DNA from: Leucothrix mucor DSM 2157
GTDB lineage: Bacteria; Pseudomonadota; Gammaproteobacteria; Thiotrichales; Thiotrichaceae
NCBI RefSeq assembly: GCF_000419525.1
Contig: NZ_ATTE01000001.1
Location: 2,872,501-2,936,500, forward strand
Reading direction: 5' to 3'
DNA length: 64,000 nt
In this document: piece after piece, positions 1 through 64,000 of the stretch
Layout of the letters: each line of letters opens with the position of its first letter
How positions within the stretch are numbered: the stretch's first letter is position 1
The notes under the pieces: model-generated
Seen by the model: only the letters and a program-made list of their open reading frames with translations
The model's database searches: none
Told to the model about the DNA's origin: nothing
Position numbers and translations under genes: made by a program

Positions 1-1388
1 AACGTTATCCCCTCCTCGGCAGTCATTTTATTTGATCCCCAAATAACCCGGTCATTTGCCAGATTAAACGCCGAAAGCTGAGTGCGGACCAAGAGCTCAT
101 CGGCACGAGCCATCAACTTGCGCCTAACGTCAGCTCGAATACTTCGTAACTCAGGGCTTTTATCTTCATGCGTCAAATGCCACAACGACAATGAAGAAGC
201 ATCTTTCCACTCATACAGTGAATAATCCTTCTCCGGTTCAAACGCCTGGATGTAATCCCTGTAAATTGCCTTTCCGGTTGTTAGATACAACTCGACAGCA
301 GCCGTGACTCGGTCATCGGTATCTGTTTCCAAATTTGCTTCAGTATCAGTTTTGGAGCTCAGGTAACTCCCAGAGCCAGTATCGTCTTCTTTCTTCCAAT
401 CAACACTTTGCTCTGGTTGAAACTTCAACCAATCCCATGCTTTCTCTGCTGCAACCAAATAACTATGAGCACGCTCAGGATCTTGCTTTCGGTATGCCCG
501 GGCAGCCAATGCCATACTGGCACTAAATTTCCCAGTTTCAGGTGATGAAACTCCATAGATATAACGAGGTTGCGTATCTTCATCCGGCGATATAACACTT
601 GGCCACTTTGCCCCTGACAATTTGCGATAAACCGCACCATCAGCACGCTGCATTTTGATCATCCAATCCAGTTCGTAGGCAACTTCATCCAACAAGTCTG
701 ACACTTTATTACCAGACTCCGGAATCCCTAACGCGCCATCCGGATAACGGTGTGGCGCTCTCAAGTACAAACTCAGTAAACGATTGACCGTCACCGAAGC
801 GGGAGCCAGATACTTTCCATAGTCGCCGGCATCATGCCAACCACCGACAGCATCTTGAAACTCACCACCTTTATTGACCTCATCATCACGTGCATAAACA
901 CCATCACTTAAGTGGCAGGCCTGATGTGACAATCCAGTCTCTTCATCCAATAATTCCACACCGCAACGCTGTAAGTAATAGCTACGTAACAATAGTCGAG
1001 TCGTATTCTCAAATGCTGTCTTACTAATACTGAAGCTGACGGAACGTAAATCACCACCTTCAAGATAATATTCACCAGGCTCGGTTACTTTACTGAAGTC
1101 TAATATTTGAGTTTGTATTCCCTTGCCACCGGACTGCGCCGGCTCAGGTGTAATCATTTGAATCGGATCGCCTGTTGATTTTTCTATCAGCGCTACAAAC
1201 TCGATCGAGGGCTCATTAATGATCATTGCACGCTTAGGCCAATCAGGGTGGTAACCGACCTGATTCAATACAATTGCGGCTTTCACCTCTTCGGCTTTTA
1301 CACTGGTGTGACTGCTAAGAACTAGCAGACTAAAAAGCATCAATTGAAGAAATAATGCGGGAAAATTTAAGTATTTTGTGCGATGCAT
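1..1388 (-). CDS. Secreted glycoside hydrolase family 9 (endoglucanase-like), 3' part cut by window edge
   Basis: An open frame runs without a stop from the ATG at 1388 to the left edge (462 codons seen). It begins with a signal peptide (residues about 1-32, Lys/Arg then a Leu-rich core ending near VKAEE). A stretch starting NQVGYHPDWPKRA follows, typical of the Ig-like CelD_N domain found at the front of many GH9 enzymes. The catalytic domain starts near residue 120, and GGWHDAGDYGKY at about 183-194 matches the GH9 nucleophile/base region: the two Asp of DAGD (186 and 189) position the water. GH9 enzymes cut beta-1,4-glucans by inversion. The C-terminal Glu acid region lies outside the window. 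The gene is monocistronic as far as visible. Family call is firm; substrate is inferred. Confidence 0.88.
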   Translation of the reverse strand, partial: MHRTKYLNFPALFLQLMLFSLLVLSSHTSVKAEEVKAAIVLNQVGYHPDWPKRAMIINEPSIEFVALIEKSTGDPIQMITPEPAQSGGKGIQTQILDFSKVTEPGEYYLEGGDLRSVSFSISKTAFENTTRLLLRSYYLQRCGVELLDEETGLSHQACHLSDGVYARDDEVNKGGEFQDAVGGWHDAGDYGKYLAPASVTVNRLLSLYLRAPHRYPDGALGIPESGNKVSDLLDEVAYELDWMIKMQRADGAVYRKLSGAKWPSVISPDEDTQPRYIYGVSSPETGKFSASMALAARAYRKQDPERAHSYLVAAEKAWDWLKFQPEQSVDWKKEDDTGSGSYLSSKTDTEANLETDTDDRVTAAVELYLTTGKAIYRDYIQAFEPEKDYSLYEWKDASSLSLWHLTHEDKSPELRSIRADVRRKLMARADELLVRTQLSAFNLANDRVIWGSNKMTAEEGIT

Positions 1389-1497
1389 GAATAAGCCTGA
1401 AATTAGAATGTGACGTCTGGTTGTTATACTTTTCAGCAGGCTATCATAGGAGCCCTATCCTTGGCTGAATAACACCGATAGGGTTTATTTCAGGCAT

Positions 1498-1528
1498 AAA
1501 AAAGCCCGACACATTGACCTGTCAGGCT
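1498..1528 (-). terminator. Rho-independent terminator of the aminotransferase gene
   Basis: Read on the minus strand, AGCCTGACA and TGTCGGGCT form a 9-bp stem with one G-U pair and an 8-base loop, followed by six T. It lies 23 bases past the aminotransferase stop codon and ends the aromatic operon. Confidence 0.85.
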
Positions 1529-1550
1529 AGATAAGCATGTTACGGCTAAA

Positions 1551-2744
1551 TTACGCGTCGCTGGAAACGGCTAATACCGCTTGGACAAAACGCTCAACAT
1601 TAGCTTCTTGCATACCGGCAATATTGAAACGGCTGTCACCGATAATATAAATCCCAAACTCCGTCTTCAGACGTTCAACTTGCTCTGGCGTCAGCCCTAA
1701 CAATGAGAACATGCCCCGATGTTCTGCGATGAAATCAAAACGATTGCCACCACTTTGCTTACGGAAACCTTCTGCTAACTGAGTGCGTAGACTTAGCATG
1801 CGCTCACACATGGCATCCAGCTCATTTTTCCATTGTTGACGTAGCTCGGCATCTTCCCAAATGATCCGCACTACTGCAGCGCCGTGATCTGGCGGCATTG
1901 AGTAAATCCCACGACCAATATTTTGCAGATGCGCATAGGCAACATTGGTGGTTTTCGCATCCGCGCCCATCGCAAAAGCACAACCAACGCGATCGCGGTA
2001 AATACCAAAGTTTTTGGAACAAGACACGGCGACCAACATCTCTTTCACCGTATCTGCAAATTTGCGCACGCCATAAGCATCCGCTTCCAAACCATCGCCA
2101 AAGCCTTGGTAAGCAATATCGAAAAATGGCAAGAAACCAGTCTCAGCAGCAATTTGCGCAACTTCATCCCACTGGGCATTGGTTAAATTAGCTCCAGTCG
2201 GGTTATGACAACAGCCATGCAGCACAACCACATCATCCGGACCGAGAGTCCGCAACTTGGCCGTCATCGCTTCAAAGTTGACTGTGCAAGTCTCAGGGTC
2301 AAAATAAGGGTATTCACCAATTTCAACCTGACCGGTTTTCAGCAATGCATAATGGTTGGGCCAAGTGGGGCCACTTAACCACACTCTAGCATTTGGACGC
2401 ATACGCCCCATCAACTCAGCCAGCACGCGCAGCGCACCACTTCCACCCGGCGCTTGAATACCGTTAATACGGTCATTTGAAACCGCATCTTCACCAAACA
2501 CAATTGCCTTCATCGCCTGGTTGTAACCTAAGTCACCCGCCAAGCCCACATACGTCTTGGTTTTTTCTTCATCCAACAGACGCTTTTCAGCCGTCTTAAC
2601 TGAGTCCAGAATAATCGTTTCGCCACGGTCATTCATATACACACCAATACCGAGGTTCATTTTATCAACTCGGGTATCGTCTTTATAAGGAGCCATTTGT
2701 GCAAGGATTGCATCGGGCTTTGGCGGAGTTAGTGTCTCAAACAT
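1551..2744 (-). CDS. Aspartate/aromatic aminotransferase (class I, AspC/TyrB family)
   Basis: A 397-residue PLP enzyme of the AspC/TyrB subgroup, near the usual length. It opens with FETLTPPKPDAILAQM, typical of the family, and has NPTGANLT around residue 180 and the PLP-lysine motif SCSKNFGIYRDRVG near 244. It transfers the amino group between aspartate or an aromatic amino acid and 2-oxoglutarate. Its position at the end of gyrA-serC-pheA-tyrA-aroA suggests it supplies the last transamination to tyrosine and phenylalanine, a place held by a HisC-type aminotransferase in pseudomonads. A TATACT box about 45 bases upstream hints at its own promoter. Aspartate versus aromatic preference cannot be settled from sequence. 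Confidence 0.9.
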   Translation of the reverse strand: MFETLTPPKPDAILAQMAPYKDDTRVDKMNLGIGVYMNDRGETIILDSVKTAEKRLLDEEKTKTYVGLAGDLGYNQAMKAIVFGEDAVSNDRINGIQAPGGSGALRVLAELMGRMRPNARVWLSGPTWPNHYALLKTGQVEIGEYPYFDPETCTVNFEAMTAKLRTLGPDDVVVLHGCCHNPTGANLTNAQWDEVAQIAAETGFLPFFDIAYQGFGDGLEADAYGVRKFADTVKEMLVAVSCSKNFGIYRDRVGCAFAMGADAKTTNVAYAHLQNIGRGIYSMPPDHGAAVVRIIWEDAELRQQWKNELDAMCERMLSLRTQLAEGFRKQSGGNRFDFIAEHRGMFSLLGLTPEQVERLKTEFGIYIIGDSRFNIAGMQEANVERFVQAVLAVSSDA

Positions 2745-2825
2745 AATGAACTCTGTTTATGGTCAGTCGTAAGGCTAAGTATACGTAAATTCGGGCTAGC
2801 GAATACAGCATTTCCGCCCAGAAAA

Positions 2826-3845
2826 TTAGTTTGCTTTGCGTTTGCCGCCAATGCTGGCAACAAACATTAAGGCACAGAATAATGACACTAAAGCACTGAG
2901 GATTAGCTCAATGGTCAGACGTAACATTTTCACTCCTCGAACCGCACCTTTTCCCAGTAAACGGAAGATGCCGGTCGTCTGTACACCATAGCGCTGAGTG
3001 ACCCGATGCAGTCGGCTTAAATCTTGCGTGTTATCAACATATTTCAGCAAATTGACACTGTCGGCTACTGAAGTGCTTTTGCGAATATCGTTGGCTTGCC
3101 CTGCGATAGCACTTAATCTATTAGCGGCTTGCGGGTTATACATTTGTTTGGCAATTCGGGGAATCGAACTCAAGCTTGCGCCCTTTACCTGAGTGAAAAA
3201 GGCATCCCAGTTAAATACTCGGCCGGCAATATGTGTCAACTCATCACGAAAGCCCCGTGTCAGTCGATTCATTTTAGTGGCCAGCTTTAAGGTGGATGCG
3301 CCTGCTTTTACCGGAGCTGCAAAGCCTGCCGAGCCAATGGTCGCAGCGGTCAACCCAACACCAACCCCCGCTAAGGATGTGACTAGTTGATTAATCGGTA
3401 AGCCTTGCTGATATCGCCCATACTGCTCATTTAAATCACGCACATCCCCAACAACGGTAAAATCAGCGACTAGAGCACCCGCCACACCGGAGGCTTCCTG
3501 CCCCTTTCCTGAAATAAAGCCATCGGCAAAGCCACTGACCTGACGAACAAGTCTGGAGGTAGTGGTGTCGTGCTGAATGAGATATTGCTGGTAGGCGGGA
3601 TAATCAAGCGGGTGGTTAAACTGTTGAGCGGTGGTGAGTAGCGAGCGAGCTTCGTCAAATTGCTCATCGCGTAACGCGGTATCGATTTCAGTTTTGATTT
3701 GCTGAGTGCTGACCTGAGTGGCAAGCATCTTATCAATGTCAGGCGCTTTAAAGTCGTAATCCCAATACTCGGCAATACTTAACACTCCGAGCACAAATCC
3801 GGCCAGCCAGACAAGCATGAATAATTGCCGGATCAGGGATAACAT
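2826..3845 (-). CDS. Unrecognised membrane protein with Gly/Ala-rich hydrophobic core
   Basis: A 339-residue protein I do not recognise. An N-terminal hydrophobic segment (about 7-27) could be a signal anchor, and another near 310-332 ends in a basic tail, so both ends may sit in the membrane. Residues 120-190 are Gly/Ala-rich and contain ADFTVVGDVRDL. That phrase resembles the D-x-x-P-x-V-G-D-x-K-D motif in hydrophobic pre-toxin segments of polymorphic toxins; this is a likeness only. It sits 56 bases after aroA and 81 before the aminotransferase, same strand, so it may be co-transcribed with aromatic biosynthesis genes without sharing their function. Confidence 0.75.
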   Translation of the reverse strand: MLSLIRQLFMLVWLAGFVLGVLSIAEYWDYDFKAPDIDKMLATQVSTQQIKTEIDTALRDEQFDEARSLLTTAQQFNHPLDYPAYQQYLIQHDTTTSRLVRQVSGFADGFISGKGQEASGVAGALVADFTVVGDVRDLNEQYGRYQQGLPINQLVTSLAGVGVGLTAATIGSAGFAAPVKAGASTLKLATKMNRLTRGFRDELTHIAGRVFNWDAFFTQVKGASLSSIPRIAKQMYNPQAANRLSAIAGQANDIRKSTSVADSVNLLKYVDNTQDLSRLHRVTQRYGVQTTGIFRLLGKGAVRGVKMLRLTIELILSALVSLFCALMFVASIGGKRKAN

Positions 3846-3858
3846 AATTTTTTAGAAG

Positions 3859-3896
3859 CACTCTGCGACTGAAAAGTTCATCCGCAGAGTGTTTTT
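3859..3896. terminator. Hairpin downstream of aroA with T-run on the plus strand
   Basis: CACTCTGCG (3859-3867) and CGCAGAGTG (3883-3891) make a perfect 9-bp stem with a 15-base loop, followed by five T on the plus strand. Both flanking genes are on the minus strand, where the tail is only CTTCT. It may end minus transcription weakly or block antisense transcription entering aroA. A third copy of ACTCTGCG lies inside the aroA stop region (3903-3910) and could compete for pairing. Confidence 0.5.
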
Positions 3897-3901
3897 ACCA
3901 T

Positions 3902-5209
3902 TTACTCTGCGCTTACCTGCAAGCCAACACCGGATGCCAGTGTGACAAAGCCAGGGAATGAAGTATCAACATTAGCACAATTTCGGATTGTCAGCGGTGC
4001 TGTTGCACGCAAAGAAGCAATTGAAAATGCCATTGCAATACGGTGATCGCCATGACTCTCTACTTCGCCGCCACCAATCGTACCGCCATTAATGACGATA
4101 CCATCTGGCGTCGGCTGCGCATCCACACCACAAATAATCAAGCCATCAGCCATTACCTGAATGCGGTCACTTTCCTTAACTCGAAGTTCTTCTGCGCCAG
4201 TCAATATGGTTTGACCTTCTGCGCAAGCGGCAGCCACAAACAATACTGGGAACTCATCAATCGCTAACGGGACTAAATTTTCAGGAATATTGATCCCTTT
4301 CAGCTTAGCTGAGCGAATACGAATATCAGCCACTGGCTCACCACCAGCCTCGCGCTCGTTTAGCACTTCAATATTGGCACCCATTAAGCGCAAAATATCG
4401 ATAACACCGGTACGGGTTGGATTGATCCCTACGTGCTCCAGCGTCAGGTCAGAACCTTCAGCGATGCTAGCACCTACCATAAAGAATGCTGCGGATGAAA
4501 TATCAGCTGGTACATCAATGCTGCAAGCGGTCAATTTACCGCCGCCTTGCAAACTCATGTGATTGCCAGTAGTTTTTACATCGTAACCAAAGCCACGCAA
4601 CATACGCTCTGTATGATCACGCGTAATTGCAGGCTCACTGACAGAGGTTTCGCCATCGGCATACAAACCCGCCAGTAAAACTGCTGACTTGACTTGGGCG
4701 CTCGCCATGGGCAAATCGTAGTGGATACCTTTTAACTGGCTACCGCGTTGAATCTTTAGCGGTGGCGTACCATCGCTTTCAGTCTCAATAGCCGCGCCCA
4801 TCTCTGACAAAGGCTGCGTGATACGACGCATTGGACGGCCATTTAATGACTCATCACCAAACAGGGTCACTTCAAAATCTTGCCCAGCCAACAAACCCGC
4901 CATCAAACGCATTGCCGTACCGGAGTTACCCATATCTAAAGCAGCAGTTGGTGCCTTCAAGCCGTGCATACCGACGCCTTTAATCACGACGCGCCCTGCT
5001 TCAGGCCCTTCGATTTCCACACCCATTTGGCGGAAGGCTTTCAGAGTTGCCATGCAATCTTCGCCATTTAAGAAGCCACTGACTTCGGTGGTGCCGTCAG
5101 CAATCGATCCCAACATAATGGAACGATGAGACATAGATTTATCACCCGCAACACGCAGGGTTCCGCTCAGGCTGCCGCCGGGCTGTGCAATAAAGGTAAC
5201 TTGGGACAT
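3902..5209 (-). CDS. aroA: 3-phosphoshikimate 1-carboxyvinyltransferase (EPSP synthase)
   Basis: 435 residues, normal for AroA. It joins shikimate-3-phosphate and phosphoenolpyruvate to give EPSP, the sixth step of the shikimate pathway, in the cytoplasm. Visible family signatures are SLSGTLRVAGDKSMSHRS at the N-terminus, LDMGNSGTAMRLMAGLLAG around residue 91, LFGDESLNGRPMRRI near 117, and RVKESDRI near 346. It follows tyrA with an 8-base gap on the same strand, so the pair is almost certainly co-transcribed. GNSGTAMR is the Gly-Ala form found in many glyphosate-tolerant (class II) enzymes, but tolerance cannot be read from this alone. Confidence 0.97.
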   Translation of the reverse strand: MSQVTFIAQPGGSLSGTLRVAGDKSMSHRSIMLGSIADGTTEVSGFLNGEDCMATLKAFRQMGVEIEGPEAGRVVIKGVGMHGLKAPTAALDMGNSGTAMRLMAGLLAGQDFEVTLFGDESLNGRPMRRITQPLSEMGAAIETESDGTPPLKIQRGSQLKGIHYDLPMASAQVKSAVLLAGLYADGETSVSEPAITRDHTERMLRGFGYDVKTTGNHMSLQGGGKLTACSIDVPADISSAAFFMVGASIAEGSDLTLEHVGINPTRTGVIDILRLMGANIEVLNEREAGGEPVADIRIRSAKLKGINIPENLVPLAIDEFPVLFVAAACAEGQTILTGAEELRVKESDRIQVMADGLIICGVDAQPTPDGIVINGGTIGGGEVESHGDHRIAMAFSIASLRATAPLTIRNCANVDTSFPGFVTLASGVGLQVSAE

Positions 5210-5217
5210 AGGGCTCT

Positions 5218-6084
5218 CTAAGATTGATTCTTCATGTACGCATCACGTACCGATTTTGCATGACTAAATACGTCCAGAATGCCATCACTGTCGGCACCTG
5301 CAACTTGATCACGCAGTTGTTGTAAATTTTCCTGAAAATACTCGATGGACTCCAAAATGGCATCACGATTTTCTAGACAGATATCTCGCCACATCACCGG
5401 ATCGCTGGAGGCAATGCGGGTAAAGTCACGAAAACCACCAGCTGCGTAATGAAAAATCGCATCCGAGGCTTTGGAGTGTGACAAGGTATCCACTAAGGCA
5501 AAGGCTAGAACATGGGGTAAGTGACTTGTGGCTGCCAGCACTTTATCGTGCTTTAACACATCCATACTCTCAACTGCAGCGCCGCTGGCTTGCCACATTT
5601 GTGTGACTCTTTGCTCAGCTTCGGGGTCCGTTTCAGGCAGTGGCGTCACGATCACCTTATGCTTTGCATACAAGTCAGGAATCGCTGCTTCCACACCACT
5701 TTGCTCACGACCTGCAATCGGGTGAGCAGGCACAAAACACGGTGGGATTTCACCAAACACTTCACGTGCTGCAGCTACAACACTGGCTTTGGAGCTGCCA
5801 GCATCGGTAATGATAGCGCCAGGTTCGGTATGCCCTTTGATTGATAGCAGCACAGAGCGCATTGCGCCCATCGGAACGGCCAGCAATATCATGTCTGCGC
5901 CTTTAACGGCTTCAACTGGGTCCAGCGTGTAACTATCAACCACGCCCAATTCACAAGCGCGTTTCAAATTGGCTTCATCGCGACTGCAACCAACAATCTG
6001 CTCGCAATAGTGTTGCTGCTTTAAAGCCAGAGCCAAAGAACCACCAATTAAGCCAACACCAAATATAGCCAGTTTCTTAATCAT
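5218..6084 (-). CDS. tyrA: Prephenate/arogenate dehydrogenase
   Basis: 288 residues, a stand-alone TyrA without a fused chorismate mutase. It starts with a Rossmann nucleotide-binding motif (FGVGLIGGSLA, residues 8-18). It carries the prephenate dehydrogenase core with PAHPIAGREQSGVEAA near 121, and the His of PAHP and the TSHLPHVLAFAL block near 188 are catalytic or substrate-binding in this family. It oxidatively decarboxylates prephenate (or arogenate) on the way to tyrosine. Nine bases separate it from pheA and eight from aroA. In pseudomonads the homologous protein is fused to AroA; here the two remain separate. Confidence 0.95.
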   Translation of the reverse strand: MIKKLAIFGVGLIGGSLALALKQQHYCEQIVGCSRDEANLKRACELGVVDSYTLDPVEAVKGADMILLAVPMGAMRSVLLSIKGHTEPGAIITDAGSSKASVVAAAREVFGEIPPCFVPAHPIAGREQSGVEAAIPDLYAKHKVIVTPLPETDPEAEQRVTQMWQASGAAVESMDVLKHDKVLAATSHLPHVLAFALVDTLSHSKASDAIFHYAAGGFRDFTRIASSDPVMWRDICLENRDAILESIEYFQENLQQLRDQVAGADSDGILDVFSHAKSVRDAYMKNQS

Positions 6085-6093
6085 TGATTGCGC

Positions 6094-7221
6094 CTACAGA
6101 ATGGCTTTGGCGTAAGAGCCAAGCACACGCACGTATTCCGCTTCAGCTTGTAACTCAGCCATGGCAGCCTGCATCGACTCACTCGCAATATGACCGTTTA
6201 AGTCCATAAAGAAGAAGTAATCCCAATGCGTATCCGGTGCTGGTCGTGACTCAATGCGAGTCATATCCAAACCGTGGCGCATTAGTGGCTCTAATAGATG
6301 ATACAAAGCACCCGAGCGGTTATGTGTGGAAATCAGAATCGACGTACGATCGTTGCCACTGGGTGGCACTTCTTCCTTACCAATCACTAAGAAGCGCGTC
6401 ACGTTATTGGGTGAGTCTTCAATGTGTGGCGATACAATTCCCAAATCATACAATCGAGCTGCGTTTTCACCAGCAATCGCTGCTGCAGTGCTATCTTGCG
6501 CAGCCAATCGAGCGGCCTCTGCATTACTAGCAACGGCAATTCTTGCAAGATCAGGGTAATTGCGATCCAACCAATCGCGGCACTGCATCAATGATTGTTC
6601 ATGTGAATAAATGCGCGTAATACCGCTCATATTGCGGCTTTTACTCATTAAATTCTGGTGAATAGCCAAGTGAATCTCGCCACAAATTTTCAATGGTGAA
6701 TTAACAAAGCGATCTAAGGTATGGGAGATTATGCCGCCAGTTGAGTTTTCAATTGGCACCACACCATAATCGGCGGTACCTGCTTCAACTTCACGGAACA
6801 CTTCTGGAATCAGCGCAAATGGCACGGTCGCAACCGCTTGGCCAAAATGCTTCTGTGCGGCTGACTCGGTAAAAGTACCCGGTGGACCCAAATAGGCCAC
6901 CTTAATCTGCTGCTCTAAAGCCAGACAGGATGAGATAATTTCACGGAAAATAGCCGTAACGCGCTCATCTTGTAGTGGACCTTTATTGGTCTCACTCACA
7001 CGACGTAAAATTTGTGCTTCACGCTCTGGGCGGTAAAACTTAATATTCTGTTCGCCGGCTTCACGCTTCGTGGTCGCGACTTCTTCAGCACAGTTAGCCC
7101 GCGCACTTAAGAGATCTAAAATCTGCGTATCGATCGAATCAATACGCTCACGAATCGCGCCTAATTTTTCGGTGATTTCCTGCTCGATAGCAGCCTGTTC
7201 CGGATTCAGCTCGTCACTCAT
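6094..7221 (-). CDS. pheA: Bifunctional chorismate mutase / prephenate dehydratase (P-protein)
   Basis: 375 residues. An AroQ-type chorismate mutase domain lies at about 18-100 (IRERIDSIDTQILDLLSARA). The prephenate dehydratase domain covers about 107-285, with GPPGTFTESAAQKHFG and IENSTGGIISHTLD. A C-terminal ACT domain covers about 296-375, where SRPAPDTHWDYFFFMD is the usual phenylalanine-binding ESRP region, so feedback inhibition by phenylalanine is expected. It converts chorismate to phenylpyruvate. The ATG overlaps the serC stop by four bases (ATGA), indicating translational coupling. Confidence 0.96.
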   Translation of the reverse strand: MSDELNPEQAAIEQEITEKLGAIRERIDSIDTQILDLLSARANCAEEVATTKREAGEQNIKFYRPEREAQILRRVSETNKGPLQDERVTAIFREIISSCLALEQQIKVAYLGPPGTFTESAAQKHFGQAVATVPFALIPEVFREVEAGTADYGVVPIENSTGGIISHTLDRFVNSPLKICGEIHLAIHQNLMSKSRNMSGITRIYSHEQSLMQCRDWLDRNYPDLARIAVASNAEAARLAAQDSTAAAIAGENAARLYDLGIVSPHIEDSPNNVTRFLVIGKEEVPPSGNDRTSILISTHNRSGALYHLLEPLMRHGLDMTRIESRPAPDTHWDYFFFMDLNGHIASESMQAAMAELQAEAEYVRVLGSYAKAIL

Positions 7222-8300
7222 ACACTCGTCCGCTCAAACTCTTTCATGAAAGCAATCAGGGCATCGACGCCAGCTTCGGGCATCGCATTATAAATACTCG
7301 CGCGCATACCACCCAACAAACGATGTCCTTTCAGATTCACCAATTGATGTGCGGCTGCTTCCTGCATAAAGGCCTGCTCACGTGCCGCATCACCTAATAA
7401 GAAGGTGACATTCATCCATGAGCGACTGTCTTTAGCGACCACATTGCGGTAGTAATCAGATTGATCGATGAAGTCGTATAGCTTGCTGGCTTTGCGCTGG
7501 TTTAATGCGGCCATCGCATCCAAACCACCCTGCTGCTTTAACCACTCAAACACCAAGCCCGCCAGATACCAACTGTAAGTCGGCGGCGTGTTGTACATCG
7601 AATCGTTTTTGGCATAGACCTCATAATCAAACATGGTCGGCGTTGCAGGTCGGGCGTGACCAATCAAATCATCGCGCACAATGACAATGGTTAGGCCTGC
7701 GGGCCCGATGTTCTTTTGTGCACCTGCATAAATCAAACCAAACTGACTAACATCCACCGGACGCGCCAGAATATTGGATGACATATCACAAACCAATGGC
7801 ACGCCATTCGCTTCGGGTACTTGATGGAACTCAACACCAGCGATGGTTTCATTCGCGGTGTAATGCAGATAAGCCGCGTTTTTATCGCATTGCCAATCTG
7901 AAAAATCAGGCACTTGCATATAGGACTGCGCTTCACTGCTGGCAGCAACACGAACATCACCCAAAATACGGGCTTCGTTAATTGCTTTCTCAGCCCAAAT
8001 ACCGGTGTCGATATAATCGGCAGAGCCACCGAGCGGCAATAAATTCATTGGCACCATTGCAAACTGGCTAGTCGCGCCACCCTGCATGAACAGGACTTTA
8101 TAGTTCGCCGGAATCTTCAGCAGTTCACGAAGATCTGCCTCCGCTTTCTCGGCAATACCAATATAGTCTTTACCGCGATGGCTCATTTCCATCACAGACA
8201 TGCCCGTGCCATGCCAATCCAGCATTTCCTCACGGGCCTGTTCCAGTACGGCTTCCGGCAATACTGCCGGACCCGCACTAAAGTTATAACAGCGGCTCAT
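7218..8300 (-). CDS. serC: Phosphoserine aminotransferase
   Basis: 360 residues, standard length. YNFSAGPAVLPEAVLEQA at the start and the PLP-lysine region YAGAQKNIGPAGLTIVIVR near 192-210 identify SerC. It makes phosphoserine from 3-phosphohydroxypyruvate and also serves pyridoxine synthesis. An AGGA sits six bases before the ATG. It lies 27 bases after gyrA and overlaps pheA by four bases, the conserved gyrA-serC-pheA order of Pseudomonas-like bacteria. Confidence 0.97.
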   Translation of the reverse strand: MSRCYNFSAGPAVLPEAVLEQAREEMLDWHGTGMSVMEMSHRGKDYIGIAEKAEADLRELLKIPANYKVLFMQGGATSQFAMVPMNLLPLGGSADYIDTGIWAEKAINEARILGDVRVAASSEAQSYMQVPDFSDWQCDKNAAYLHYTANETIAGVEFHQVPEANGVPLVCDMSSNILARPVDVSQFGLIYAGAQKNIGPAGLTIVIVRDDLIGHARPATPTMFDYEVYAKNDSMYNTPPTYSWYLAGLVFEWLKQQGGLDAMAALNQRKASKLYDFIDQSDYYRNVVAKDSRSWMNVTFLLGDAAREQAFMQEAAAHQLVNLKGHRLLGGMRASIYNAMPEAGVDALIAFMKEFERTSV

Positions 8301-8327
8301 AAACCATCCTGTTTGATTTGTCTAAAC

Positions 8328-11027
8328 CTACTCGTCACCAGTGTCGTCAGTGCCTGCAGCGGCACTATCGCCTGCATCACTTTGACTATCTGCTTCGTTC
8401 GCTGTTGGCGTATCGCTTGCCTCTGGAGTATCGGCTACATCGGCGTCAACCACTAGCTCACCGGACTCAGAAAGTTCGCCTTCTTCAGCGTCCTCTTCTT
8501 CGCCAGCCATGCGGGCAATTCGCTCAACCTGTGTTAAACGCTCACCTTTGCTCAGCTTAATCAGCGTCACACCCTGTGTGTTACGACCAGTGATCGATAC
8601 ATTATCAACCGCTGTACGCACCAAAGTACCACCATCAGAAATCAACATGATCTCATCATCGTCAGTAACTTGAACCGCGCCAATCGCCTGACCATTACGC
8701 TCAGAAGTCTGGATTGCAATAACACCCATACCACCACGCTTTTGAACAGAGAACTGATCAACTTCAGTACGCTTACCAAAGCCGTATTCTGTTGCCATCA
8801 ATAAGCGGCCTTCACTAAGAATCAGCAGCGCATTAACCTTCGCGCCCTCTTCCAGCTTAATACCACGTACACCAGCAGCCGTTCTGCCCATGCCACGCAC
8901 GTCATTTTCATTGAAGCGAATCGCTTTACCATTGCTGGTAAACATCATCACATCACTGTTGCCATCTGTAATGGCAACATCAACCAGTTGATTGTCATCA
9001 CGCAAGTCGATAGCAATAATTCCGGCTGCACGCTGATTAGAGAATGCCTTCAAATCGGTTTTCTTAACGGTACCGTTTTCAGTGGCCATAAAGATAAATC
9101 GATTATCTTCATATTCACGAATAGGCAATACCGCCTGAATCTGTTCGCCCTCTTCTAGTGGCAGCAAATTAATCATCGGCAAGCCACGCGAGTTGCGGCT
9201 AGCCATTGGCAATTGATACACCTTCAGCCAGTAGAGCTTTCCACGGCTAGAGAAACACAGAATCGTATCGTGAGTGCTGGCAACGAATAACTTCTCGATA
9301 AAGTCTTCATCTTTCATCTTGGTTGCCGCTTTACCGCGACCACCACGACGTTGCGCATGATACACATCCAAGGCTTGGGCTTTTACATAGCCGGCATGAG
9401 ATAGCGTAACCACCACTTCTTCATCGGGTACCAAATCTTCCATGCCGAGGTTTTCGCCAATCGCATTGATTTGGGTACGGCGCACATCACCGTATTGCTC
9501 ACGCATTTCTTCCAGCTCTTCACGTATAACCTGAAGCAAACGCTCAGGGTTCGACAGAATATCCAGGAAGTCGATAATGCGGACCAAAATCTCACGGTAC
9601 TCATCCAGAATCTTATCTTTTTCAAGACCGGTTAAGCGGTGTAAGCGTAATTCCAGAATCGCAGAGACTTGCGCGTCGGATAGCCAGTAGCCATCGTCTT
9701 TTAAGCCAAAGCGTGGGTGCAGGTCTTCCGGGCGGGCATCCGAAGAATTACCGCGTGACAGCATTTCCAGCACAATTTCAGCTGACCAAGGCTTCGCCAA
9801 TAATGCGATACGCGCATCCGCAGGCGTCGCGGAGGACTTAATGGTCGCGATAACTTCATCAATACTGCCTAATGCAACCGCCAGACCTTCTAAAAGATGC
9901 GCACGTTCGCGGGCTTTTCTTAACAGGTAAATCGTACGACGCGTGACAACTTCACGGCGGTGACGAATAAACGCCGCCAGAATTTCTTTAAGGTTAAGTA
10001 GCTTAGGTAAGCCATCAATCAGCGCGACCATATTGATACCAAAACTGGCTTGCAACTGGGTGTGCTTGTAGAGATTGTTCAGAACGACTTCAGGAACTTC
10101 GCCACGCTTCAGGTCAACGACCATCCGCATACCGTCTTTATCCGACTCATCGCGTAGCTCTGAAATACCTTCGATCTTTTTATCTTTAACCAGCTCGGCA
10201 ATCTTTTCGATCAAACGCGCTTTGTTAACTTGATATGGCAGTTCGGTTACGACAATCTTATCGCGACCGTTTTTATCCTGTTCAAAGTCAGCCACACCAC
10301 GGATGCGAATACTGCCGCGCCCTGTGTGATAAGCCTGATGAATTCCTTGTGAGCCGTTGATGATACCCGCTGTTGGGAAATCAGGACCGGGGATAAACTC
10401 CATCAGGTCGCTAATATCCATTTCAGGATTATTAACCAACGCCAAGCAGCCATTAATGACTTCAGTGAGGTTGTGCGGCGGGATATTCGTTGCCATACCT
10501 ACCGCAATACCGGAAGAACCGTTGATCAGCAGATTAGGTAAGCGTGTTGGGAATACGGAGGGCTCAGATTCAGAACCATCGTAGTTTTCAATAAAGTCGA
10601 CCGTCTCTTTATCCAGATCCGCTTGCAAATCGTGCGCCAGGCGCGACATACGCACTTCGGTATAACGCATGGCCGCCGGAGAGTCACCATCCACCGAACC
10701 AAAGTTACCTTGACCATCGATCAGCATATAGCGCATGGAGAATGGCTGGGCCATCCGAACCATGGTGTCATAGACTGCGGTATCACCATGAGGGTGATAT
10801 TTACCGATTACGTCACCGACCACACGGGCCGATTTTTTATATGGCTTGTTCCAGTCGTTATTTAACACGCTCATCGCGTACAGAACACGACGGTGAACAG
10901 GCTTGAGACCATCACGCACATCAGGCAAAGCACGCCCAACGATAACGCTCATTGCGTAATCCAAATAGGATTTTCGCATCTCATCTTCTAAATTTATTGG
11001 AATAATTTCTTTTGCAAATTCAGCCAT
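8328..11027 (-). CDS. gyrA: DNA gyrase subunit A
   Basis: 899 residues. The breakage-reunion domain carries the catalytic tyrosine at 122 (AMRYTEVRM). The quinolone-determining region reads [10 protein letters not shown], with Thr at position 83 and Asp at 87, the same natural combination as in Pseudomonas rather than the Ser83 of E. coli; no known resistance change is evident. A GyrA-box QRRGGRG near 566 begins the DNA-wrapping C-terminal propeller. The tail after about residue 840 is a long acidic Glu/Asp/Ala stretch, the regulatory C-tail. Gyrase introduces negative supercoils with GyrB. Confidence 0.98.
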
Positions 11028-11066
11028 AATTATCGTCTACGACACTTCATAAAATACGTCGACGGA

Positions 11067-11075
11067 AGTATAACA
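11067..11075 (-). promoter_or_regulatory. Extended -10 promoter element upstream of gyrA
   Basis: On the minus strand the sequence reads TGTTATACT, a perfect extended -10 (TG, one base, TATACT), 40 bases upstream of the gyrA ATG. No good -35 hexamer is at 17 bases, as is common for extended -10 promoters and for supercoiling-relaxed gyrase promoters. Confidence 0.6.
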
Positions 11076-11145
11076 GAATTGTTACACGATGGATTGTTTT
11101 GAAAGGCATTTAAGGCAATTTCAATACCTTATCTCAGCGCATAGA

Positions 11146-12186
11146 TTATGGGTTTGCAAACAGGCTTAGTTGGTCCGTGGATAATGAGATTGCAACCGAC
11201 TCTCCAAGCTCATGATCTGCTAAAGATGAGAGCAACATTTGCACGGTTTCATCGCTAGGTAAGCGCAAAGTATAAAGGTAATAGCCGCCTCTAAAATCTC
11301 TGGAAATCAGCGTCGCAGGCACACCATTTTCCTGATCGAGCTGCAAGTACTCAGGGCGAACTAACACCTTGACGGTATCGCCGGATTTGTGACCCGATAA
11401 AGACGCCGCTGAGACCGTCCCAATCGCCGTTTTTACCCCATCATCGCTTACCGTGCCCTCTAAGAAATTGCTGCGCCCGATAAAACGTGCCACAAAGGCC
11501 GTCTTTGGATGATGATATAAGGTTTGCGCACTCCCCCATTGCAACAACTGACCACCACTGAGCACACCAATCTGATCCGCCATACTAAAGGCTTCATGCT
11601 GATCATGCGTCACCATTACCGTCGTAATACCCTCATGCTTTAGAATCTCACGAATCTCTTTGGCCAACACCCCGCGTAACTCCACATCCATACTGGAAAA
11701 GGGCTCATCCAATAACAACAAACGTGGCCTAGGTGCCATTGCACGCGCTAATGCCACACGCTGCTGCTGACCACCAGATAATTGATGTGGGTAACGCTCA
11801 CCAAAGCCTTGCAAGCCAACCAGCTCCAATAATGCCTCCAAGCGTGAACGCTGATCCGCCTCACTTAACTGCCGAATACCGAAGCAAATATTGCGGGCAA
11901 TACTCAAGTGTGGGAATAAGGCAAAATCCTGAAACACCATGCCGATTTCACGCAGTTCAGTCGCAACACTCTGCTCTGGCGTACTCAGCACGCGGTTACC
12001 GGCTTTAATCACACCATGCTGAAGCGGCTCAAAGCCTGCAATCGAGCGCAACAAAGTCGTCTTGCCGCAACCACTAGGGCCAAGCAAACAGGCAATCTTC
12101 CCATCTTCGACTTGCAGCGAGATACTTTCCAGTACCTGCTTACCATCGTAACTTAAGCTGACATCTTCCAGTATCAGTTCACTCAC
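11146..12186 (-). CDS. fbpC: Ferric iron ABC transporter, ATP-binding protein
   Basis: 346 residues. Walker A GPSGCGKTTL (about 37-46), Q-loop region, signature LSGGQQQRVALARA (about 135-148), Walker B RLLLLDEPFSSMD and switch His VTHDQHE are all present, followed by a C-terminal TOBE-like regulatory domain. It powers uptake of ferric iron through the FbpB permease at the inner membrane. The start is GTG at 12186; its bases overlap the fbpB TGA (GTGA), so translation is coupled. Family is certain; iron as substrate follows from the neighbouring binding protein and Fur box. Confidence 0.9.
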   Translation of the reverse strand: MSELILEDVSLSYDGKQVLESISLQVEDGKIACLLGPSGCGKTTLLRSIAGFEPLQHGVIKAGNRVLSTPEQSVATELREIGMVFQDFALFPHLSIARNICFGIRQLSEADQRSRLEALLELVGLQGFGERYPHQLSGGQQQRVALARAMAPRPRLLLLDEPFSSMDVELRGVLAKEIREILKHEGITTVMVTHDQHEAFSMADQIGVLSGGQLLQWGSAQTLYHHPKTAFVARFIGRSNFLEGTVSDDGVKTAIGTVSAASLSGHKSGDTVKVLVRPEYLQLDQENGVPATLISRDFRGGYYLYTLRLPSDETVQMLLSSLADHELGESVAISLSTDQLSLFANP

Positions 12187-13829
12187 TTTGTCTCTCCTGA
12201 TGGGTTTGCGTGGGCAATTGCGCGGCTCAATAAAATAACAGGCAATATACCTGCCAATACAATCATTAGGGATGGCGCGCCGGCATCCGCCAATCGCTCG
12301 TCGGAAGCCATTTCATACGCCCGCAGTGCCAAGGTATTAAAATTAAAGGGACGTAGAATTAAAGTGGCCGGCAGCTCTTTCAGTACATCCACAAAAACCA
12401 ACAGTAATGCGGTGAGCACGGTGCCTTTCATCAATGGCAAATGGATATAGCGCAATACGCCGAAGGATGACAAACCCAAACTGCGACCCGCCTCATCCAT
12501 CGAAGGCTTAACCTTGCTAAGCCCTGCATCCACCGCCTGCACAGAGACGGATAAAAAGCGTACGGTATATGCGAAGATCAAAGCAAATAAGGTGCCGGAT
12601 AACAGCAAACCACTAGAATAATCAAAATTATCCCGCAGCCACTGATCCAGCGTATTATCAAACCAAGCCAGCGGTAATAAAATACCCACGGCAATAATGG
12701 TGCCGGGAACGGCATAACCCATTGACGCGAACACGACACTCACAGTCACCAATGGCGTTTTCATAGTGCGCTTGGCATAACTAAGCAGTAGCGCCAAACA
12801 TACCGCAACCAATGCAGCAGTAGCTGCCAGCCCTAAGCTATTAATTGTCAGGTGGAAAAACTCGGGCGTTAGCGAATATTGAGAGGTGGCAATCGTCCAA
12901 TACAATAATTGCGCTGCCGGAATAATAAAACCAAAGATCAATGGCAATACGCAAGATAGCGTTGCCCAAAACGCCATCCAGCCACGCAGCTGGTAGCGAC
13001 GAGGCCGCACATCTTTACTGGAAGTATGATGGAAGCGCGCTTTACGCCGCGAATAGCGCTCCAGCAAAATCAGCATCACGACAAAGCCAAGCAGCATTCC
13101 CGATAACTGAGCGGCAGTGGCACTATCATCCATTCCATACCAAGTACGGAAAATACCGGTGGTAAAGGTGTTTAATCCAAAATATTGAACGGTGCCGTAA
13201 TCGGCTAAGGTCTCCATCAAAGCCAATGAAAGGCCAGTGATAATGGCAGGACGTGCCAGGGGCATTGCTACTCGGTAAAAGCCTTGTAACGGAGAATTCC
13301 CTAAAGTACGACTGGCTTCAAGCACGGCAACGGACTGCTCTAAAAATGCAGCGCGCGCCATCATATAAACGTAGGGATATAAAACCAGAGATAGCATGGC
13401 GATGGCACCCGGCAGTGAGCGCACTTCAGGAAACCAATAGTCCCCATAGCTCCAACCGAACCAATCACGCAACTGACTTTGCACAGGACCTGCAAAATCT
13501 AGAACCCCAGTATAGGTATAAGCAACAATATAGGCCGGGATGGCCAGAGGCAGCAGCAGCATCCATGATAGCAATCGACGCCCGGGGAATTCACAAATCG
13601 AGGTCAACCAAGCGGTTATCACCCCCATACTGAGCACACCGACACTCACTCCCAGCATGAGCCACAGGGAGTTCGCAACATAATCAAATAAGAGATTATC
13701 GACCAGATGTTGCCAGTTTTCATTAAACGGCTGCAGCAAAAAACTCGTCACCACCAGAACCGGCAGCGACACAATTAGTGCGATCAGTACCACCCACCAG
13801 GATCGGGCATTTTTTACCAGTGCTAACAA
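12183..13829 (-). CDS. fbpB: Ferric iron ABC transporter, fused double permease
   Basis: About 548 residues with some 12 membrane segments in two tandem permease halves. Each half has a binding-protein-transport EAA-type loop (EASRTLGNSPLQGFYRVAMP near 180 and DEAGRSLGLSSFGVLRYIHLP near 450), as in FbpB/SfuB iron permeases. The longest frame would begin with TTG at 13853, inside the T-run of the upstream terminator. A TTG at 13829 has AGGA eight bases upstream and lies past the terminator, so I prefer it; no ATG exists nearby. It links FbpA in the periplasm to FbpC in the cytoplasm. Confidence 0.9.
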   Translation of the reverse strand: MLALVKNARSWWVVLIALIVSLPVLVVTSFLLQPFNENWQHLVDNLLFDYVANSLWLMLGVSVGVLSMGVITAWLTSICEFPGRRLLSWMLLLPLAIPAYIVAYTYTGVLDFAGPVQSQLRDWFGWSYGDYWFPEVRSLPGAIAMLSLVLYPYVYMMARAAFLEQSVAVLEASRTLGNSPLQGFYRVAMPLARPAIITGLSLALMETLADYGTVQYFGLNTFTTGIFRTWYGMDDSATAAQLSGMLLGFVVMLILLERYSRRKARFHHTSSKDVRPRRYQLRGWMAFWATLSCVLPLIFGFIIPAAQLLYWTIATSQYSLTPEFFHLTINSLGLAATAALVAVCLALLLSYAKRTMKTPLVTVSVVFASMGYAVPGTIIAVGILLPLAWFDNTLDQWLRDNFDYSSGLLLSGTLFALIFAYTVRFLSVSVQAVDAGLSKVKPSMDEAGRSLGLSSFGVLRYIHLPLMKGTVLTALLLVFVDVLKELPATLILRPFNFNTLALRAYEMASDERLADAGAPSLMIVLAGILPVILLSRAIAHANPSGETK

Positions 13830-13845
13830 TTCAGCTATCCTACTT

Positions 13846-13879
13846 AAAAACAAAAACCCTCCGAAGCGATCCGGAGGGT
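13846..13879 (-). terminator. Terminator/attenuator between fbpA and fbpB
   Basis: On the minus strand ACCCTCCG and CGGAGGGT form a perfect 8-bp stem with an 8-base loop, followed by TTTTTGTTTTT. It lies 26 bases after the fbpA stop. Because the permease genes follow directly, it probably lets some polymerase through and so sets a high ratio of binding protein to permease. Confidence 0.88.
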
Positions 13880-13904
13880 CAATTAATCAGTACAGCAGGA
13901 AAAA

Positions 13905-14927
13905 TTACTTCCAGCCGGCGCGATCCATTAATCTTACCGCGTCAGCATTGTTTTCACCTAATTTTGCCAGATTCAATGTGTCTGATTTGAATTCACCCCA
14001 TGATTTCAGGATATCACTTTGCTTAGCGCCTTCCAGAACTGGGAACTCGCTGTTCACTTCAGCGTACCATGCTTGTGACTCAGGGCTCACCAAGAACTCC
14101 ATCAGCTTCTTAGCATTTTCAGCATTTGGCGCTGCTTTAGTCATGGCGATACCGCTAACATTCACGTGAGTACCACGGTCATCTTGGTTAGGCCAGAAGA
14201 TTGCCATTTTATTCGCTGCATCAATCTGATCCTGATCACCGCTGGTTAACATGCCACCAAAGTAATAGGTATTGGCAATCGCAATATCACAGATACCTGC
14301 TGCTGCCGCTTTGATTTGATCACGGTCGCCGCCTTTTGGTGGCTGCGCAAAGTTTGCAACCAAACCTTTGGCCCACTTCTCAACCGTTTCTTCATCATGC
14401 GCTTCCAGCAATGATGCAACCAAAGACTGGTTATAGATATTAGAGGAAGAGCGGATACAGATACGGCCTTTCCACTGCGCATCAGTCAATGCTTCGTAAG
14501 TTGATAACTCTTTTGGATCAACCTTACCTTTTACATAAAAGATAGGACGCGCGCGCTGAGACAATCCAAACCAGTAGGACTCAGGATCACGTAGATGCTC
14601 TGGAATTGCCGTTTTTAGTGCTTCGGATTCAACTGCCTGAATAACCCCCACTTCTTTAGCGCGGTGTAAACGACCGGCATCCGTTGTAATCAACAAATCA
14701 GCTGGAGTGTTTTTGCCTTCAGACTGTAAACGCTTCAGCAGTGCATCAGCACCACCGGTAACCAAATTAACCTTAATACCCGACTCTTCAGTAAACTTGT
14801 CCAGCAGTGACTTGATCAGTTGCTCTTTGCGTGCAGAGTAGAGATTAACTTCATCCGACTCAGCTGCTTCCACAGCACCGACCAGTGAAAAAAGACCAGC
14901 TAGCACGGCGATACTTAGAAATTTCAT
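13905..14927 (-). CDS. fbpA: Ferric iron ABC transporter, periplasmic binding protein
   Basis: 340 residues with a signal peptide (1-22, cleavage near VEAAES). The mature protein starts VNLYSARKEQLIKSLLDKF, typical of the FbpA/FutA class of ferric-binding proteins. The adjacent tyrosines of IANTYYFGGM near 220 are the conserved iron ligands. It captures Fe3+ in the periplasm and hands it to FbpB. A Fur box precedes it, so it should be induced by iron starvation. A terminator separates it from the permease gene. Confidence 0.93.
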   Translation of the reverse strand: MKFLSIAVLAGLFSLVGAVEAAESDEVNLYSARKEQLIKSLLDKFTEESGIKVNLVTGGADALLKRLQSEGKNTPADLLITTDAGRLHRAKEVGVIQAVESEALKTAIPEHLRDPESYWFGLSQRARPIFYVKGKVDPKELSTYEALTDAQWKGRICIRSSSNIYNQSLVASLLEAHDEETVEKWAKGLVANFAQPPKGGDRDQIKAAAAGICDIAIANTYYFGGMLTSGDQDQIDAANKMAIFWPNQDDRGTHVNVSGIAMTKAAPNAENAKKLMEFLVSPESQAWYAEVNSEFPVLEGAKQSDILKSWGEFKSDTLNLAKLGENNADAVRLMDRAGWK

Positions 14928-14971
14928 TTTCGAACATCCATTAATTTGAAAACAGAAATGCTAATGCAAAT

Positions 14972-14990
14972 AGAAATGATTCTCAATATC
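14972..14990 (-). promoter_or_regulatory. Fur box upstream of fbpA
   Basis: The minus strand reads GATATTGAGAATCATTTCT, matching 14 of the 19 positions of the classic Fur consensus GATAATGATAATCATTATC, including the AATCATT core. It lies about 45-63 bases before the fbpA start, where repression would block transcription. It predicts iron-responsive control of the importer. Confidence 0.75.
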
Positions 14991-15153
14991 TTTATCATCC
15001 TATCCGCCAGATATATTCATTTATCCGTTAAAAGATGCAGTCATTTCACTCTTCACTTAAACTGGTCAAACAACTGAGCGATGAAAAATCAAATCACGAA
15101 ACACCTAACGCTCGTATAACCGCACAAAGCTAATAATAAAGGCCACTATTGCC

Positions 15154-16221
15154 ATGGAAAAGATCGCCCTGATTATCAACTCGCTAAGCTCAGGTGGCGG
15201 AGAACGCGTTGCTGCAACCCTGTCACAAGGCTTTGCCAAGCAATACGATGTCACCATTGTTGTGTTTGATAGTAGGAATATTGATTATGAATTCGGCGGC
15301 AAGCTGGTTGATCTCAACTGCCCTGAAAAGCCATCGATTCCGGGTAAAAGCTACAACCTGCTTAAACGGGCCTATAAATTGCGCAAACTCTTTGATGACC
15401 AGAATTTTGACCATATTTTTGGTTTTATGGAATCAGCTAATTACCCGTCAATATTGGCTTCACGCAAAACGATTGCCTCACTGCATATCGACTTCAACTT
15501 TCTAAATAAAATTGAGCGCGCCTTGGTCCGCCACACTTACCCACGAGCAAGATGGGTGGCACCTGTTTCGGATGATATCGCCAGCACACTGAGGCAGCAG
15601 CTCAATCTGAAAAATGTCGCTCGCATATACAACCCAGTACCCTTTGAAGAAGTAATTGAACTCGGTAGTGCTCCCTTTGAACACCCACGCAAGTTCATTG
15701 TCGCCGTCGGCCGTCTGACTTACCAAAAACACTTTGATCTGATGATTGATGCCTTTGCCGAGTCAAAAGCACAAGAAAGTTGTGACTTGATTATTTTAGG
15801 TGATGGCAAGCTAAGAGAAGAATTGCAAACTCAGATTAATCGCTTGGGCATGCAGGATAAAGTACATCTACCAGGCCGCCTGAAAAATCCGTTTCGTTAT
15901 ATGAAAAATGCTGAGTTCATGGCTTTATCAAGTCGTGCGGAAGGCTTTCCAATGGTGATGATCGAAGCGTTAACCCTGAAGTGTCCAGTCATTGCGACTG
16001 ACTGCCCAACCGGGCCACGTGAAATTATTCAGAATGAAGTAAATGGCTTGTTGATTGAGATGGATAACAAGCAGCTACTGACCGAGTCGATCGATCGATT
16101 GTATTTTAATGAGGCCCTACGCAAAACGCTTAGCGACAATGCGCAGGACTCGGTTACTCATTTATCCGTTGAAAACATCTGCAATGAGTGGGTAAAGCTG
16201 TCTAAAACCAATCAGCCGTGA
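15154..16221 (+). CDS. Glycosyltransferase family 4 (GT-B fold)
   Basis: 355 residues. An N-terminal Gly-rich loop (LSSGGGERV) and a C-terminal donor-binding domain with VGRLTYQKHFDLMIDA, ALSSRAEGFPMVMIEAL and CPVIATDCPTGPREI (about 195-290) identify a retaining GT4 enzyme. AEGFPMVMIEA is the conserved E-x7-E motif. It probably adds a sugar in lipopolysaccharide or another surface glycan; substrate unknown. It is closely related to the second glycosyltransferase at 46151-47215, and both share FGFMESANYP and LNCPEK. It stands alone on the plus strand and overlaps the convergent phosphatase gene by 10 bases. Confidence 0.88.
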   Translation: MEKIALIINSLSSGGGERVAATLSQGFAKQYDVTIVVFDSRNIDYEFGGKLVDLNCPEKPSIPGKSYNLLKRAYKLRKLFDDQNFDHIFGFMESANYPSILASRKTIASLHIDFNFLNKIERALVRHTYPRARWVAPVSDDIASTLRQQLNLKNVARIYNPVPFEEVIELGSAPFEHPRKFIVAVGRLTYQKHFDLMIDAFAESKAQESCDLIILGDGKLREELQTQINRLGMQDKVHLPGRLKNPFRYMKNAEFMALSSRAEGFPMVMIEALTLKCPVIATDCPTGPREIIQNEVNGLLIEMDNKQLLTESIDRLYFNEALRKTLSDNAQDSVTHLSVENICNEWVKLSKTNQP

Positions 16222-16808
16222 GAGATTAGGGTTCCCCACTCTCCGGTTTCATCGTGATAGATACGAATCTTTGTCATACTGGCGTAATCAACATTCAGGC
16301 GGAATAAATTTTCATCCTGCATGCCAAGAATATGCATCATAATCACCCGAATAACACCGGCATGAGTGATCAGCAACAGATTCTCACCTTCGTATTTCTT
16401 AGCCATTTCATGGAATGCTTTTAACACACGGCTACGAAAATCCAGGAATGCTTCACCTTCTGGTGGTACAACACGAGTCGGTGACTTCCACCACTCACTC
16501 AGCAATTGACCATCTTCTTCCTGAATAATTTTAGGACTACGGCCTTCCCAAGCGCCAAAATCCATCTCTTTAAACTCAGGGTTAACCAACAGCTCGACTT
16601 CTTCCTGAGACGCTAGCGACTCAGCAAACTCAAAGCAACGCTGTAATGGTGAAGTGATAATTCTGTTCCAGCTTTCCTCATCCTCTAATGACTTCTGCAT
16701 TTGCGCCCAACCGAGGTCGCTCAAGGTCGCATCGGTGCTTCCGCAAAATACATTGCCTAACTCTACTTCACCATGGCGAAGTAGATTAATTATTGTTGTT
16801 TCGGACAT
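16212..16808 (-). CDS. Histidine phosphatase family protein (alpha-ribazole phosphatase-like)
   Basis: About 198 residues. LLRHGEVELG near the N-terminus is the catalytic RHG motif whose His is phosphorylated, and ITHAGVIR near 140 supplies the second catalytic His. FCGSTDATLSDLGWAQM after the RHG motif resembles CobC-type alpha-ribazole phosphatases of cobalamin synthesis, but no cob genes are nearby, so only the superfamily is sure. I start at the ATG at 16808 (MSETTIINLLRHG) because the longer frame from 16844 runs through a perfect palindrome and adds 12 residues not expected in the family. It follows greA on the same strand. Confidence 0.8.
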   Translation of the reverse strand: MSETTIINLLRHGEVELGNVFCGSTDATLSDLGWAQMQKSLEDEESWNRIITSPLQRCFEFAESLASQEEVELLVNPEFKEMDFGAWEGRSPKIIQEEDGQLLSEWWKSPTRVVPPEGEAFLDFRSRVLKAFHEMAKKYEGENLLLITHAGVIRVIMMHILGMQDENLFRLNVDYASMTKIRIYHDETGEWGTLISHG

Positions 16809-16821
16809 ATTATAATTCTTT

Positions 16822-16842
16822 GGACGCGCCAATGGCGCGTCC
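16822..16842. repeat. Perfect 9-bp palindrome between greA and the phosphatase gene
   Basis: GGACGCGCC, three bases, GGCGCGTCC: a very stable GC-rich stem with a tiny loop, just downstream of greA and 14 bases before the phosphatase start. No T-run follows on either strand. It could be a transcript-stabilising or processing hairpin, or an operator. Confidence 0.5.
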
Positions 16843-16872
16843 ATCCTTGTGATTACCGGTCAACTGAGCTAG

Positions 16873-17352
16873 TCAGTCAGTATAAGTGGCCGAAAGGATC
16901 TCATACTCACGCAGGCCATTAGGGGCTTTTACAACTGCAACATCACCCTCTTCACGACCAATTAATGCACGAGCAATAGGAGAAGAGACGGCAATTTTAT
17001 TTAGCTTAATGTCCGCCTCAATATCTCCCACAATCTGATAGATCACGATATCGCCGCTTTCCAGATCTTCTAGTTCAACCTTTGCCCCAAATACCACTTT
17101 ACCCTGAGCATTCAGCGAAGCCACATCAATAATCTGGCCAGAAGACAATACAGACTCTAGCTCTTGGATGCGCCCTTCAGTGAAACTCTGCTGCTCACGA
17201 GCAGCATGGTATTCCGCATTTTCTTTAAGATCGCCATGCTCTCGAGCATCGGAGATCGCCTGAATAATGCGCGGGCGCTCGATAGTCTTCAAACGCTGCA
17301 ATTCAGTTTTAAGTAGTTCTGCGCCTTTAGCGGTTATTGGAGCTCTGTTCAT
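16873..17352 (-). CDS. greA: Transcription elongation factor GreA
   Basis: 159 residues, the normal size. An N-terminal coiled coil (about 1-75) ends in the conserved tip region [20 protein letters not shown], whose acidic residues reach the RNA polymerase active site. A C-terminal FKBP-like domain follows ([27 protein letters not shown]-type region). It rescues backtracked polymerase by stimulating transcript cleavage. The ATG overlaps the carB stop (ATGA), so it is coupled to carB, the same carA-carB-greA order seen in pseudomonads. Confidence 0.97.
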
Positions 17353-20300
17353 GATGCCTTATTTAATCCTTGATGTAGGTCCTGCAAGCTATACACCTGC
17401 TCTTTATCCTTAAATGCCATCGCTTCGCACAGCGCCCACGCACCTGTAATGGTCGTGGTGTAAGTCACTTTGCCCTGCAATGCTTCACGACGTATCTCGT
17501 AGGAATCGTTGATCGCTTTTTTGCCATCAGTAGTGTTAACGATCAAGTTTACTTCATCATTCTTGATCATATCAACAATATGTGGGCGACCTTCGCGCAC
17601 CTTATTCACACTGTCGCACTGAAGACCAGCATCCGTCAACAAACGAGCGGTACCGCGAGTCGCAACCAAACTGAAATTCAGATCGATTAAACGCTTGGCA
17701 ATATCCAGAATATACTTACGGTCAGCTTCACGCACACTGATAAAGGCTTTACCGCCGGTGTCTGGCAGGTCAATACTTGCACCACGCTGAGATTTTCCGA
17801 AAGCTTCGGCAAAACTCATACCAACACCCATAACTTCACCCGTCGACTTCATCTCAGGGCCAAGAATCGGATCAACACCAGGGAACTTGATGAACGGGAA
17901 TACTGCTTCTTTAACAGAATAATAGTTTGGAATAACCTCATCCAAAATACCCTGCTCTTTCAGTGATACACCCGCCATGCAACGTGCAGCGATCTTAGCC
18001 AATGGACGACCAATTGCTTTAGATACAAACGGAACTGTTCTTGATGCACGTGGATTCACTTCCAGCACGTAAATATCGTCGCCTTTAACCGCGAACTGAG
18101 TATTCATCAGACCGATAACGCCCAGAGCTTTAGCCATTTTCACGCACTGATCACGCATGCGATCTTGCATCTCTTCGCTCAAAGAATATGGAGGCAAAGA
18201 ACACGCAGAGTCGCCGGAGTGAACACCAGCCTGCTCGATATGCTGCATGATGCCGCCGATCAGCACATTTTCGCCGTCACAGATTGCATCAACATCCACT
18301 TCAATCGCGTCATCTAAGAAGCGATCCAGCAATACTGGAGAGTCATTAGAAACTTTAACCGCATTAAGCATGTAGTGACGCAAATCATCTTCATTGTAGA
18401 CAATCTCCATCGCACGCCCACCCAATACATAAGATGGGCGCACCACTAATGGATAACCAATCTCAGCGGCCAAACGCACACCCTGCTCTACGTTACGCGC
18501 AGTACGGTTTGGTGGTTGCTTCAGATCCAAACGCTCAATCATCTGCTGGAAGCGTTCACGATCTTCCGCCAAGTCAATAGAATCAGGGCTAGTGCCAATA
18601 ATTGGCGTGCCACTGGCTTCTAATGCTTCTGCCAACTTCAACGGAGTCTGGCCGCCGTACTGGACAATAACGCCCTTTGGCTTTTCCAGATCAACGATTT
18701 CCATGACATCTTCTAATGTTAATGGCTCGAAGTACAAGCGATCAGAGGTATCATAGTCAGTTGAAACCGTCTCAGGGTTACAGTTAACCATGATTGTTTC
18801 ATAACCATCATCGCGCATTGCCAGTGCGGCATGCACACAGCAATAGTCAAACTCGATACCTTGACCGATACGGTTTGGACCACCACCCAATACCATGATT
18901 TTTTCACGATTGCTCGGTGCAGATTCACACTCTTCATCATAGCTAGAGTACATGTAAGCCGTGTCCGTTGAGAACTCAGCTGCACAGGTATCAACACGCT
19001 TGTAAATTGGGCGAACACCCAAATCACGACGGTGCTTGCTCATCACTTTCTCGCTCACATTCAGCAATTTTGCCAAACGACGATCAGAGAAGCCTTTACG
19101 CTTTAGCTCAAACATTTCAGGCGCATTCAAATCATTAATGAATTTACCAGCGAGCGCCTGCTCCATCTCAACTAATTCCTGAATTTGATCCAGGAACCAA
19201 GGGTCGATAGACGTCTGCTCGAATAGCTCTTCAGCCGTCATACCAAAGCGGAAACCATCAGCCACATACAAAATGCGCTCAGGACCTGCTTCAGTTAACT
19301 CGCGACGTAGCTCATCTTTAGGATCTTCAGCCGTCAGATCAAGACGCTCATCCAAGCCATCAATACCCGTCTCCAAACCGCGCAAGGCTTTCTGGAATGA
19401 CTCTTGGAAAGTACGGCCAATCGCCATAACTTCGCCCACAGACTTCATCTGTGTCGTCAAACGGTGATCTGCTTTCGGGAATTTTTCGAACGTGAATCTT
19501 GGAATCTTAGTTACAACGTAGTCAATCGTCGGCTCAAATGAAGCCGGCGTTGCGCCACCTGTAATTTCATTGCGAAGCTCATCCAGCGTGTAACCAACCG
19601 CCAGCTTAGCCGCGATTTTTGCAATCGGGAAACCGGTTGCTTTCGACGCCAATGCAGAAGAACGTGATACCCGCGGATTCATTTCGATAACCACCAAGCG
19701 GCCATCGGCTGGGTTTACCGAGAACTGTACGTTAGACCCACCAGTATCCACGCCGATTTTACGCAGCACATCAACGGAGGCATTACGCATGATCTGGTAT
19801 TCTTTATCCGTCAGCGTTTGAGCTGGCGCTACAGTGATCGAGTCACCGGTATGAATACCCATTGGATCTAAGTTTTCGATGGAGCAGATGATAATGCAGT
19901 TATCTGCAGTATCACGCACCACTTCCATCTCATATTCTTTCCAACCTAACAGAGACTCTTCCAGCAAAATCTCAGTGGTTGGCGACATATCCAAACCGCG
20001 TGCAGCAATATCTTCAAATTCTTCGCGGTTGTACGCGATACCACCACCGGAACCACCCATGGTGAATGACGGACGAATAATCGTTGGGAAGCCTAAGCCC
20101 TTTTGGATTTCACGTGCTTCTTCGATAGAGTGAGCAACACCGGAACGTGCTGACTCTAATCCAATCTCATCCATTGCCTGACGGAATTTGGAACGGTCTT
20201 CAGCCATATCAATGGCTTCTTTCTTGGCACCAATCATCTCGACGCCATATTTTTCCAACACACCTTCGCGATCAAGATCCAACGCACAGTTCAGTGCAGT

Positions 20301-20579
20301 CTGACCACCCATGGTTGGTAGCAGCGCATCAGGACGCTCTTTTTCGATGATGTTAGCAACGGTTTCCCACTGAATCGGCTCGATGTAAATGGCATCGGCC
20401 ATTTCAGGATCCGTCATAATCGTCGCAGGATTCGAGTTAACCAGAATCACGCGGTAACCTTCTTCGCGAAGTGCTTTACAAGCCTGAGCACCGGAATAGT
20501 CAAACTCACAAGCCTGACCGATAACGATCGGGCCAGCACCAACAATTAAAATACTTTTTATGTCTGTACGTTTAGCCAT
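17349..20579 (-). CDS. carB: Carbamoyl-phosphate synthase large subunit
   Basis: 1,076 residues, full length. The two homologous ATP-grasp halves are evident: [20 protein letters not shown] at the N-terminus and [20 protein letters not shown] near 560. A C-terminal MGS-like allosteric domain (about 940-1076) contains [13 protein letters not shown]. It makes carbamoyl phosphate from bicarbonate, ammonia delivered by CarA, and two ATP, feeding pyrimidine and arginine synthesis; ornithine and UMP normally bind the C-terminal domain. It starts five bases after carA. Confidence 0.98.
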
Positions 20580-20584
20580 GAGAA

Positions 20585-21721
20585 TTAACCTTGCCCTTCC
20601 ATCAGTACAATAAACTTGTCAAACACGGGTGCGATATCGTGTGGCCCTGGGCTTGCTTCAGGGTGGCCCTGAAAACTAAATGCCGGACAATCCGTACGCT
20701 CGATACCTTGCAAACTTCCGTCAAATAATGAACGGTAAGTGGGTCGCAGTGTATCCGGCAAAGTGTCTTCATCTACCGCAAAACCGTGGTTCTGGCTGGT
20801 AATCATAACCTTTGAGGTTTCCAGATCCTGAACCGGATGGTTAGCACCGTGATGACCAAATTTCATTTTGACCGTCTTTGCGCCACTGGCTAAGCCCAAT
20901 AACTGATGGCCTAAACAAATACCAAAGGTAGGAATCTTTTTCGCCAAAATCTCCGTGATTGCTTCAATTGCATAATCACAAGGCTCTGGGTCACCAGGCC
21001 CATTCGACAAGAAAACGCCGTCTGGATTCATGGCTAGCACATCAGCAGCAGGTGTTTTAGCGGGTACAACCGTGACATCACAACCGCGGTCAACCAACAT
21101 GCGTAAGATATTGCGCTTCACCCCGAAGTCATAAGCAACGACTTTAAAACGAGCTTTATCCGCATCCAGTGTCAATTGAGCGCCCGGCTTTAGCTGCCAG
21201 CTGCCTTCATTCCACGAATACGTTGTCGCAGTGCTGACTTCTTTTGCCAGATCTAAGCCCTTAAGGCCGGGGAATGCTTTAGTCGCTTCTAGTGCGATTG
21301 CTTCATTCAGGTCATCACCTGCAACGATACAACCACGCTGCGCACCCTTCTCACGCAAAATGCGGGTCAGACGTCGAGTATCGATATCAGCGATAGCAAC
21401 AATGCCTTTACGGACCAGATAGTCTGGCAGACTTTCTTTTCCACGCCAGCTGCTGTACAAACGAGGCACGTCTTTGACAATTAAGCCTGTTGCAAAGATC
21501 GTGTCACATTCCTCATCTTCCTCATTCACACCGACATTACCGATGTGTGGGCAAGTTAAGGTAACCATTTGCTGAGCGTAGGATGGGTCTGTCAGGATTT
21601 CCTGATAACCACTCATTGCCGTGTTGAAGACAACTTCGCCGACGCTAGTTCCATTAATTCCGATTGATTCACCCTGAAAGACACTTCCATCTTCCAAGAC
21701 TAATAGTGCACGTTTTTTCAA
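20585..21721 (-). CDS. carA: Carbamoyl-phosphate synthase small (glutaminase) subunit
   Basis: 378 residues. The N-terminal CarA domain ([17 protein letters not shown]) is followed by a class I glutamine amidotransferase domain with the catalytic cysteine in [13 protein letters not shown] (about 268-280) and [13 protein letters not shown] containing the His-Glu pair near 350. It hydrolyses glutamine and channels ammonia to CarB. I choose TTG at 21721: GGAGG lies five bases upstream, whereas the in-frame GTG at 21733 has its bases inside that ribosome binding site. The TTG overlaps the stop of a leader frame (TTGA). Confidence 0.93.
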
Positions 21722-21828
21722 CGTTGCCTCCACAGTAGACTGTTCAAGAGTTTGGTTGTTAACGGCTGTTGGACGCCTCGGCAGAAAACCTTCTGGCAGC
21801 CTGGCGCAGGGAACAATACCCGATACCT

Positions 21829-21882
21829 GTATGTTTCACATACGAAACGGGATGGGTATTCATTATTGAAAACCCATCCCGT
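21829..21882 (-). promoter_or_regulatory. Structured carA leader: strong hairpin plus smaller stem-loop
   Basis: On the minus strand ACGGGATGGGT (21882-21872) pairs perfectly with ACCCATCCCGT (21857-21847), an 11-bp stem with a 14-base loop. A second element GTATGT-GAA-ACATAC (21843-21829) follows immediately. They sit about 110-160 bases upstream of the carA start. No long T-run follows, so a simple intrinsic terminator is unlikely. Position in the untranslated leader of carAB suggests control by pyrimidines or arginine, but no known motif is recognised. Confidence 0.5.
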
Positions 21883-21984
21883 CTTTGTGTCAGCGTAAAC
21901 CTCCGTTATTCTACTAGAAACACGGAGCAAGATCTATGCTGAAACGACTAAAAAACATGGCGATTATAAACCTACGCTGAATCA

Positions 21985-23103
21985 TTATTTTGTTGTTAAT
22001 TCGATAATCTTTTGATTAATTAGATTAATTTTTTCATCCATCTCGCGATTTTGGCTCGCCGCCTCAACAAAGCGGTCTTTAAGTGCTTTGTTTTTCTCAT
22101 CTGCCCGACTTAGTTTACTAGTCACCAATTGCAGCTTTGCGTAGGTTTCCCGATATTGCTCACTCAGCTCACCTACACCATTCATTAATTCATCATCCGG
22201 GTCAGGAATACTAATGACTGCGGGCTCTGGTGTCTCACCACTGACTAACACTGAAGTTTCTGCAACCTCGATCTCAGCAGTATCCCCTGTAGCAGAATTC
22301 AACTCAACCTCTACAGACTCCAAGGTTTCCGGCACTAATTCCGGATCTGCTGCCACCGAAGCAACGACAGTCTGATACTTAGTTAAATCTTCGTTGATAT
22401 CATCCAGAATCAAATCATCCCCTTCAATCAGCTTCAAATCGATAGAGGTTGTTTCTGTCAGATTCAAATCCAAAAAGCCCGTTTGCTCTGGCAGGACATC
22501 CACATCGGAATCAACAGCAAGCATTGGCTCAGTGCCCTGCTCTTCTTCCGAAGTATCAAAACCACTCTCAACTGAAGCAAGCTCACTACCTTCTTCTGCA
22601 ATCTCTACAGATGGTTGCTCATTCTCAGAGGCTACTTGTTGATCAGGCATTGCTTCTTGGGCTTCAGGTTGAGCTAGCACTTCCTGCGCAGACTCATCCT
22701 GATCTAATTGATCTTCCGTAGACACAGCCTCTTCCACTTCGGCCAGCACTTCAGCAATATCACTTGAAATAGACTCTGGCTCAGAGACCTCAACTTCAAC
22801 GGCTAATCTCTTGGCAGTCTCAGCGATTTCACCCGACACCTCAGCGGCATCCAATACTATTACGGGAGATTGAGTCTCGCTCAGCCCTTCCGAGACACTC
22901 TCAGTAGAAATCACCGGATTAATATCAACCAACTCATCGGATGCACTCTGGGTGATCGCTGGAACTGGAGGCGCAGGCTCATCACTCATCATTGAAGTAT
23001 CCGATACAATCTCAGGCTTACTACTAAGGAAGCTATATATCAGTCCAAAAAAAATAAGGACTAACAAACCAATAAGGATAATTTTTATATTACGTTTTAA
23101 CAT
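21985..23103 (-). CDS. Acidic membrane-anchored protein with C-terminal coiled coil, unrecognised
   Basis: About 372 residues; I do not recognise a family. One membrane segment (residues 6-24, IIL-IGLLVLIFFGLIYSFL) follows a short basic N-terminus, so the bulk should face the periplasm. The middle 280 residues are low complexity, rich in Glu, Ser, Val, Ala and Asp with almost no basic residues. The last 55 residues (LQLVTSKLSRADEKNKALKD onward) look like a coiled coil. I start at the ATG at 23103; a GTG at 23151 would put 16 residues before the anchor. A role as a stalk or spacer in the envelope is possible but unsupported. Confidence 0.75.
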   Translation of the reverse strand: MLKRNIKIILIGLLVLIFFGLIYSFLSSKPEIVSDTSMMSDEPAPPVPAITQSASDELVDINPVISTESVSEGLSETQSPVIVLDAAEVSGEIAETAKRLAVEVEVSEPESISSDIAEVLAEVEEAVSTEDQLDQDESAQEVLAQPEAQEAMPDQQVASENEQPSVEIAEEGSELASVESGFDTSEEEQGTEPMLAVDSDVDVLPEQTGFLDLNLTETTSIDLKLIEGDDLILDDINEDLTKYQTVVASVAADPELVPETLESVEVELNSATGDTAEIEVAETSVLVSGETPEPAVISIPDPDDELMNGVGELSEQYRETYAKLQLVTSKLSRADEKNKALKDRFVEAASQNREMDEKINLINQKIIELTTK

Positions 23104-23303
23104 CTGATCTATCTCGTCGCTAGAGCCTGAGACGCAGTGAAGACACAGCACTACGTTGCGCAGAAGGATTAAGTTGAGAAATAGATTAGATCAAAGTAAG
23201 ACAGAAGCACGGGTGGTTCCCGACGAACTACCCGAACTCAAAGCCCGAATGAAGATAGGTGGTTTTGTATAAAATCGAACGCGTGGAAACACATGACGAA
23301 CGG

Positions 23304-23627
23304 TTAGTAGTGAACACTCTCCGCCAAAATTAAACTCTGGCCAGTGTGATGCGCGACCCACTCCAGGTACTCGGGATAGATAAACATGCAGGTGAAAAAT
23401 ACCAGACTCATTAATAAGCCCAGATAGCTAATACTCAAACCCGCTAATGCCAAGCGAGAACCACCAAAACGATACGGATTATTTTTAATTCTGGCTCGTG
23501 CAATGTGCCCAACAATAATGCCGGGAATCGCCGCCACTAATCCTAAAAATAACGATAACACACCACAAAATAATGCAGCTATCGACATACGCACACTTGG
23601 AAAACCTATACTAACCGGCATTGACAT
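23304..23627 (-). CDS. Small DUF4190-type membrane protein
   Basis: 107 residues with two membrane segments (about 14-42 and 62-88). The first contains SIAALFCGVLSLFLGLVAAIPGIIVGHIARARIK, abridged here as the DUF4190 pattern in which a hydrophobic run ends with GHIARxxIK, followed by RFGGSRLALAGLSISYLGL. DUF4190 proteins have no assigned biochemical role. It is transcribed divergently from the PqiA-domain gene; no partner is evident. Confidence 0.75.
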   Translation of the reverse strand: MSMPVSIGFPSVRMSIAALFCGVLSLFLGLVAAIPGIIVGHIARARIKNNPYRFGGSRLALAGLSISYLGLLMSLVFFTCMFIYPEYLEWVAHHTGQSLILAESVHY

Positions 23628-23765
23628 ACGACACTCCCTCCTTGCAGGGCTGACTCTCGGTCCTTCGAAAGTACTTAGTTCAACAAATCTACCACCGGGG
23701 GATGGCTGTTTGTTAGAATATGTTAACAGTAAAACAAAACAATATAAGCTAATACATAGGCAAGC

Positions 23766-24263
23766 ATGACAAAATCTCTTATCAGACGTTTTACCAAACA
23801 GGGTATTGCGATCAATATACTCTTACTGTGCAGCTTGGTAGCATTAGTCATTGGAGTTACTGCACCTCTATTAACACTACAGAAACTCTATTTCATAGAA
23901 AACACCATTTCTTTAATTTCCACCATTAAAAGCCTCTATAATGATAAAGAATGGCTACTATTTGTCATAATTTTGTTATTTAGCCTAATTATCCCAGTGA
24001 TAAAAATAACCAGCCTGCTGCTAATTACCAATCTTGACCATAATCCGGGCTCACCACTTGATAAAACACTGTCGCTGATCGAGACTTTAGGTAAGTGGTC
24101 AATGCTAGATGTCTTTGTGGTCGCACTACTGCTCGTTTCCGTAAAACTTGGGGCATTGGCTAAAGTAGAAGTGCATTATGGGCTTTATGTTTTTGCAGCC
24201 TCTGTCATATTGACCATGGGGCTTAGCTTCTGGATCTACAAACTAGCCCACAATCAACAATAA
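23766..24263 (+). CDS. PqiA/LetA-family single-domain membrane protein
   Basis: 165 residues with four predicted membrane segments (about 16-36, 62-87, 111-128, 137-158). GKWSMLDVFVVALLLVSVKL near 110-129 is the hallmark of the PqiA family, whose members work with MCE-domain PqiB/LetB proteins in lipid transport across the periplasm. Typical PqiA proteins have two such domains and zinc-binding cysteines; this one has a single domain, lacks the N-terminal cysteine pairs and has no MCE gene beside it, so it is an orphan half-size version. Confidence 0.82.
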   Translation: MTKSLIRRFTKQGIAINILLLCSLVALVIGVTAPLLTLQKLYFIENTISLISTIKSLYNDKEWLLFVIILLFSLIIPVIKITSLLLITNLDHNPGSPLDKTLSLIETLGKWSMLDVFVVALLLVSVKLGALAKVEVHYGLYVFAASVILTMGLSFWIYKLAHNQQ

Positions 24264-24511
24264 ACGGCCATTTTTAAAAAACTACAAGCCTATCGTTAAT
24301 TAAAGTTTAATCCTTTTGGGAGATTTCACTACTACCTAGACAGTATTATGTCGGACACATATCATTAATTGATAACCGAAAGCCGGATTAGCGGTTGATT
24401 TCATATACACAATATTCACAAAAAACCGAAGATGCATATCGATCAGGCACTGACATTAGCCCACAAAGCTGACTCCGTCTGACCAATCATTTACAGGAGA
24501 TAACATTCATC

Positions 24512-25867
24512 ATGATAAAACGAGCATTACTATTGCTGCTGTTAACCGCCGTTTGGGCATTTGGTAGCTGGTGGTATTACACCTGTATGATTAAAGGCTT
24601 CTGCAGAGCAAATGGTGTTTTTACCAGTGCCGCTGAACGAGCAAACACTGCAGCACTTCCGGCGACTGTCGCAGCAACTGGCGCACTTGCGCTGGCTGAC
24701 TCCGATGCAGACACAAGCACAGAAACTGCCGCTGACACGAAAGCAGATACGCCTGTAGCACCAGTGACAACCACCACTGACTTTATCGATGCGGATAACG
24801 ATGCGATCTCCGATGAAACTGAGCGCAGCCTCGGCACTGATCCTGAAAATGATGATAGCGATGGCGATGGTATTAAAGACAATATCGAGCTAGGAACGGA
24901 TCTGAAGACACCAGTCGATACTGATGGCGATGGCATCATCGATGCGCTGGATGAAGATGATGATAACGACACCATCTCTACCATGGATGAAACCACTAAT
25001 GGCACCGATCCTCGCTCCGCTGACAGCGATGCCGATGGCTTAAGCGACTCCATCGAAAACAAAGCCACTGGCAAGCTTGGCACTGACCCAATGAGTCCTG
25101 ACAGTGATGGCGATGGTTTGAACGATGCGGCCGAAGTTGGCCCAGATCCTGAAACCCCAATTGACACGGATAAAGATGGCATTATCGATGCATTGGATGA
25201 CGATGATGATAATGACGGCATCCCAACCAGCCTTGAGCTTAAGCTAAACAGCGATCCAATCAATGCTGATAGCGATGGCGACGGCATCAAAGATGGCGAT
25301 GAGCTTGGCGAGTCTGGCATGCCTGCCGATACCGATGGCGATGGCGTAATCGATTTGATTGATTCCACCAACGACACGCCTAACGATGCTGACCTAAGTG
25401 CGGCACCTGCAGACGCTCCGGCTGATGACAAAGCGGCGGTAACTGATGAGCCTGCTAGCGATGATGAAGTCACAATCACCTCATCTGAAGATGGAACAGG
25501 TGCCAGTGCCAATGCTGACATTACTATCCAGAAGAGTCGTCTGTACTTCCCATTCCACTCAGCGAATCCAAAGCTGTCAAATGCTGCGACCAACTACTTT
25601 AAAGAAGTTGTGCAATGGCTAAACAGCAACCCTGCTCACAGCGTAGTGCTGACCGGGCATACGGATGACATTGGTAAAGCTAAGAACAACCTGAATCTGG
25701 GACTCAAGCGTGCGGTAGAGATCAAAAACATGATGATCAAACTCGGGGCAAATGCCACGCAGATTGATGTTGCATCCATGGGTGAGACTCAACCAATTGC
25801 CAACAATAAGACAGAATCCGGCCGCCGTAAAAATCGTCGCGTCGAACTGGTTCCGTTAATTAAATAA
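24512..25867 (+). CDS. OmpA-domain protein with thrombospondin type 3 (calcium-binding) repeats
   Basis: 451 residues. A membrane anchor or uncleaved signal (5-24) is followed by an Ala/Thr linker. About eight TSP3-type repeats span roughly 92-290: cores such as DSDGDGIKD, DTDGDGIID and DSDADGLSD, which bind calcium through alternating Asp. An acidic linker leads to a C-terminal OmpA/Pal/MotB domain (about 338-450) with TGHTDDIG, NLNLGLKRA and GRRKNRRVE, the peptidoglycan-binding signature. AGGAGA lies upstream of the ATG. It is the first gene of a three-gene cassette and probably bridges inner membrane and cell wall. Confidence 0.9.
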   Translation: MIKRALLLLLLTAVWAFGSWWYYTCMIKGFCRANGVFTSAAERANTAALPATVAATGALALADSDADTSTETAADTKADTPVAPVTTTTDFIDADNDAISDETERSLGTDPENDDSDGDGIKDNIELGTDLKTPVDTDGDGIIDALDEDDDNDTISTMDETTNGTDPRSADSDADGLSDSIENKATGKLGTDPMSPDSDGDGLNDAAEVGPDPETPIDTDKDGIIDALDDDDDNDGIPTSLELKLNSDPINADSDGDGIKDGDELGESGMPADTDGDGVIDLIDSTNDTPNDADLSAAPADAPADDKAAVTDEPASDDEVTITSSEDGTGASANADITIQKSRLYFPFHSANPKLSNAATNYFKEVVQWLNSNPAHSVVLTGHTDDIGKAKNNLNLGLKRAVEIKNMMIKLGANATQIDVASMGETQPIANNKTESGRRKNRRVELVPLIK

Positions 25868-25884
25868 TAAGCCCTGATACCAAA

Positions 25885-25906
25885 GGCCAGCTGTTATCAG
25901 CTGGCC
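25885..25906 (+). other. Intercistronic 9-bp hairpin
   Basis: GGCCAGCTG, TTAT, CAGCTGGCC forms a perfect 9-bp stem in the 56-base gap after the OmpA-domain gene. It has no T-run, so it is more likely an mRNA-stability or processing element that could tune expression of the outer gene relative to the two downstream ones. Confidence 0.6.
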
Positions 25907-25923
25907 CAGCCTGAGGATACGAA

Positions 25924-26073
25924 ATGTTTGAACATGCTGTTACTAAAACCTATGAAATGAAGGATGCCAGCCTGGAGTTATTGATTATGCTGGCAGGCGC
26001 TTTTTTATTAGGCTGCCTGTTTTGCTGGGCGCTAGGCTCTCGCAAACGTAAGCGCAATGTGAAGGAGGTATAA
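25924..26073 (+). CDS. 49-residue single-pass membrane protein
   Basis: A short gene with the reading frame ATG 25924 to TAA 26071. Residues about 14-37 form one membrane helix (LELLIMLAGAFLLGCLFCWA), followed by a basic tail RKRKRNVKEV. The segment DASLE-x3-ML-x2-AFLLG-x-LFCW is almost the same as residues 10-31 of the next gene product, so the two are paralogous at their N-termini. Only two bases separate its stop from the next ATG, and GGAGG near its 3' end serves as the next gene's ribosome binding site. Function unknown. Confidence 0.8.
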   Translation: MFEHAVTKTYEMKDASLELLIMLAGAFLLGCLFCWALGSRKRKRNVKEV

Positions 26074-26075
26074 TT

Positions 26076-28115
26076 ATGCTGCCTGAAAATTACACTTTAA
26101 TGGATGCATCGCTCGAAATTGCTCTGATGCTGTTAGCGGCATTTTTGCTGGGTTGGTTATTTTGCTGGCTCATGAAGAAATTATTTGGCAAGAAACAGAT
26201 CGATGAGATCGAATACTCTGCTGATGCTGACATGCCTGATTTAACGGCCAACCGCCCATTAAAAACGGGCTTATCGGCCAGTAGCCGTGAGCGCCTGTAT
26301 GACCCAGAGGTAGGAATCCCTCGTGGCGATGCGGACGTTGAAATCCCAACCGTAAATACACCCGAAGTTAACGTTAACTCGCCAAGTGTATCTGCCTCGG
26401 CCGCACGCCCACGCATCGATTTACCAGACCTTGATGGACCAAAGCTTGACCTAGAAGGCAAATTAGATGCTGGCCTAAGCGCAGGTAAAGGCGCACTCGG
26501 CAAAGGTGCTGGTATTGCTGCGGCAGGTATCGGCTCTATTGCTGCAGGTGCGGTGGCACTTAAAGGACAGATCGGCGACAAAGTTGATGATATTGATTTG
26601 AAAATGCCATCGGCTGAGATACCAGACATTGATCTGCCGGATGCCTCATTGCCTAATGTGAATATCCCGGATATTGACCTGCCTGATGTTGAGCTTCCGG
26701 ATGTCAATATTCCAGAGATTGATTTGCCGAGTGCTGAATTACCGGATGTCGATCTTCCAGAGCTTGAGCTTCCAGATGTTAATGTGCCTGAGATCGACTT
26801 ACCTAGTGCCGAACTACCGGATGTTGACTTACCTGACGTAGAGCTTCCGGATGTTAATATTCCTGACATTAATTTGCCAGATGCTGACCTCCCGGACGTA
26901 AACATCCCTGAAATCGACCTTTCCGGCAAATTAGATGCTGGTGTGGAAATGGGTAAAGGTGCTTTGGGTAAAGGCGTCGGCGTTGCTGCAGCGGGCCTAG
27001 GCTCAATTGCCGCAGGTGCTGCTTCACTAAAAGGCAAAGTAGGCGAAACGATTGATGGCGTTGATCTTAAAATGCCCTCTGTCGAAACTCCTGAAATCGA
27101 CTTACCAGATGCTGAACTGCCTGACGTTGAACTACCAGATGTTAATGTGCCTGACATTGATTTGCCCGATGCAGACCTGCCGGACGTGAGTGCACCTGAT
27201 ATTGATTTACCAGATGCTGAAATACCAGATGTCGACCTTCCTGACGTTGAGCTACCGGACGTTAATGCAGCAGACATTGACCTACCCAATGCGGAAGTGA
27301 ACTTACCTGATGCCAAGCTTCCTGACGTTGACGTCCCAGACCTCTCCGGAGAGTTAGATGCCGGCTTGGAAAAAGGTAAAGGTGTGCTTGGAAAAGACGC
27401 TGGAATTGCGGCAGCAGGTCTTGGCTCACTTGCCGCTGGCGCCATGTCGCTTAAAGACAAAGCGACAGATAAAGTTGATGACATCAAGGAAACACTTAAT
27501 GCACCGGACTTACCAAAAGTTGCAACGCCAAGCAAAGGCACCAGCACTGTAACAACACCCCACTCTGGTGACGATCTGACTCGCATCACCGGTATTAACG
27601 ATAAAGTCGTTAGTGCACTGAATGCCAATGGCGTAAAAACCTATGCGGATTTGGAAAAGCTTGATCGCACCACACTCAAGCGTTTTCTGAATGAGACAGA
27701 TGATGCCTCACTGCATATAACTGAACCCGCCAGCTGGCCTCATCAGGCGAGACTGTGTTCAGAACACAACTGGTCGAAGCTTCGCGAGTATCAGGACTTT
27801 CTATCGGGCAACCGACCAGAACTAACTGAGCAAACACCTGCCGATGACGATGGCTCAAGCTCTGCCCGCGACAATCTGAAGAAGATTGAAGGTATCGGTC
27901 CATTCTTTGAGCGCACACTCAATGAAGCGGGTATCACCACCTTCGCTCAGCTGAAAAATGCAGACCGTGATACGCTCAAAGCGATCATTGATGCGGCTGG
28001 CCCTGAGTACCACTCACACGAACCTGAAACCTGGCCTTATCAAGCCGGCCTTGCCGATCGTGGTGAATGGAAAAAACTGAAGGATTACATACACTTCATG
28101 ACAGGTCGCAGCTAA
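26076..28115 (+). CDS. Membrane-anchored LPDV-repeat (solenoid-like) protein with two H3TH/helix-hairpin-helix domains
   Basis: 679 residues. Membrane anchor at about 10-34, then a linker. Three modules start near 127, 283 and 423, each opening with a Gly/Ala-rich zipper-like stretch (GKLDAG..GKGALGKGAGIAAAG). Modules 1 and 2 continue into long runs of pentapeptide-like repeats, LPDV, IPEI, LPDA, VPDI, with alternating hydrophobic and acidic residues, suggesting a beta-solenoid or rod. The C-terminus holds two related H3TH-type domains (about 498-580 and 597-679), with LTRITGINDKVVSALN and LKKIEGIGPFFERTLN, each followed by a W-P-x-QA motif (ASWPHQARL, ETWPYQAGL). Acts with the two upstream genes by position. 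Function not known. Confidence 0.88.
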   Translation: MLPENYTLMDASLEIALMLLAAFLLGWLFCWLMKKLFGKKQIDEIEYSADADMPDLTANRPLKTGLSASSRERLYDPEVGIPRGDADVEIPTVNTPEVNVNSPSVSASAARPRIDLPDLDGPKLDLEGKLDAGLSAGKGALGKGAGIAAAGIGSIAAGAVALKGQIGDKVDDIDLKMPSAEIPDIDLPDASLPNVNIPDIDLPDVELPDVNIPEIDLPSAELPDVDLPELELPDVNVPEIDLPSAELPDVDLPDVELPDVNIPDINLPDADLPDVNIPEIDLSGKLDAGVEMGKGALGKGVGVAAAGLGSIAAGAASLKGKVGETIDGVDLKMPSVETPEIDLPDAELPDVELPDVNVPDIDLPDADLPDVSAPDIDLPDAEIPDVDLPDVELPDVNAADIDLPNAEVNLPDAKLPDVDVPDLSGELDAGLEKGKGVLGKDAGIAAAGLGSLAAGAMSLKDKATDKVDDIKETLNAPDLPKVATPSKGTSTVTTPHSGDDLTRITGINDKVVSALNANGVKTYADLEKLDRTTLKRFLNETDDASLHITEPASWPHQARLCSEHNWSKLREYQDFLSGNRPELTEQTPADDDGSSSARDNLKKIEGIGPFFERTLNEAGITTFAQLKNADRDTLKAIIDAAGPEYHSHEPETWPYQAGLADRGEWKKLKDYIHFMTGRS

Positions 28116-28141
28116 GCTATCAAGCTTAGCTAAGTACTGAA

Positions 28142-28169
28142 AGCTCTCGTTTTTACGAGGGCTTTTTTT
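28142..28169 (+). terminator. Terminator of the OmpA/LPDV-repeat cassette
   Basis: AGCTCTCG and CGAGGGCT form an 8-bp stem with one G-U pair and a 6-base loop, followed by seven T. A second perfect 9-bp hairpin (AGCTAAGCT/AGCTTAGCT, 28110-28131) overlaps the stop codon just before it. Confidence 0.9.
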
Positions 28170-28317
28170 ATGGCCGTCAGTCCGATTCTTTAACATAACA
28201 GACGGGCTGTAGTGGCACTTTATGTACTTGAAAGCCGTCCATGGTAATATCAACTCGGTATATTCTGTTTATCTTATATAGACAGGCAAAAATAATTAAA
28301 ACAAGCAAGGTATCAAA

Positions 28318-28785
28318 ATGAACAAGCTAATCCTGCCATTCTTATTGCTTGCTGTTGGATTAAGTTCGACAGTGCAAGCCGAGATTTACAAGTGGACAGA
28401 TAGTGACGGCAAAACTCACTATTCGGCAACCCCGCCACAAGACTCAAGTGCTAAGGCTGAACAGATCGGCGAAAAAATCAAATTCAATGTCGGCAAAGTG
28501 AAGTCCTCTGAAGAAAAAGACGATGAGCCAGAGCAGACAGCGACACCGGCTGCTGAAGAAGCTGACAAAACGCCTAGAAAAAACATCTACAAAGGTGATC
28601 GCTCACCGGCGCGTTTAGCCTATTGCAAAAACCTTGAGAACAATATTCATATTCTGGAAAATAATGAGAACGCCAACATCATCGAAGAAGGTGGCACTGA
28701 GCCACTAGGGACTGATGAGCGTAACTTGCGTCTGACACAAGCCAAAGAAAAGCTGGCGAAAAACTGCGAAGACATTTCCTCATAA
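28318..28785 (+). CDS. Secreted DUF4124-domain protein
   Basis: 155 residues. A signal peptide (1-21, cleavage after VQA) precedes EIYKWTDSDGKTHYSATPP, the DUF4124 signature, a short beta-hairpin domain common in exported gammaproteobacterial proteins. An acidic linker follows, then a charged helical segment with two cysteines (AYCKNLENN and AKNCEDISS) that could form a disulfide. The domain has no assigned activity. The gene lies alone between the cassette terminator and proS. A second DUF4124 protein is encoded at 39609-40193. Confidence 0.82.
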   Translation: MNKLILPFLLLAVGLSSTVQAEIYKWTDSDGKTHYSATPPQDSSAKAEQIGEKIKFNVGKVKSSEEKDDEPEQTATPAAEEADKTPRKNIYKGDRSPARLAYCKNLENNIHILENNENANIIEEGGTEPLGTDERNLRLTQAKEKLAKNCEDISS

Positions 28786-28873
28786 GGTCGACTGAGTGCT
28801 GCAGTGCTTTCTGAATGTTTGATTTAACAGTATACTAATCTGCTACATCAACTTCAGAAACCTGCAGACACAC

Positions 28874-30583
28874 ATGAAAGTATCCCAGTTCCCTATTTCC
28901 ACTTTACGTGACACTCCGGCTGATGCCGAGGTGATTAGTCATCAGCTGATGCTAAAAGCCGGCCTTATCAAGCGACTTGCTTCTGGCCTTTACACTTGGG
29001 GCCCGTATGGCCTTCGGGTTATGCGCAAAGTTGAAAATATTGTCCGTGAAGAAATGGATCGCGCCGGTGCTGTTGAAGTCCTGATGCCGACCATTCAACC
29101 GGCAGAACTGTGGCAGGAATCTGGCCGCTGGGACGAATACGGCCCTGAGCTGTTACGTGTAACCGACCGTAGTTCACGTGAATTCTGTTTCGGCCCAACG
29201 CACGAAGAAATCATCACCGATTACGTGCGCAATGAAATTAACAGCTATAAACAACTGCCGGTTAATTACTACCAAATTCAAACTAAATTCCGCGATGAAG
29301 TACGCCCACGTTTTGGTGTGATGCGCTCTCGTGAATTTATCATGAAAGATGCTTACTCATTCCACCTGACTGAAGAATCGCTACAAGAAACTTACGACAC
29401 CATGTATGCGGCTTATCAGCGCATCTTTAACCGCTTAGGTTTAGACTTCCGTCCAGTACAGGCGGATAACGGCTCCATCGGTGGTAACGCTTCTCATGAA
29501 TTCCATGTATTAGCGGACTCTGGTGAAGATGACATCGCATTCTCAGATACCAGCGACTATGCCGCGAATATCGAGATGGCAGTTAATGCCCCAAGCACAA
29601 CCCCTCGCCCTGAAGCGACTCAGGAGATGGTGGAGTTTGCAACGCCGGGCCTGAAGACAATAGATTCACTGGCTGAAGCGATGAATATCCCAGCCACTCA
29701 GCAAATTAAGATTTTGCTGGTTAAAGGTGAAGAAGGCTCAACTGTTGCACTGCTAGTGCGTGGCGACCATAACTTAAATGAAATTAAGGCTGAAAAGATT
29801 GATGGCATTTTATCGCCACTGACGTTTGAAACCGAAGAAAAGATCATTGAGTTAACAGGTAGCAGACCTGGCTCACTGGGTCCGGTTGGCTTATCCATTC
29901 GTATTATTGCTGACCATGCCACGGCACCACTGGCTGATTTTGTGTGCGGCGCGAACAAAGAAGATCACCACTTAAAAGGTGTGAACTGGGTACGCGACTT
30001 ACCAGAGCCTGAGTTTGCCGATCTGCGTAATATTGTAGAGGGTGACCCAAGCCCGGATGGCCAAGGTAAGGTACTGATCCGCCGTGGTATCGAAGTGGGT
30101 CACATCTTCCAGCTAGGCACCAAGTATTCTGAAGCGATGAATGCAACCGTGCTGAATGAAAACGGTAAGAGCCAGACAATCACCATGGGTTGCTATGGTA
30201 TTGGTGTTACCCGTGTTGTGGCCGCCAGTATCGAACAGAACTACGATGACAACGGTATTATCTGGCCTGCATCAATGGCACCGTTCCAGATTGCTATTGC
30301 ACCGCTGAACTACAACAAGTCTGAAGAAGTGAAAGCAACTGCAGATAAGTTGTATGAGGAACTGGTTGCAGCGGGTTATGAGGTGTTATTGGATGATCGC
30401 ATTATTCGTCCCGGCGCAATGTTTGCGGATATGGAGCTGTTAGGCTTACCACATCGCATCGTTATTTCAGATCGCGGCCTGAAAAATCAACAGCTTGAGT
30501 ACAAATCACGTACCGCAGCTGAAGCCGAAGTGATCGAACTGGCTGACGTACACAACGTTATCAAAGCAAAACTGGGCGCATAA
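28874..30583 (+). CDS. proS: Prolyl-tRNA synthetase (bacterial type)
   Basis: 569 residues, the usual size for ProS with an inserted editing domain. The class II core appears at the N-terminus ([20 protein letters not shown]-like region, [17 protein letters not shown] near 112, [22 protein letters not shown] near 151). The editing domain covers about 225-385, and motif 3 [16 protein letters not shown] is near 437. The anticodon-binding domain is C-terminal. It charges tRNA-Pro and clears mischarged Ala-tRNA-Pro. A TATACT box about 30 bases upstream suggests its own promoter. Confidence 0.98.
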
Positions 30584-30591
30584 CCCAATCA

Positions 30592-30623
30592 ATCGGCAGT
30601 GACGAGTCTCCGTCACTGCCGAT
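30592..30623 (+). other. Perfect 13-bp hairpin after proS
   Basis: ATCGGCAGTGACG and CGTCACTGCCGAT enclose a 6-base loop eight bases past the proS stop. It is very stable but lacks a T-run (CACTAC follows). It may protect the 3' end of proS mRNA or act in Rho-dependent termination. Confidence 0.6.
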
Positions 30624-30806
30624 ACACTACTTCCTCCCCTCGCAAACCCCACCGCTCACCGCTTCTTTCCCGACCAACTGCACTAGCTTTACACGGTCTT
30701 TACGCTCGCTTTACCCAAACTAACATTTACTCAGTGCATAATTCCCTTATCAGCTCAACACACAGACCGAGTTGGCAAAATTCAAATATCACTAAAGGGA
30801 AGAAAA

Positions 30807-31550
30807 ATGAATAAAACTAAAACTGTATTAGCCGCTTTATTGGTAACAGCAATGAGCGCTGGCGCAACGACTGCAATGGCTCACGATGACGATGGTCACC
30901 ACGGTAAGCGTAGCCACGATTACTCTCAGGAAGGTAAACACCACGGTTCAAAACATCATGGCGAGAAACGTCACGATGGCGAGCGTCATGGTAGTAAGCA
31001 TCACGGCGAAAAGCGCCACAATGGCGAGCGTCATGGCAACAAGCATCACGGTGAAAAGCGCCACGGCGGCAAAGGCCATGGTAACAAGCACCAACATGGA
31101 AAACGCCAAGGTGGCGAGCAGATGATGCGCTTCATGGCAAAGAAACTCAACATGACTGATGCACAGAAAATGCAAATTAAAGAATTACGCACCGCACAAA
31201 AAGCTAAAATGCAGCCTCTGCGTGAGCAAAGCCGCACACTTCGCCAAGAAATGATGAAGCTGGATACAACTAGTGCCGATTACAGCACTCAAGTTGCAGC
31301 ACTAGCTGACAAGAAAGCGAACATTGATCGCCAGAGCTTTATTCTGAAGAGCGAGCTTCGCCAACAGTTTAATGCCGTTCTGACCGATGAGCAGCGCGCA
31401 ACGATGAAATCTATGCAGGAAAAGCGTCAGGAACGTATGCAAAAGCGCATGGAAAAGCAGGAAGCAAAGAAAGCAGCTAAGGCAGAAAAAACCAAAGCTG
31501 AGACCCCAGCGCCAGCTGAAGCAGATAAAGAAACTAAAGCCGCTGAATAA
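30807..31550 (+). CDS. Spy/CpxP-like periplasmic protein with His-rich metal-binding repeats
   Basis: 247 residues. A signal peptide (1-25, ending TTAMA) is followed by a His/Gly/Lys-rich region (26-103) with a 15-residue repeat of the form KHHGEKRHDGERHGS. A Spy/CpxP-type helical domain follows at about 105-205, with LNMTDAQKMQIKELR and VLTDEQRATMKSMQ matching the LTxxQ motifs. The tail is Lys/Glu/Ala-rich. Spy-type proteins are ATP-independent periplasmic chaperones, and His-rich versions such as CnrX or ZraP relatives bind metals. A combined chaperone and Zn/Cu/Ni buffer is inferred. Confidence 0.83.
   Translation: MNKTKTVLAALLVTAMSAGATTAMAHDDDGHHGKRSHDYSQEGKHHGSKHHGEKRHDGERHGSKHHGEKRHNGERHGNKHHGEKRHGGKGHGNKHQHGKRQGGEQMMRFMAKKLNMTDAQKMQIKELRTAQKAKMQPLREQSRTLRQEMMKLDTTSADYSTQVAALADKKANIDRQSFILKSELRQQFNAVLTDEQRATMKSMQEKRQERMQKRMEKQEAKKAAKAEKTKAETPAPAEADKETKAAE
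30951..31085 (+). repeat. Tandem 45-base repeat, three full units
   Basis: Within the Spy-like gene, residues 49-63, 64-78 and 79-93 repeat the same 15-residue His-rich unit, with a partial fourth unit at 94-103. The DNA copies differ mainly at third positions and a few charged residues. Unequal crossing-over here would change the number of His clusters. Confidence 0.85.
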
Positions 31551-31576
31551 TCTCTCAGCAGCTTGCTAGCATGATA

Positions 31577-31602
31577 GGCGGCACTTCGGTGCCGCCTTTT
31601 TT
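31577..31602 (+). terminator. UUCG-tetraloop terminator of the Spy-like gene
   Basis: GGCGGCAC, TTCG, GTGCCGCC and six T: a textbook intrinsic terminator 27 bases after the stop codon. It lies between convergent genes, but only the plus-strand side has a T-run. Confidence 0.95.
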
Positions 31603-31613
31603 GTGCCTTAAAA

Positions 31614-33020
31614 TTACTCGGGGTAGATATCTTTTAGCTTACGAGTGAGTGTATTGCGCCCCCAGCCTAGCAAGTCAGCGGCTTCTTTTTTACGCCCTGC
31701 CGTTTGCTGCAATGCCACTTCTAGCGCCAAACGTTCAAACTCCGGCGTCAAATCATCCAGAATACGGGTCTCACCGGACACCAATCGCTGTTGAATTTCC
31801 TGACTAAGCAAGGCTCGCCAATCACCACTCGGCTTGACCTCCTCCGTGTCCATTAGCTCTGGCGGCAGATCATCCATGGTAATTTCACGACCCGATGCCA
31901 TCACGGTCATCCAACGACTAACGTTTTCCAACTGACGAACATTACCCGGCCAAGGCAAGGTTTGTAAAAACTCCTGCACTTCAGGTAATAAGACTTTGCG
32001 TTCTGTTTGCAAGTCTTCAGCGGCTTTCTGCAAAAAGTGGGTCAGCAATAACGGAATATCCGTACTGCGATCGCGTAGCGGTGGAATTTGCACACGGATA
32101 ACATTTAACCTGTGAAATAAATCCTCTCGGAACAAGCCTTGGCGAACACGCTCTTCCAAATCCTGATGCGTTGCCGCTACTACTCGCACATCCACATCAA
32201 CCGGCACATGGCCACCGACCCGATAGAATTTGCCATCCGCTAGCACGCGCAGCAGACGCGTTTGCAGGTCTGCCGACATATCACCGATTTCATCCAGAAA
32301 CAGAGTCCCTTGATTGGCTTGCTCAAAGCGGCCTTTACGCAGCGCATGCGCACCGGTAAATGCGCCCTTCTCATGACCAAACAGCTCTGACTCCAAAAGC
32401 TCTTTAGGAATCGCCGCGGTATTAATCGCAATAAATGGTTTTTCTGCGCGGGGACTATGTTCATGCAGTGCGGCGGCAACCAACTCTTTACCGGTACCCG
32501 ACTCACCCGTAATTAACACGGAGATACTGGATTTACTCAGGCGACCAATTGCCCGAAACACGCCCTGCATCGCAACTGATTTACCGATAATGCCAGACTC
32601 GGTAATTTCATCAGATTCGTCAACGGCAGTCGCCTTAACCTCTTTTACCCTGCCATGCTCACAAGCACGACGCGCCAGCTCGGTTGCCTCATTAATATCA
32701 AATGGCTTGGGCAGATATTCAAATGCCCCACTCTCAAATGCCGATACCGCGCTATCCATATCAGAATGCGCAGTCATAATAATGACGGGCAGGTCTTGAT
32801 AATCGCGCTGCACGGCTTCGAGTAGCTCAAAGCCATCCATATCCGGCATCCGGATATCGCTGATAATCGCTTCAGGGCGGTCACGTTTTAAGGCACGTAA
32901 TAACTCAGTGGCAGACTCAAAGGTTCGGACAGACATCTGCGCACGGGTCAGTGCGCGCTCCAAAACCCAGCGGATAGATTGATCGTCATCCACGACCCAG
33001 ATTGCTTCAGATTGAGGCAT
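31614..33020 (-). CDS. ntrC: Nitrogen regulation response regulator NtrC
   Basis: 468 residues. Receiver domain (about 5-120) with phosphorylated Asp in AIISDIRMPDMDGFELL near 54. A central AAA+ sigma-54 interaction domain (about 143-370) shows Walker A GESGTGKELVA, the GAFTGA loop that contacts sigma-54, and Walker B GTLFLDEIGD. The C-terminal Fis-type helix-turn-helix reads AADLLGWGRNTLTRKLKD. Phosphorylated by NtrB under nitrogen limitation, it activates sigma-54 promoters, presumably the glnK-amtB promoter nearby. It follows ntrB by 13 bases. Confidence 0.96.
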   Translation of the reverse strand: MPQSEAIWVVDDDQSIRWVLERALTRAQMSVRTFESATELLRALKRDRPEAIISDIRMPDMDGFELLEAVQRDYQDLPVIIMTAHSDMDSAVSAFESGAFEYLPKPFDINEATELARRACEHGRVKEVKATAVDESDEITESGIIGKSVAMQGVFRAIGRLSKSSISVLITGESGTGKELVAAALHEHSPRAEKPFIAINTAAIPKELLESELFGHEKGAFTGAHALRKGRFEQANQGTLFLDEIGDMSADLQTRLLRVLADGKFYRVGGHVPVDVDVRVVAATHQDLEERVRQGLFREDLFHRLNVIRVQIPPLRDRSTDIPLLLTHFLQKAAEDLQTERKVLLPEVQEFLQTLPWPGNVRQLENVSRWMTVMASGREITMDDLPPELMDTEEVKPSGDWRALLSQEIQQRLVSGETRILDDLTPEFERLALEVALQQTAGRKKEAADLLGWGRNTLTRKLKDIYPE

Positions 33021-33033
33021 GCAGTTTTATCTC

Positions 33034-34068
33034 CTAAAGCACTTGAATTGGTAGTAATAAAGTAAAGCAGGTATCGCCAGGCGTTGATTGAAATTCAATT
33101 AAGCCATCATGCGTATTAGCCAGTGATTGCGCGATTGAGAGCCCTAATCCCGTACCTTCAGCAGAGCCGCTGACCATTGGGAAGAAGACCTTGTCCTGTA
33201 TCGCTGGCGGGATACCGCCGCCGTTATCAATAATTTGTAGCTTGAGCACTAACTTGTGCGTTTTATGATTCAGCATAAAGCGGCGTAATACCCGAGTTCT
33301 GAAGATCACCTTACCCTCATCGCCCACGGCCTTTAGCGCATTCACCACGATATTTAGTACGATCTGAATCAGCTTATCTTTGTCGGCGCGGATTTCAGGA
33401 ATACTGGGGTCATAATCAAACTCGATTGTCACGCCTGGCGACAAATCAACACTCACCAACTTGCGCACGCGCTCCAGTACTTCGTGAATATTCACATTTT
33501 CCTGAATCGGCGGCGACTGTGAGCCCATCATGCGATCAACCAATACCTGTAATCGGTCTGCCTCTGAGATGATGATGCTGGTGTATTCTCTTAACTCCGG
33601 GCTGGGTAGCTCAGTCTCTAATAGCTGCGCTGCGCCTCGCAAACCACCTAATGGGTTTTTGATCTCATGCGCCATGCCCTTTACTAAGGTCTGCGTAGTA
33701 CGCAATTGGCTTAGTAATAGTTCTTCCTGTGAAATCCGTAACTGCTGGTCAATGCGATAGAGCTCAAGAATCAAACCCTGCATTTCACCTTCAGCTATAT
33801 AAGTACTCACCACTAAATCAGCGATGACCATTTCACCTTGCGCCGTTTTTAAGTGAAGCTCCCTTAAAGACTGATTCTCATGCGTCTCCAGCGCCTTCTC
33901 CAGCGCAATATCTAAAATCTCTTGCTCCAGTAAGCGCTTATAAGACTTACCTAGTAGCCGGCCTCGACTGTTGCCAAACAACACTTCGGCGGCAACATTC
34001 ATGTAAGCGATCTTCAGCCCCTCATCCAGCATGACCACCGAGGTGGCTAATGCATCTGTAATACTCAT
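33034..34068 (-). CDS. ntrB: Nitrogen regulation sensor histidine kinase NtrB
   Basis: 344 residues, soluble. A PAS domain (about 5-115) is followed by a dimerisation/phosphotransfer helix with the phosphorylated His in KGMAHEIKNPLGGLRGAAQLLE (abridged: MAHEIKNPL, near 134-142). The ATPase domain contains LIQIVLNIVVNALKA, DNGGGIPP and GTGLGLSIA. It autophosphorylates and passes phosphate to NtrC; in this family PII proteins such as GlnK/GlnB switch it to phosphatase when nitrogen is plentiful. It is divergent from glnK-amtB with 384 bases of control region between. Confidence 0.95.
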   Translation of the reverse strand: MSITDALATSVVMLDEGLKIAYMNVAAEVLFGNSRGRLLGKSYKRLLEQEILDIALEKALETHENQSLRELHLKTAQGEMVIADLVVSTYIAEGEMQGLILELYRIDQQLRISQEELLLSQLRTTQTLVKGMAHEIKNPLGGLRGAAQLLETELPSPELREYTSIIISEADRLQVLVDRMMGSQSPPIQENVNIHEVLERVRKLVSVDLSPGVTIEFDYDPSIPEIRADKDKLIQIVLNIVVNALKAVGDEGKVIFRTRVLRRFMLNHKTHKLVLKLQIIDNGGGIPPAIQDKVFFPMVSGSAEGTGLGLSIAQSLANTHDGLIEFQSTPGDTCFTLLLPIQVL

Positions 34069-34200
34069 ATATTTAACTCATCCTAATTTGCCACAGTCAG
34101 TCTTGCCACGAGCAAACAGTTAATCTCCATCAATACCTGCAGTGGTAGCAATTATCAGGCCAACTAAAAACACCCTGACCAGCCGGTCAACACGCCCATA

Positions 34201-34268
34201 GCGCACCATAATAGTGCAAATGCACGATTTTATGCACCTCATTCCACCCTTTGCACTCAAATAGCGCA
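34201..34268 (+). promoter_or_regulatory. Three tandem NtrC-binding (enhancer) sites
   Basis: Three 17-18 base imperfect palindromes resemble TGCACC-N5-GGTGCA. Site 1, 34201-34218, GCGCACCATAATAGTGCA; site 2, 34221-34237, TGCACGATTTTATGCAC; site 3, 34252-34268, TGCACTCAAATAGCGCA. Their 5' ends are about 20 and 31 bases apart, and they lie 60-125 bases upstream of the sigma-54 promoter, the usual enhancer position for NtrC. Confidence 0.8.
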
Positions 34269-34324
34269 CCGCTTTCAAACATTAACAAGCGGTAAAGCTA
34301 GGTTTTATCACTGCTTAGAAAAGT

Positions 34325-34340
34325 TGGCACGGGAAATGCT
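34325..34340 (+). promoter_or_regulatory. Sigma-54 (-24/-12) promoter of glnK-amtB
   Basis: TGGCAC, five bases, ATGCT, with the invariant GG at 34326-34327 and GC at 34338-34339 separated by exactly ten bases. Only the T of TTGC is changed to A. Transcription would begin near 34351, about 100 bases before the glnK ATG. This explains nitrogen control of glnK and amtB. Confidence 0.88.
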
Positions 34341-34353
34341 TGTGGCTATATAG

Positions 34354-34791
<438 letters not shown>

Positions 34792-34806
34792 AGACAGGAG
34801 ATAACA

Positions 34807-36090
34807 ATGGAAAACAATATTTTTCACTTGCAGTACGCGATGGATACTTTCTACTTCCTAGTGTGTGGAGCACTGGTTATGTGGATGGCAGCCGGCTTCT
34901 CTATGTTAGAAGCAGGTTTAGTTCGTAGTAAAAGTACCACTGAAATTCTGACTAAGAACATTGTTCTTTTTGCGATTGCTTGCACCGCATACTTAGTGGT
35001 CGGTTACGACATTATGTACGACGGCGGCATCATGCTTAAAGATATCGCACTGGATGGCGCTGAAAACGCAGACGCTTTAGTGGCTAAAGTACTGGCAGAT
35101 TCAGCAGAAGCCGGCTTCGAAGGCGATTCTGTTTACTCAAATGCTTCTGACTTCTTCTTCCAGGTTGTATTCGTTGCTACGGCAATGTCTATCGTATCGG
35201 GTGCGGTTGCTGAGCGTATGAAGCTGTTCGCATTCTTCGTATTTGCTTTAGTGATGACTGCCTTTATCTACCCAATGGAAGGCTCTTGGACTTGGGGTGG
35301 TCAATCAGTATTCGGCCTATACTCTCTAGGCGATGACTATGGATTCTCTGACTTTGCGGGTTCTGGTATCGTTCACATGGCAGGTGCTGCAGCGGCATTG
35401 GCTGGCGTAATTCTATTGGGCGCTCGTAAGGGTAAGTACGGTAAAGATGGCAAGATCAACCCAATCCCTGGTGCTAACCTGCCAATGGCGACACTGGGTA
35501 CCTTCATCCTGTGGATGGGCTGGTTCGGCTTTAACGGTGGTTCGGTTCTGAAACTGGGTGATATCGCTAACGCTAACTCAGTTGCAATGGTATTCCTGAA
35601 CACGAATGCGGCAGCAGCCGGTGGTGTAATCGCGGCGCTGTTTGTTGCAAAAATCCTATTCGGCAAAGCTGACTTAACAATGATCCTGAACGGCGCGTTG
35701 GCTGGCCTGGTTGCTATCACTGCTGAGCCTTCTACCCCTTCTCCAATGATGGCGACCATCATCGGTGCAGTCGGTGGTGTATTAGTTGTCTTCTCAATCC
35801 TGTTCTTCGACAAGATCCGCATTGATGATCCAGTGGGTGCAATCTCGGTACACGGTGTTGTTGGTCTGTGGGGTCTGTTAGCAGTACCTCTCACTAACTC
35901 TGGTACCACATTCATTGGCCAGTTAGTTGGTGCAGGAACAATCTTTGTTTGGGTATTTGTTACTTCATTCATTGTTTGGTTACTGATCAAAGCCATCATG
36001 GGCATTCGTATCTCTGAAGAAGAAGAGTACGAAGGTGCCGATATTGGCGAGTGCGGTATGGAAGCTTACCCTGAATTCACTAAGGGCTAA
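34807..36090 (+). CDS. amtB: Ammonium transporter AmtB
   Basis: 427 residues with about 11 membrane segments. The two conserved pore histidines appear in SGIVHMAGAAAAL and ISVHGVVGLWGLL, and the extracellular gate/recruitment region in YPMEGSWTWGG. There is no obvious cleavable signal peptide; the protein starts in the lumenal side region DTFYFLVCGALVMWMAAGF. It imports ammonium at low concentration and is inhibited by GlnK binding. It is co-transcribed with glnK from the sigma-54 promoter. Confidence 0.97.
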   Translation: MENNIFHLQYAMDTFYFLVCGALVMWMAAGFSMLEAGLVRSKSTTEILTKNIVLFAIACTAYLVVGYDIMYDGGIMLKDIALDGAENADALVAKVLADSAEAGFEGDSVYSNASDFFFQVVFVATAMSIVSGAVAERMKLFAFFVFALVMTAFIYPMEGSWTWGGQSVFGLYSLGDDYGFSDFAGSGIVHMAGAAAALAGVILLGARKGKYGKDGKINPIPGANLPMATLGTFILWMGWFGFNGGSVLKLGDIANANSVAMVFLNTNAAAAGGVIAALFVAKILFGKADLTMILNGALAGLVAITAEPSTPSPMMATIIGAVGGVLVVFSILFFDKIRIDDPVGAISVHGVVGLWGLLAVPLTNSGTTFIGQLVGAGTIFVWVFVTSFIVWLLIKAIMGIRISEEEEYEGADIGECGMEAYPEFTKG

Positions 36091-36118
36091 TCAAGCGCTA
36101 ACCTACTGAAAAGTAATG

Positions 36119-36147
36119 GCCGGAGCAGCAATTGTTCCGGCTTTTTT
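36119..36147 (+). terminator. Terminator of glnK-amtB
   Basis: GCCGGAGCA and TGTTCCGGC form a 9-bp stem with one G-U pair and a 5-base loop, followed by six T, 29 bases after the amtB stop codon. Confidence 0.93.
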
Positions 36148-36211
36148 GTGCCTGCTTTCAAACACCTAAAGCAATGCGCTACACTGCCGTTTTGAACAAG
36201 CAGCCTATCTT

Positions 36212-37291
36212 ATGCCTGATATCGCCCCATTCCCCGATCGCATACTTAATTGGTTTGATCAGCACGGTCGTAAAGACTTGCCATGGCAACATCCGATCAC
36301 GCCGTATCGGGTTTGGATTTCAGAGATCATGCTGCAGCAAACTCAAGTGCAAACAGTCATTCCTTACTATGAGAAATTCATGCAGCGCTTTCCGGACTTA
36401 CACAGTCTGGCCAATGCACCAACTGATGATGTGCTCAAGCACTGGTCGGGATTAGGTTATTACGCACGTGCTCGTAATCTGCATAAAGCGGCACAACAGA
36501 TTCGTGATGAGCATGGTGGCGAGTTTCCAGATACATTGGAGCAAGTCACTGCGCTTAGCGGGATCGGTCGCTCCACCGCCAGCGCCATCTTATCGATCGC
36601 CTTTAAACAAGCGCACCCTATTTTAGATGGCAATGTAAAACGCGTACTGGCTCGCTTTCATACCGTTGAAGGTTGGTATGGGCACACGGCGGTACAAAAG
36701 CAGCTGTGGGCTTTAGCAGAGCAACACGTGCCTGAACAAGTTGAGCCACAACGCTATGCGGATTATACCCAAGCAATGATGGATTTGGGGGCGACCTTAT
36801 GCAGCCGCAGCAAGCCACGCTGTACCGAGTGCCCTTTGCAAGATGACTGCATGGCGCATCAAACTGAAACCGTCAGCAAATACCCCACCCCCAAGCCAAA
36901 GCGCACACTGCCCGAGCGACAGGCGATTATGCTGCTAATGCACCAAGATCAATCCATCTATCTGGAGCGTCGGCCACCCAGCGGAATTTGGGGAGGACTC
37001 TGGAGTTTTCCGCAATTTGAAGACGCTGATTCCGCACGCAATTGGCTAGAGAAACAAGGGCTTGATCGCAGTGAATTGGAAACCGGTACGCCGCTTCCGG
37101 AGTACAAACACACTTTTAGTCATTACCGCTTAATGATTCAGGCAATTATGATTAATCCACAAAAACCGGATACTAGTAGTGTGATGGAGACCGACGGCAG
37201 CATTTGGTATAACATTAACGACGAATTCGATGGTGGTCTCGCGACCCCGGTCCAAGATTTATTGAAAACCTTTAAGGAAAAAACACTATGA
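36212..37291 (+). CDS. mutY: Adenine DNA glycosylase MutY
   Basis: 359 residues. The catalytic Glu lies in [14 protein letters not shown] (residue 38), the helix-hairpin-helix in [13 protein letters not shown] near 113, and the catalytic Asp in [14 protein letters not shown] near 138. The 4Fe-4S cluster cysteines are in [17 protein letters not shown] near 193-209. A C-terminal NUDIX-like domain (about 230-355) recognises 8-oxoG. It removes adenine mispaired with 8-oxoguanine. It is the first gene of a tight operon; its stop overlaps yggX by four bases. Confidence 0.97.
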
Positions 37292-37557
37292 GCCGAATGG
37301 TAAACTGCGTCCTGCTAAAAAAAGAAGCGGAAGGTCTTGAGCGAATGACTTACCCGGGTGATCTAGGCAAGCGCATTTTTGCAAATGTTTCTCAGGAAGC
37401 TTGGAAGCAATGGGTTGGCCACCAGACCATCCTGATGAATGAGTACCGTTTATCACCAGTAAACCCAAAAGACCGTAAGTTTTTGGAAGAAGAAATGGAA
37501 AAGTTCTTCTTTGGTGATGGCCCATCTCAGGTTGATAACCTGACTCCACAGGCTTAA
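37288..37557 (+). CDS. yggX: Probable Fe(2+)-trafficking protein YggX
   Basis: 89 residues, the usual size. [20 protein letters not shown] with its conserved Cys, the [16 protein letters not shown] core and [15 protein letters not shown]-terminus are diagnostic. YggX protects iron-sulfur enzymes, MutY among them in E. coli studies, against oxidation. The ATG overlaps the mutY TGA, a widely conserved mutY-yggX pairing. Confidence 0.96.
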
Positions 37558-37566
37558 GGCTGATAT

Positions 37567-38313
37567 ATGGCTTCTGCGTTTATCCCTGCAACCGTGATTA
37601 ATAACCAGCAATGGGCTGAGAACTTATTCACATTGACACTGGACACCGAACTGCAGCCCTTCAAGGCCGGACAGTTTGTACGTTTACAACTGTCAGTGGA
37701 TGGCGAGCAGATCGCCAAGCCCTACTCGCTGGTTAACCCACCACAGCAGGCAAGCGCGGAAGTCTTATATAACACAGTCCCTGATGGCGTGATGTCGCAT
37801 GCGCTGGCTGCGCTTAAAGCCGGTGATGTGATCGAAATATCTCAACCAGCCTATGGCTTTTTTGTGCTGGATGAGCTGCCTGAAACCAAGCACCTTTGGA
37901 TGTTTGGAACCGGCACTGGCTTCGGCCCCTATTTATCGATTTTGCAGGATGGTGAAGTCTGGCAACGCTTTGAAAAAATTGTACTGGTGCATGCTGTTTC
38001 TTATACCAACAACTTGGTATATCAGGAACTCATTGAGCGGCTCCTTTTGGAGCATCCGGATCAATTTATCTATCAGCCAATTATTAGCCGAGAGCCCCAC
38101 AGCGGCGCACTGCAGGGTCGCATTCCAGCACTGATTGAAAATGGTGAACTGGAAGCTGCAACAACTCTGACTATTACACCAGAGCAAAGCCATATCATGC
38201 TCTGCGGCAATCAACACATGATTACAGATGCCCGCACAGTACTGGCTGAGCGTGGCCTGAAAAAACACTTACGGCGCAAACCCGGCCATATAACCACTGA
38301 ACAATACTTCTGA
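37567..38313 (+). CDS. fpr: Ferredoxin/flavodoxin-NADP(+) reductase
   Basis: 248 residues, close to bacterial Fpr. An FAD-binding barrel (about 1-95) contains KPYSLVNPPQ, where Lys replaces the usual Arg of the RxYS motif. The NADP domain begins with MFGTGTGFGPYLSIL near 116. The protein ends in an aromatic residue (EQYF), which stacks on FAD in this subfamily. It moves electrons between NADPH and ferredoxin or flavodoxin. It lies nine bases after yggX and nine before the CRY-DASH gene, so one transcript is likely. Confidence 0.93.
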   Translation: MASAFIPATVINNQQWAENLFTLTLDTELQPFKAGQFVRLQLSVDGEQIAKPYSLVNPPQQASAEVLYNTVPDGVMSHALAALKAGDVIEISQPAYGFFVLDELPETKHLWMFGTGTGFGPYLSILQDGEVWQRFEKIVLVHAVSYTNNLVYQELIERLLLEHPDQFIYQPIISREPHSGALQGRIPALIENGELEAATTLTITPEQSHIMLCGNQHMITDARTVLAERGLKKHLRRKPGHITTEQYF

Positions 38314-38322
38314 TTAATAACG

Positions 38323-39633
38323 ATGACAAAAACAGACGGCATACTTTGGTTTCGAAAAAACCTACGCATACATGACAATCCTGCACTGCTACAGGCAAGC
38401 GAATCCTCAGAGCGACTGCTGTGTGTTTTTATTTATGATGAAGTGATTCATTACCAGCAACATGGTGTTGAAAGTCTGGGCCCCTATCGGGCCGAATTTT
38501 TATGGAATAGCCTGCTTGATCTGAAGCAATCATTACAAGCACTTGGCAATGATCTGGTTATTCTTAAAGGCAATGCCAGCACTGTACTAAAAGAACTAGT
38601 CGAGAGAACCGGTGCACGCACGGTGTACGCACCGTATGAGTGCGGCTATTGCGAACGACTACAAGATGATGTCATTACCCAATTTTGCGATTTAAAGCTG
38701 ATTGGTGGCGCGACACTGTTAGATATCAATGATCTGCCCACTGACCCCGCCACGCTACCCAATAGCTATATCATTTTCCGTCGTTTGATTGAAAAGAACT
38801 GGGAAGCAGACATAGGCACGGTTTCAGCGTGCTGCAAGACGCCAACACAATTGCCAGCAGCTCCAGTCATTCCACGACTTGAAAGCATCACGGAAAACCC
38901 TGTCGCAGATAGCCGCCCTGTTCCTGATAAGGCAGTACTTAATTTTAAAGGCGGCGAGCACGCTGGCCTGCAGCGCTTGAATGATTTTATATGGGAAGGC
39001 ACGGCGCTAGAGTCTTACAAGCAAACCCGCAATCAATCGCTGGGCAGTGATTACTCCAGCAAACTATCGCCTTGGATTGCCAATGGCTCTCTTTCTGCGC
39101 GTTTTTTGTATCATGAAATCCGTCGTTATGAAGCTGAGCGACTCACCAATGAGTCAACACACTGGATGGTATGCGAGTTACTCTGGCGTGACTATTATCA
39201 CTTCTCATCCATAAAACATGGTGCGGATTTGTTTTTGCACGATGGCGCTCAAGGACCAAATTGCTCGAAACGCCCGGTTAACAAAACCAATAAAGCCAAA
39301 GCACAAAGCTGGTGTGAAGCTAAAACGGGACAGTCATTTATTGACGCGCACATGACTGAGCTGCTGGAAACTGGCTATATGAGCAATCGGGGCCGCCAGT
39401 GCGTGTCTGCATATTTTGTACGAACGCTAGGATTGGATTGGCGCTTAGGAGCCAGCTGGTTCGAACATTTCCTGTTAGACTTTGAGCCTTGTAATAACTA
39501 CGGCAACTGGAATTTTCAGGCAGGGATTGGCCACGACAGTAAAAACCTGCGCAACTTTGATGTCGAGGTCGAAGCCAAGCGCTACGACCCGAATGGTGAA
39601 TATCAGGCTTACTGGTTGGATTCGTTTAAATAA
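38323..39633 (+). CDS. Cryptochrome DASH (photolyase family)
   Basis: 436 residues. N-terminal photolyase antenna domain (DGILWFRKNLRIHDNPALL) and C-terminal FAD domain. TGYMSNRGRQCVSAYF and GLDWRLGASWFEHFLLDFEPC near 355-390, with NYGNWNFQAGIGHD, match CRY-DASH proteins more closely than CPD photolyases. DASH proteins bind FAD and methenyltetrahydrofolate and repair pyrimidine dimers in single-stranded or looped DNA, and may signal blue light. It sits in the same operon as the FAD-dependent reductase fpr. Its last 25 bases overlap the convergent DUF4124 gene. Confidence 0.92.
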   Translation: MTKTDGILWFRKNLRIHDNPALLQASESSERLLCVFIYDEVIHYQQHGVESLGPYRAEFLWNSLLDLKQSLQALGNDLVILKGNASTVLKELVERTGARTVYAPYECGYCERLQDDVITQFCDLKLIGGATLLDINDLPTDPATLPNSYIIFRRLIEKNWEADIGTVSACCKTPTQLPAAPVIPRLESITENPVADSRPVPDKAVLNFKGGEHAGLQRLNDFIWEGTALESYKQTRNQSLGSDYSSKLSPWIANGSLSARFLYHEIRRYEAERLTNESTHWMVCELLWRDYYHFSSIKHGADLFLHDGAQGPNCSKRPVNKTNKAKAQSWCEAKTGQSFIDAHMTELLETGYMSNRGRQCVSAYFVRTLGLDWRLGASWFEHFLLDFEPCNNYGNWNFQAGIGHDSKNLRNFDVEVEAKRYDPNGEYQAYWLDSFK

Positions 39634-40193
39634 GGATTGAACGGCTTTTTATTTAGCGCAGAAGCCCGCAACACACTAAAGCTCGCGCCACTACTTTTCA
39701 ATACAGTATTTTTGCGATCAACAATTGAAACTTCCAACTGATGTGATCCACGGCTTAGGTTACTTAAGTTAGCAACCCGTTGAGTGCCACGGTATTTCTC
39801 TACACCATCCAGCTTGATGACCACATTATCACCCGCTCGCAGCTTTGGTGATAAAGTCAGCGCGACCGACACATCGCCATCATTTGCCCTTATGACTTGC
39901 TCAGGCTTTGGCGCAATAAGGTTAAGCGATTTATAATAGTCCGTTGCAGTTGCTGGTTTAGGCGCGGATGTCGATGTACCACGTGTATTAACAACGCCAG
40001 CATTTGTTTTATAACGAGTGGAAAAATTCTCAAGTACGGTGAGCTTGGGCGGATTAATCGGCTTAGCCACAACGGACTCGGGAGGGCTATCGCCAAATAC
40101 CAAATTTCCTGACTCATCAGTCCAGCTATAGATACCACCCGCTGATGCGGTTTGCACTACGACACACAGCGCGAGCAACAATATATTCCGCAT
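39609..40193 (-). CDS. Secreted DUF4124-domain protein
   Basis: About 194 residues from the ATG at 40193, which has AGG nine bases upstream and begins directly with a signal peptide (MRNILLLALCVVVQTASA). An upstream ATG at 40238 would put 15 residues before it. GGIYSWTDESGNLVFGDSPPE is the DUF4124 signature. The C-terminal half (about 100-180) resembles an Ig-like beta-sandwich (VIKLDGVEKYRGTQRVANLS). No function is assigned. It overlaps the CRY-DASH 3' end by 25 bases. Confidence 0.8.
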   Translation of the reverse strand: MRNILLLALCVVVQTASAGGIYSWTDESGNLVFGDSPPESVVAKPINPPKLTVLENFSTRYKTNAGVVNTRGTSTSAPKPATATDYYKSLNLIAPKPEQVIRANDGDVSVALTLSPKLRAGDNVVIKLDGVEKYRGTQRVANLSNLSRGSHQLEVSIVDRKNTVLKSSGASFSVLRASALNKKPFNPYLNESNQ

Positions 40194-40295
40194 ACACTTA
40201 AACCTATCGGCAATTATTTCTAACATTGATTGTAGCAAGACCTTGAAAACATCGGCGAAATACCCGATAACAGGGCATTAAACAAGGAGCAAGGG

Positions 40296-40652
40296 ATGAC
40301 AGAGCAAATGACTACAAAAGAAGAAAGTATCTGGGGCATGGGGGCGCACCTCGCGGCTCTAAGTGGCATTTTAATCGTACCTGGGTTGGTACTAGGCCCA
40401 TTAGCCATTTGGATACTGAAGCGTCATAAGAGCAGCTTTGTTGAAGCCAATGCCAGAGAGGCCATGAACTTTCAAATCACCATATTGGTTATTGCTTTTG
40501 TAATGGTGCTTCTATCCAGATTCAGCAGTTTGTTTATGATCCAGGCGATGATTGTTGGCATTATCGGAATAGGCTACGCGATCTACGCAGCGCTACAGGT
40601 AAGTAAGGGAAAGCAGTACCGGTACCCCTTTGCCATCCGACTGATTAAGTAA
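40296..40652 (+). CDS. DUF4870 small membrane protein
   Basis: 118 residues. MGAHLAALSGILIVPGLVLGPLAIWILKR and EANAREAMNFQITI (quoted as separate pieces) are the DUF4870 pattern, with three hydrophobic segments at about 18-40, 56-76 and 79-98. The family resembles Tic20-like membrane proteins, but its bacterial role is unknown. It is monocistronic. Confidence 0.83.
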   Translation: MTEQMTTKEESIWGMGAHLAALSGILIVPGLVLGPLAIWILKRHKSSFVEANAREAMNFQITILVIAFVMVLLSRFSSLFMIQAMIVGIIGIGYAIYAALQVSKGKQYRYPFAIRLIK

Positions 40653-40659
40653 TTTACTT

Positions 40660-40699
40660 GGATTACCGGCGATATACTAGCTGCATCGCCGGTAAATCC
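40660..40699. other. Long hairpin between convergent genes
   Basis: GGATTACCGGCGAT pairs with ATCGCCGGTAAATCC (14 bp, one bulged base, 11-base loop) between the DUF4870 gene and the convergent unknown gene. There is no T-run, so a bidirectional 3'-end stabiliser or weak terminator is the best reading. Confidence 0.55.
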
Positions 40700-40709
40700 A
40701 ACGCTCTAG

Positions 40710-41255
40710 CTACTGACAATTACAGTCTTCATATTCAGGAAAATAGGCTTCCTGCAGATCATCATTCACCGCCGCACTATCTGTTGTGTAGCTTCCAGTA
40801 TCAACATAACTAGTATCCGCCTTTTCAGGCACATCATACTCATGCAAGGTTGTGACCCCGACATAAGGCTCGATCTTATGACTGCTAATTAAGAAGTCAG
40901 CCCCAGCCGTCAGATAACTTCCCGTGGCACCTGCTGTTAGCAAGGCTTGCTTCTGCTGCAAGCTATATCCAGCGCCATAAGTGGCCTGCATATTCTCATC
41001 ACCAGTAACCGCTTCCAGCTTGATTTTATCCACGCCAGCATGAGGTCGGTACGACACACTGCCCTGCCAACCATCAGCATCACCGTCGGTTTCAACATCG
41101 ACCGAGCGGTAACCAATAGTCACATCCGGCTTTAGCGTTTCTGAGCCAAATGTCCAGGTCAATGCTGCAAAAGGATTGCTCTCATCTTTTGCTAACGCGG
41201 CATTGCTTATGCACATCACTGCCGTAAGACAGGCGACAGATTTCCATATCTTCAT
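40710..41255 (-). CDS. Exported protein, unrecognised, likely beta-rich
   Basis: 181 residues. Signal peptide 1-22 (ending NAALA), then alternating hydrophobic/polar stretches (WTFGSETLKPDVTIGYRSVD, YGAGYSLQQKQALLTAGATG) that look like beta-strands of a small barrel or beta-sandwich. The C-terminal 40 residues are acidic and Tyr/Thr-rich, ending EDCNCQ. I do not recognise a family. AAGGAG sits seven bases upstream of the ATG. It is monocistronic. Confidence 0.75.
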   Translation of the reverse strand: MKIWKSVACLTAVMCISNAALAKDESNPFAALTWTFGSETLKPDVTIGYRSVDVETDGDADGWQGSVSYRPHAGVDKIKLEAVTGDENMQATYGAGYSLQQKQALLTAGATGSYLTAGADFLISSHKIEPYVGVTTLHEYDVPEKADTSYVDTGSYTTDSAAVNDDLQEAYFPEYEDCNCQ

Positions 41256-41621
41256 TGCGCACTCCTTATCTAAAGTTCGGCGACAATCTCATGACTATCG
41301 CAAAGCTTTAGACAAGGCGGCCGGACAATAAACTTTACAGCTTACCGCCAAATTAATACCATTCATCGGCGGACTCTCAGACACCGCTCAGGCAATCCCC
41401 ACTTAAACTAAAGGGCCTCTTAGTGACGCTAAAATTTACTGGCATCTGAAGCCAATCATTTTTCGTATTGCTAACACTAGGTGGTGGCTTAACAGGCCTT
41501 ATCGCTTGCTCAGAAACCCAGCAGGAATTTTTCGTTGACGCGTTATCGCTCACGCCATAACGTTAAAAATAGCGTACTATACCTCTCACAATATTGAATT
41601 TACTGACCCCCAAAATACAAG
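41256..41621. other. 366-base intergenic region
   Basis: This divergent region must hold promoters for the two flanking genes, though none matches consensus well; TACTATACC at about 41575 is a possible -10 for the plus-strand gene. A 30-codon frame at 41468-41560 with TTG start encodes a lipobox-like LTGLIAC but has no ribosome binding site. Nothing else was recognised. Confidence 0.5.
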
Positions 41622-42164
41622 ATGCCCTCAGATTCGCCTTTTAAACCAAGTCACACCGACCGCAGTTCAAACTGGATTTGGCCAGTCTTGATTATTGCGA
41701 TCGCAACGACGATTGCTGCTAGTTTGCTCTATGTGCAGAAAATGTCTAAGCAAATTGACACCATCACTGAGCAGCAACAGGCGCAATACGAGTCTCGGAA
41801 ATTTTTGCTGAGTAGTCCGGATGTAATCAATGTTAACTGGATGCGCACCCTCAACCCGCTGGCTAAGAATATTAGTGGCGATATCGTCTGGAGCAGCCTG
41901 AACCAGCAAGGGATTATGCGTTTTGCGAACCTGCCAAAGCTTCCTACTGATCAGCAATATCATTTGTGGATTTACGACTTAACCAAGCGCCCTGATGATG
42001 TGATTTCTGTTGTGGAGTTTGCACCGGTGACTAGCCTACCAACTGAGCTACTGATCCCCTTCACCAGCTCACGCCAGATTGAAAAGCCCTATAAATTCAT
42101 GATCATGCTAGACAGCACAGAAACAGATTTCACCCCACAGCCACTATTACTGGGCCAACCCTAA
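41622..42164 (+). CDS. Orphan anti-sigma-K (RskA-type) C-terminal domain protein
   Basis: 180 residues. One membrane helix (about 18-40), a short coiled coil, then a domain with GDIVWSSLNQQGIMRFANLP and QQYHLWIYDLTKRP (about 85-125) that matches the periplasmic C-terminal domain of RskA-type anti-sigma factors. The cytoplasmic zinc-finger domain that binds sigma is missing, and no ECF sigma gene is adjacent. It may be a stand-alone sensory domain or a derived remnant. Confidence 0.72.
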   Translation: MPSDSPFKPSHTDRSSNWIWPVLIIAIATTIAASLLYVQKMSKQIDTITEQQQAQYESRKFLLSSPDVINVNWMRTLNPLAKNISGDIVWSSLNQQGIMRFANLPKLPTDQQYHLWIYDLTKRPDDVISVVEFAPVTSLPTELLIPFTSSRQIEKPYKFMIMLDSTETDFTPQPLLLGQP

Positions 42165-42186
42165 CAGCGCTTATTGATAGCCAAGA

Positions 42187-42486
42187 CTAGCCATCAATAA
42201 ATACGCCATCCTCCTGAATCACTACTGGAAAGGTCTGTAAAGCACAGTCCGCAGGCTCATGCGTTGGCGCACCGTTTCGCACATCAAAGCGCGCACCATG
42301 CAGCGAACATTCAATATCATTCCCTTTCAGGCAGCCGTAAGACAATGGAAAGTCTTCATGGGGGCACAAGTCCTTAACTGCGTAATATTCCCCACCCACA
42401 TTGCAGAGTAACAACGCCTGATTGGCGCTTGTGATACGCTTAATTTTTCCGGGCTTGAGCTCATTTATTTCAGCGGCTTTAATCAT
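42187..42486 (-). CDS. Rieske 2Fe-2S protein (NirD/ferredoxin-like)
   Basis: 99 residues from the ATG at 42486. CPHEDFPLSYGC begins the cluster motif, with ligands Cys41, His43, Cys60 and His63 (ECSLHGARFD). It resembles soluble Rieske ferredoxins that feed electrons to oxygenases or reductases. A longer frame from 42660 would overlap the divergent SDR gene and add 58 residues without family support. Only 12 bases separate the two divergent start codons, and no clear ribosome binding site is present. Confidence 0.82.
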   Translation of the reverse strand: MIKAAEINELKPGKIKRITSANQALLLCNVGGEYYAVKDLCPHEDFPLSYGCLKGNDIECSLHGARFDVRNGAPTHEPADCALQTFPVVIQEDGVFIDG

Positions 42487-42498
42487 AGGATAGGCATC

Positions 42499-43362
42499 AT
42501 GAAGAATATTTGGATTATTGGCTGCGGCGACATTGGGCGGCGCGTTGCCAAACGGATCAATGCATTGTATCAAGGCCAAGTGTACCGCATTAGCGCACTC
42601 GTCAGTAGCGAAGCATCGGCTGCCAAGTGTCGGGCGCTTGGTATAAATACCCTGATTCACGACCTTGATAGTGATGTCGCATTACCTGTGTCAGAGTTTC
42701 AGAATGCAGAGCTCTATTACTTTGCACCACCTCCGGGCAATGGCGAACAAGATAGCCGCCTGCAAACCGTACTTACCCAGTTGGGCGACTTGCCAAAGCG
42801 TATCGTACTAATCAGCACCACCGGCGTATATGGTAACTGTGAAGGTGGCTGGGTCGATGAAAACTCACCCGTGAACCCACAAACCGATCGCGCCAAGCGT
42901 CGAGCCTCCGCAGAGAGCATCTTGCAACACTGGGCAGAACAATATCAGCGTGAATACATTATTCTGCGAGTGCCCGGCATTTACGCACTAGAACGCTTAC
43001 CGCTCGAACGGCTTCGCAAAAATCTGCCCGTGGTGCAACGTAGTGAAGCGGCTTATACCAACCGAATTCATGCCGACGACTTGGCTGCAATTTGTATCAC
43101 AGCGATGGAAAGCTCACTGACGGCTGAGATCTTTAATACAACCGATGGCCATCCCAGCACTATGGTTGATTACTTTAATCAGGTTGCTGACTATGCAGGC
43201 TTACCTCGCCCTCCACAGATCAGCTTGCAGGATGCGAATGAAAAATTAAGCAAAGGGATGCTTTCTTACGCGCTGGAATCGCGCCGCATAAAGAATGATA
43301 AACTATTGAATTTATTAGATATTGAATTAATTTATCCGGACATTTCCAGCGCCTTAAAATAA
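42499..43362 (+). CDS. SDR/NAD(P)-dependent epimerase-like protein (YeeZ family)
   Basis: 287 residues. The N-terminal Rossmann motif is unusual, IIGCGDIGRRVAKRI; LISTTGVYGNCEGGWVDE near 100-117 is the extended-SDR block with Tyr; LRVPGIYALERLPLERL follows near 153. The YeeZ-type subfamily has no proven reaction; it lacks a clear YxxxK pair, since RAKRRAS follows where it is expected. A protein-binding or redox role is possible. It is divergent from the Rieske gene. Confidence 0.8.
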   Translation: MKNIWIIGCGDIGRRVAKRINALYQGQVYRISALVSSEASAAKCRALGINTLIHDLDSDVALPVSEFQNAELYYFAPPPGNGEQDSRLQTVLTQLGDLPKRIVLISTTGVYGNCEGGWVDENSPVNPQTDRAKRRASAESILQHWAEQYQREYIILRVPGIYALERLPLERLRKNLPVVQRSEAAYTNRIHADDLAAICITAMESSLTAEIFNTTDGHPSTMVDYFNQVADYAGLPRPPQISLQDANEKLSKGMLSYALESRRIKNDKLLNLLDIELIYPDISSALK

Positions 43363-43400
43363 TCTTCGTTTTTATCGATCGAAACGATCTAAATAATCTA

Positions 43401-43429
43401 TTGCGCCCACGGTGTTTATTTCCTATTGT
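43401..43429 (+). promoter_or_regulatory. Sigma-70 promoter of the rubrerythrin gene
   Basis: TTGCGC (43401-43406), 17-base spacer, TATTGT (43424-43429). Transcription would begin near 43436, leaving a leader of about 57 bases whose first 30 fold into a hairpin. Confidence 0.6.
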
Positions 43430-43433
43430 AATG

Positions 43434-43464
43434 TTGGCTTACTATGCAAAACATGGTAAGCCAA
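43434..43464 (+). promoter_or_regulatory. 5'-terminal hairpin of rubrerythrin mRNA
   Basis: TTGGCTTAC and GTAAGCCAA form a perfect 9-bp stem that extends inward through ATG/CAT pairs across a T-G mismatch. It falls right at the predicted transcription start, so it may stabilise the transcript or bind a regulator as an operator palindrome. Confidence 0.55.
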
Positions 43465-43492
43465 TCATCTTTACACCAATCCGGAGCACGCC

Positions 43493-43912
43493 ATGTCACT
43501 TAAAGGAAGCAAGACCGAACAGAATCTCAAAGACGCCTTCGCGGGTGAGTCTCAGGCAAATCGTCGCTATCTTTACTTCGCATCAAAAGCAGACATTGAA
43601 GGCTACAACGATGTTGCAACCGTTTTCCGTTCCACCGCAGAAGGCGAAACTGGCCATGCGCACGGCCACTTAGAATACCTCGAAGAATGTGGAGACCCTG
43701 CAACAGGGATGCCATTCGGTGGAACTGCAGCCAATCTGGCAACCGCCATTGCTGGCGAAACTCACGAATACACAGATATGTACCCAGGCATGACCAAAGA
43801 AGCTCGCGAGGAAGGCTTTGATGAGATTGCTGACTGGTTTGAAACACTAGCCAAAGCGGAGCGTTCTCATGCCAACCGTTTCCAGAAGGCGCTGGATAGC
43901 TTGGATGCCTAA
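43493..43912 (+). CDS. Rubrerythrin-like diiron protein without rubredoxin domain
   Basis: 139 residues. The ferritin-like four-helix bundle shows paired diiron ligands in [45 protein letters not shown] and [16 protein letters not shown], all Glu/His in the expected pattern. The usual C-terminal rubredoxin domain with two CxxC is missing, so electrons must come from a separate protein. It probably reduces peroxide. It heads a module with the Fe-S and DUF3501 genes that follow, a combination seen in other proteobacteria. Confidence 0.92.
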
Positions 43913-43997
43913 GCAGCCTAGCTAGCGACCGTTAGCATTTCCCTCTCCGGAGGTTTTGGAGGGGGAGATCTGTCATCTTACTTGTTTGGAGAGGCTC

Positions 43998-45329
43998 ATG
44001 GCACAACGTGAAGGCAATCTGGAAGCACCCACACGACATCCCCTTGACTGGAAATCCGACGACTTTTACAACGAAGACTCGCTCAATAAAGAGCTGGAAC
44101 GTGTGTACGATATTTGTCATGGCTGCCGCCGCTGTGTCAGCCTGTGTAATTCATTCCCCACCCTGTTTGATCTGATCGATGAATCTGAAACCTTCGAAGT
44201 GGATGGCGTCGATAAAAAAGATTACATGAAGGTCGTCGACCAATGTTACTTGTGCGACCTGTGCTATCTGACCAAATGCCCTTACGTACCGCCTCATGAA
44301 TGGAATGTCGACTTTCCTCATCTGATGCTGCGTGCTAAGGCGGTAAAATTCCAGAAAGGCGAAGTTAAAACCCGCGATAAAATTCTCTCCGCCACCGATA
44401 CGGTCGGTAGCCTCGCAGGAATTCCAGTGGTTTCCACCATTGTAAACGCCATGAATAAAAATGGCCTTGCCAGAAAGGGGCTGGAGAAAGTACTACAAGT
44501 CCATCCAGATGCTGTGGTGCCTGAATATCACAGCAAGACTGGCCGCAAGCGCTTAGCGAATCACAACTCAGCACACACTGCCGAACCCATTGGCCGCACA
44601 ACCGGTAAAGTTGCCTTATTTGTCACCTGCTATGGCAACCGCAACGAGCCACACATCGTTGAGGATATGGCGAAAGTCTTTGAGCACAATAAAATCCCAC
44701 TCGCCTTAGTTGATAAAGAACAATGTTGCGGCATGCCAAAGTTAGAGCTAGGCGACTTAGAAGCCGTTGCCCAAGCTAAAGATGTGAATATTCCAGAGCT
44801 GATTAAAAAGATCGATCAGGGCTACGACATTATTGCGCCGGTGCCTTCCTGTGTTCTGATGTTTAAACAAGAATTACCGCTCATGTTCCCAGATGACGCC
44901 GACGTGCAAAGAGTTAAGGCGCATATTTTCGACCCCTTTGAGTATCTGATGCTGCGCCATAAGGAAGCTAAGCTCAATACCGACTTTAGCCGCAGCCTTG
45001 GCAAGGTCAGCTACCACGCCTCCTGTCATCTACGGGTTCAAAAGATTGGCCTGAAAACACGCGAGCTGCTAGAGCTTATTCCAGAGACTAAACTGGATGT
45101 GATTGAGCGCTGCTCTGGTCATGACGGGACTTATGCAGTGAAATCCGAATACCACGAAATCTCTATGAAGATTTGTAAGCCGGTGATTACTCGCGTACAA
45201 AAAGCAGAATCTGATTATTACAGCAGTGACTGCCCGATGGCCGGCCACCAGATTGAAAACGGTATGAAAGACGACTCCGTGCCGCACCACCCGATGACAC
45301 TGCTGCGCATGGCCTACGGCCTGTCGTAA
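43998..45329 (+). CDS. Two-CCG-domain iron-sulfur protein (GlpC/HdrD-like)
   Basis: 443 residues from the ATG at 43998, preceded by GGAGAGG; an upstream TTG frame at 43956 lacks a ribosome binding site. Two 4Fe-4S motifs are near the N-terminus (CHGCRRCVSLC and CYLCDLCYLTKCP). Two CCG-type domains follow, with CCGMPK near 248 and SCHLR...CSGHDG in the 340-380 region. The layout matches heterodisulfide reductase D/GlpC-type electron carriers. Position between rubrerythrin and DUF3501 suggests it donates electrons for peroxide reduction; this is inferred. Confidence 0.9.
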   Translation: MAQREGNLEAPTRHPLDWKSDDFYNEDSLNKELERVYDICHGCRRCVSLCNSFPTLFDLIDESETFEVDGVDKKDYMKVVDQCYLCDLCYLTKCPYVPPHEWNVDFPHLMLRAKAVKFQKGEVKTRDKILSATDTVGSLAGIPVVSTIVNAMNKNGLARKGLEKVLQVHPDAVVPEYHSKTGRKRLANHNSAHTAEPIGRTTGKVALFVTCYGNRNEPHIVEDMAKVFEHNKIPLALVDKEQCCGMPKLELGDLEAVAQAKDVNIPELIKKIDQGYDIIAPVPSCVLMFKQELPLMFPDDADVQRVKAHIFDPFEYLMLRHKEAKLNTDFSRSLGKVSYHASCHLRVQKIGLKTRELLELIPETKLDVIERCSGHDGTYAVKSEYHEISMKICKPVITRVQKAESDYYSSDCPMAGHQIENGMKDDSVPHHPMTLLRMAYGLS

Positions 45330-45341
45330 AGGAGCTATACG

Positions 45342-45923
45342 ATGCAATTGACCCGAGATGACTTACTCTCATTGGAACAATATTCTGCCGAGCGCAATGC
45401 GATGCGCCAACAGGTAATGGCACATAAGAAAAATCGCCGGTTGGCAATTGGTGAGCACTTGTCGCTGTACTTTGAAGATAAGCTCACCATGCAATACCAA
45501 ATTCAGGAAGTACTGCGCGCGGAGCGCATTTTTGAAGCGGCAGAGATCAATCAAGAACTGGACGCCTACAATCCATTAATTCCCGATGGGTCTAACTGGA
45601 AAGTGACGCTGATGGTGGAATATAAAGATCCGCTAGAGCGAGCTTCTGCACTCTCTAAGCTGATTGGTATTGAGCGCCAAACTTGGTTGCAAGTGAATGG
45701 CTTCGATAAAGTTTATGCAATTGCGAATGAAGATCTGGAACGTGAGACCGAGGAAAAAACCTCAGCCGTTCACTTTCTGCGCTATGAGCTTAGCCCTGAA
45801 ATGATTGCGGCGGCTAAGCAAGGCGCAGCCATTAATGCGGGCGTTGAGCATGAGAACTATAGTCATTCATTGCTGCCGATTCCTGCCAATATCCGAGATT
45901 CTATTGTTCAAGATTTTGAGTAA
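45342..45923 (+). CDS. DUF3501 protein
   Basis: 193 residues, soluble. LTRDDLLSLEQYSAERNAMR at the start, IGEHLSLYFEDKLTMQYQIQ and the HFLRYELSPEMIAA block are typical of DUF3501, a family found mostly beside rubrerythrin and the Fe-S protein above. It follows that gene by 12 bases. No catalytic residues are apparent; the biochemical role is unknown. Confidence 0.9.
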   Translation: MQLTRDDLLSLEQYSAERNAMRQQVMAHKKNRRLAIGEHLSLYFEDKLTMQYQIQEVLRAERIFEAAEINQELDAYNPLIPDGSNWKVTLMVEYKDPLERASALSKLIGIERQTWLQVNGFDKVYAIANEDLERETEEKTSAVHFLRYELSPEMIAAAKQGAAINAGVEHENYSHSLLPIPANIRDSIVQDFE

Positions 45924-45948
45924 TACGGCAATATAGCGCCCATAAAAA

Positions 45949-45984
45949 ACACCGGCCTGCTTTATGCAGTGACCAGTGTTTTTT
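45949..45984 (+). terminator. Imperfect terminator after DUF3501
   Basis: ACACCGG...CCAGTGT with an inner TGC/GCA pairing forms an interrupted stem followed by six T; six A precede it, so it may work on both strands. It ends the rubrerythrin operon. Confidence 0.6.
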
Positions 45985-46009
45985 GAATAGATTTTATCGT
46001 ATAGTTTTA

Positions 46010-46174
46010 TCAATCGTAGAATCAGCTCGCTTAGTTTGAGTTCCCAGAGCCCATCATTTCAAATAATTTACTTAGCTTGTGTACCTAATGTTAATAATCT
46101 CAAACAACTAGCATTAGCTTATGCAGCTAATGCTAGTTGCTTCATGCAACTCACTTAGTTTGAGCGCCTAGCGC
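46010..46174 (-). repeat. Degenerate ~41-base tandem repeat, four units
   Basis: Minus-strand units begin at 46174, 46133, 46091 and 46050, spacing 41, 42 and 41. Their openings read GCGCTAGGCGCTCAAACTAAG, GCATTAGCTGCATAAGCTAA, ACATTAGGTACACAAGCTAAG and GCTCTGGGAACTCAAACTAAG (last bases overlapping). Unit 1 encodes the end of the glycosyltransferase; units 3 and 4 still read LGTQAK and LGTQTK in phase with it. The array seems to be an eroded duplication of the gene's tail. Confidence 0.6.
46105..46139 (-). terminator. 14-bp hairpin downstream of the glycosyltransferase gene
   Basis: CAACTAGCATTAGC and GCTAATGCTAGTTG enclose a 7-base loop; on the minus strand TTTGAG follows. The stem is strong but the T-run is short, so termination efficiency is uncertain. 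It is built from repeat units 1 and 2. Confidence 0.5.
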
Positions 46175-47215
46175 CAACCACTCTTTGACAACTTCGTCAG
46201 CTGACAAATGCTGCACAGAACCCAGGGCAATCTCACGGCAATGTGCTAACAAATCCTTATCAGAATATAGACGATCCATGGCTTTACTCAATGCATCTGC
46301 ATTTTCATTCTCAACCAACAAGCCGTTCTCACCTTCTATTACAATCTCACGCGGCCCTGTAGGGCAATCAGTCGCCACGACCGGACATGAGAGAACCAAA
46401 GCTTCAATCAGCACCATCGGAAAAGCTTCGGTGCGACTGGATAATACTAAAAACTCAGCATTCGCCAAATACTTAAACGGGTTTGACTGCACGCCTTCCA
46501 GAATCACTTTGCCTTGCAGTGACAAATTGGCAATCTGTTGCTCCAGTTCTGGACGACACTCACCCTCACCCACAATCAGTAAATCGCAGTGCTGCTGTAA
46601 CTCTGATTTGGCATAGGCCTCTATTAAGATATCCAGTCGTTTAACTTCAGATAAACGCCCAAGCGCCACAATATAAGGTCGCGGGTGCGAGTAAGGCTCA
46701 GCGCCTTGCTGCTGGATATCATCAAATGACACCAGATTATAGATTCGGGAAACCGCAGGCATTTTGTATTCTTCGCGCAGCAAGGTTGCGACATCTTCAG
46801 AGACGGCAATAATATGTTTTGCGCGAGGGTAAGTCAGCTTCATCAGTAGTGTTTCAAAGAAGCCCAACTCGTGTGGATTACAGTGTACAGATAGTAGTGA
46901 ATTGGGTTCAGCTAAGGCTGTTGGATAGTTAGCCGACTCCATGAAGCCAAACACATAATCGTATTTTTCCTGCCGAAAATGCTGCTTTAACCTAACCGTA
47001 CGCTTTAAAACATTGTAAGCTTTAAAAAATAGGCCAAACTTCTCAGGACAATTAAGATTTACCTGACGGCACGGAGACTGATAATGCATATCAGTATCCT
47101 GAAAAATCACCAAGGTTACGTCGTGGTCTTTGGATAAGGCACTTGCCAAATTGAGGGCCGAGCGCTGCCCGCCTCCCAGTTCCAGGTCGGCAATCACTAT
47201 CGCTATTTTTTTCAT
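46151..47215 (-). CDS. Glycosyltransferase family 4 (GT-B fold), paralogue of 15154-16221
   Basis: 354 residues. LELGGGQRSALNLA at the N-terminus, and VALGRLSEVKRLDILIEAY, LVLSSRTEAFPMVLIEAL and CPVVATDCPTGPREI in the C-terminal half, mark a GT4 enzyme with the E-x7-E donor motif (EAFPMVLIE). FGFMESANYP, LNCPEKF and the block order are shared with the glycosyltransferase at 15154, so they are paralogues, probably acting on the same surface glycan. It ends in a tail (ALGAQTK) that is repeated, eroded, in the DNA just downstream. Confidence 0.88.
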   Translation of the reverse strand: MKKIAIVIADLELGGGQRSALNLASALSKDHDVTLVIFQDTDMHYQSPCRQVNLNCPEKFGLFFKAYNVLKRTVRLKQHFRQEKYDYVFGFMESANYPTALAEPNSLLSVHCNPHELGFFETLLMKLTYPRAKHIIAVSEDVATLLREEYKMPAVSRIYNLVSFDDIQQQGAEPYSHPRPYIVALGRLSEVKRLDILIEAYAKSELQQHCDLLIVGEGECRPELEQQIANLSLQGKVILEGVQSNPFKYLANAEFLVLSSRTEAFPMVLIEALVLSCPVVATDCPTGPREIVIEGENGLLVENENADALSKAMDRLYSDKDLLAHCREIALGSVQHLSADEVVKEWLALGAQTK

Positions 47216-47334
47216 TCGATTACACGCCAGTTTCTACATTTATGAGTTAAATAATTAAGCTTCACTGATGTACAAACACTACGCGTGTAAACTAATAGTG
47301 TAAACCTTTACAAGACGAGTAGACCTTGTCCGAA

Positions 47335-47362
47335 GACCAACGACCAACGACCAACGACCAAC
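47335..47362. repeat. Perfect heptamer repeat, (GACCAAC)x4
   Basis: Four exact head-to-tail copies of GACCAAC lie six bases beyond the ppx stop codon, in the 152-base space shared with the glycosyltransferase promoter. They are outside any reading frame. Copy number could vary by slippage. Confidence 0.9.
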
Positions 47363-47367
47363 CTTGC

Positions 47368-48879
47368 TTATTCATAGTCCAACTGATACGCCAATCGTTG
47401 CAACCAATTGTGCTCACGGCGCAAATCGGCTTCCAGCAATTCACGATCATCCAGACCACGTTTGGTGGTCAGTTGAATCTTACGGCCCTTTGCTGTTAAG
47501 AATGGCCGTATCTTATTAGAGTCCCGGCGTCGGTGTAGCAATACCGACAATCGCAATAAGATACTTAAACGAATAATCATTTCACGGTCTTGCTTGGGGA
47601 AATCGCTAAACCGACCCAGGTCAATTTTCCGACGATGTGACTTCACCAAGGTTGCCAACCAAACCTGTTCACGAAGCGAGAAGCCCTGCATAAAGGCATA
47701 TTTCAGAATGTAGGCACCCTGAAAGTGATGTTTACTGTGGGTAATAATTAAACCGATCTCATGCAGCTTGGCACCCCAAGACAACATCTCGCGGGCTGCT
47801 GGCGGCAAGCCCCAACTTTCAGCAACCTGGTCAAACATATACAATGCGGTACTGCGCACGCGCTCTGCTTGCTCGGTATCGACCTGAAAGCGAGTTGAGA
47901 TCTCTTCAATACTGCGGTCACGCACGTCTTCATGCTGTATGCGACCAAGCATGTCGTATAGCAGACCTTCACGCAAAGCCCCTTCAGACACCGTCATATG
48001 ATCGATTTTCAGCGCTTCAAACACCGCAATTAATACCGCCAAACCACCGGCATACACAGGCAGCCGATCATCACCCAAGCCCGGTAAACTTACTTCGCTG
48101 ATGTTCTTGGCTTCGATCATTTTGTCACGAATCGCATACAGCGCAGTCAGCGTAATGCCAAACGGCTCTAAGCCCAAAGCCAAAATAATATTCAGGGTAC
48201 TGGTAATCGTGCCAGAGGAGCCTGTCGCACGCGACCAGCGTCCCTGCATATAAGTCTTTTGTATTGGGAGAATTTCCAGACGAATTTCAGTACTAGCTTT
48301 GGCCCAATTCTTCGCACGAACGTCACCATTGCGGAAAAAACGCTGCGTACTGCTCGCCGCACCAACATCTAAACTTTCCAAATCCTGTGGTACAAAATCT
48401 TGCCCGATAATAAATTCGGTACTGCCTCCACCAATATCAATAACCAACTGCTTGCCGCGATCATTAGATAAGGTGTGCGAGACGCCAAGATACACTAAAC
48501 GCGCTTCTTCACGACCCGAGATGATATCGATTGGATGCCCTAATAACTCACTACCACGACGCACAAACTCATCAGAATCACGCATGCGCCGCAAGGTATT
48601 GGTTCCGGCAATCCGGACATTTTCAGGAGGGATTGAGCGTAGGCGATCGCCAAAGCGCTTCAGGCATTCATAAGCACGAGCCTCGACGTCATCATCGAGA
48701 ATACCATTCTCATCCAGCCCGCCACGCAGACGAACCATTTCTTTTTCTTTATCGATTAGGGTGAAGCTGCCGTTTTCATCACTGCGCGACACAATCATAT
48801 GAAAACTATTCGAGCCCAAATCAACTGCTGCCAGCATTCTGCCGTTCAGCGAATTCTCTTCTACCGCATTATCTGCCAT
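47368..48879 (-). CDS. ppx: Exopolyphosphatase (Ppx/GppA family)
   Basis: 503 residues. AAVDLGSNSFHMIVSR at the N-terminus and VIDIGGGSTEFIIG near 145 are the two phosphate-binding loops of the ASKHA fold, with catalytic Glu in GREEARLVYLGV. A C-terminal HD-like domain begins about 310. It releases phosphate from polyphosphate chains, or pppGpp if of the GppA type; the ~500-residue length fits both. It is three bases after proB. No ppk is nearby. Confidence 0.92.
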   Translation of the reverse strand: MADNAVEENSLNGRMLAAVDLGSNSFHMIVSRSDENGSFTLIDKEKEMVRLRGGLDENGILDDDVEARAYECLKRFGDRLRSIPPENVRIAGTNTLRRMRDSDEFVRRGSELLGHPIDIISGREEARLVYLGVSHTLSNDRGKQLVIDIGGGSTEFIIGQDFVPQDLESLDVGAASSTQRFFRNGDVRAKNWAKASTEIRLEILPIQKTYMQGRWSRATGSSGTITSTLNIILALGLEPFGITLTALYAIRDKMIEAKNISEVSLPGLGDDRLPVYAGGLAVLIAVFEALKIDHMTVSEGALREGLLYDMLGRIQHEDVRDRSIEEISTRFQVDTEQAERVRSTALYMFDQVAESWGLPPAAREMLSWGAKLHEIGLIITHSKHHFQGAYILKYAFMQGFSLREQVWLATLVKSHRRKIDLGRFSDFPKQDREMIIRLSILLRLSVLLHRRRDSNKIRPFLTAKGRKIQLTTKRGLDDRELLEADLRREHNWLQRLAYQLDYE

Positions 48880-48882
48880 AAC

Positions 48883-50010
48883 TTAATCTTCCAGTACCAG
48901 ATTATCACGATGGATCAGTTCAGCCTCCCCCATATACCCGAGTACTTCAGGGATAGACTGACTAGGTGTTTTACAAATTAGGCTAACATCCTTGCTGGCA
49001 TAATTACAAAGGCCACGTGCAATCACACGGCCCTGAGCATCTGCGCAATCAACCCGATCGCCTCGCTCAAAGTTTCCTTCACAACGCTCTACGCCAACTG
49101 GCAACAAGCTCTTACCTAATCGTAGCAATGCGTTAACCGCCCCATCATCCAGATACAAAGTGCCTTTAGCCTGTGTTTGGCCAGCGATCCATTGCTTACG
49201 GGCAGCCAGTTTACTGTCATCGGGTGTTAGCAAGGTGCCTAAATTCTCGCCTTTGCGTAGGCGGGTTAGCACGTCTTTCTCACGACCTGAGACGATGACT
49301 GTAGCACAACCGGCTCGCGCTGCACGACGTGCGGCTTTTACCTTAGTTGCCATGCCACCACTGCCGATGGCCGTTCCCGCTGCGCCAGCAAAACTGACGT
49401 AGTCCGGATTCATCGCTGCGCCTTCGCTGATAAATTCAGCGTCAGGGTTATGTCTCGGATCTTTGTTATACAAGCCTTTTTGGTCGGTGAGAATGACTAA
49501 TAAGTCCGCCTCAACCAAGCTGGCAACAACTGCGCCAAGTGTATCATTATCACCCAAACGAATTTCTTCAAACGCCACGGTATCATTCTCATTAACAATG
49601 GGAATGGTACCTAAGCGAATCAACGTTCTTAAGGTATTACGAGCATTGAGATAACGCAGACGATGCCGAACATCATCATGCGTTAATAGAATTTGAGCGA
49701 CTTGGACTTGGTATTTTTGAAATTCAGTCTGATAGGTCTGAATCAGACCAGCCTGCCCTACCGCAGCAGCAGCCTGCAGCTCTGGCAAGGTCGTCGGGCG
49801 GACTTTCCAGCCCATCCGACTCATGCCTTCGGCAACTGATCCGGATGAGACCAGAACGACCTCAATCCCTTGCTCACGAAGTGCCGTGATCTGGCCAGCC
49901 CAGTCTGCAATCGCAGCATAGTCCAACCCTTCCCCGTCGCGCGTGAGTAAGGCACTACCAATTTTTACAATCCAGCGCTGGCTTTGCTGAGTATATTTAA
50001 TGCGACTCAT
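48883..50010 (-). CDS. proB: Glutamate 5-kinase
   Basis: 375 residues. Amino acid kinase domain (about 10-250) with WIVKIGSALLT, VVLVSSGSVAEGM and FAGAAGTAIGSGGMATK; C-terminal PUA domain (about 276-360) seen in long-form ProB. It phosphorylates glutamate, the first step of proline synthesis, and is normally inhibited by proline. It sits between obgE (12-base gap) and ppx, the common obgE-proB order. Confidence 0.96.
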   Translation of the reverse strand: MSRIKYTQQSQRWIVKIGSALLTRDGEGLDYAAIADWAGQITALREQGIEVVLVSSGSVAEGMSRMGWKVRPTTLPELQAAAAVGQAGLIQTYQTEFQKYQVQVAQILLTHDDVRHRLRYLNARNTLRTLIRLGTIPIVNENDTVAFEEIRLGDNDTLGAVVASLVEADLLVILTDQKGLYNKDPRHNPDAEFISEGAAMNPDYVSFAGAAGTAIGSGGMATKVKAARRAARAGCATVIVSGREKDVLTRLRKGENLGTLLTPDDSKLAARKQWIAGQTQAKGTLYLDDGAVNALLRLGKSLLPVGVERCEGNFERGDRVDCADAQGRVIARGLCNYASKDVSLICKTPSQSIPEVLGYMGEAELIHRDNLVLED

Positions 50011-50022
50011 AGAGGTTCACAC

Positions 50023-51072
<1,050 letters not shown>

Positions 51073-51092
51073 TTAGCTTTCCTAAAGGTGCC

Positions 51093-51581
51093 TTAGTGGT
51101 GGTGGCCGCCTGGGCCGTGTGGGTGACCATGGCTGATTTCTTCAGCCGATGCTTCACGCACGTCAATCACATTGACATCAAAGTTTAAGGTCTCACCAGC
51201 CATTGGGTGATTACCATCAATCTTAATGGTATCGCCTTCAATAGCGGCTACCGTAATAATTTCTACGCCCTGATCAGTCTGCGCCTGAAATTGTGCGCCA
51301 ACCACCATATCTTCATCCGTCACGCCAGCGAACATTTCGCGAGGTACGTCTTGAGTCAGGTTAGGGTTGCGCTCGCCATAGGCTTCAGCCGGTGGTACTG
51401 ATACCACAATATTATCGCCAGCAGCAGCGTTCTCAAGTGCTTTTTCCAGACCTGGAATCATACCACCCACACCGTGCATATATAAAAATGGGTTGTTCTC
51501 GTCTGCAGTGTCGAGTACTTCGCCATCATTATCTTTCAGGATGTAATGTAATGTAGCGACTGAGTTTTTAACAATATTCAT
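51093..51581 (-). CDS. slyD: FKBP-type peptidyl-prolyl isomerase SlyD
   Basis: 162 residues from the ATG at 51581 (GGAAAG upstream); the longer frame from 51623 adds 14 unlikely residues. LHYILKDNDGEVLDTADENN, GGMIPGLEKALENAAAGD and an IF-domain insert with PPAEAYGERNPNLTQ are SlyD hallmarks. The tail HGHPHGPGGHHH is a nickel-binding His cluster. It assists protein folding and, with hydrogenase or urease maturation systems, nickel delivery. It is 29 bases upstream of obgE, same strand. Confidence 0.94.
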   Translation of the reverse strand: MNIVKNSVATLHYILKDNDGEVLDTADENNPFLYMHGVGGMIPGLEKALENAAAGDNIVVSVPPAEAYGERNPNLTQDVPREMFAGVTDEDMVVGAQFQAQTDQGVEIITVAAIEGDTIKIDGNHPMAGETLNFDVNVIDVREASAEEISHGHPHGPGGHHH

Positions 51582-51755
51582 GCGACTTTCCAAGCTTTGG
51601 CAAATTCGGGAATTTTGACACAATTAAAGAGGCAGTGATAGTAAATGGCCTATTAAAAATACAGCTTGTCGTATGGTACTTCGCCTCAGCCTCTTTTGGG
51701 TGTTAAAATTATCCACAAAATATGACCAAGCAAATAACTAATAAAAAGGTACATT

Positions 51756-52160
51756 ATGGCAAAGCTCTCTGAAATCAAGGGAATAACCATCCGAATTTCC
51801 TATACCATCGAAGCGCAGGGCATCAAAACTGTTGAAGCATTGCTCGCCACTTGCAGCACCCGTAAGGGCCGTGAGGAGCTAGCACGCAACACAGGATTCT
51901 CTGAAAAAGACATCTTAACCTGGGCAAACCGTGCGGACTTAGCCCGTATCAAAGGAATCGCCACTCAAAATGCAGACTTGCTCGAAGCAGCGGGTGTTGA
52001 TACCGTGCCCGAACTGGCTCAGCGTAATCCGGAAAACCTGCATGCGACTATTCTGGAAGAGAATAATAAGCACCGCATTGTTTCCAAAATGGCCAGCCTG
52101 AATCAGGTAATTGACTGGATTAGTCAAGCCAAACGATTACCCCGCGTCATTACTTACTAA
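51756..52160 (+). CDS. DUF4332 helix-hairpin-helix protein
   Basis: 134 residues, all-helical. Two helix-hairpin-helix-like units, one around SYTIEAQGIKTVEALLATC and one in LARIKGIATQNADLLEAAGV followed by TVPELAQRN, match the DUF4332 family. Members have no settled function and may bind DNA or a protein. It precedes waaA by 44 bases with its own AAGG ribosome binding site; link to lipopolysaccharide synthesis is only by position. Confidence 0.85.
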   Translation: MAKLSEIKGITIRISYTIEAQGIKTVEALLATCSTRKGREELARNTGFSEKDILTWANRADLARIKGIATQNADLLEAAGVDTVPELAQRNPENLHATILEENNKHRIVSKMASLNQVIDWISQAKRLPRVITY

Positions 52161-52204
52161 CTCTGCCACAATGAATATGGCAGAGTTCATGCAAGGAAAT
52201 ATTA

Positions 52205-53491
52205 ATGTCCCTGTATCGCCTGCTGTATTCATTGCTGTGGTTTATCCTATCCCCTTTCGTATTGCTGCGCCTGTTTTGGCGTTCCCGGCAAAACCCTGCA
52301 CACCGTAATAATTGGCAGCAGCGACTCGGATTGATTAATCTGGAACCTGCGCCAAGAATCTGGCTGCACGCGGTTTCAGTGGGCGAAACCATGGCAGCCA
52401 AACCGCTAATCGAAGCCCTGCTCGAACAATACCCCAAACATCGCTTACTCCTTAGTAACACCACAGCCACTGGCTCCCAAACCGCGCAGCGATTGTTTGC
52501 CGACCGGGTTGAGCACGCCTATTGCCCTTATGATCTCCCCTTTGCGGTCAGCCGTTTTGTAAAATCTGCCAAACCTGAGCTACTGGTGATTATGGAAACT
52601 GAGATCTGGCCAAACTTGATTGCCAGTTGCCATAAACAAAGCATTCCAGTGATGATTGCCAATGCCCGTTTATCCAAGCGCTCAACCAAAGGCTATTCGC
52701 GCCTTAGCAAATTGATTCAACCAGCGTTGCAGCAAGTATCCAGTATTGGCTGTCGTAGTGAACAAGATGCTGAACACTTCAAACTGCTTGGCGCTAAACC
52801 AGAATCGGTCATGGTTACGGGGAATATCAAATTCGATATTCTGCCAAAAACTCAAACCACTGATGCGCCAGCCTTGCGCCAACAACTAAAACCCAACGCT
52901 AAAATCTGGGTGGCGGCCAGTACTCATCAAGGTGAGGATGAGCAAATTCTGGCGTGTTATCAGCAGCTCAAAACCCAACATACCGAGTTGGTATTAATTT
53001 TAGTGCCGCGCCACCCCGAGCGTTTTGAGGCGGTTTATCAGCTCTGCATCAATACGGATTACACTGTACAACGGCGCAGTGAATATGCCAGCTTTAGCGC
53101 TGACTGCGACATTATTCTAGGCGATAGCTTAGGTGAGATGGCTTACTGGTATAGCGCTGCTGATATAGTATTTATGGGTGGCAGCTTAGCTCCAACCGGT
53201 GGGCATAACCCGTTGGAGGCCAGCGTTTATGGCATTCCAGTGGTCAGTGGGCCGGCTATTTTTAACTTTAATGATGTGTTCGACATTTTGTGTGATGCTG
53301 AGATTGCTTGGGTTGAAGCCGATCAACATGATTTGCAATCACGAATTTTAAGCCTATTACAACTCACCGAGGCTGAGCGCAACGCCATCCATCAGCGTGC
53401 AGAGCAAACCTTAAGCCAACACCGTGGTGTAACGGACAAATTATTGAGACAAATCAACAGCCTAGTGGGTAAGCAACACGCTGAGCATTAA
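52205..53491 (+). CDS. waaA: 3-deoxy-D-manno-octulosonic acid (Kdo) transferase
   Basis: 428 residues. One N-terminal membrane segment (about 4-22, LYSLLWFILSPFVLLRLF), then a GT30 GT-B fold: WLHAVSVGETMAAKPLIEAL near 52, ETEIWPNLIASC near 132, GGSLAPTGGHNPLEASVYG near 323. It adds Kdo from CMP-Kdo to lipid IVA at the inner membrane, an essential step of lipid A synthesis. AAGGAA precedes the ATG. Confidence 0.97.
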   Translation: MSLYRLLYSLLWFILSPFVLLRLFWRSRQNPAHRNNWQQRLGLINLEPAPRIWLHAVSVGETMAAKPLIEALLEQYPKHRLLLSNTTATGSQTAQRLFADRVEHAYCPYDLPFAVSRFVKSAKPELLVIMETEIWPNLIASCHKQSIPVMIANARLSKRSTKGYSRLSKLIQPALQQVSSIGCRSEQDAEHFKLLGAKPESVMVTGNIKFDILPKTQTTDAPALRQQLKPNAKIWVAASTHQGEDEQILACYQQLKTQHTELVLILVPRHPERFEAVYQLCINTDYTVQRRSEYASFSADCDIILGDSLGEMAYWYSAADIVFMGGSLAPTGGHNPLEASVYGIPVVSGPAIFNFNDVFDILCDAEIAWVEADQHDLQSRILSLLQLTEAERNAIHQRAEQTLSQHRGVTDKLLRQINSLVGKQHAEH

Positions 53492-53627
53492 TCAAAACCA
53501 TACCAAGCATTAACAGCGCCTCTCATTACGGCCCTTCATCGTTAAAAACTGGACACTCGTCGACCTGATCTCTAATGTGGGGATAACAATAAAAATCCCC
53601 CTAAAAATCAGAACGTCGAGTGTAGCC

Positions 53628-54443
53628 ATGCGTGCCATTGTCCTAAGCTTAATCCTCTCCAGTGTTTCCGGAGCAGCCTTCGCCGAAAAATACACACTGG
53701 GTATCGTCCCCCAGCAAAGCCCTCTGAAAATGTTTAAGGCATGGAAACCCATCGCCGATCACTTATCCAAAGAAACCGGCCATGAGATTGTGTTCAAAAC
53801 CGAGCGTTCAATCGCCGAGTTTGAAAAAGTCTTATATAGCGGCGGCTACGATATGGCCTATGTGAATCCCTATCATTTTGTGGTGGCTCACCGCACTCAA
53901 AACTATCAGGCAGTGGTTCGTGATAGCAAAGTCATTCGCGGTATTTTAGTGGCGAATAATAGCAACCAAGACTTTGACAGCCTGATCAAGTCGAAAGAGA
54001 CTCGCTTCCTATTCCCCTCACCAAATGCATTTGCAGCGACCTTGCTGACCAAATTTGAGCTACTGAGCAAATACGGGGTTAATATCAATCTGGATAGAAC
54101 TCAGCAATATGTAAACTCGCACGACTCGGTTTACTCCGGTATTGCACGAGGCACGGGTGAGATAGGCGGCGGTATTCAACGTACCTACAATAATTTTTCG
54201 AATACCGATGACAAGAACAAACTTAAAGCCATCTATACAACCAACGCCTACCCCAGCCACCCGATTGTTTTAAAGCCTAGCTTAGATTCAGTGACTCAGA
54301 ACAAGCTAACCAAGGCTTTACTCGGTCTACCCAAAGCGCTAACTGACAAGCTAAGTATGGTAAAACTGATCCCCAGTAATAACGAAGAATTTCAACCCAT
54401 TGCAGAGCTTGAAGCTAGCCTCTCCACCATAGAGCGAAATTAA
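53628..54443 (+). CDS. PhnD-family periplasmic phosphonate/phosphite-type binding protein
   Basis: 271 residues from the ATG at 53628, which opens directly on a signal peptide (MRAIVLSLILSSVSGAAFA). A GTG frame from 53577 adds 17 residues before it. YTLGIVPQQSPLKMFKAWKPI, GYDMAYVNPYHFVVAH and AYPSHPIVLKPSLD are typical of the PhnD/PtxB fold. No ABC permease or ATPase is adjacent; instead a hybrid kinase follows after 24 bases. So it is likely a sensory binding protein for the kinase rather than a transport component. Confidence 0.85.
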   Translation: MRAIVLSLILSSVSGAAFAEKYTLGIVPQQSPLKMFKAWKPIADHLSKETGHEIVFKTERSIAEFEKVLYSGGYDMAYVNPYHFVVAHRTQNYQAVVRDSKVIRGILVANNSNQDFDSLIKSKETRFLFPSPNAFAATLLTKFELLSKYGVNINLDRTQQYVNSHDSVYSGIARGTGEIGGGIQRTYNNFSNTDDKNKLKAIYTTNAYPSHPIVLKPSLDSVTQNKLTKALLGLPKALTDKLSMVKLIPSNNEEFQPIAELEASLSTIERN

Positions 54444-54467
54444 TACGCTGACTGAGAGGTAAACATT

Positions 54468-56369
54468 ATGTCATTTAGATTTCGGTTCGTTATTTCCTTT
54501 ATCTTTCTGGAAACGCTATTCACGCTAGCCATTGTTGCGGTTAACTTCAACTCATTGGATCGTGAATCTCGCCAACTCATGCGGGATAAAACCAGCCTTG
54601 CCAGTACCATGTTCAGTGAAGTGGTCACCACCCCATTAATCGTCAATGATTTAGCAACGATTGATGATGCGGCTCAACGCTTTGTCGCAATGGAAGGCGC
54701 TGTTCAAGTGCAACTGTACAATACTGATGGTCTGTTATTAGCGCAGGCTTACAGTGATGTGCCGAAGTATCAGGAACCCGCTTTAAAGCAAGGCTTATCC
54801 GATAACCTTCAGGACCAAGCGGTCGATGAAAATGGCGTAAAGGAATATGAGAAAAACTTCTTCCTGACAGTGAAAGATCCAATCAGTATTGATGGCTCTG
54901 AAATCGGTTCGGCAAAATTTGTGTATGACATTACGCGCAGCATGACCGCCCTGTCCAATAATGCATTTTGGACGTATTTACTGGCAGCGGTTGAAATCTT
55001 TATCAGTACCATTGTGTCTTTAGTCATGGGCTATCGAGTGGCCACAGCGATCGACAAACTCAGCTTTGTCACCAAAGAAATTGCACACAATCGACCGGTT
55101 GAAATTCCAGTGTATAAACGCCGTGGCGATGAGATCGACCAGCTTTATCAATCGATTCAGCTAATGCGCGACAATATTGATGAACGCACTCAGTCACTCA
55201 TCGAAGAGTCCAAAAAAACCAAAGCGGCAAACCGGGCAAAGTCCGAGTTTTTAGCGGTGATGAGCCATGAAATCCGCACCCCGATTAATGGCATTGTTGG
55301 CTCACTAGAGCTAGTTGAAGATAAAAAGCTCTCACCCCAAAATACAGAGAATATTAATACCGCACTGTGCTCTGCAGAGCTATTAATGGGTACGGTTACC
55401 GATATTCTGGATTACTCATCAATTAGAGAAGGCGAGCTTACGCTTGCACCGACTCCGATTAGCATTCCAGTATTAATTAGTGAAATTGACGCGATTTACC
55501 GCCCACTGATTGAGCACAAGTCACTATCTTTCAAAGTGGATAGCAGTGAGCTTAATAATCATTATGTGTTTGCGGATAAAAAACGTATTCGCCAAATGCT
55601 CAACAACTACCTGAATAATGCCATCAAGTTCACTGACACTGGCACCATTACGCTTAAAGTCTTTAATAATGCCGAAGGTGATACGGGGTTTTCGGTCACG
55701 GATGAGGGCATTGGTATTGAGCAAGATGACCTTGGTCGCTTGTTTAAAACCTTCGTACAACTTGATAGTGGGTCAAACCGACACTTTGGTGGCACAGGGC
55801 TTGGTTTAGTTATTGTTCGTAAACTCACTGAACTGATGAATGGCTCAGTAACAGTCGCTAGCGTGCCCGGAGTCGGCTCAGTATTTGGAACTATACTCCC
55901 GCTTACGCCTGCCACTCAGGCAGACTATCAAGCAACCTTGCCCAAACCAGAAAAACCAAAAGCGGTGGCGACTCCGACGCTTACTGCCGATGTATTATTG
56001 GTTGAAGATAATAAAATTAACCAGAAAGTCGCCATGCGCTTACTGGAAAAAGGTGGCTGTACGTTATGGGTGGCCAATGATGGCAAGGAAGCGGTGGATT
56101 TAGCCAAACAGCAGACCTTTGATATCATCCTAATGGACTGCCAAATGCCGGTCATGGATGGCCTCACTGCGACAGCAAAGATTCGTGAATTCGATCAGCA
56201 GATACCGATTATTGCACTCACTGCTAATGCACAAGAGTCTGATCGTCAAGCCTGCATGCAAAGTGGAATGAATGACTTTATTAGCAAGCCATTTAAGCCG
56301 GCTAACTTATTCAGTGCCATGGAAGCCCAGTTAGCGGCTAGTAAACAGCCTTATCTTGAGTCAGCCTGA
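54468..56369 (+). CDS. Membrane hybrid sensor histidine kinase with receiver domain
   Basis: 633 residues. Membrane helix 1 (about 8-28), periplasmic sensor region to about 160, helix 2 (about 163-187), HAMP linker, HisKA with phosphorylated His in AVMSHEIRTPINGIVG (near 266), ATPase domain with NNYLNNAIKFT and GGTGLGLVIV, and C-terminal receiver (about 508-625) with Asp in IILMDCQMPVMDG near 554. Hybrid, so a separate Hpt protein and response regulator elsewhere would complete the relay. Pairing with the PhnD-like protein suggests it senses a phosphonate-like or other ligand through that protein. Confidence 0.92.
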   Translation: MSFRFRFVISFIFLETLFTLAIVAVNFNSLDRESRQLMRDKTSLASTMFSEVVTTPLIVNDLATIDDAAQRFVAMEGAVQVQLYNTDGLLLAQAYSDVPKYQEPALKQGLSDNLQDQAVDENGVKEYEKNFFLTVKDPISIDGSEIGSAKFVYDITRSMTALSNNAFWTYLLAAVEIFISTIVSLVMGYRVATAIDKLSFVTKEIAHNRPVEIPVYKRRGDEIDQLYQSIQLMRDNIDERTQSLIEESKKTKAANRAKSEFLAVMSHEIRTPINGIVGSLELVEDKKLSPQNTENINTALCSAELLMGTVTDILDYSSIREGELTLAPTPISIPVLISEIDAIYRPLIEHKSLSFKVDSSELNNHYVFADKKRIRQMLNNYLNNAIKFTDTGTITLKVFNNAEGDTGFSVTDEGIGIEQDDLGRLFKTFVQLDSGSNRHFGGTGLGLVIVRKLTELMNGSVTVASVPGVGSVFGTILPLTPATQADYQATLPKPEKPKAVATPTLTADVLLVEDNKINQKVAMRLLEKGGCTLWVANDGKEAVDLAKQQTFDIILMDCQMPVMDGLTATAKIREFDQQIPIIALTANAQESDRQACMQSGMNDFISKPFKPANLFSAMEAQLAASKQPYLESA

Positions 56370-56377
56370 CAGGCATT

Positions 56378-56404
56378 AAAAAGGGCCGCTTAATACGGCC
56401 CTTT
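56378..56404. terminator. Bidirectional terminator between hybrid kinase and pilU
   Basis: AAAGGGCCG and CGGCCCTTT form a 9-bp stem with a 7-base loop; five T follow on the minus strand and three on the plus strand. It serves both convergent genes, better for pilU. Confidence 0.85.
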
Positions 56405-56435
56405 GATTCACAACAATACGTTTGTTATTTAAGAA

Positions 56436-57668
56436 TTAACTCTCAACCTTCTCGCGCTGCTGTGCTTGCCTTCTAATCAAAGCCTCCAGCTCGGTTTCAC
56501 CCTCAACAGAGTCATCATCTTCCTCTTCTTCCAGAATCGGCTCCAGCATTAAGCTATTCAGCTCAGATTCTTTGGCTTCTCTGTTTGCTTCATTATCCTG
56601 ACCTGGCAAATCCTGCATCAGATTCACTTTTACTTTCATATTATTCGGCGAGTCTGCATTTTTCAGTGCCTCTTCCAGAGAAATACGGCCTTCTTTGTAC
56701 AAGCGGAACAGGTGGCTATCAAACGTCTGCATGCCCTGCTCTTCCGATTTATCCATGATTTCTTTCAGCGCGTGAATATCGCCCTTCATAATCAAATCCT
56801 GAACCATTGGCGTGCCAATCAAAATCTCAATGGCTGCCACGCGTTTGCCATCAATCGTTGGGATCAAACGTTGAGAAACGAAGGCTTTAATATTTAGCGA
56901 GATATCCATCAATAGCTGATTACGGCGCTCTTCCGAGAAGAAATTGATAATACGGTCCAACGCCTGATTGGCACTATTGGCATGCAAGGTGGATAAGCAA
57001 AGATGGCCGGTTTCCGCAAAGGCCAAGGCATGTTCCATGGTTTCTTCGGTACGAATCTCACCAATCAAAATCACATCAGGTGCTTGGCGTAAGGTATTTT
57101 CCAGAGCATCTTCATAGCTATCGGTATCCACACCCACTTCACGCTGGCTGACCAGACATTTTTTATGCGGATGCACATATTCAATCGGGTCTTCAATGGT
57201 GATGATATGGCCGGTGGAATTAGCATTTCGATGATCAATCAATGCGGCTAGCGAGGTTGATTTACCAGAGCCTGTTCCACCCACAAACAGAATCAGGCCA
57301 CGCTTTTCCATGATGATGTCTTTGAGCACACTCGGCAAACCGAGCACATCTGCATTGGGAATATCCACTTTGATATTTCGGATAACCATTGCCAGATGCG
57401 TGCGCTGCTTGAAGATATTAATCCGGAAGCGACCAATACCCGGCTCATCCAGTGCCAGATTCATTTCCGGCTTTTTCTCAAACTGCTTTTGCTGATCTTC
57501 ATTCATCAGCTCTTTAGCCAACTCATCCAGCGTTTCAGCATCGAGCTTGTCTGGCCCTAGCGCACGCAAGGTACCTTGAAACTTGGCGGCAGGCGGCGCG
57601 TTGAATGTTAAATAAAGATCTGATCCGTCATTGCGAACCAAGATTCGCAGCAAGTTTTTAAAGTCCAT
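56436..57668 (-). CDS. pilU: Type IV pilus retraction ATPase-like protein PilU
   Basis: 410 residues from the ATG at 57668 (a GTG three codons upstream is possible). MDFKNLLRILVRNDGSDLYL is PilU-like. Walker A GGTGSGKST near 131, Asp box ITIEDPIEYVH and Walker B VILIGEIRTEETM (about 200) confirm the PilT/PilU secretion ATPase family. An acidic C-terminal tail of about 50 residues is longer than in PilT. It aids pilus retraction, normally together with PilT, whose gene is not here. Last gene after hemC-D-X-Y. Confidence 0.9.
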   Translation of the reverse strand: MDFKNLLRILVRNDGSDLYLTFNAPPAAKFQGTLRALGPDKLDAETLDELAKELMNEDQQKQFEKKPEMNLALDEPGIGRFRINIFKQRTHLAMVIRNIKVDIPNADVLGLPSVLKDIIMEKRGLILFVGGTGSGKSTSLAALIDHRNANSTGHIITIEDPIEYVHPHKKCLVSQREVGVDTDSYEDALENTLRQAPDVILIGEIRTEETMEHALAFAETGHLCLSTLHANSANQALDRIINFFSEERRNQLLMDISLNIKAFVSQRLIPTIDGKRVAAIEILIGTPMVQDLIMKGDIHALKEIMDKSEEQGMQTFDSHLFRLYKEGRISLEEALKNADSPNNMKVKVNLMQDLPGQDNEANREAKESELNSLMLEPILEEEEDDDSVEGETELEALIRRQAQQREKVES

Positions 57669-57725
57669 ATCGGGCACCGATTTTGTTGTTATTTTGTGCC
57701 AGTTTACGGTATTAAACGTTGCAGC

Positions 57726-58973
57726 TTAAGGCTTTTCCGATAAGGCGGTTACTTGCTGCAGGTCTCGCTTAAAGGGGCGTGCCTTGCCTTGAACGCAATA
57801 ACGTAAACCTTGTCTATTACAGCGTGCTGAGTTCTCAATATCACCTATTTGCCAAAGCAGCTCGGCAAACTCATGATACACACGTTTATCCGGCACCAGC
57901 CCCAACGCTTGCTCGTAAAAGTCTGCACTCGCTTTCATATCTTTGCATTGCTTAGACAGTCGAGCCATGCAGAGCATATACTCCGGATCGCCCGCCATCG
58001 CTAGCTGCCATTGCTTGGCATGAGCTAAGGCTTGCTCGGGGTAACGGTGCTGAATACGCCCATAACAGGCGACTAGTTCGCGCTGTGGTTGTTGATCAAT
58101 TCTAGCTTCCAGTAAAGGTGCGACTAAGTCACCACCACCGGCATTGGTCAAGGCTTTGCAGTAAGCCTCAAGCGCATAGGTTTCCGCTTGCAGAATCTCA
58201 GGGAAATGCTTCCAGATGGCTTCAAGCGCGGGTAAATCTTGCTTGCCAGCCGTGGACTCAAATAAACCAATGACTGCACGCTGCATATAAGGCACATATT
58301 CTGCAATATCCGCAGGATTTTTCTCCACTAACTCGGGTACTAACTGTGCCAACTGCTTCCAATCTTCCTGTAACAAATACACTTTCGCCAGTAATTGATT
58401 GGGATAAGGATGCTCTGGAGACAGCTTTCTAAGATGAATCAACGTCGCCCGAGCTTGTTCAATTTGCTCACTTTCCATCTGCATGGCCGCTTGTGATACG
58501 GCAACGGCAATCTCAGCCTCTTCACCATAGGCGCTGGCCGCTTTGAGATACTCATCACGCTTCAGGTAGTTTTGCTTCATGTGAGCCGCTCGTGCAGCCC
58601 CCAGATAGTTTAGTAATGGAGTTTCAGAATCAAACACACTGGCGACTAGAGCAGTTTCAGCTTGATCCCAATGCCCTTCAACCAGACTCACCAAACCACT
58701 GTTTAACTGATTTTGTGCCTGCGTAATCCGCTTTTGCTCACGGGCTTTAGCCACTCGACGCGGCATTGAAAATGTCCAACTCAGTACCATCAATGCGAAG
58801 TAGCCCACAATAAAAGCTGCCAGTAAGCCAAACACCAAAGCAAAGGTACTCGTCTCAATCGTGACGCTATTTCCCCACAAGATCACCAGATCCTGAGAGT
58901 TGCGCAACAGCATCAACCCCGTAATGTAGATAACGCCGATAAATACGAGGATTAGAAAGGGATAAAGAATCAT
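57726..58973 (-). CDS. hemY: HemY-like inner-membrane TPR protein
   Basis: 415 residues. Two N-terminal membrane helices (about 5-25 and 43-68) and then TPR-like helical repeats, the HemY_N plus TPR layout. It has no proven enzyme role; proposed to organise haem synthesis. This is the gammaproteobacterial HemY, unrelated to protoporphyrinogen oxidase. ATG of this gene overlaps the hemX stop by four bases. Confidence 0.9.
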   Translation of the reverse strand: MILYPFLILVFIGVIYITGLMLLRNSQDLVILWGNSVTIETSTFALVFGLLAAFIVGYFALMVLSWTFSMPRRVAKAREQKRITQAQNQLNSGLVSLVEGHWDQAETALVASVFDSETPLLNYLGAARAAHMKQNYLKRDEYLKAASAYGEEAEIAVAVSQAAMQMESEQIEQARATLIHLRKLSPEHPYPNQLLAKVYLLQEDWKQLAQLVPELVEKNPADIAEYVPYMQRAVIGLFESTAGKQDLPALEAIWKHFPEILQAETYALEAYCKALTNAGGGDLVAPLLEARIDQQPQRELVACYGRIQHRYPEQALAHAKQWQLAMAGDPEYMLCMARLSKQCKDMKASADFYEQALGLVPDKRVYHEFAELLWQIGDIENSARCNRQGLRYCVQGKARPFKRDLQQVTALSEKP

Positions 58974-60049
58974 TGGTGAGCCTCATCCAGTGTTGCCAGC
59001 AATTCATCGAACTGTTTTGCCGCCAACAGCGCAGGTAGTGGTGGGCGAAGATTAACCCGCTCCAGCTCGGCCAAGCTATCGGTAATCGCTGGGCTAACAC
59101 CCGTTTGCTCCTGAGTTAGCAAAACACGAATTTGTTTAAGCTGTTGTTGATACGCCGCTTGCTCACCCCGCAGTGCCAACAGGTTTAAACTCTCCAATCT
59201 CAAGCGCAGCAGCTGATAGCGCACTTCAGTGGCATCGCCACTAATCTGTTGGGCCAAGGCTTCGTCATAAGGGCGCACCACAATGGCATCATTAATGCTG
59301 TCTTTCATACGATCGAGTAATGAATCATTACGTCCGCCGCTCTCCAAGAGCGGAACGGCCTCACCAGTCGTTGTCGCCGTCACAATCGCAGCCGGTTTTA
59401 AATCCTGCATCAATCGGTCGATACGGCTGTTAAATGCGGCAAAGTCTAGCGGCTGATAGTTTTTCAGCATGGCTATATCGCGGCTAATTTGTGCCCGAAT
59501 CGGCAATAAGTCCGGGTGAGCCAACTCCACCAATAAGGAATCAGCCTCTCTTAAAGCCTGCTTGGCACTCAGCGAGTCACGCTCCAATGTCAGTTTTCGG
59601 GAAGCCATGCGTAGCAGATAGCGTACTTCATTAAGCTGCCATTGCTGCGTTTTCAAGGAGGGAGAACTTACGATGTGTTGCTGGATGGTTAAGGCTTTGA
59701 CTTGATCATTCAATGCATCCGCAACCTGAGCCGTACTATCCTTTATGACCCGCAGCTCTTCCAGTTCATTGGCATACTGCAGGCTGCTGGTTTTTAATTG
59801 TTGGCGAACGTCACGCTGCCAGCCTCCTACGTCATCTTTACGCGCCAGTTGCGGTAACAAGGTTTTGGCAATCTCGGCATCAGCTTTCGCTTGAGTCGCC
59901 CGATCATGCACCCGCAGGAAGTTTTTATAACCCGCAGCGATACCAATGAGTGTAAAAAACAGTGCCATCCACGTTAGAAATAACGTGAAAATCGATCGTT
60001 TACGCAAGGTTTTGAGTTGCTTTTCAACGCCTGCTGACTGCTCAATCAT
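58970..60049 (-). CDS. hemX: HemX-family protein (putative uroporphyrinogen-III C-methyltransferase)
   Basis: 359 residues. Cytoplasmic N-terminus, one membrane helix (about 19-40, FTLFLTWMALFFTLIGIAAG), then long alpha-helical stretches with coiled-coil character (NYQPLDFAAFNSRIDRLMQD). Despite the name, no SAM-binding methyltransferase motif is visible, as in other HemX proteins. It lies between hemD (17-base gap) and hemY, the usual order. Confidence 0.9.
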   Translation of the reverse strand: MIEQSAGVEKQLKTLRKRSIFTLFLTWMALFFTLIGIAAGYKNFLRVHDRATQAKADAEIAKTLLPQLARKDDVGGWQRDVRQQLKTSSLQYANELEELRVIKDSTAQVADALNDQVKALTIQQHIVSSPSLKTQQWQLNEVRYLLRMASRKLTLERDSLSAKQALREADSLLVELAHPDLLPIRAQISRDIAMLKNYQPLDFAAFNSRIDRLMQDLKPAAIVTATTTGEAVPLLESGGRNDSLLDRMKDSINDAIVVRPYDEALAQQISGDATEVRYQLLRLRLESLNLLALRGEQAAYQQQLKQIRVLLTQEQTGVSPAITDSLAELERVNLRPPLPALLAAKQFDELLATLDEAHQ

Positions 60050-60066
60050 TAGTATTTACCTTATAT

Positions 60067-60837
60067 TTATAAATGCCGCGCCCAATCCAAAAGTGCCTGA
60101 TACATACTGTCATCACTAGGGTCTGCTGCCAGATGAACTGGCCCATGGTGCGTTGTTTCTTTAAGCGCTAATTGCATGCGCTCACTGCCTAGCAATAATG
60201 CTACCCCATCCAGCCACGCCGCGCCGCCTGCTAATGTAAAAAGATTACGCAAGCTTTCAGCACTGGTCAACGCGATTATATCCAGTTGCCCCCCTTGCTG
60301 AAACTTAAGCAATGGCAATAAATCGTGCGCAGGACAAATACGGCGATACACATCAATATAATCGACGCTAGCACCACGTAGGCTTAAGGTGGATTTTAAT
60401 AAGTCGCGACCGCCCTCACCCCGAATGATGGCAACGCGCTTACCCTGCATTTGCTGAAACTCGGGCTCTGCCAGCAATGCTTCGCTATTAAACACCGCAT
60501 CGGGCACGATGGAGACTTGCACTCCAAAGCGCTCCAGACTTTGCGCAGTTTTTTGCCCAATACAGGCAATGGTCGCTGATTCCGGAATGCTTGCGCCCAG
60601 TTTCTGCAGTGCAGACTCGACCGCATTAGGGCTGGTAAATAAAAGCGTATCGTAATGCGCTAGGTCAGCTAATTGCTGCTGACTGCGGGCAATATTCTGA
60701 GGTTCGGCAATTCCCAGTAATGGAAACTGCAACACTGTCGCGCCCAGTAACTCCAGACGCTGGCTCACCGGTCCGGCTTGGTGCGCAGGACGGGTAATCA
60801 CAATGCCCCGCCCTTTTAACGCTAAGCCGGCTTCCAT
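60067..60837 (-). CDS. hemD: Uroporphyrinogen-III synthase
   Basis: 256 residues. RGIVITRPAHQAGPVSQRLELLG at the N-terminus (in pieces: VITRPAHQAG, SQRLELLGA) and LLFTSPNAVESALQKL near 64-80 are the HemD signatures; the second lobe has IALTSAESLRNLF. It closes hydroxymethylbilane with inversion of ring D. The ATG shares one base with the hemC stop (TGATG), so expression is coupled. Confidence 0.94.
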   Translation of the reverse strand: MEAGLALKGRGIVITRPAHQAGPVSQRLELLGATVLQFPLLGIAEPQNIARSQQQLADLAHYDTLLFTSPNAVESALQKLGASIPESATIACIGQKTAQSLERFGVQVSIVPDAVFNSEALLAEPEFQQMQGKRVAIIRGEGGRDLLKSTLSLRGASVDYIDVYRRICPAHDLLPLLKFQQGGQLDIIALTSAESLRNLFTLAGGAAWLDGVALLLGSERMQLALKETTHHGPVHLAADPSDDSMYQALLDWARHL

Positions 60838-61769
60838 CAGGCGACGTGAATGCCAATACTTTCCAACACGCTGCGCCCGCCTTGTGCCAACAGGTCTTCA
60901 GCGACCGCAACACCAATCGCTTCGGCGTCATTCACAGATCCGGTCATTTCTGCGCGGTAAATCTTTGAGCCATCCGGAAAACCGATTAGTCCACGAAGGT
61001 AAATCTGATCGCCATTCAGCTCAGCATAACCCGCTACCGGCACCTGGCAACCACCATTGAGGCGATTGTTTAAAGCGCGCTCAGCACGAACTCTGATTGA
61101 GGTTTCTTCATGCGTTAATGGGGCTAATAAGGCATTAATTCTCGGATCATCACTACGACACTCAATACCTACAGCACCCTGCCCAATGGCTGGCAAACTT
61201 TGCTCGGTGCTAATGCCTTGGCGAATTCGGTCTTGAAAGCCCAAACGAATCAAGCCAGCGGACGCCAGAATAATGGCATCATATTCATCGTTATCCAGCT
61301 TGGCTAAGCGCGTATTGACGTTGCCGCGCAAATCCAGAATTTTTAAGTCAGGGCGGTATTCGCGAATTTGGGTTTGGCGGCGCAAACTACAGGTTCCCAC
61401 TCGCGCATTGAACGGCAGCGCATCAATCGATTCAAAGGTATTTGAAACAAACGCATCGGTTGGGTCTTCACGCTCCATTATTACCGGTAAATGCAGCCCT
61501 TCCGGAAACGCCATTGGTACATCCTTCATCGAATGCACGGCAATATCCGCCACGCCATCAAGCATCCCAGTCTCTAACTCTTTAACAAACAGGCCTTTAC
61601 CCCCTACTTTTGCTAATGGAGTATCCAAAATAATATCGCCACGTGTCATCATACCGACCAGCTCCACCTGAAGATCTGGGTGGATCTGTTTTAAACGGCT
61701 AGCGACGTGTTCTGCCTGCCAGAGCGCCAACGCACTCTTGCGCGTTGCGATACGTAGAATATTGGACAT
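60837..61769 (-). CDS. hemC: Porphobilinogen deaminase (hydroxymethylbilane synthase)
   Basis: 310 residues from the ATG at 61769, which gives [20 protein letters not shown], the standard start; the longer frame from 61838 adds 23 unlikely residues. Conserved [11 protein letters not shown]-type motif ([15 protein letters not shown]), [13 protein letters not shown] near 128, and the cofactor cysteine in [12 protein letters not shown] near 240, to which dipyrromethane is bound. It polymerises four porphobilinogen units. First gene of the hem operon, divergent from the thioredoxin-fold gene. Confidence 0.97.
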
Positions 61770-61808
61770 AGAAGACTTTATGTTAACGGCTTGAAAGTGC
61801 AGCACTTT

Positions 61809-61838
61809 ACGATAAAAGCGGCTGCTAGGCAAAATCAA
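61809..61838 (-). promoter_or_regulatory. Possible hemC promoter
   Basis: On the minus strand TTGATT (61838-61833), 18-base spacer, TATCGT (61814-61809). It lies 40 bases upstream of the hemC ATG, inside the 82-base divergent region. Match is moderate. Confidence 0.4.
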
Positions 61839-61851
61839 TCAGGAATTACAA

Positions 61852-62367
61852 ATGAAATTACAGTTGGCGTGTATCGTATTCTTTATCACACTATTTAATA
61901 CCAGCTCGCTATTGGCTAATGACAGCGATATAAGCCCCACACCATTGAAAGAACGCGTACTGATTGAAGCACACGACCTGCAAGCACTTGGCAAAACCAT
62001 GCGTAGTGATCAATTGGGTTTGGTGATTATGTTTCACGCGGAATATTGCGAGTATTGCAAACGGCTAGAGGCGGATTTATTGCAACCGATGCTGCGCAGT
62101 GGCGACTATGACGATAAGGTATTAATCCGCAAAATTCAGATTGATGGCGCGTACGATATGGTCAATTTTAATGGTCAGAAAATCGCCGCCAGCCAGCTAG
62201 CCACACTCTATGATGCCTCAATGACGCCGACCTTGGTGTTTGTCGATGCTAATGGCGCTGAGCAAGCGAAGAAGCTATTAGGCTATACCTCACCGGACTT
62301 TTTCGGTGCGTATTTAGACCGTGCAATCGGGCAACTGCACGCGGCAGTGATTAAGCCGTCTCAATAA
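61852..62367 (+). CDS. Exported thioredoxin-fold protein (SoxW/TrxA-like)
   Basis: 171 residues. Signal peptide 1-22 (LQLACIVFFITLFNTSSLLA), then a thioredoxin fold with MFHAEYCEYCKRLEADLL near 62-79, whose CEYC is the redox pair, and a cis-proline loop SMTPTLVFVDANG near 122. The family reduces or exchanges disulfides of periplasmic proteins, for example in cytochrome or Sox assembly. Its 3' end overlaps the convergent phosphoesterase gene by 17 bases. Confidence 0.87.
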   Translation: MKLQLACIVFFITLFNTSSLLANDSDISPTPLKERVLIEAHDLQALGKTMRSDQLGLVIMFHAEYCEYCKRLEADLLQPMLRSGDYDDKVLIRKIQIDGAYDMVNFNGQKIAASQLATLYDASMTPTLVFVDANGAEQAKKLLGYTSPDFFGAYLDRAIGQLHAAVIKPSQ

Positions 62368-63100
62368 TCAATTGGTCGTTAAACGCGGTACCCTTTTCCT
62401 TAGGATAGCCTCGCGGATTACAAATCACCCGACATTCTCCAATCATATAATCACTCAGATTATGGCAATGACCATGCAACCAATAATCCGGCTGCCAGCG
62501 ATCGATAAAGCCCTCTAAATTTGATAAAAAAGCCGCTGTCATTTCATCGTCACTATAGCATTCTGCGGAAGATTTCAGGCTTGGGCCATGATGGCTTATT
62601 ACGACATTGCTTGTTGCCTTGGAGCTTTCCAGGCTTTGAGCCAGCCAGTTTAGTGAGTCGGTATGGATTTGCTGGGTGATATCGGGCGTCAGGTATTTGG
62701 CGCTGGGGTCATACCAAATGACTTTATAATCCGGCATCGCATATTGGGCCATGGCCTTGCCAGTCCACTCTTTGCCGTAGAGTTTAAAATCAGTCCACAA
62801 GGTCGCGCCATGAAAGGCGACGCCATCTAGCTCTAAAGACTCATTCTCCAGAAAATGGACATTGCTGCCTGCAGCCGCTGCCCGAAGCTCGGCCTGTAGC
62901 GTGGGATAAGCTTGGTTGTAGTATTCATGATTTCCCGCCACGTAGATCACAGGAATATCCAGCCCCAGAGAAACCGCCCATTCGACGCCTTTAGTGCCGA
63001 CATGAATATCACCCGCCAGCACTAACACATCTGCTGCTGCGTAATTGGCCTCAAACTCTGCAAATTCTAAATGCAGGTCGCTCTGAAGCTGGATTTTCAT
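62351..63100 (-). CDS. Calcineurin-like metallophosphoesterase
   Basis: 249 residues. Metal-binding blocks of the superfamily: QSDLHLEF (DxH), LAGDIHVG (GD), AGNHEYY (GNHE), VISHHGPS and WLHGHCHN (GHxH). It hydrolyses phosphodiesters or phosphomonoesters; the substrate cannot be told. It starts eight bases after the Toprim gene at 63109, same strand, so it is probably co-transcribed with it and with genes beyond the right edge. DNA-processing nuclease of the SbcD type is possible but its ATPase partner SbcC is not seen. Confidence 0.88.
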   Translation of the reverse strand: MKIQLQSDLHLEFAEFEANYAAADVLVLAGDIHVGTKGVEWAVSLGLDIPVIYVAGNHEYYNQAYPTLQAELRAAAAGSNVHFLENESLELDGVAFHGATLWTDFKLYGKEWTGKAMAQYAMPDYKVIWYDPSAKYLTPDITQQIHTDSLNWLAQSLESSKATSNVVISHHGPSLKSSAECYSDDEMTAAFLSNLEGFIDRWQPDYWLHGHCHNLSDYMIGECRVICNPRGYPKEKGTAFNDQLIIETA

Positions 63101-63108
63101 GGGGTCTC

Positions 63109-63951
63109 CTAACGGTTTGTTTCGATGAAATACTCTTGCGGCAATCCTACACCATGCTCGCGAATTAGCGGCCAGTATTTAAGGATATCAGGGTGGTTAC
63201 TATTATTTAGCGTTATCTGCCAAGTTCCCAGCTGTTTTTGATAGCGCTCATGATTTTTACATTGCTTGAGAGCGGCTAGCAACTGATCGTCAGGCGGGGC
63301 AATTAATTTCCCAAAGCAAGGTAAACTCTGTGCAATACCTAAACCAGCCGGATCAAAATCACCAAAATAAAACACGGGCACTTGCATCGCCTCTAAGAGC
63401 GACATAACCCATTTTTGATTATATTCATCTCCCCCTCTGAAGATGACTAGCGGGTTATCTGCATACTGGGTGATATCAAAATTTATTTTGTGAATATTCT
63501 CAAATGCTTCCCAGTTCTCAACAGCCATAATGCTGCGGTGTTGACAGTTATCCAACAACCACTGCCAGTTCACATCCAGACTACTGCCATCAGGCAGCGT
63601 TAACCTTTCAATGCCAAGTAACAAAGCTTGTGCAGGTAGAGCCTTCACAGCAATCCGATCTTCACGAACAGGACGGGTAGTTAGTTTTTCATTGCTCCCC
63701 AGCTTTGAAGCTTCAGCTCGGGTTAGGTCATTAAATTGCCCTGCTTTAACTTTATCAGGATCAACACCCTCACCTTGAATCAGTAGACTCTTGATCAGAG
63801 CTTTATCCTTCTCTGAAAACTCAATCTGAGTACCAACTAAACACCCAAGCCCATAAGTTTTGCTAAAGCCTTTTAGCATAGCCGTTGCTTGAACGCGGCT
63901 CTCTTCACTTTGAACTAACTTCAATAGTCGATTTATTAAACGCCTTTCCAT
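63109..63951 (-). CDS. Toprim-domain protein resembling JetD (DUF2220/DUF7281-type)
   Basis: 280 residues. The C-terminal half has AVENWEAFENIHK near 142, LVIFRGGDEYNQKW near 168 and PVFYFGDFDPAGLGIA near 192-207: a conserved Glu (VEN) and a GD-x-D-P-x-G metal-binding Asp pair, the Toprim arrangement found in JetD, the nuclease subunit of Wadjet plasmid-defence systems, and in Spo11/TopoVI-A. The N-terminal third looks like a helical or winged-helix region (REDRIAVKALPAQALLL), not clearly the JetD_N domain. GGA sits nine bases before the ATG. Its start overlaps an upstream frame that continues past the window. Family by motif only. Confidence 0.68.
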   Translation of the reverse strand: MERRLINRLLKLVQSEESRVQATAMLKGFSKTYGLGCLVGTQIEFSEKDKALIKSLLIQGEGVDPDKVKAGQFNDLTRAEASKLGSNEKLTTRPVREDRIAVKALPAQALLLGIERLTLPDGSSLDVNWQWLLDNCQHRSIMAVENWEAFENIHKINFDITQYADNPLVIFRGGDEYNQKWVMSLLEAMQVPVFYFGDFDPAGLGIAQSLPCFGKLIAPPDDQLLAALKQCKNHERYQKQLGTWQITLNNSNHPDILKYWPLIREHGVGLPQEYFIETNR

Positions 63952-64000
63952 ACAGAAATATCCGAAACAGTAATGTTCCCGGACAGCCCATAGGCCGCCG
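63936..64000 (-). CDS. 3' end of an upstream gene, cut by the window edge
   Basis: A frame open from the right edge reads AAYGLSGNITVSDISVWKGV and stops at TAA 63938-63936, overlapping the Toprim gene start by 16 bases. The overlap and amino acid make-up suggest a real gene tail in the same operon. Too short to classify; in a Wadjet-like operon the ATPase subunit would lie here. Confidence 0.4.
   Translation of the reverse strand, partial: AAYGLSGNITVSDISVWKGV

Follow-up and report, generated by a model that had tools for sequence, protein, structure and literature searches.

A conserved pair of a membrane-anchored OmpA protein and a membrane-bound HhH protein as a putative trans-envelope tether in Leucothrix mucor and other bacteria

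It may be asked of three adjacent genes of Leucothrix mucor DSM 2157, at positions 24512-28115 of the 64-kb window (the whole stretch of DNA that was analysed, from a genome of 5.19 Mb), whether they belong together and, if so, what their products might join. All three are exact open reading frames on the + strand. Pfam and AlphaFold identify the first as a membrane-anchored TSP3/OmpA protein of 451 aa that would form the peptidoglycan-binding half (24512..25867, + strand) and the third as a TM-HhH protein of 679 aa with a transmembrane anchor, an acidic repeat linker predicted to be disordered and two HhH domains (26076..28115, + strand), while the second encodes a 49-aa single-pass membrane peptide (25924..26073, + strand), recognized from its ORF, homology and pN/pS. 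The sequence-only reading had described consecutive, co-directional genes ending in one terminator, and ORF calls and folding agree: the OmpA and peptide genes are separated by 56 bases, the peptide and HhH genes by 2 bases, and the unit is closed by an intrinsic terminator at 28139..28166 (+ strand; fold of -16.6 kcal/mol, z -5.6, then a T run). This terminator was missed by a pattern scanner and became visible by folding. A hairpin is also present within the 56-base gap of the window, and sister species do not share its sequence. A PqiA-like gene upstream is kept in three genera only and is therefore not part of the core, and the unit has no relative in IMG/VR that would indicate a viral origin.

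Architecture of the three proteins

The first protein carries an OmpA domain (PF00691, 66.7 bits against a cut-off of 27.2, E 2e-18) at aa 348-442 (25553..25837, + strand), which would be expected to bind peptidoglycan in vivo, and a calcium-type TSP3 stalk (TSP3_bac, PF18884, 26.5 bits against a cut-off of 25, five stretches) at aa 91-290 (24782..25381, + strand). The AlphaFold model has a mean pLDDT of 81.6, with stalk values mostly of 92-97 that decrease toward its C-terminal end, and a confident helix at aa 2-27 that constitutes the N-terminal transmembrane anchor (24515..24592, + strand); the OmpA domain on a calcium-type stalk that had been read from the letters is thus recovered by Pfam and AlphaFold as a folded structure on a membrane anchor. 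At the periplasmic membrane face lies the conserved signature GSWWYYTCMIKGFC (aa 18-31, 24563..24604, + strand): residues W15, W20, W21, Y23, C25, K28 and C31 are invariant among 14 family members, and the W..C..K..C pattern is kept at 90% or more across phyla. The OmpA domain is conserved in the family alignment, and the protein itself in every Thiotrichaceae locus read. The membrane segment contains no charged residue, and its charge bias, counted as K/R, is uninformative for orientation; we infer an N-in arrangement at the inner membrane because the OmpA domain must be periplasmic to reach peptidoglycan.

The third protein begins with a transmembrane helix at aa 8-37 (26097..26186, + strand; pLDDT 82-96 over most of its length), predicted as N-out/C-in by the positive-inside rule, and ends in two stretches matching HHH_5 (PF14520, 45.8 bits against a cut-off of 27, E 9e-12). 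HhH domain 1 (aa 497-580, 27564..27815, + strand; pLDDT about 95-97) aligns with the RadA N-domain and NusA AR2, and HhH domain 2 (aa 596-679, 27861..28112, + strand; pLDDT 84-96 in most blocks), also an HHH_5 match, carries a W-P-x-Q-A extension and aligns with NusA AR2 and the PolQ HhH region. Two domains had indeed been counted from the sequence, but the H3TH type given to them has to be replaced by an HHH_5-type HhH with a family-specific W-P-x-Q-A extension. Helix and heads are connected by an LPDV/Gly-Ala repeat linker at aa 46-495 (26211..27560, + strand), delimited by AlphaFold and motif counts, with a net charge of -68 over 449 aa and a mean pLDDT of 31-52 per ten-residue block over its approximately 450 residues. 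LPDV-type motifs number 40 in the window protein versus 6-15 in five related species, and linker length and motif number vary even between Leucothrix species. A stiff repetitive rod, as previously suggested for this region, is consequently unsupported, given the predicted disorder and the variable number of motifs among sister species.

The 49-aa peptide shares its membrane segment with the third protein, as had been noticed at the outset, and blastp (E 8e-9, 42 residues) indicates that this resemblance is not due to chance. Across the genus, 15-24.5 synonymous versus 1-10.5 non-synonymous changes were counted over 44 codons (pN/pS about 0.01-0.14), and because synonymous changes exceed non-synonymous ones, the codon comparison argues that the peptide is a real gene under strong purifying selection. 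In genus g8, which has a single TM-HhH protein, the N-terminal part of that protein is 72% identical to the peptide along 46 aa. Since the single HhH proteins of genera g5 and g8 have peptide-like N-termini, the peptide seems to be related, in truncated form, to the membrane segment of the HhH protein. A match to the LapA domain (PF06305, 17.3 bits) stays below the cut-off of 28. In two loci (L151 and L152, genomes G157 and G272) the OmpA protein has an extra N-terminal transmembrane segment, and a fusion of peptide and OmpA protein was considered there, but the resemblance between that segment and the peptide does not reach significance (E 9.9) and gives a hint only. Homology between peptide and HhH protein is, on its own, no proof of a complex.

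Conservation of the pair within and beyond Thiotrichaceae

The unit is present, as two, three or four genes, in 26/26 Thiotrichaceae loci read, 24 of them with reconstructed genes and two with a partly obscured ORF call. Genus g1 has the OmpA gene, the peptide gene and a long HhH gene; genera g2, g4 and g6 have a short HhH gene in the third position, after which several g2 members carry another HhH paralogue; in genera g5 and g8 the OmpA protein is accompanied by one HhH protein with a peptide-like N-terminus; and in genus g3 (locus L063) the gene order is reversed and the OmpA protein contains three Ig-like domains. Outside this family, a scan of named genomes revealed TM-HhH proteins in Saprospiraceae, Chitinophagales, Flavobacteriales, Flectobacillus, Runella and Emticicia, and also in bins named Acidobacteriota, Myxococcota and Paceibacterota (Patescibacteria), some of which may be misassigned. 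An OmpA gene lies directly upstream of the TM-HhH gene, on the same strand, in 40/42 named loci across phyla. A further set of 247 Bacteroidota, sampled with less bias, yielded 20 TM-HhH loci; the OmpA gene is found upstream in 15 of them and the remaining five have no OmpA neighbour. In the 31 loci outside Thiotrichaceae, OmpA and TM-HhH are the only families that recur in at least four neighbourhoods, and HhH domains that lack a membrane segment, which belong mostly to soluble proteins such as ribosomal ones, show no pairing with OmpA. Counting by the anchor motif of the OmpA protein alone gives 8/369 class genomes and 3/198 Bacteroidota, a prevalence that is an underestimate because the anchor diverges.

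Judged by gene neighbourhood, the core is thus an OmpA protein with an N-terminal membrane anchor together with a membrane protein ending in HhH, and the peptide is an accessory of this pair in some lineages. The proposed three-gene cassette therefore holds as an association, while its conserved unit is the pair, and the alternative of homologues scattered singly in other genomes is rejected by the Thiotrichaceae loci, the named loci and the Bacteroidota sample alike. Comparison of the predicted proteins further shows that OmpA and HhH heads and membrane segments persist and that the stalks are swapped between lineages. For example, the periplasmic stalk can be of the TSP3 type, of BON type in the Acidobacteriota and Myxococcota loci, or formed by three Ig-like domains in genus g3, and the cytoplasmic linker can be a coiled coil, extra HhH domains or the disordered LPDV repeat. 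Two matches to the OmpA model are frequent in Bacteroidota, and locus L114 lacks the OmpA head and shows a PG_binding_1 match, below its curated cut-off, instead. The calcium-stiffened stalk that had been proposed is compatible with the TSP3 stretches of the window, but a stalk of another type can take its place in other lineages.

Membrane arrangement and candidate ligands of the HhH heads

In all 55 HhH proteins compared (55/55), more lysine and arginine residues follow the transmembrane segment than precede it, and because of this excess the positive-inside rule predicts that the HhH end is cytoplasmic, in agreement with the earlier proposal that this end lies across the inner membrane from the cell wall. 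Contact between the OmpA and HhH proteins within the membrane would follow from the gene pairing and the conserved membrane segments, which make the formerly suggested common membrane complex the likeliest reading; a periodicity test that looked for a single conserved face along the membrane helices was not significant (p 0.22-0.44) and adds no support to it. Neither an enzyme domain nor a partner of the ion-conducting kind was found.

The explanation that we consider probable, if only by a little, is a two-component trans-envelope tether in which the pair would link peptidoglycan to a cytoplasmic partner, with a protein as ligand. The OmpA protein would be seated in the inner membrane via its N-terminal helix, the TSP3 stalk would span part of the periplasm and the OmpA head would grip peptidoglycan, while its partner, a single-pass protein inserted in the opposite direction (N-out, C-in), would carry the HhH heads into the cytoplasm on the disordered acidic linker of approximately 450 residues. 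The OmpA protein, the TM-HhH protein and the 49-aa peptide may pack together via their conserved membrane segments, and the ligand of the HhH heads would thereby be held at a wall-fixed point, which suggests a static role in anchoring a cytoplasmic partner to the wall.

Whether this ligand is protein or DNA is not decided by the HhH fold alone, because structure comparison aligns it with the HhH regions of PolQ, RadA and Pol iota as well as with NusA AR2; Foldseek with the whole third-protein model returned weak matches only. NusA AR2 is a protein-binding module. A tether of the same design whose heads bind DNA, fixing a chromosome or plasmid to the cell wall by a logic similar to that of LINC, is a real though distinctly less probable possibility: it is consistent with the alignments to RadA, PolQ and Pol iota, with the predicted cytoplasmic position of the heads and with the canonical GIGPK hairpin, which is usually kept in relatives outside the genus Leucothrix. 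On the other hand, the window hairpins read GIND and GIGPFF instead of the canonical GxGxK of nucleic-acid-binding HhH, and throughout the Leucothrix-genus species at least one hairpin lacks this motif and its basic residue. The charge of the linker (-68) and a mean HhH domain charge of about -1.8 in the wider family (the HhH tail of the window has a net charge of -8) also speak against DNA, as does the occurrence of the same HhH type on ribosomal proteins and its nearest sequence relatives in the PDB, the complex I 41 kDa subunit and the photosynthetic reaction-centre O chain, in which a DNA-binding role seems unlikely. Of the two ligands that had been contemplated for the HhH end, DNA or a partner, the partner is hence favoured, and DNA is possible but disfavoured in this genus, where the heads most likely bind protein.

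The occurrence of this HhH type on ribosomal proteins also raises the idea that the heads tether ribosomes or other HhH-tagged machines via HhH-HhH contact. Pfam identifies fusions to ribosomal L27 and S16, visible N-termini add L17, S6, L21, S1 or S2, and HhH-fused ribosomal proteins occur in genomes of lineages that also have TM-HhH proteins. However, in the genome of the window HHH_5 matches RuvA, NusA, UvrC, the TM-HhH protein and a short ORF, located at about 51.8 kb in the window, that is probably ComEA-like, with no HhH-ribosomal fusion among them; a ribosome link via matching tags is not needed since no tagged ribosomal protein was found in this genome, and the idea appears improbable.

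It is very unlikely that the pair belongs to a MotAB, TolQR, ExbBD or Zorya type of energised stator or transporter: a single-pass anchor with an OmpA head is indeed found in MotB, and weak matches to MotB and ZorB models were obtained, but these are limited to the OmpA domain, the anchor is devoid of charged residues, and no MotA/TolQ-like multi-pass partner recurs in the neighbourhoods. A DNA-uptake device with a periplasmic HhH must be judged very unlikely indeed. DNA uptake is known to involve membrane-anchored HhH proteins, as PMC9747964 describes for ComEA, yet the K/R distribution predicts cytoplasmic rather than extracytoplasmic HhH domains, the window has the separate, probably ComEA-like ORF, and an OmpA partner is not known to take part in uptake. 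Finally, the proposal that unrelated neighbours came under one promoter by chance has next to no probability, being ruled out by the neighbourhood counts of the named loci, the 31 non-family loci and the Bacteroidota sample, with pairing across phyla, swapped order in L063 and no other recurring neighbour.

Relation to known systems and biological meaning

The individual parts of the proposed tether are known domains, and inner-membrane OmpA anchors are of a known kind; the coupling to a cytoplasmic HhH protein appears to be undescribed, as no account of such a pair was found in the literature searched, a body that leaves out most subscription papers and preprints. MotB, TolR and TagL likewise combine an N-terminal single-pass anchor with a periplasmic peptidoglycan-binding domain (of OmpA type in MotB and TagL), but the OmpA protein described here has neither their ion-conducting partner nor their charged anchor residue and is distinguished by the W..C..K..C signature, a TSP3, Ig or BON stalk and a partner with cytoplasmic HhH. 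The outer-membrane anchors Pal, YiaD and OmpA share the OmpA domain, although the scores against YiaD (86.5 bits) and Pal (TIGR02802, 75 bits) are far under the curated cut-offs of 175 and 125 bits, and the protein is predicted to have an inner-membrane anchor instead of being a lipoprotein or a barrel. ComEA resembles the third protein as a single-pass membrane protein with a C-terminal HhH, but differs from it by the predicted cytoplasmic location, the WPxQA extension and the OmpA partner of the latter. The acidic repeats of NusA (AR1/AR2) have the HhH fold, which is acidic in the window genus too, whereas NusA is a soluble transcription factor and the HhH here is membrane-anchored. HhH-tagged ribosomal proteins, the complex I 41 kDa subunit and the reaction-centre O chain belong to the same HhH family, in which case the tag sits on other machines and lacks an OmpA partner. 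The eukaryotic LINC complex (SUN/nesprin), in which two membrane proteins join structures on either side, is an analogy only, since there is no homology and membranes and domains differ.

Taken more broadly, the pair could tentatively be seen as a widespread link, LINC-like in its logic, that connects the inside of the cell (chromosome, ribosomes or some unknown scaffold) to peptidoglycan via the inner membrane, with stalks that can be exchanged on either side, a generalization that we hold as possible rather than probable. If true, many Bacteroidota, Thiotrichaceae and other bacteria would carry an unnamed protein bridge between wall, inner membrane and cytoplasm. The pair may also help to explain the purpose of the HhH tag on ribosomal proteins in the same lineages, and it would provide a concrete two-gene target to study the attachment of cytoplasmic structures to the bacterial wall.

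The gene 1-2 gap and other genes of the window

The 56-base gap between the gene for the OmpA/TSP3 protein and that for the 49-residue membrane peptide contains a perfect 9-bp hairpin (GGCCAGCTG..CAGCTGGCC, 25885-25906), the sequence of which is not conserved in the sister species. Elsewhere in the window, a short ORF at about 51762-51923 matches HHH_5 and is probably ComEA-like. On the minus strand, 21985-23151 encodes a 388-residue protein that is acidic, of low complexity for the most part and equipped with a single N-terminal membrane segment; genus-wide, this position is occupied by a gene that resembles it in size and in its start.

Variant architectures in other genomes

In loci L151 (genome G157) and L152 (G272), the OmpA protein carries an additional fused N-terminal membrane helix and is followed by a TM-HhH gene; here the small peptide may have become naturally fused to OmpA. 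Genome G022 encodes a 1416-residue protein (L064:5111-9361) with a similar membrane segment, AFLLGYLIGYVLKGVFCRR, and with very long LPKV/LPDV-type repeats; HhH gave no match in this protein, which may be a related linker protein. TM-HhH proteins also occur in very small genomes (L111 and L114, bins named Paceibacterota), and the partner in L114 shares the anchor signature of the OmpA proteins but has a PG_binding_1-like head.

The HhH domain on ribosomal proteins

The HhH domain with the WPxQA extension, as found in TM-HhH, is also fused to ribosomal proteins of Bacteroidota (L087, L095, L097, L104, L113, L126, L138 and others), the partners being L27 and S16, identified via Pfam, and L17, S6, L21 and S1, identified via their N-terminus. 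In L067, from genus g5 of the Thiotrichaceae comparison, the same domain is fused to ribosomal protein S2.
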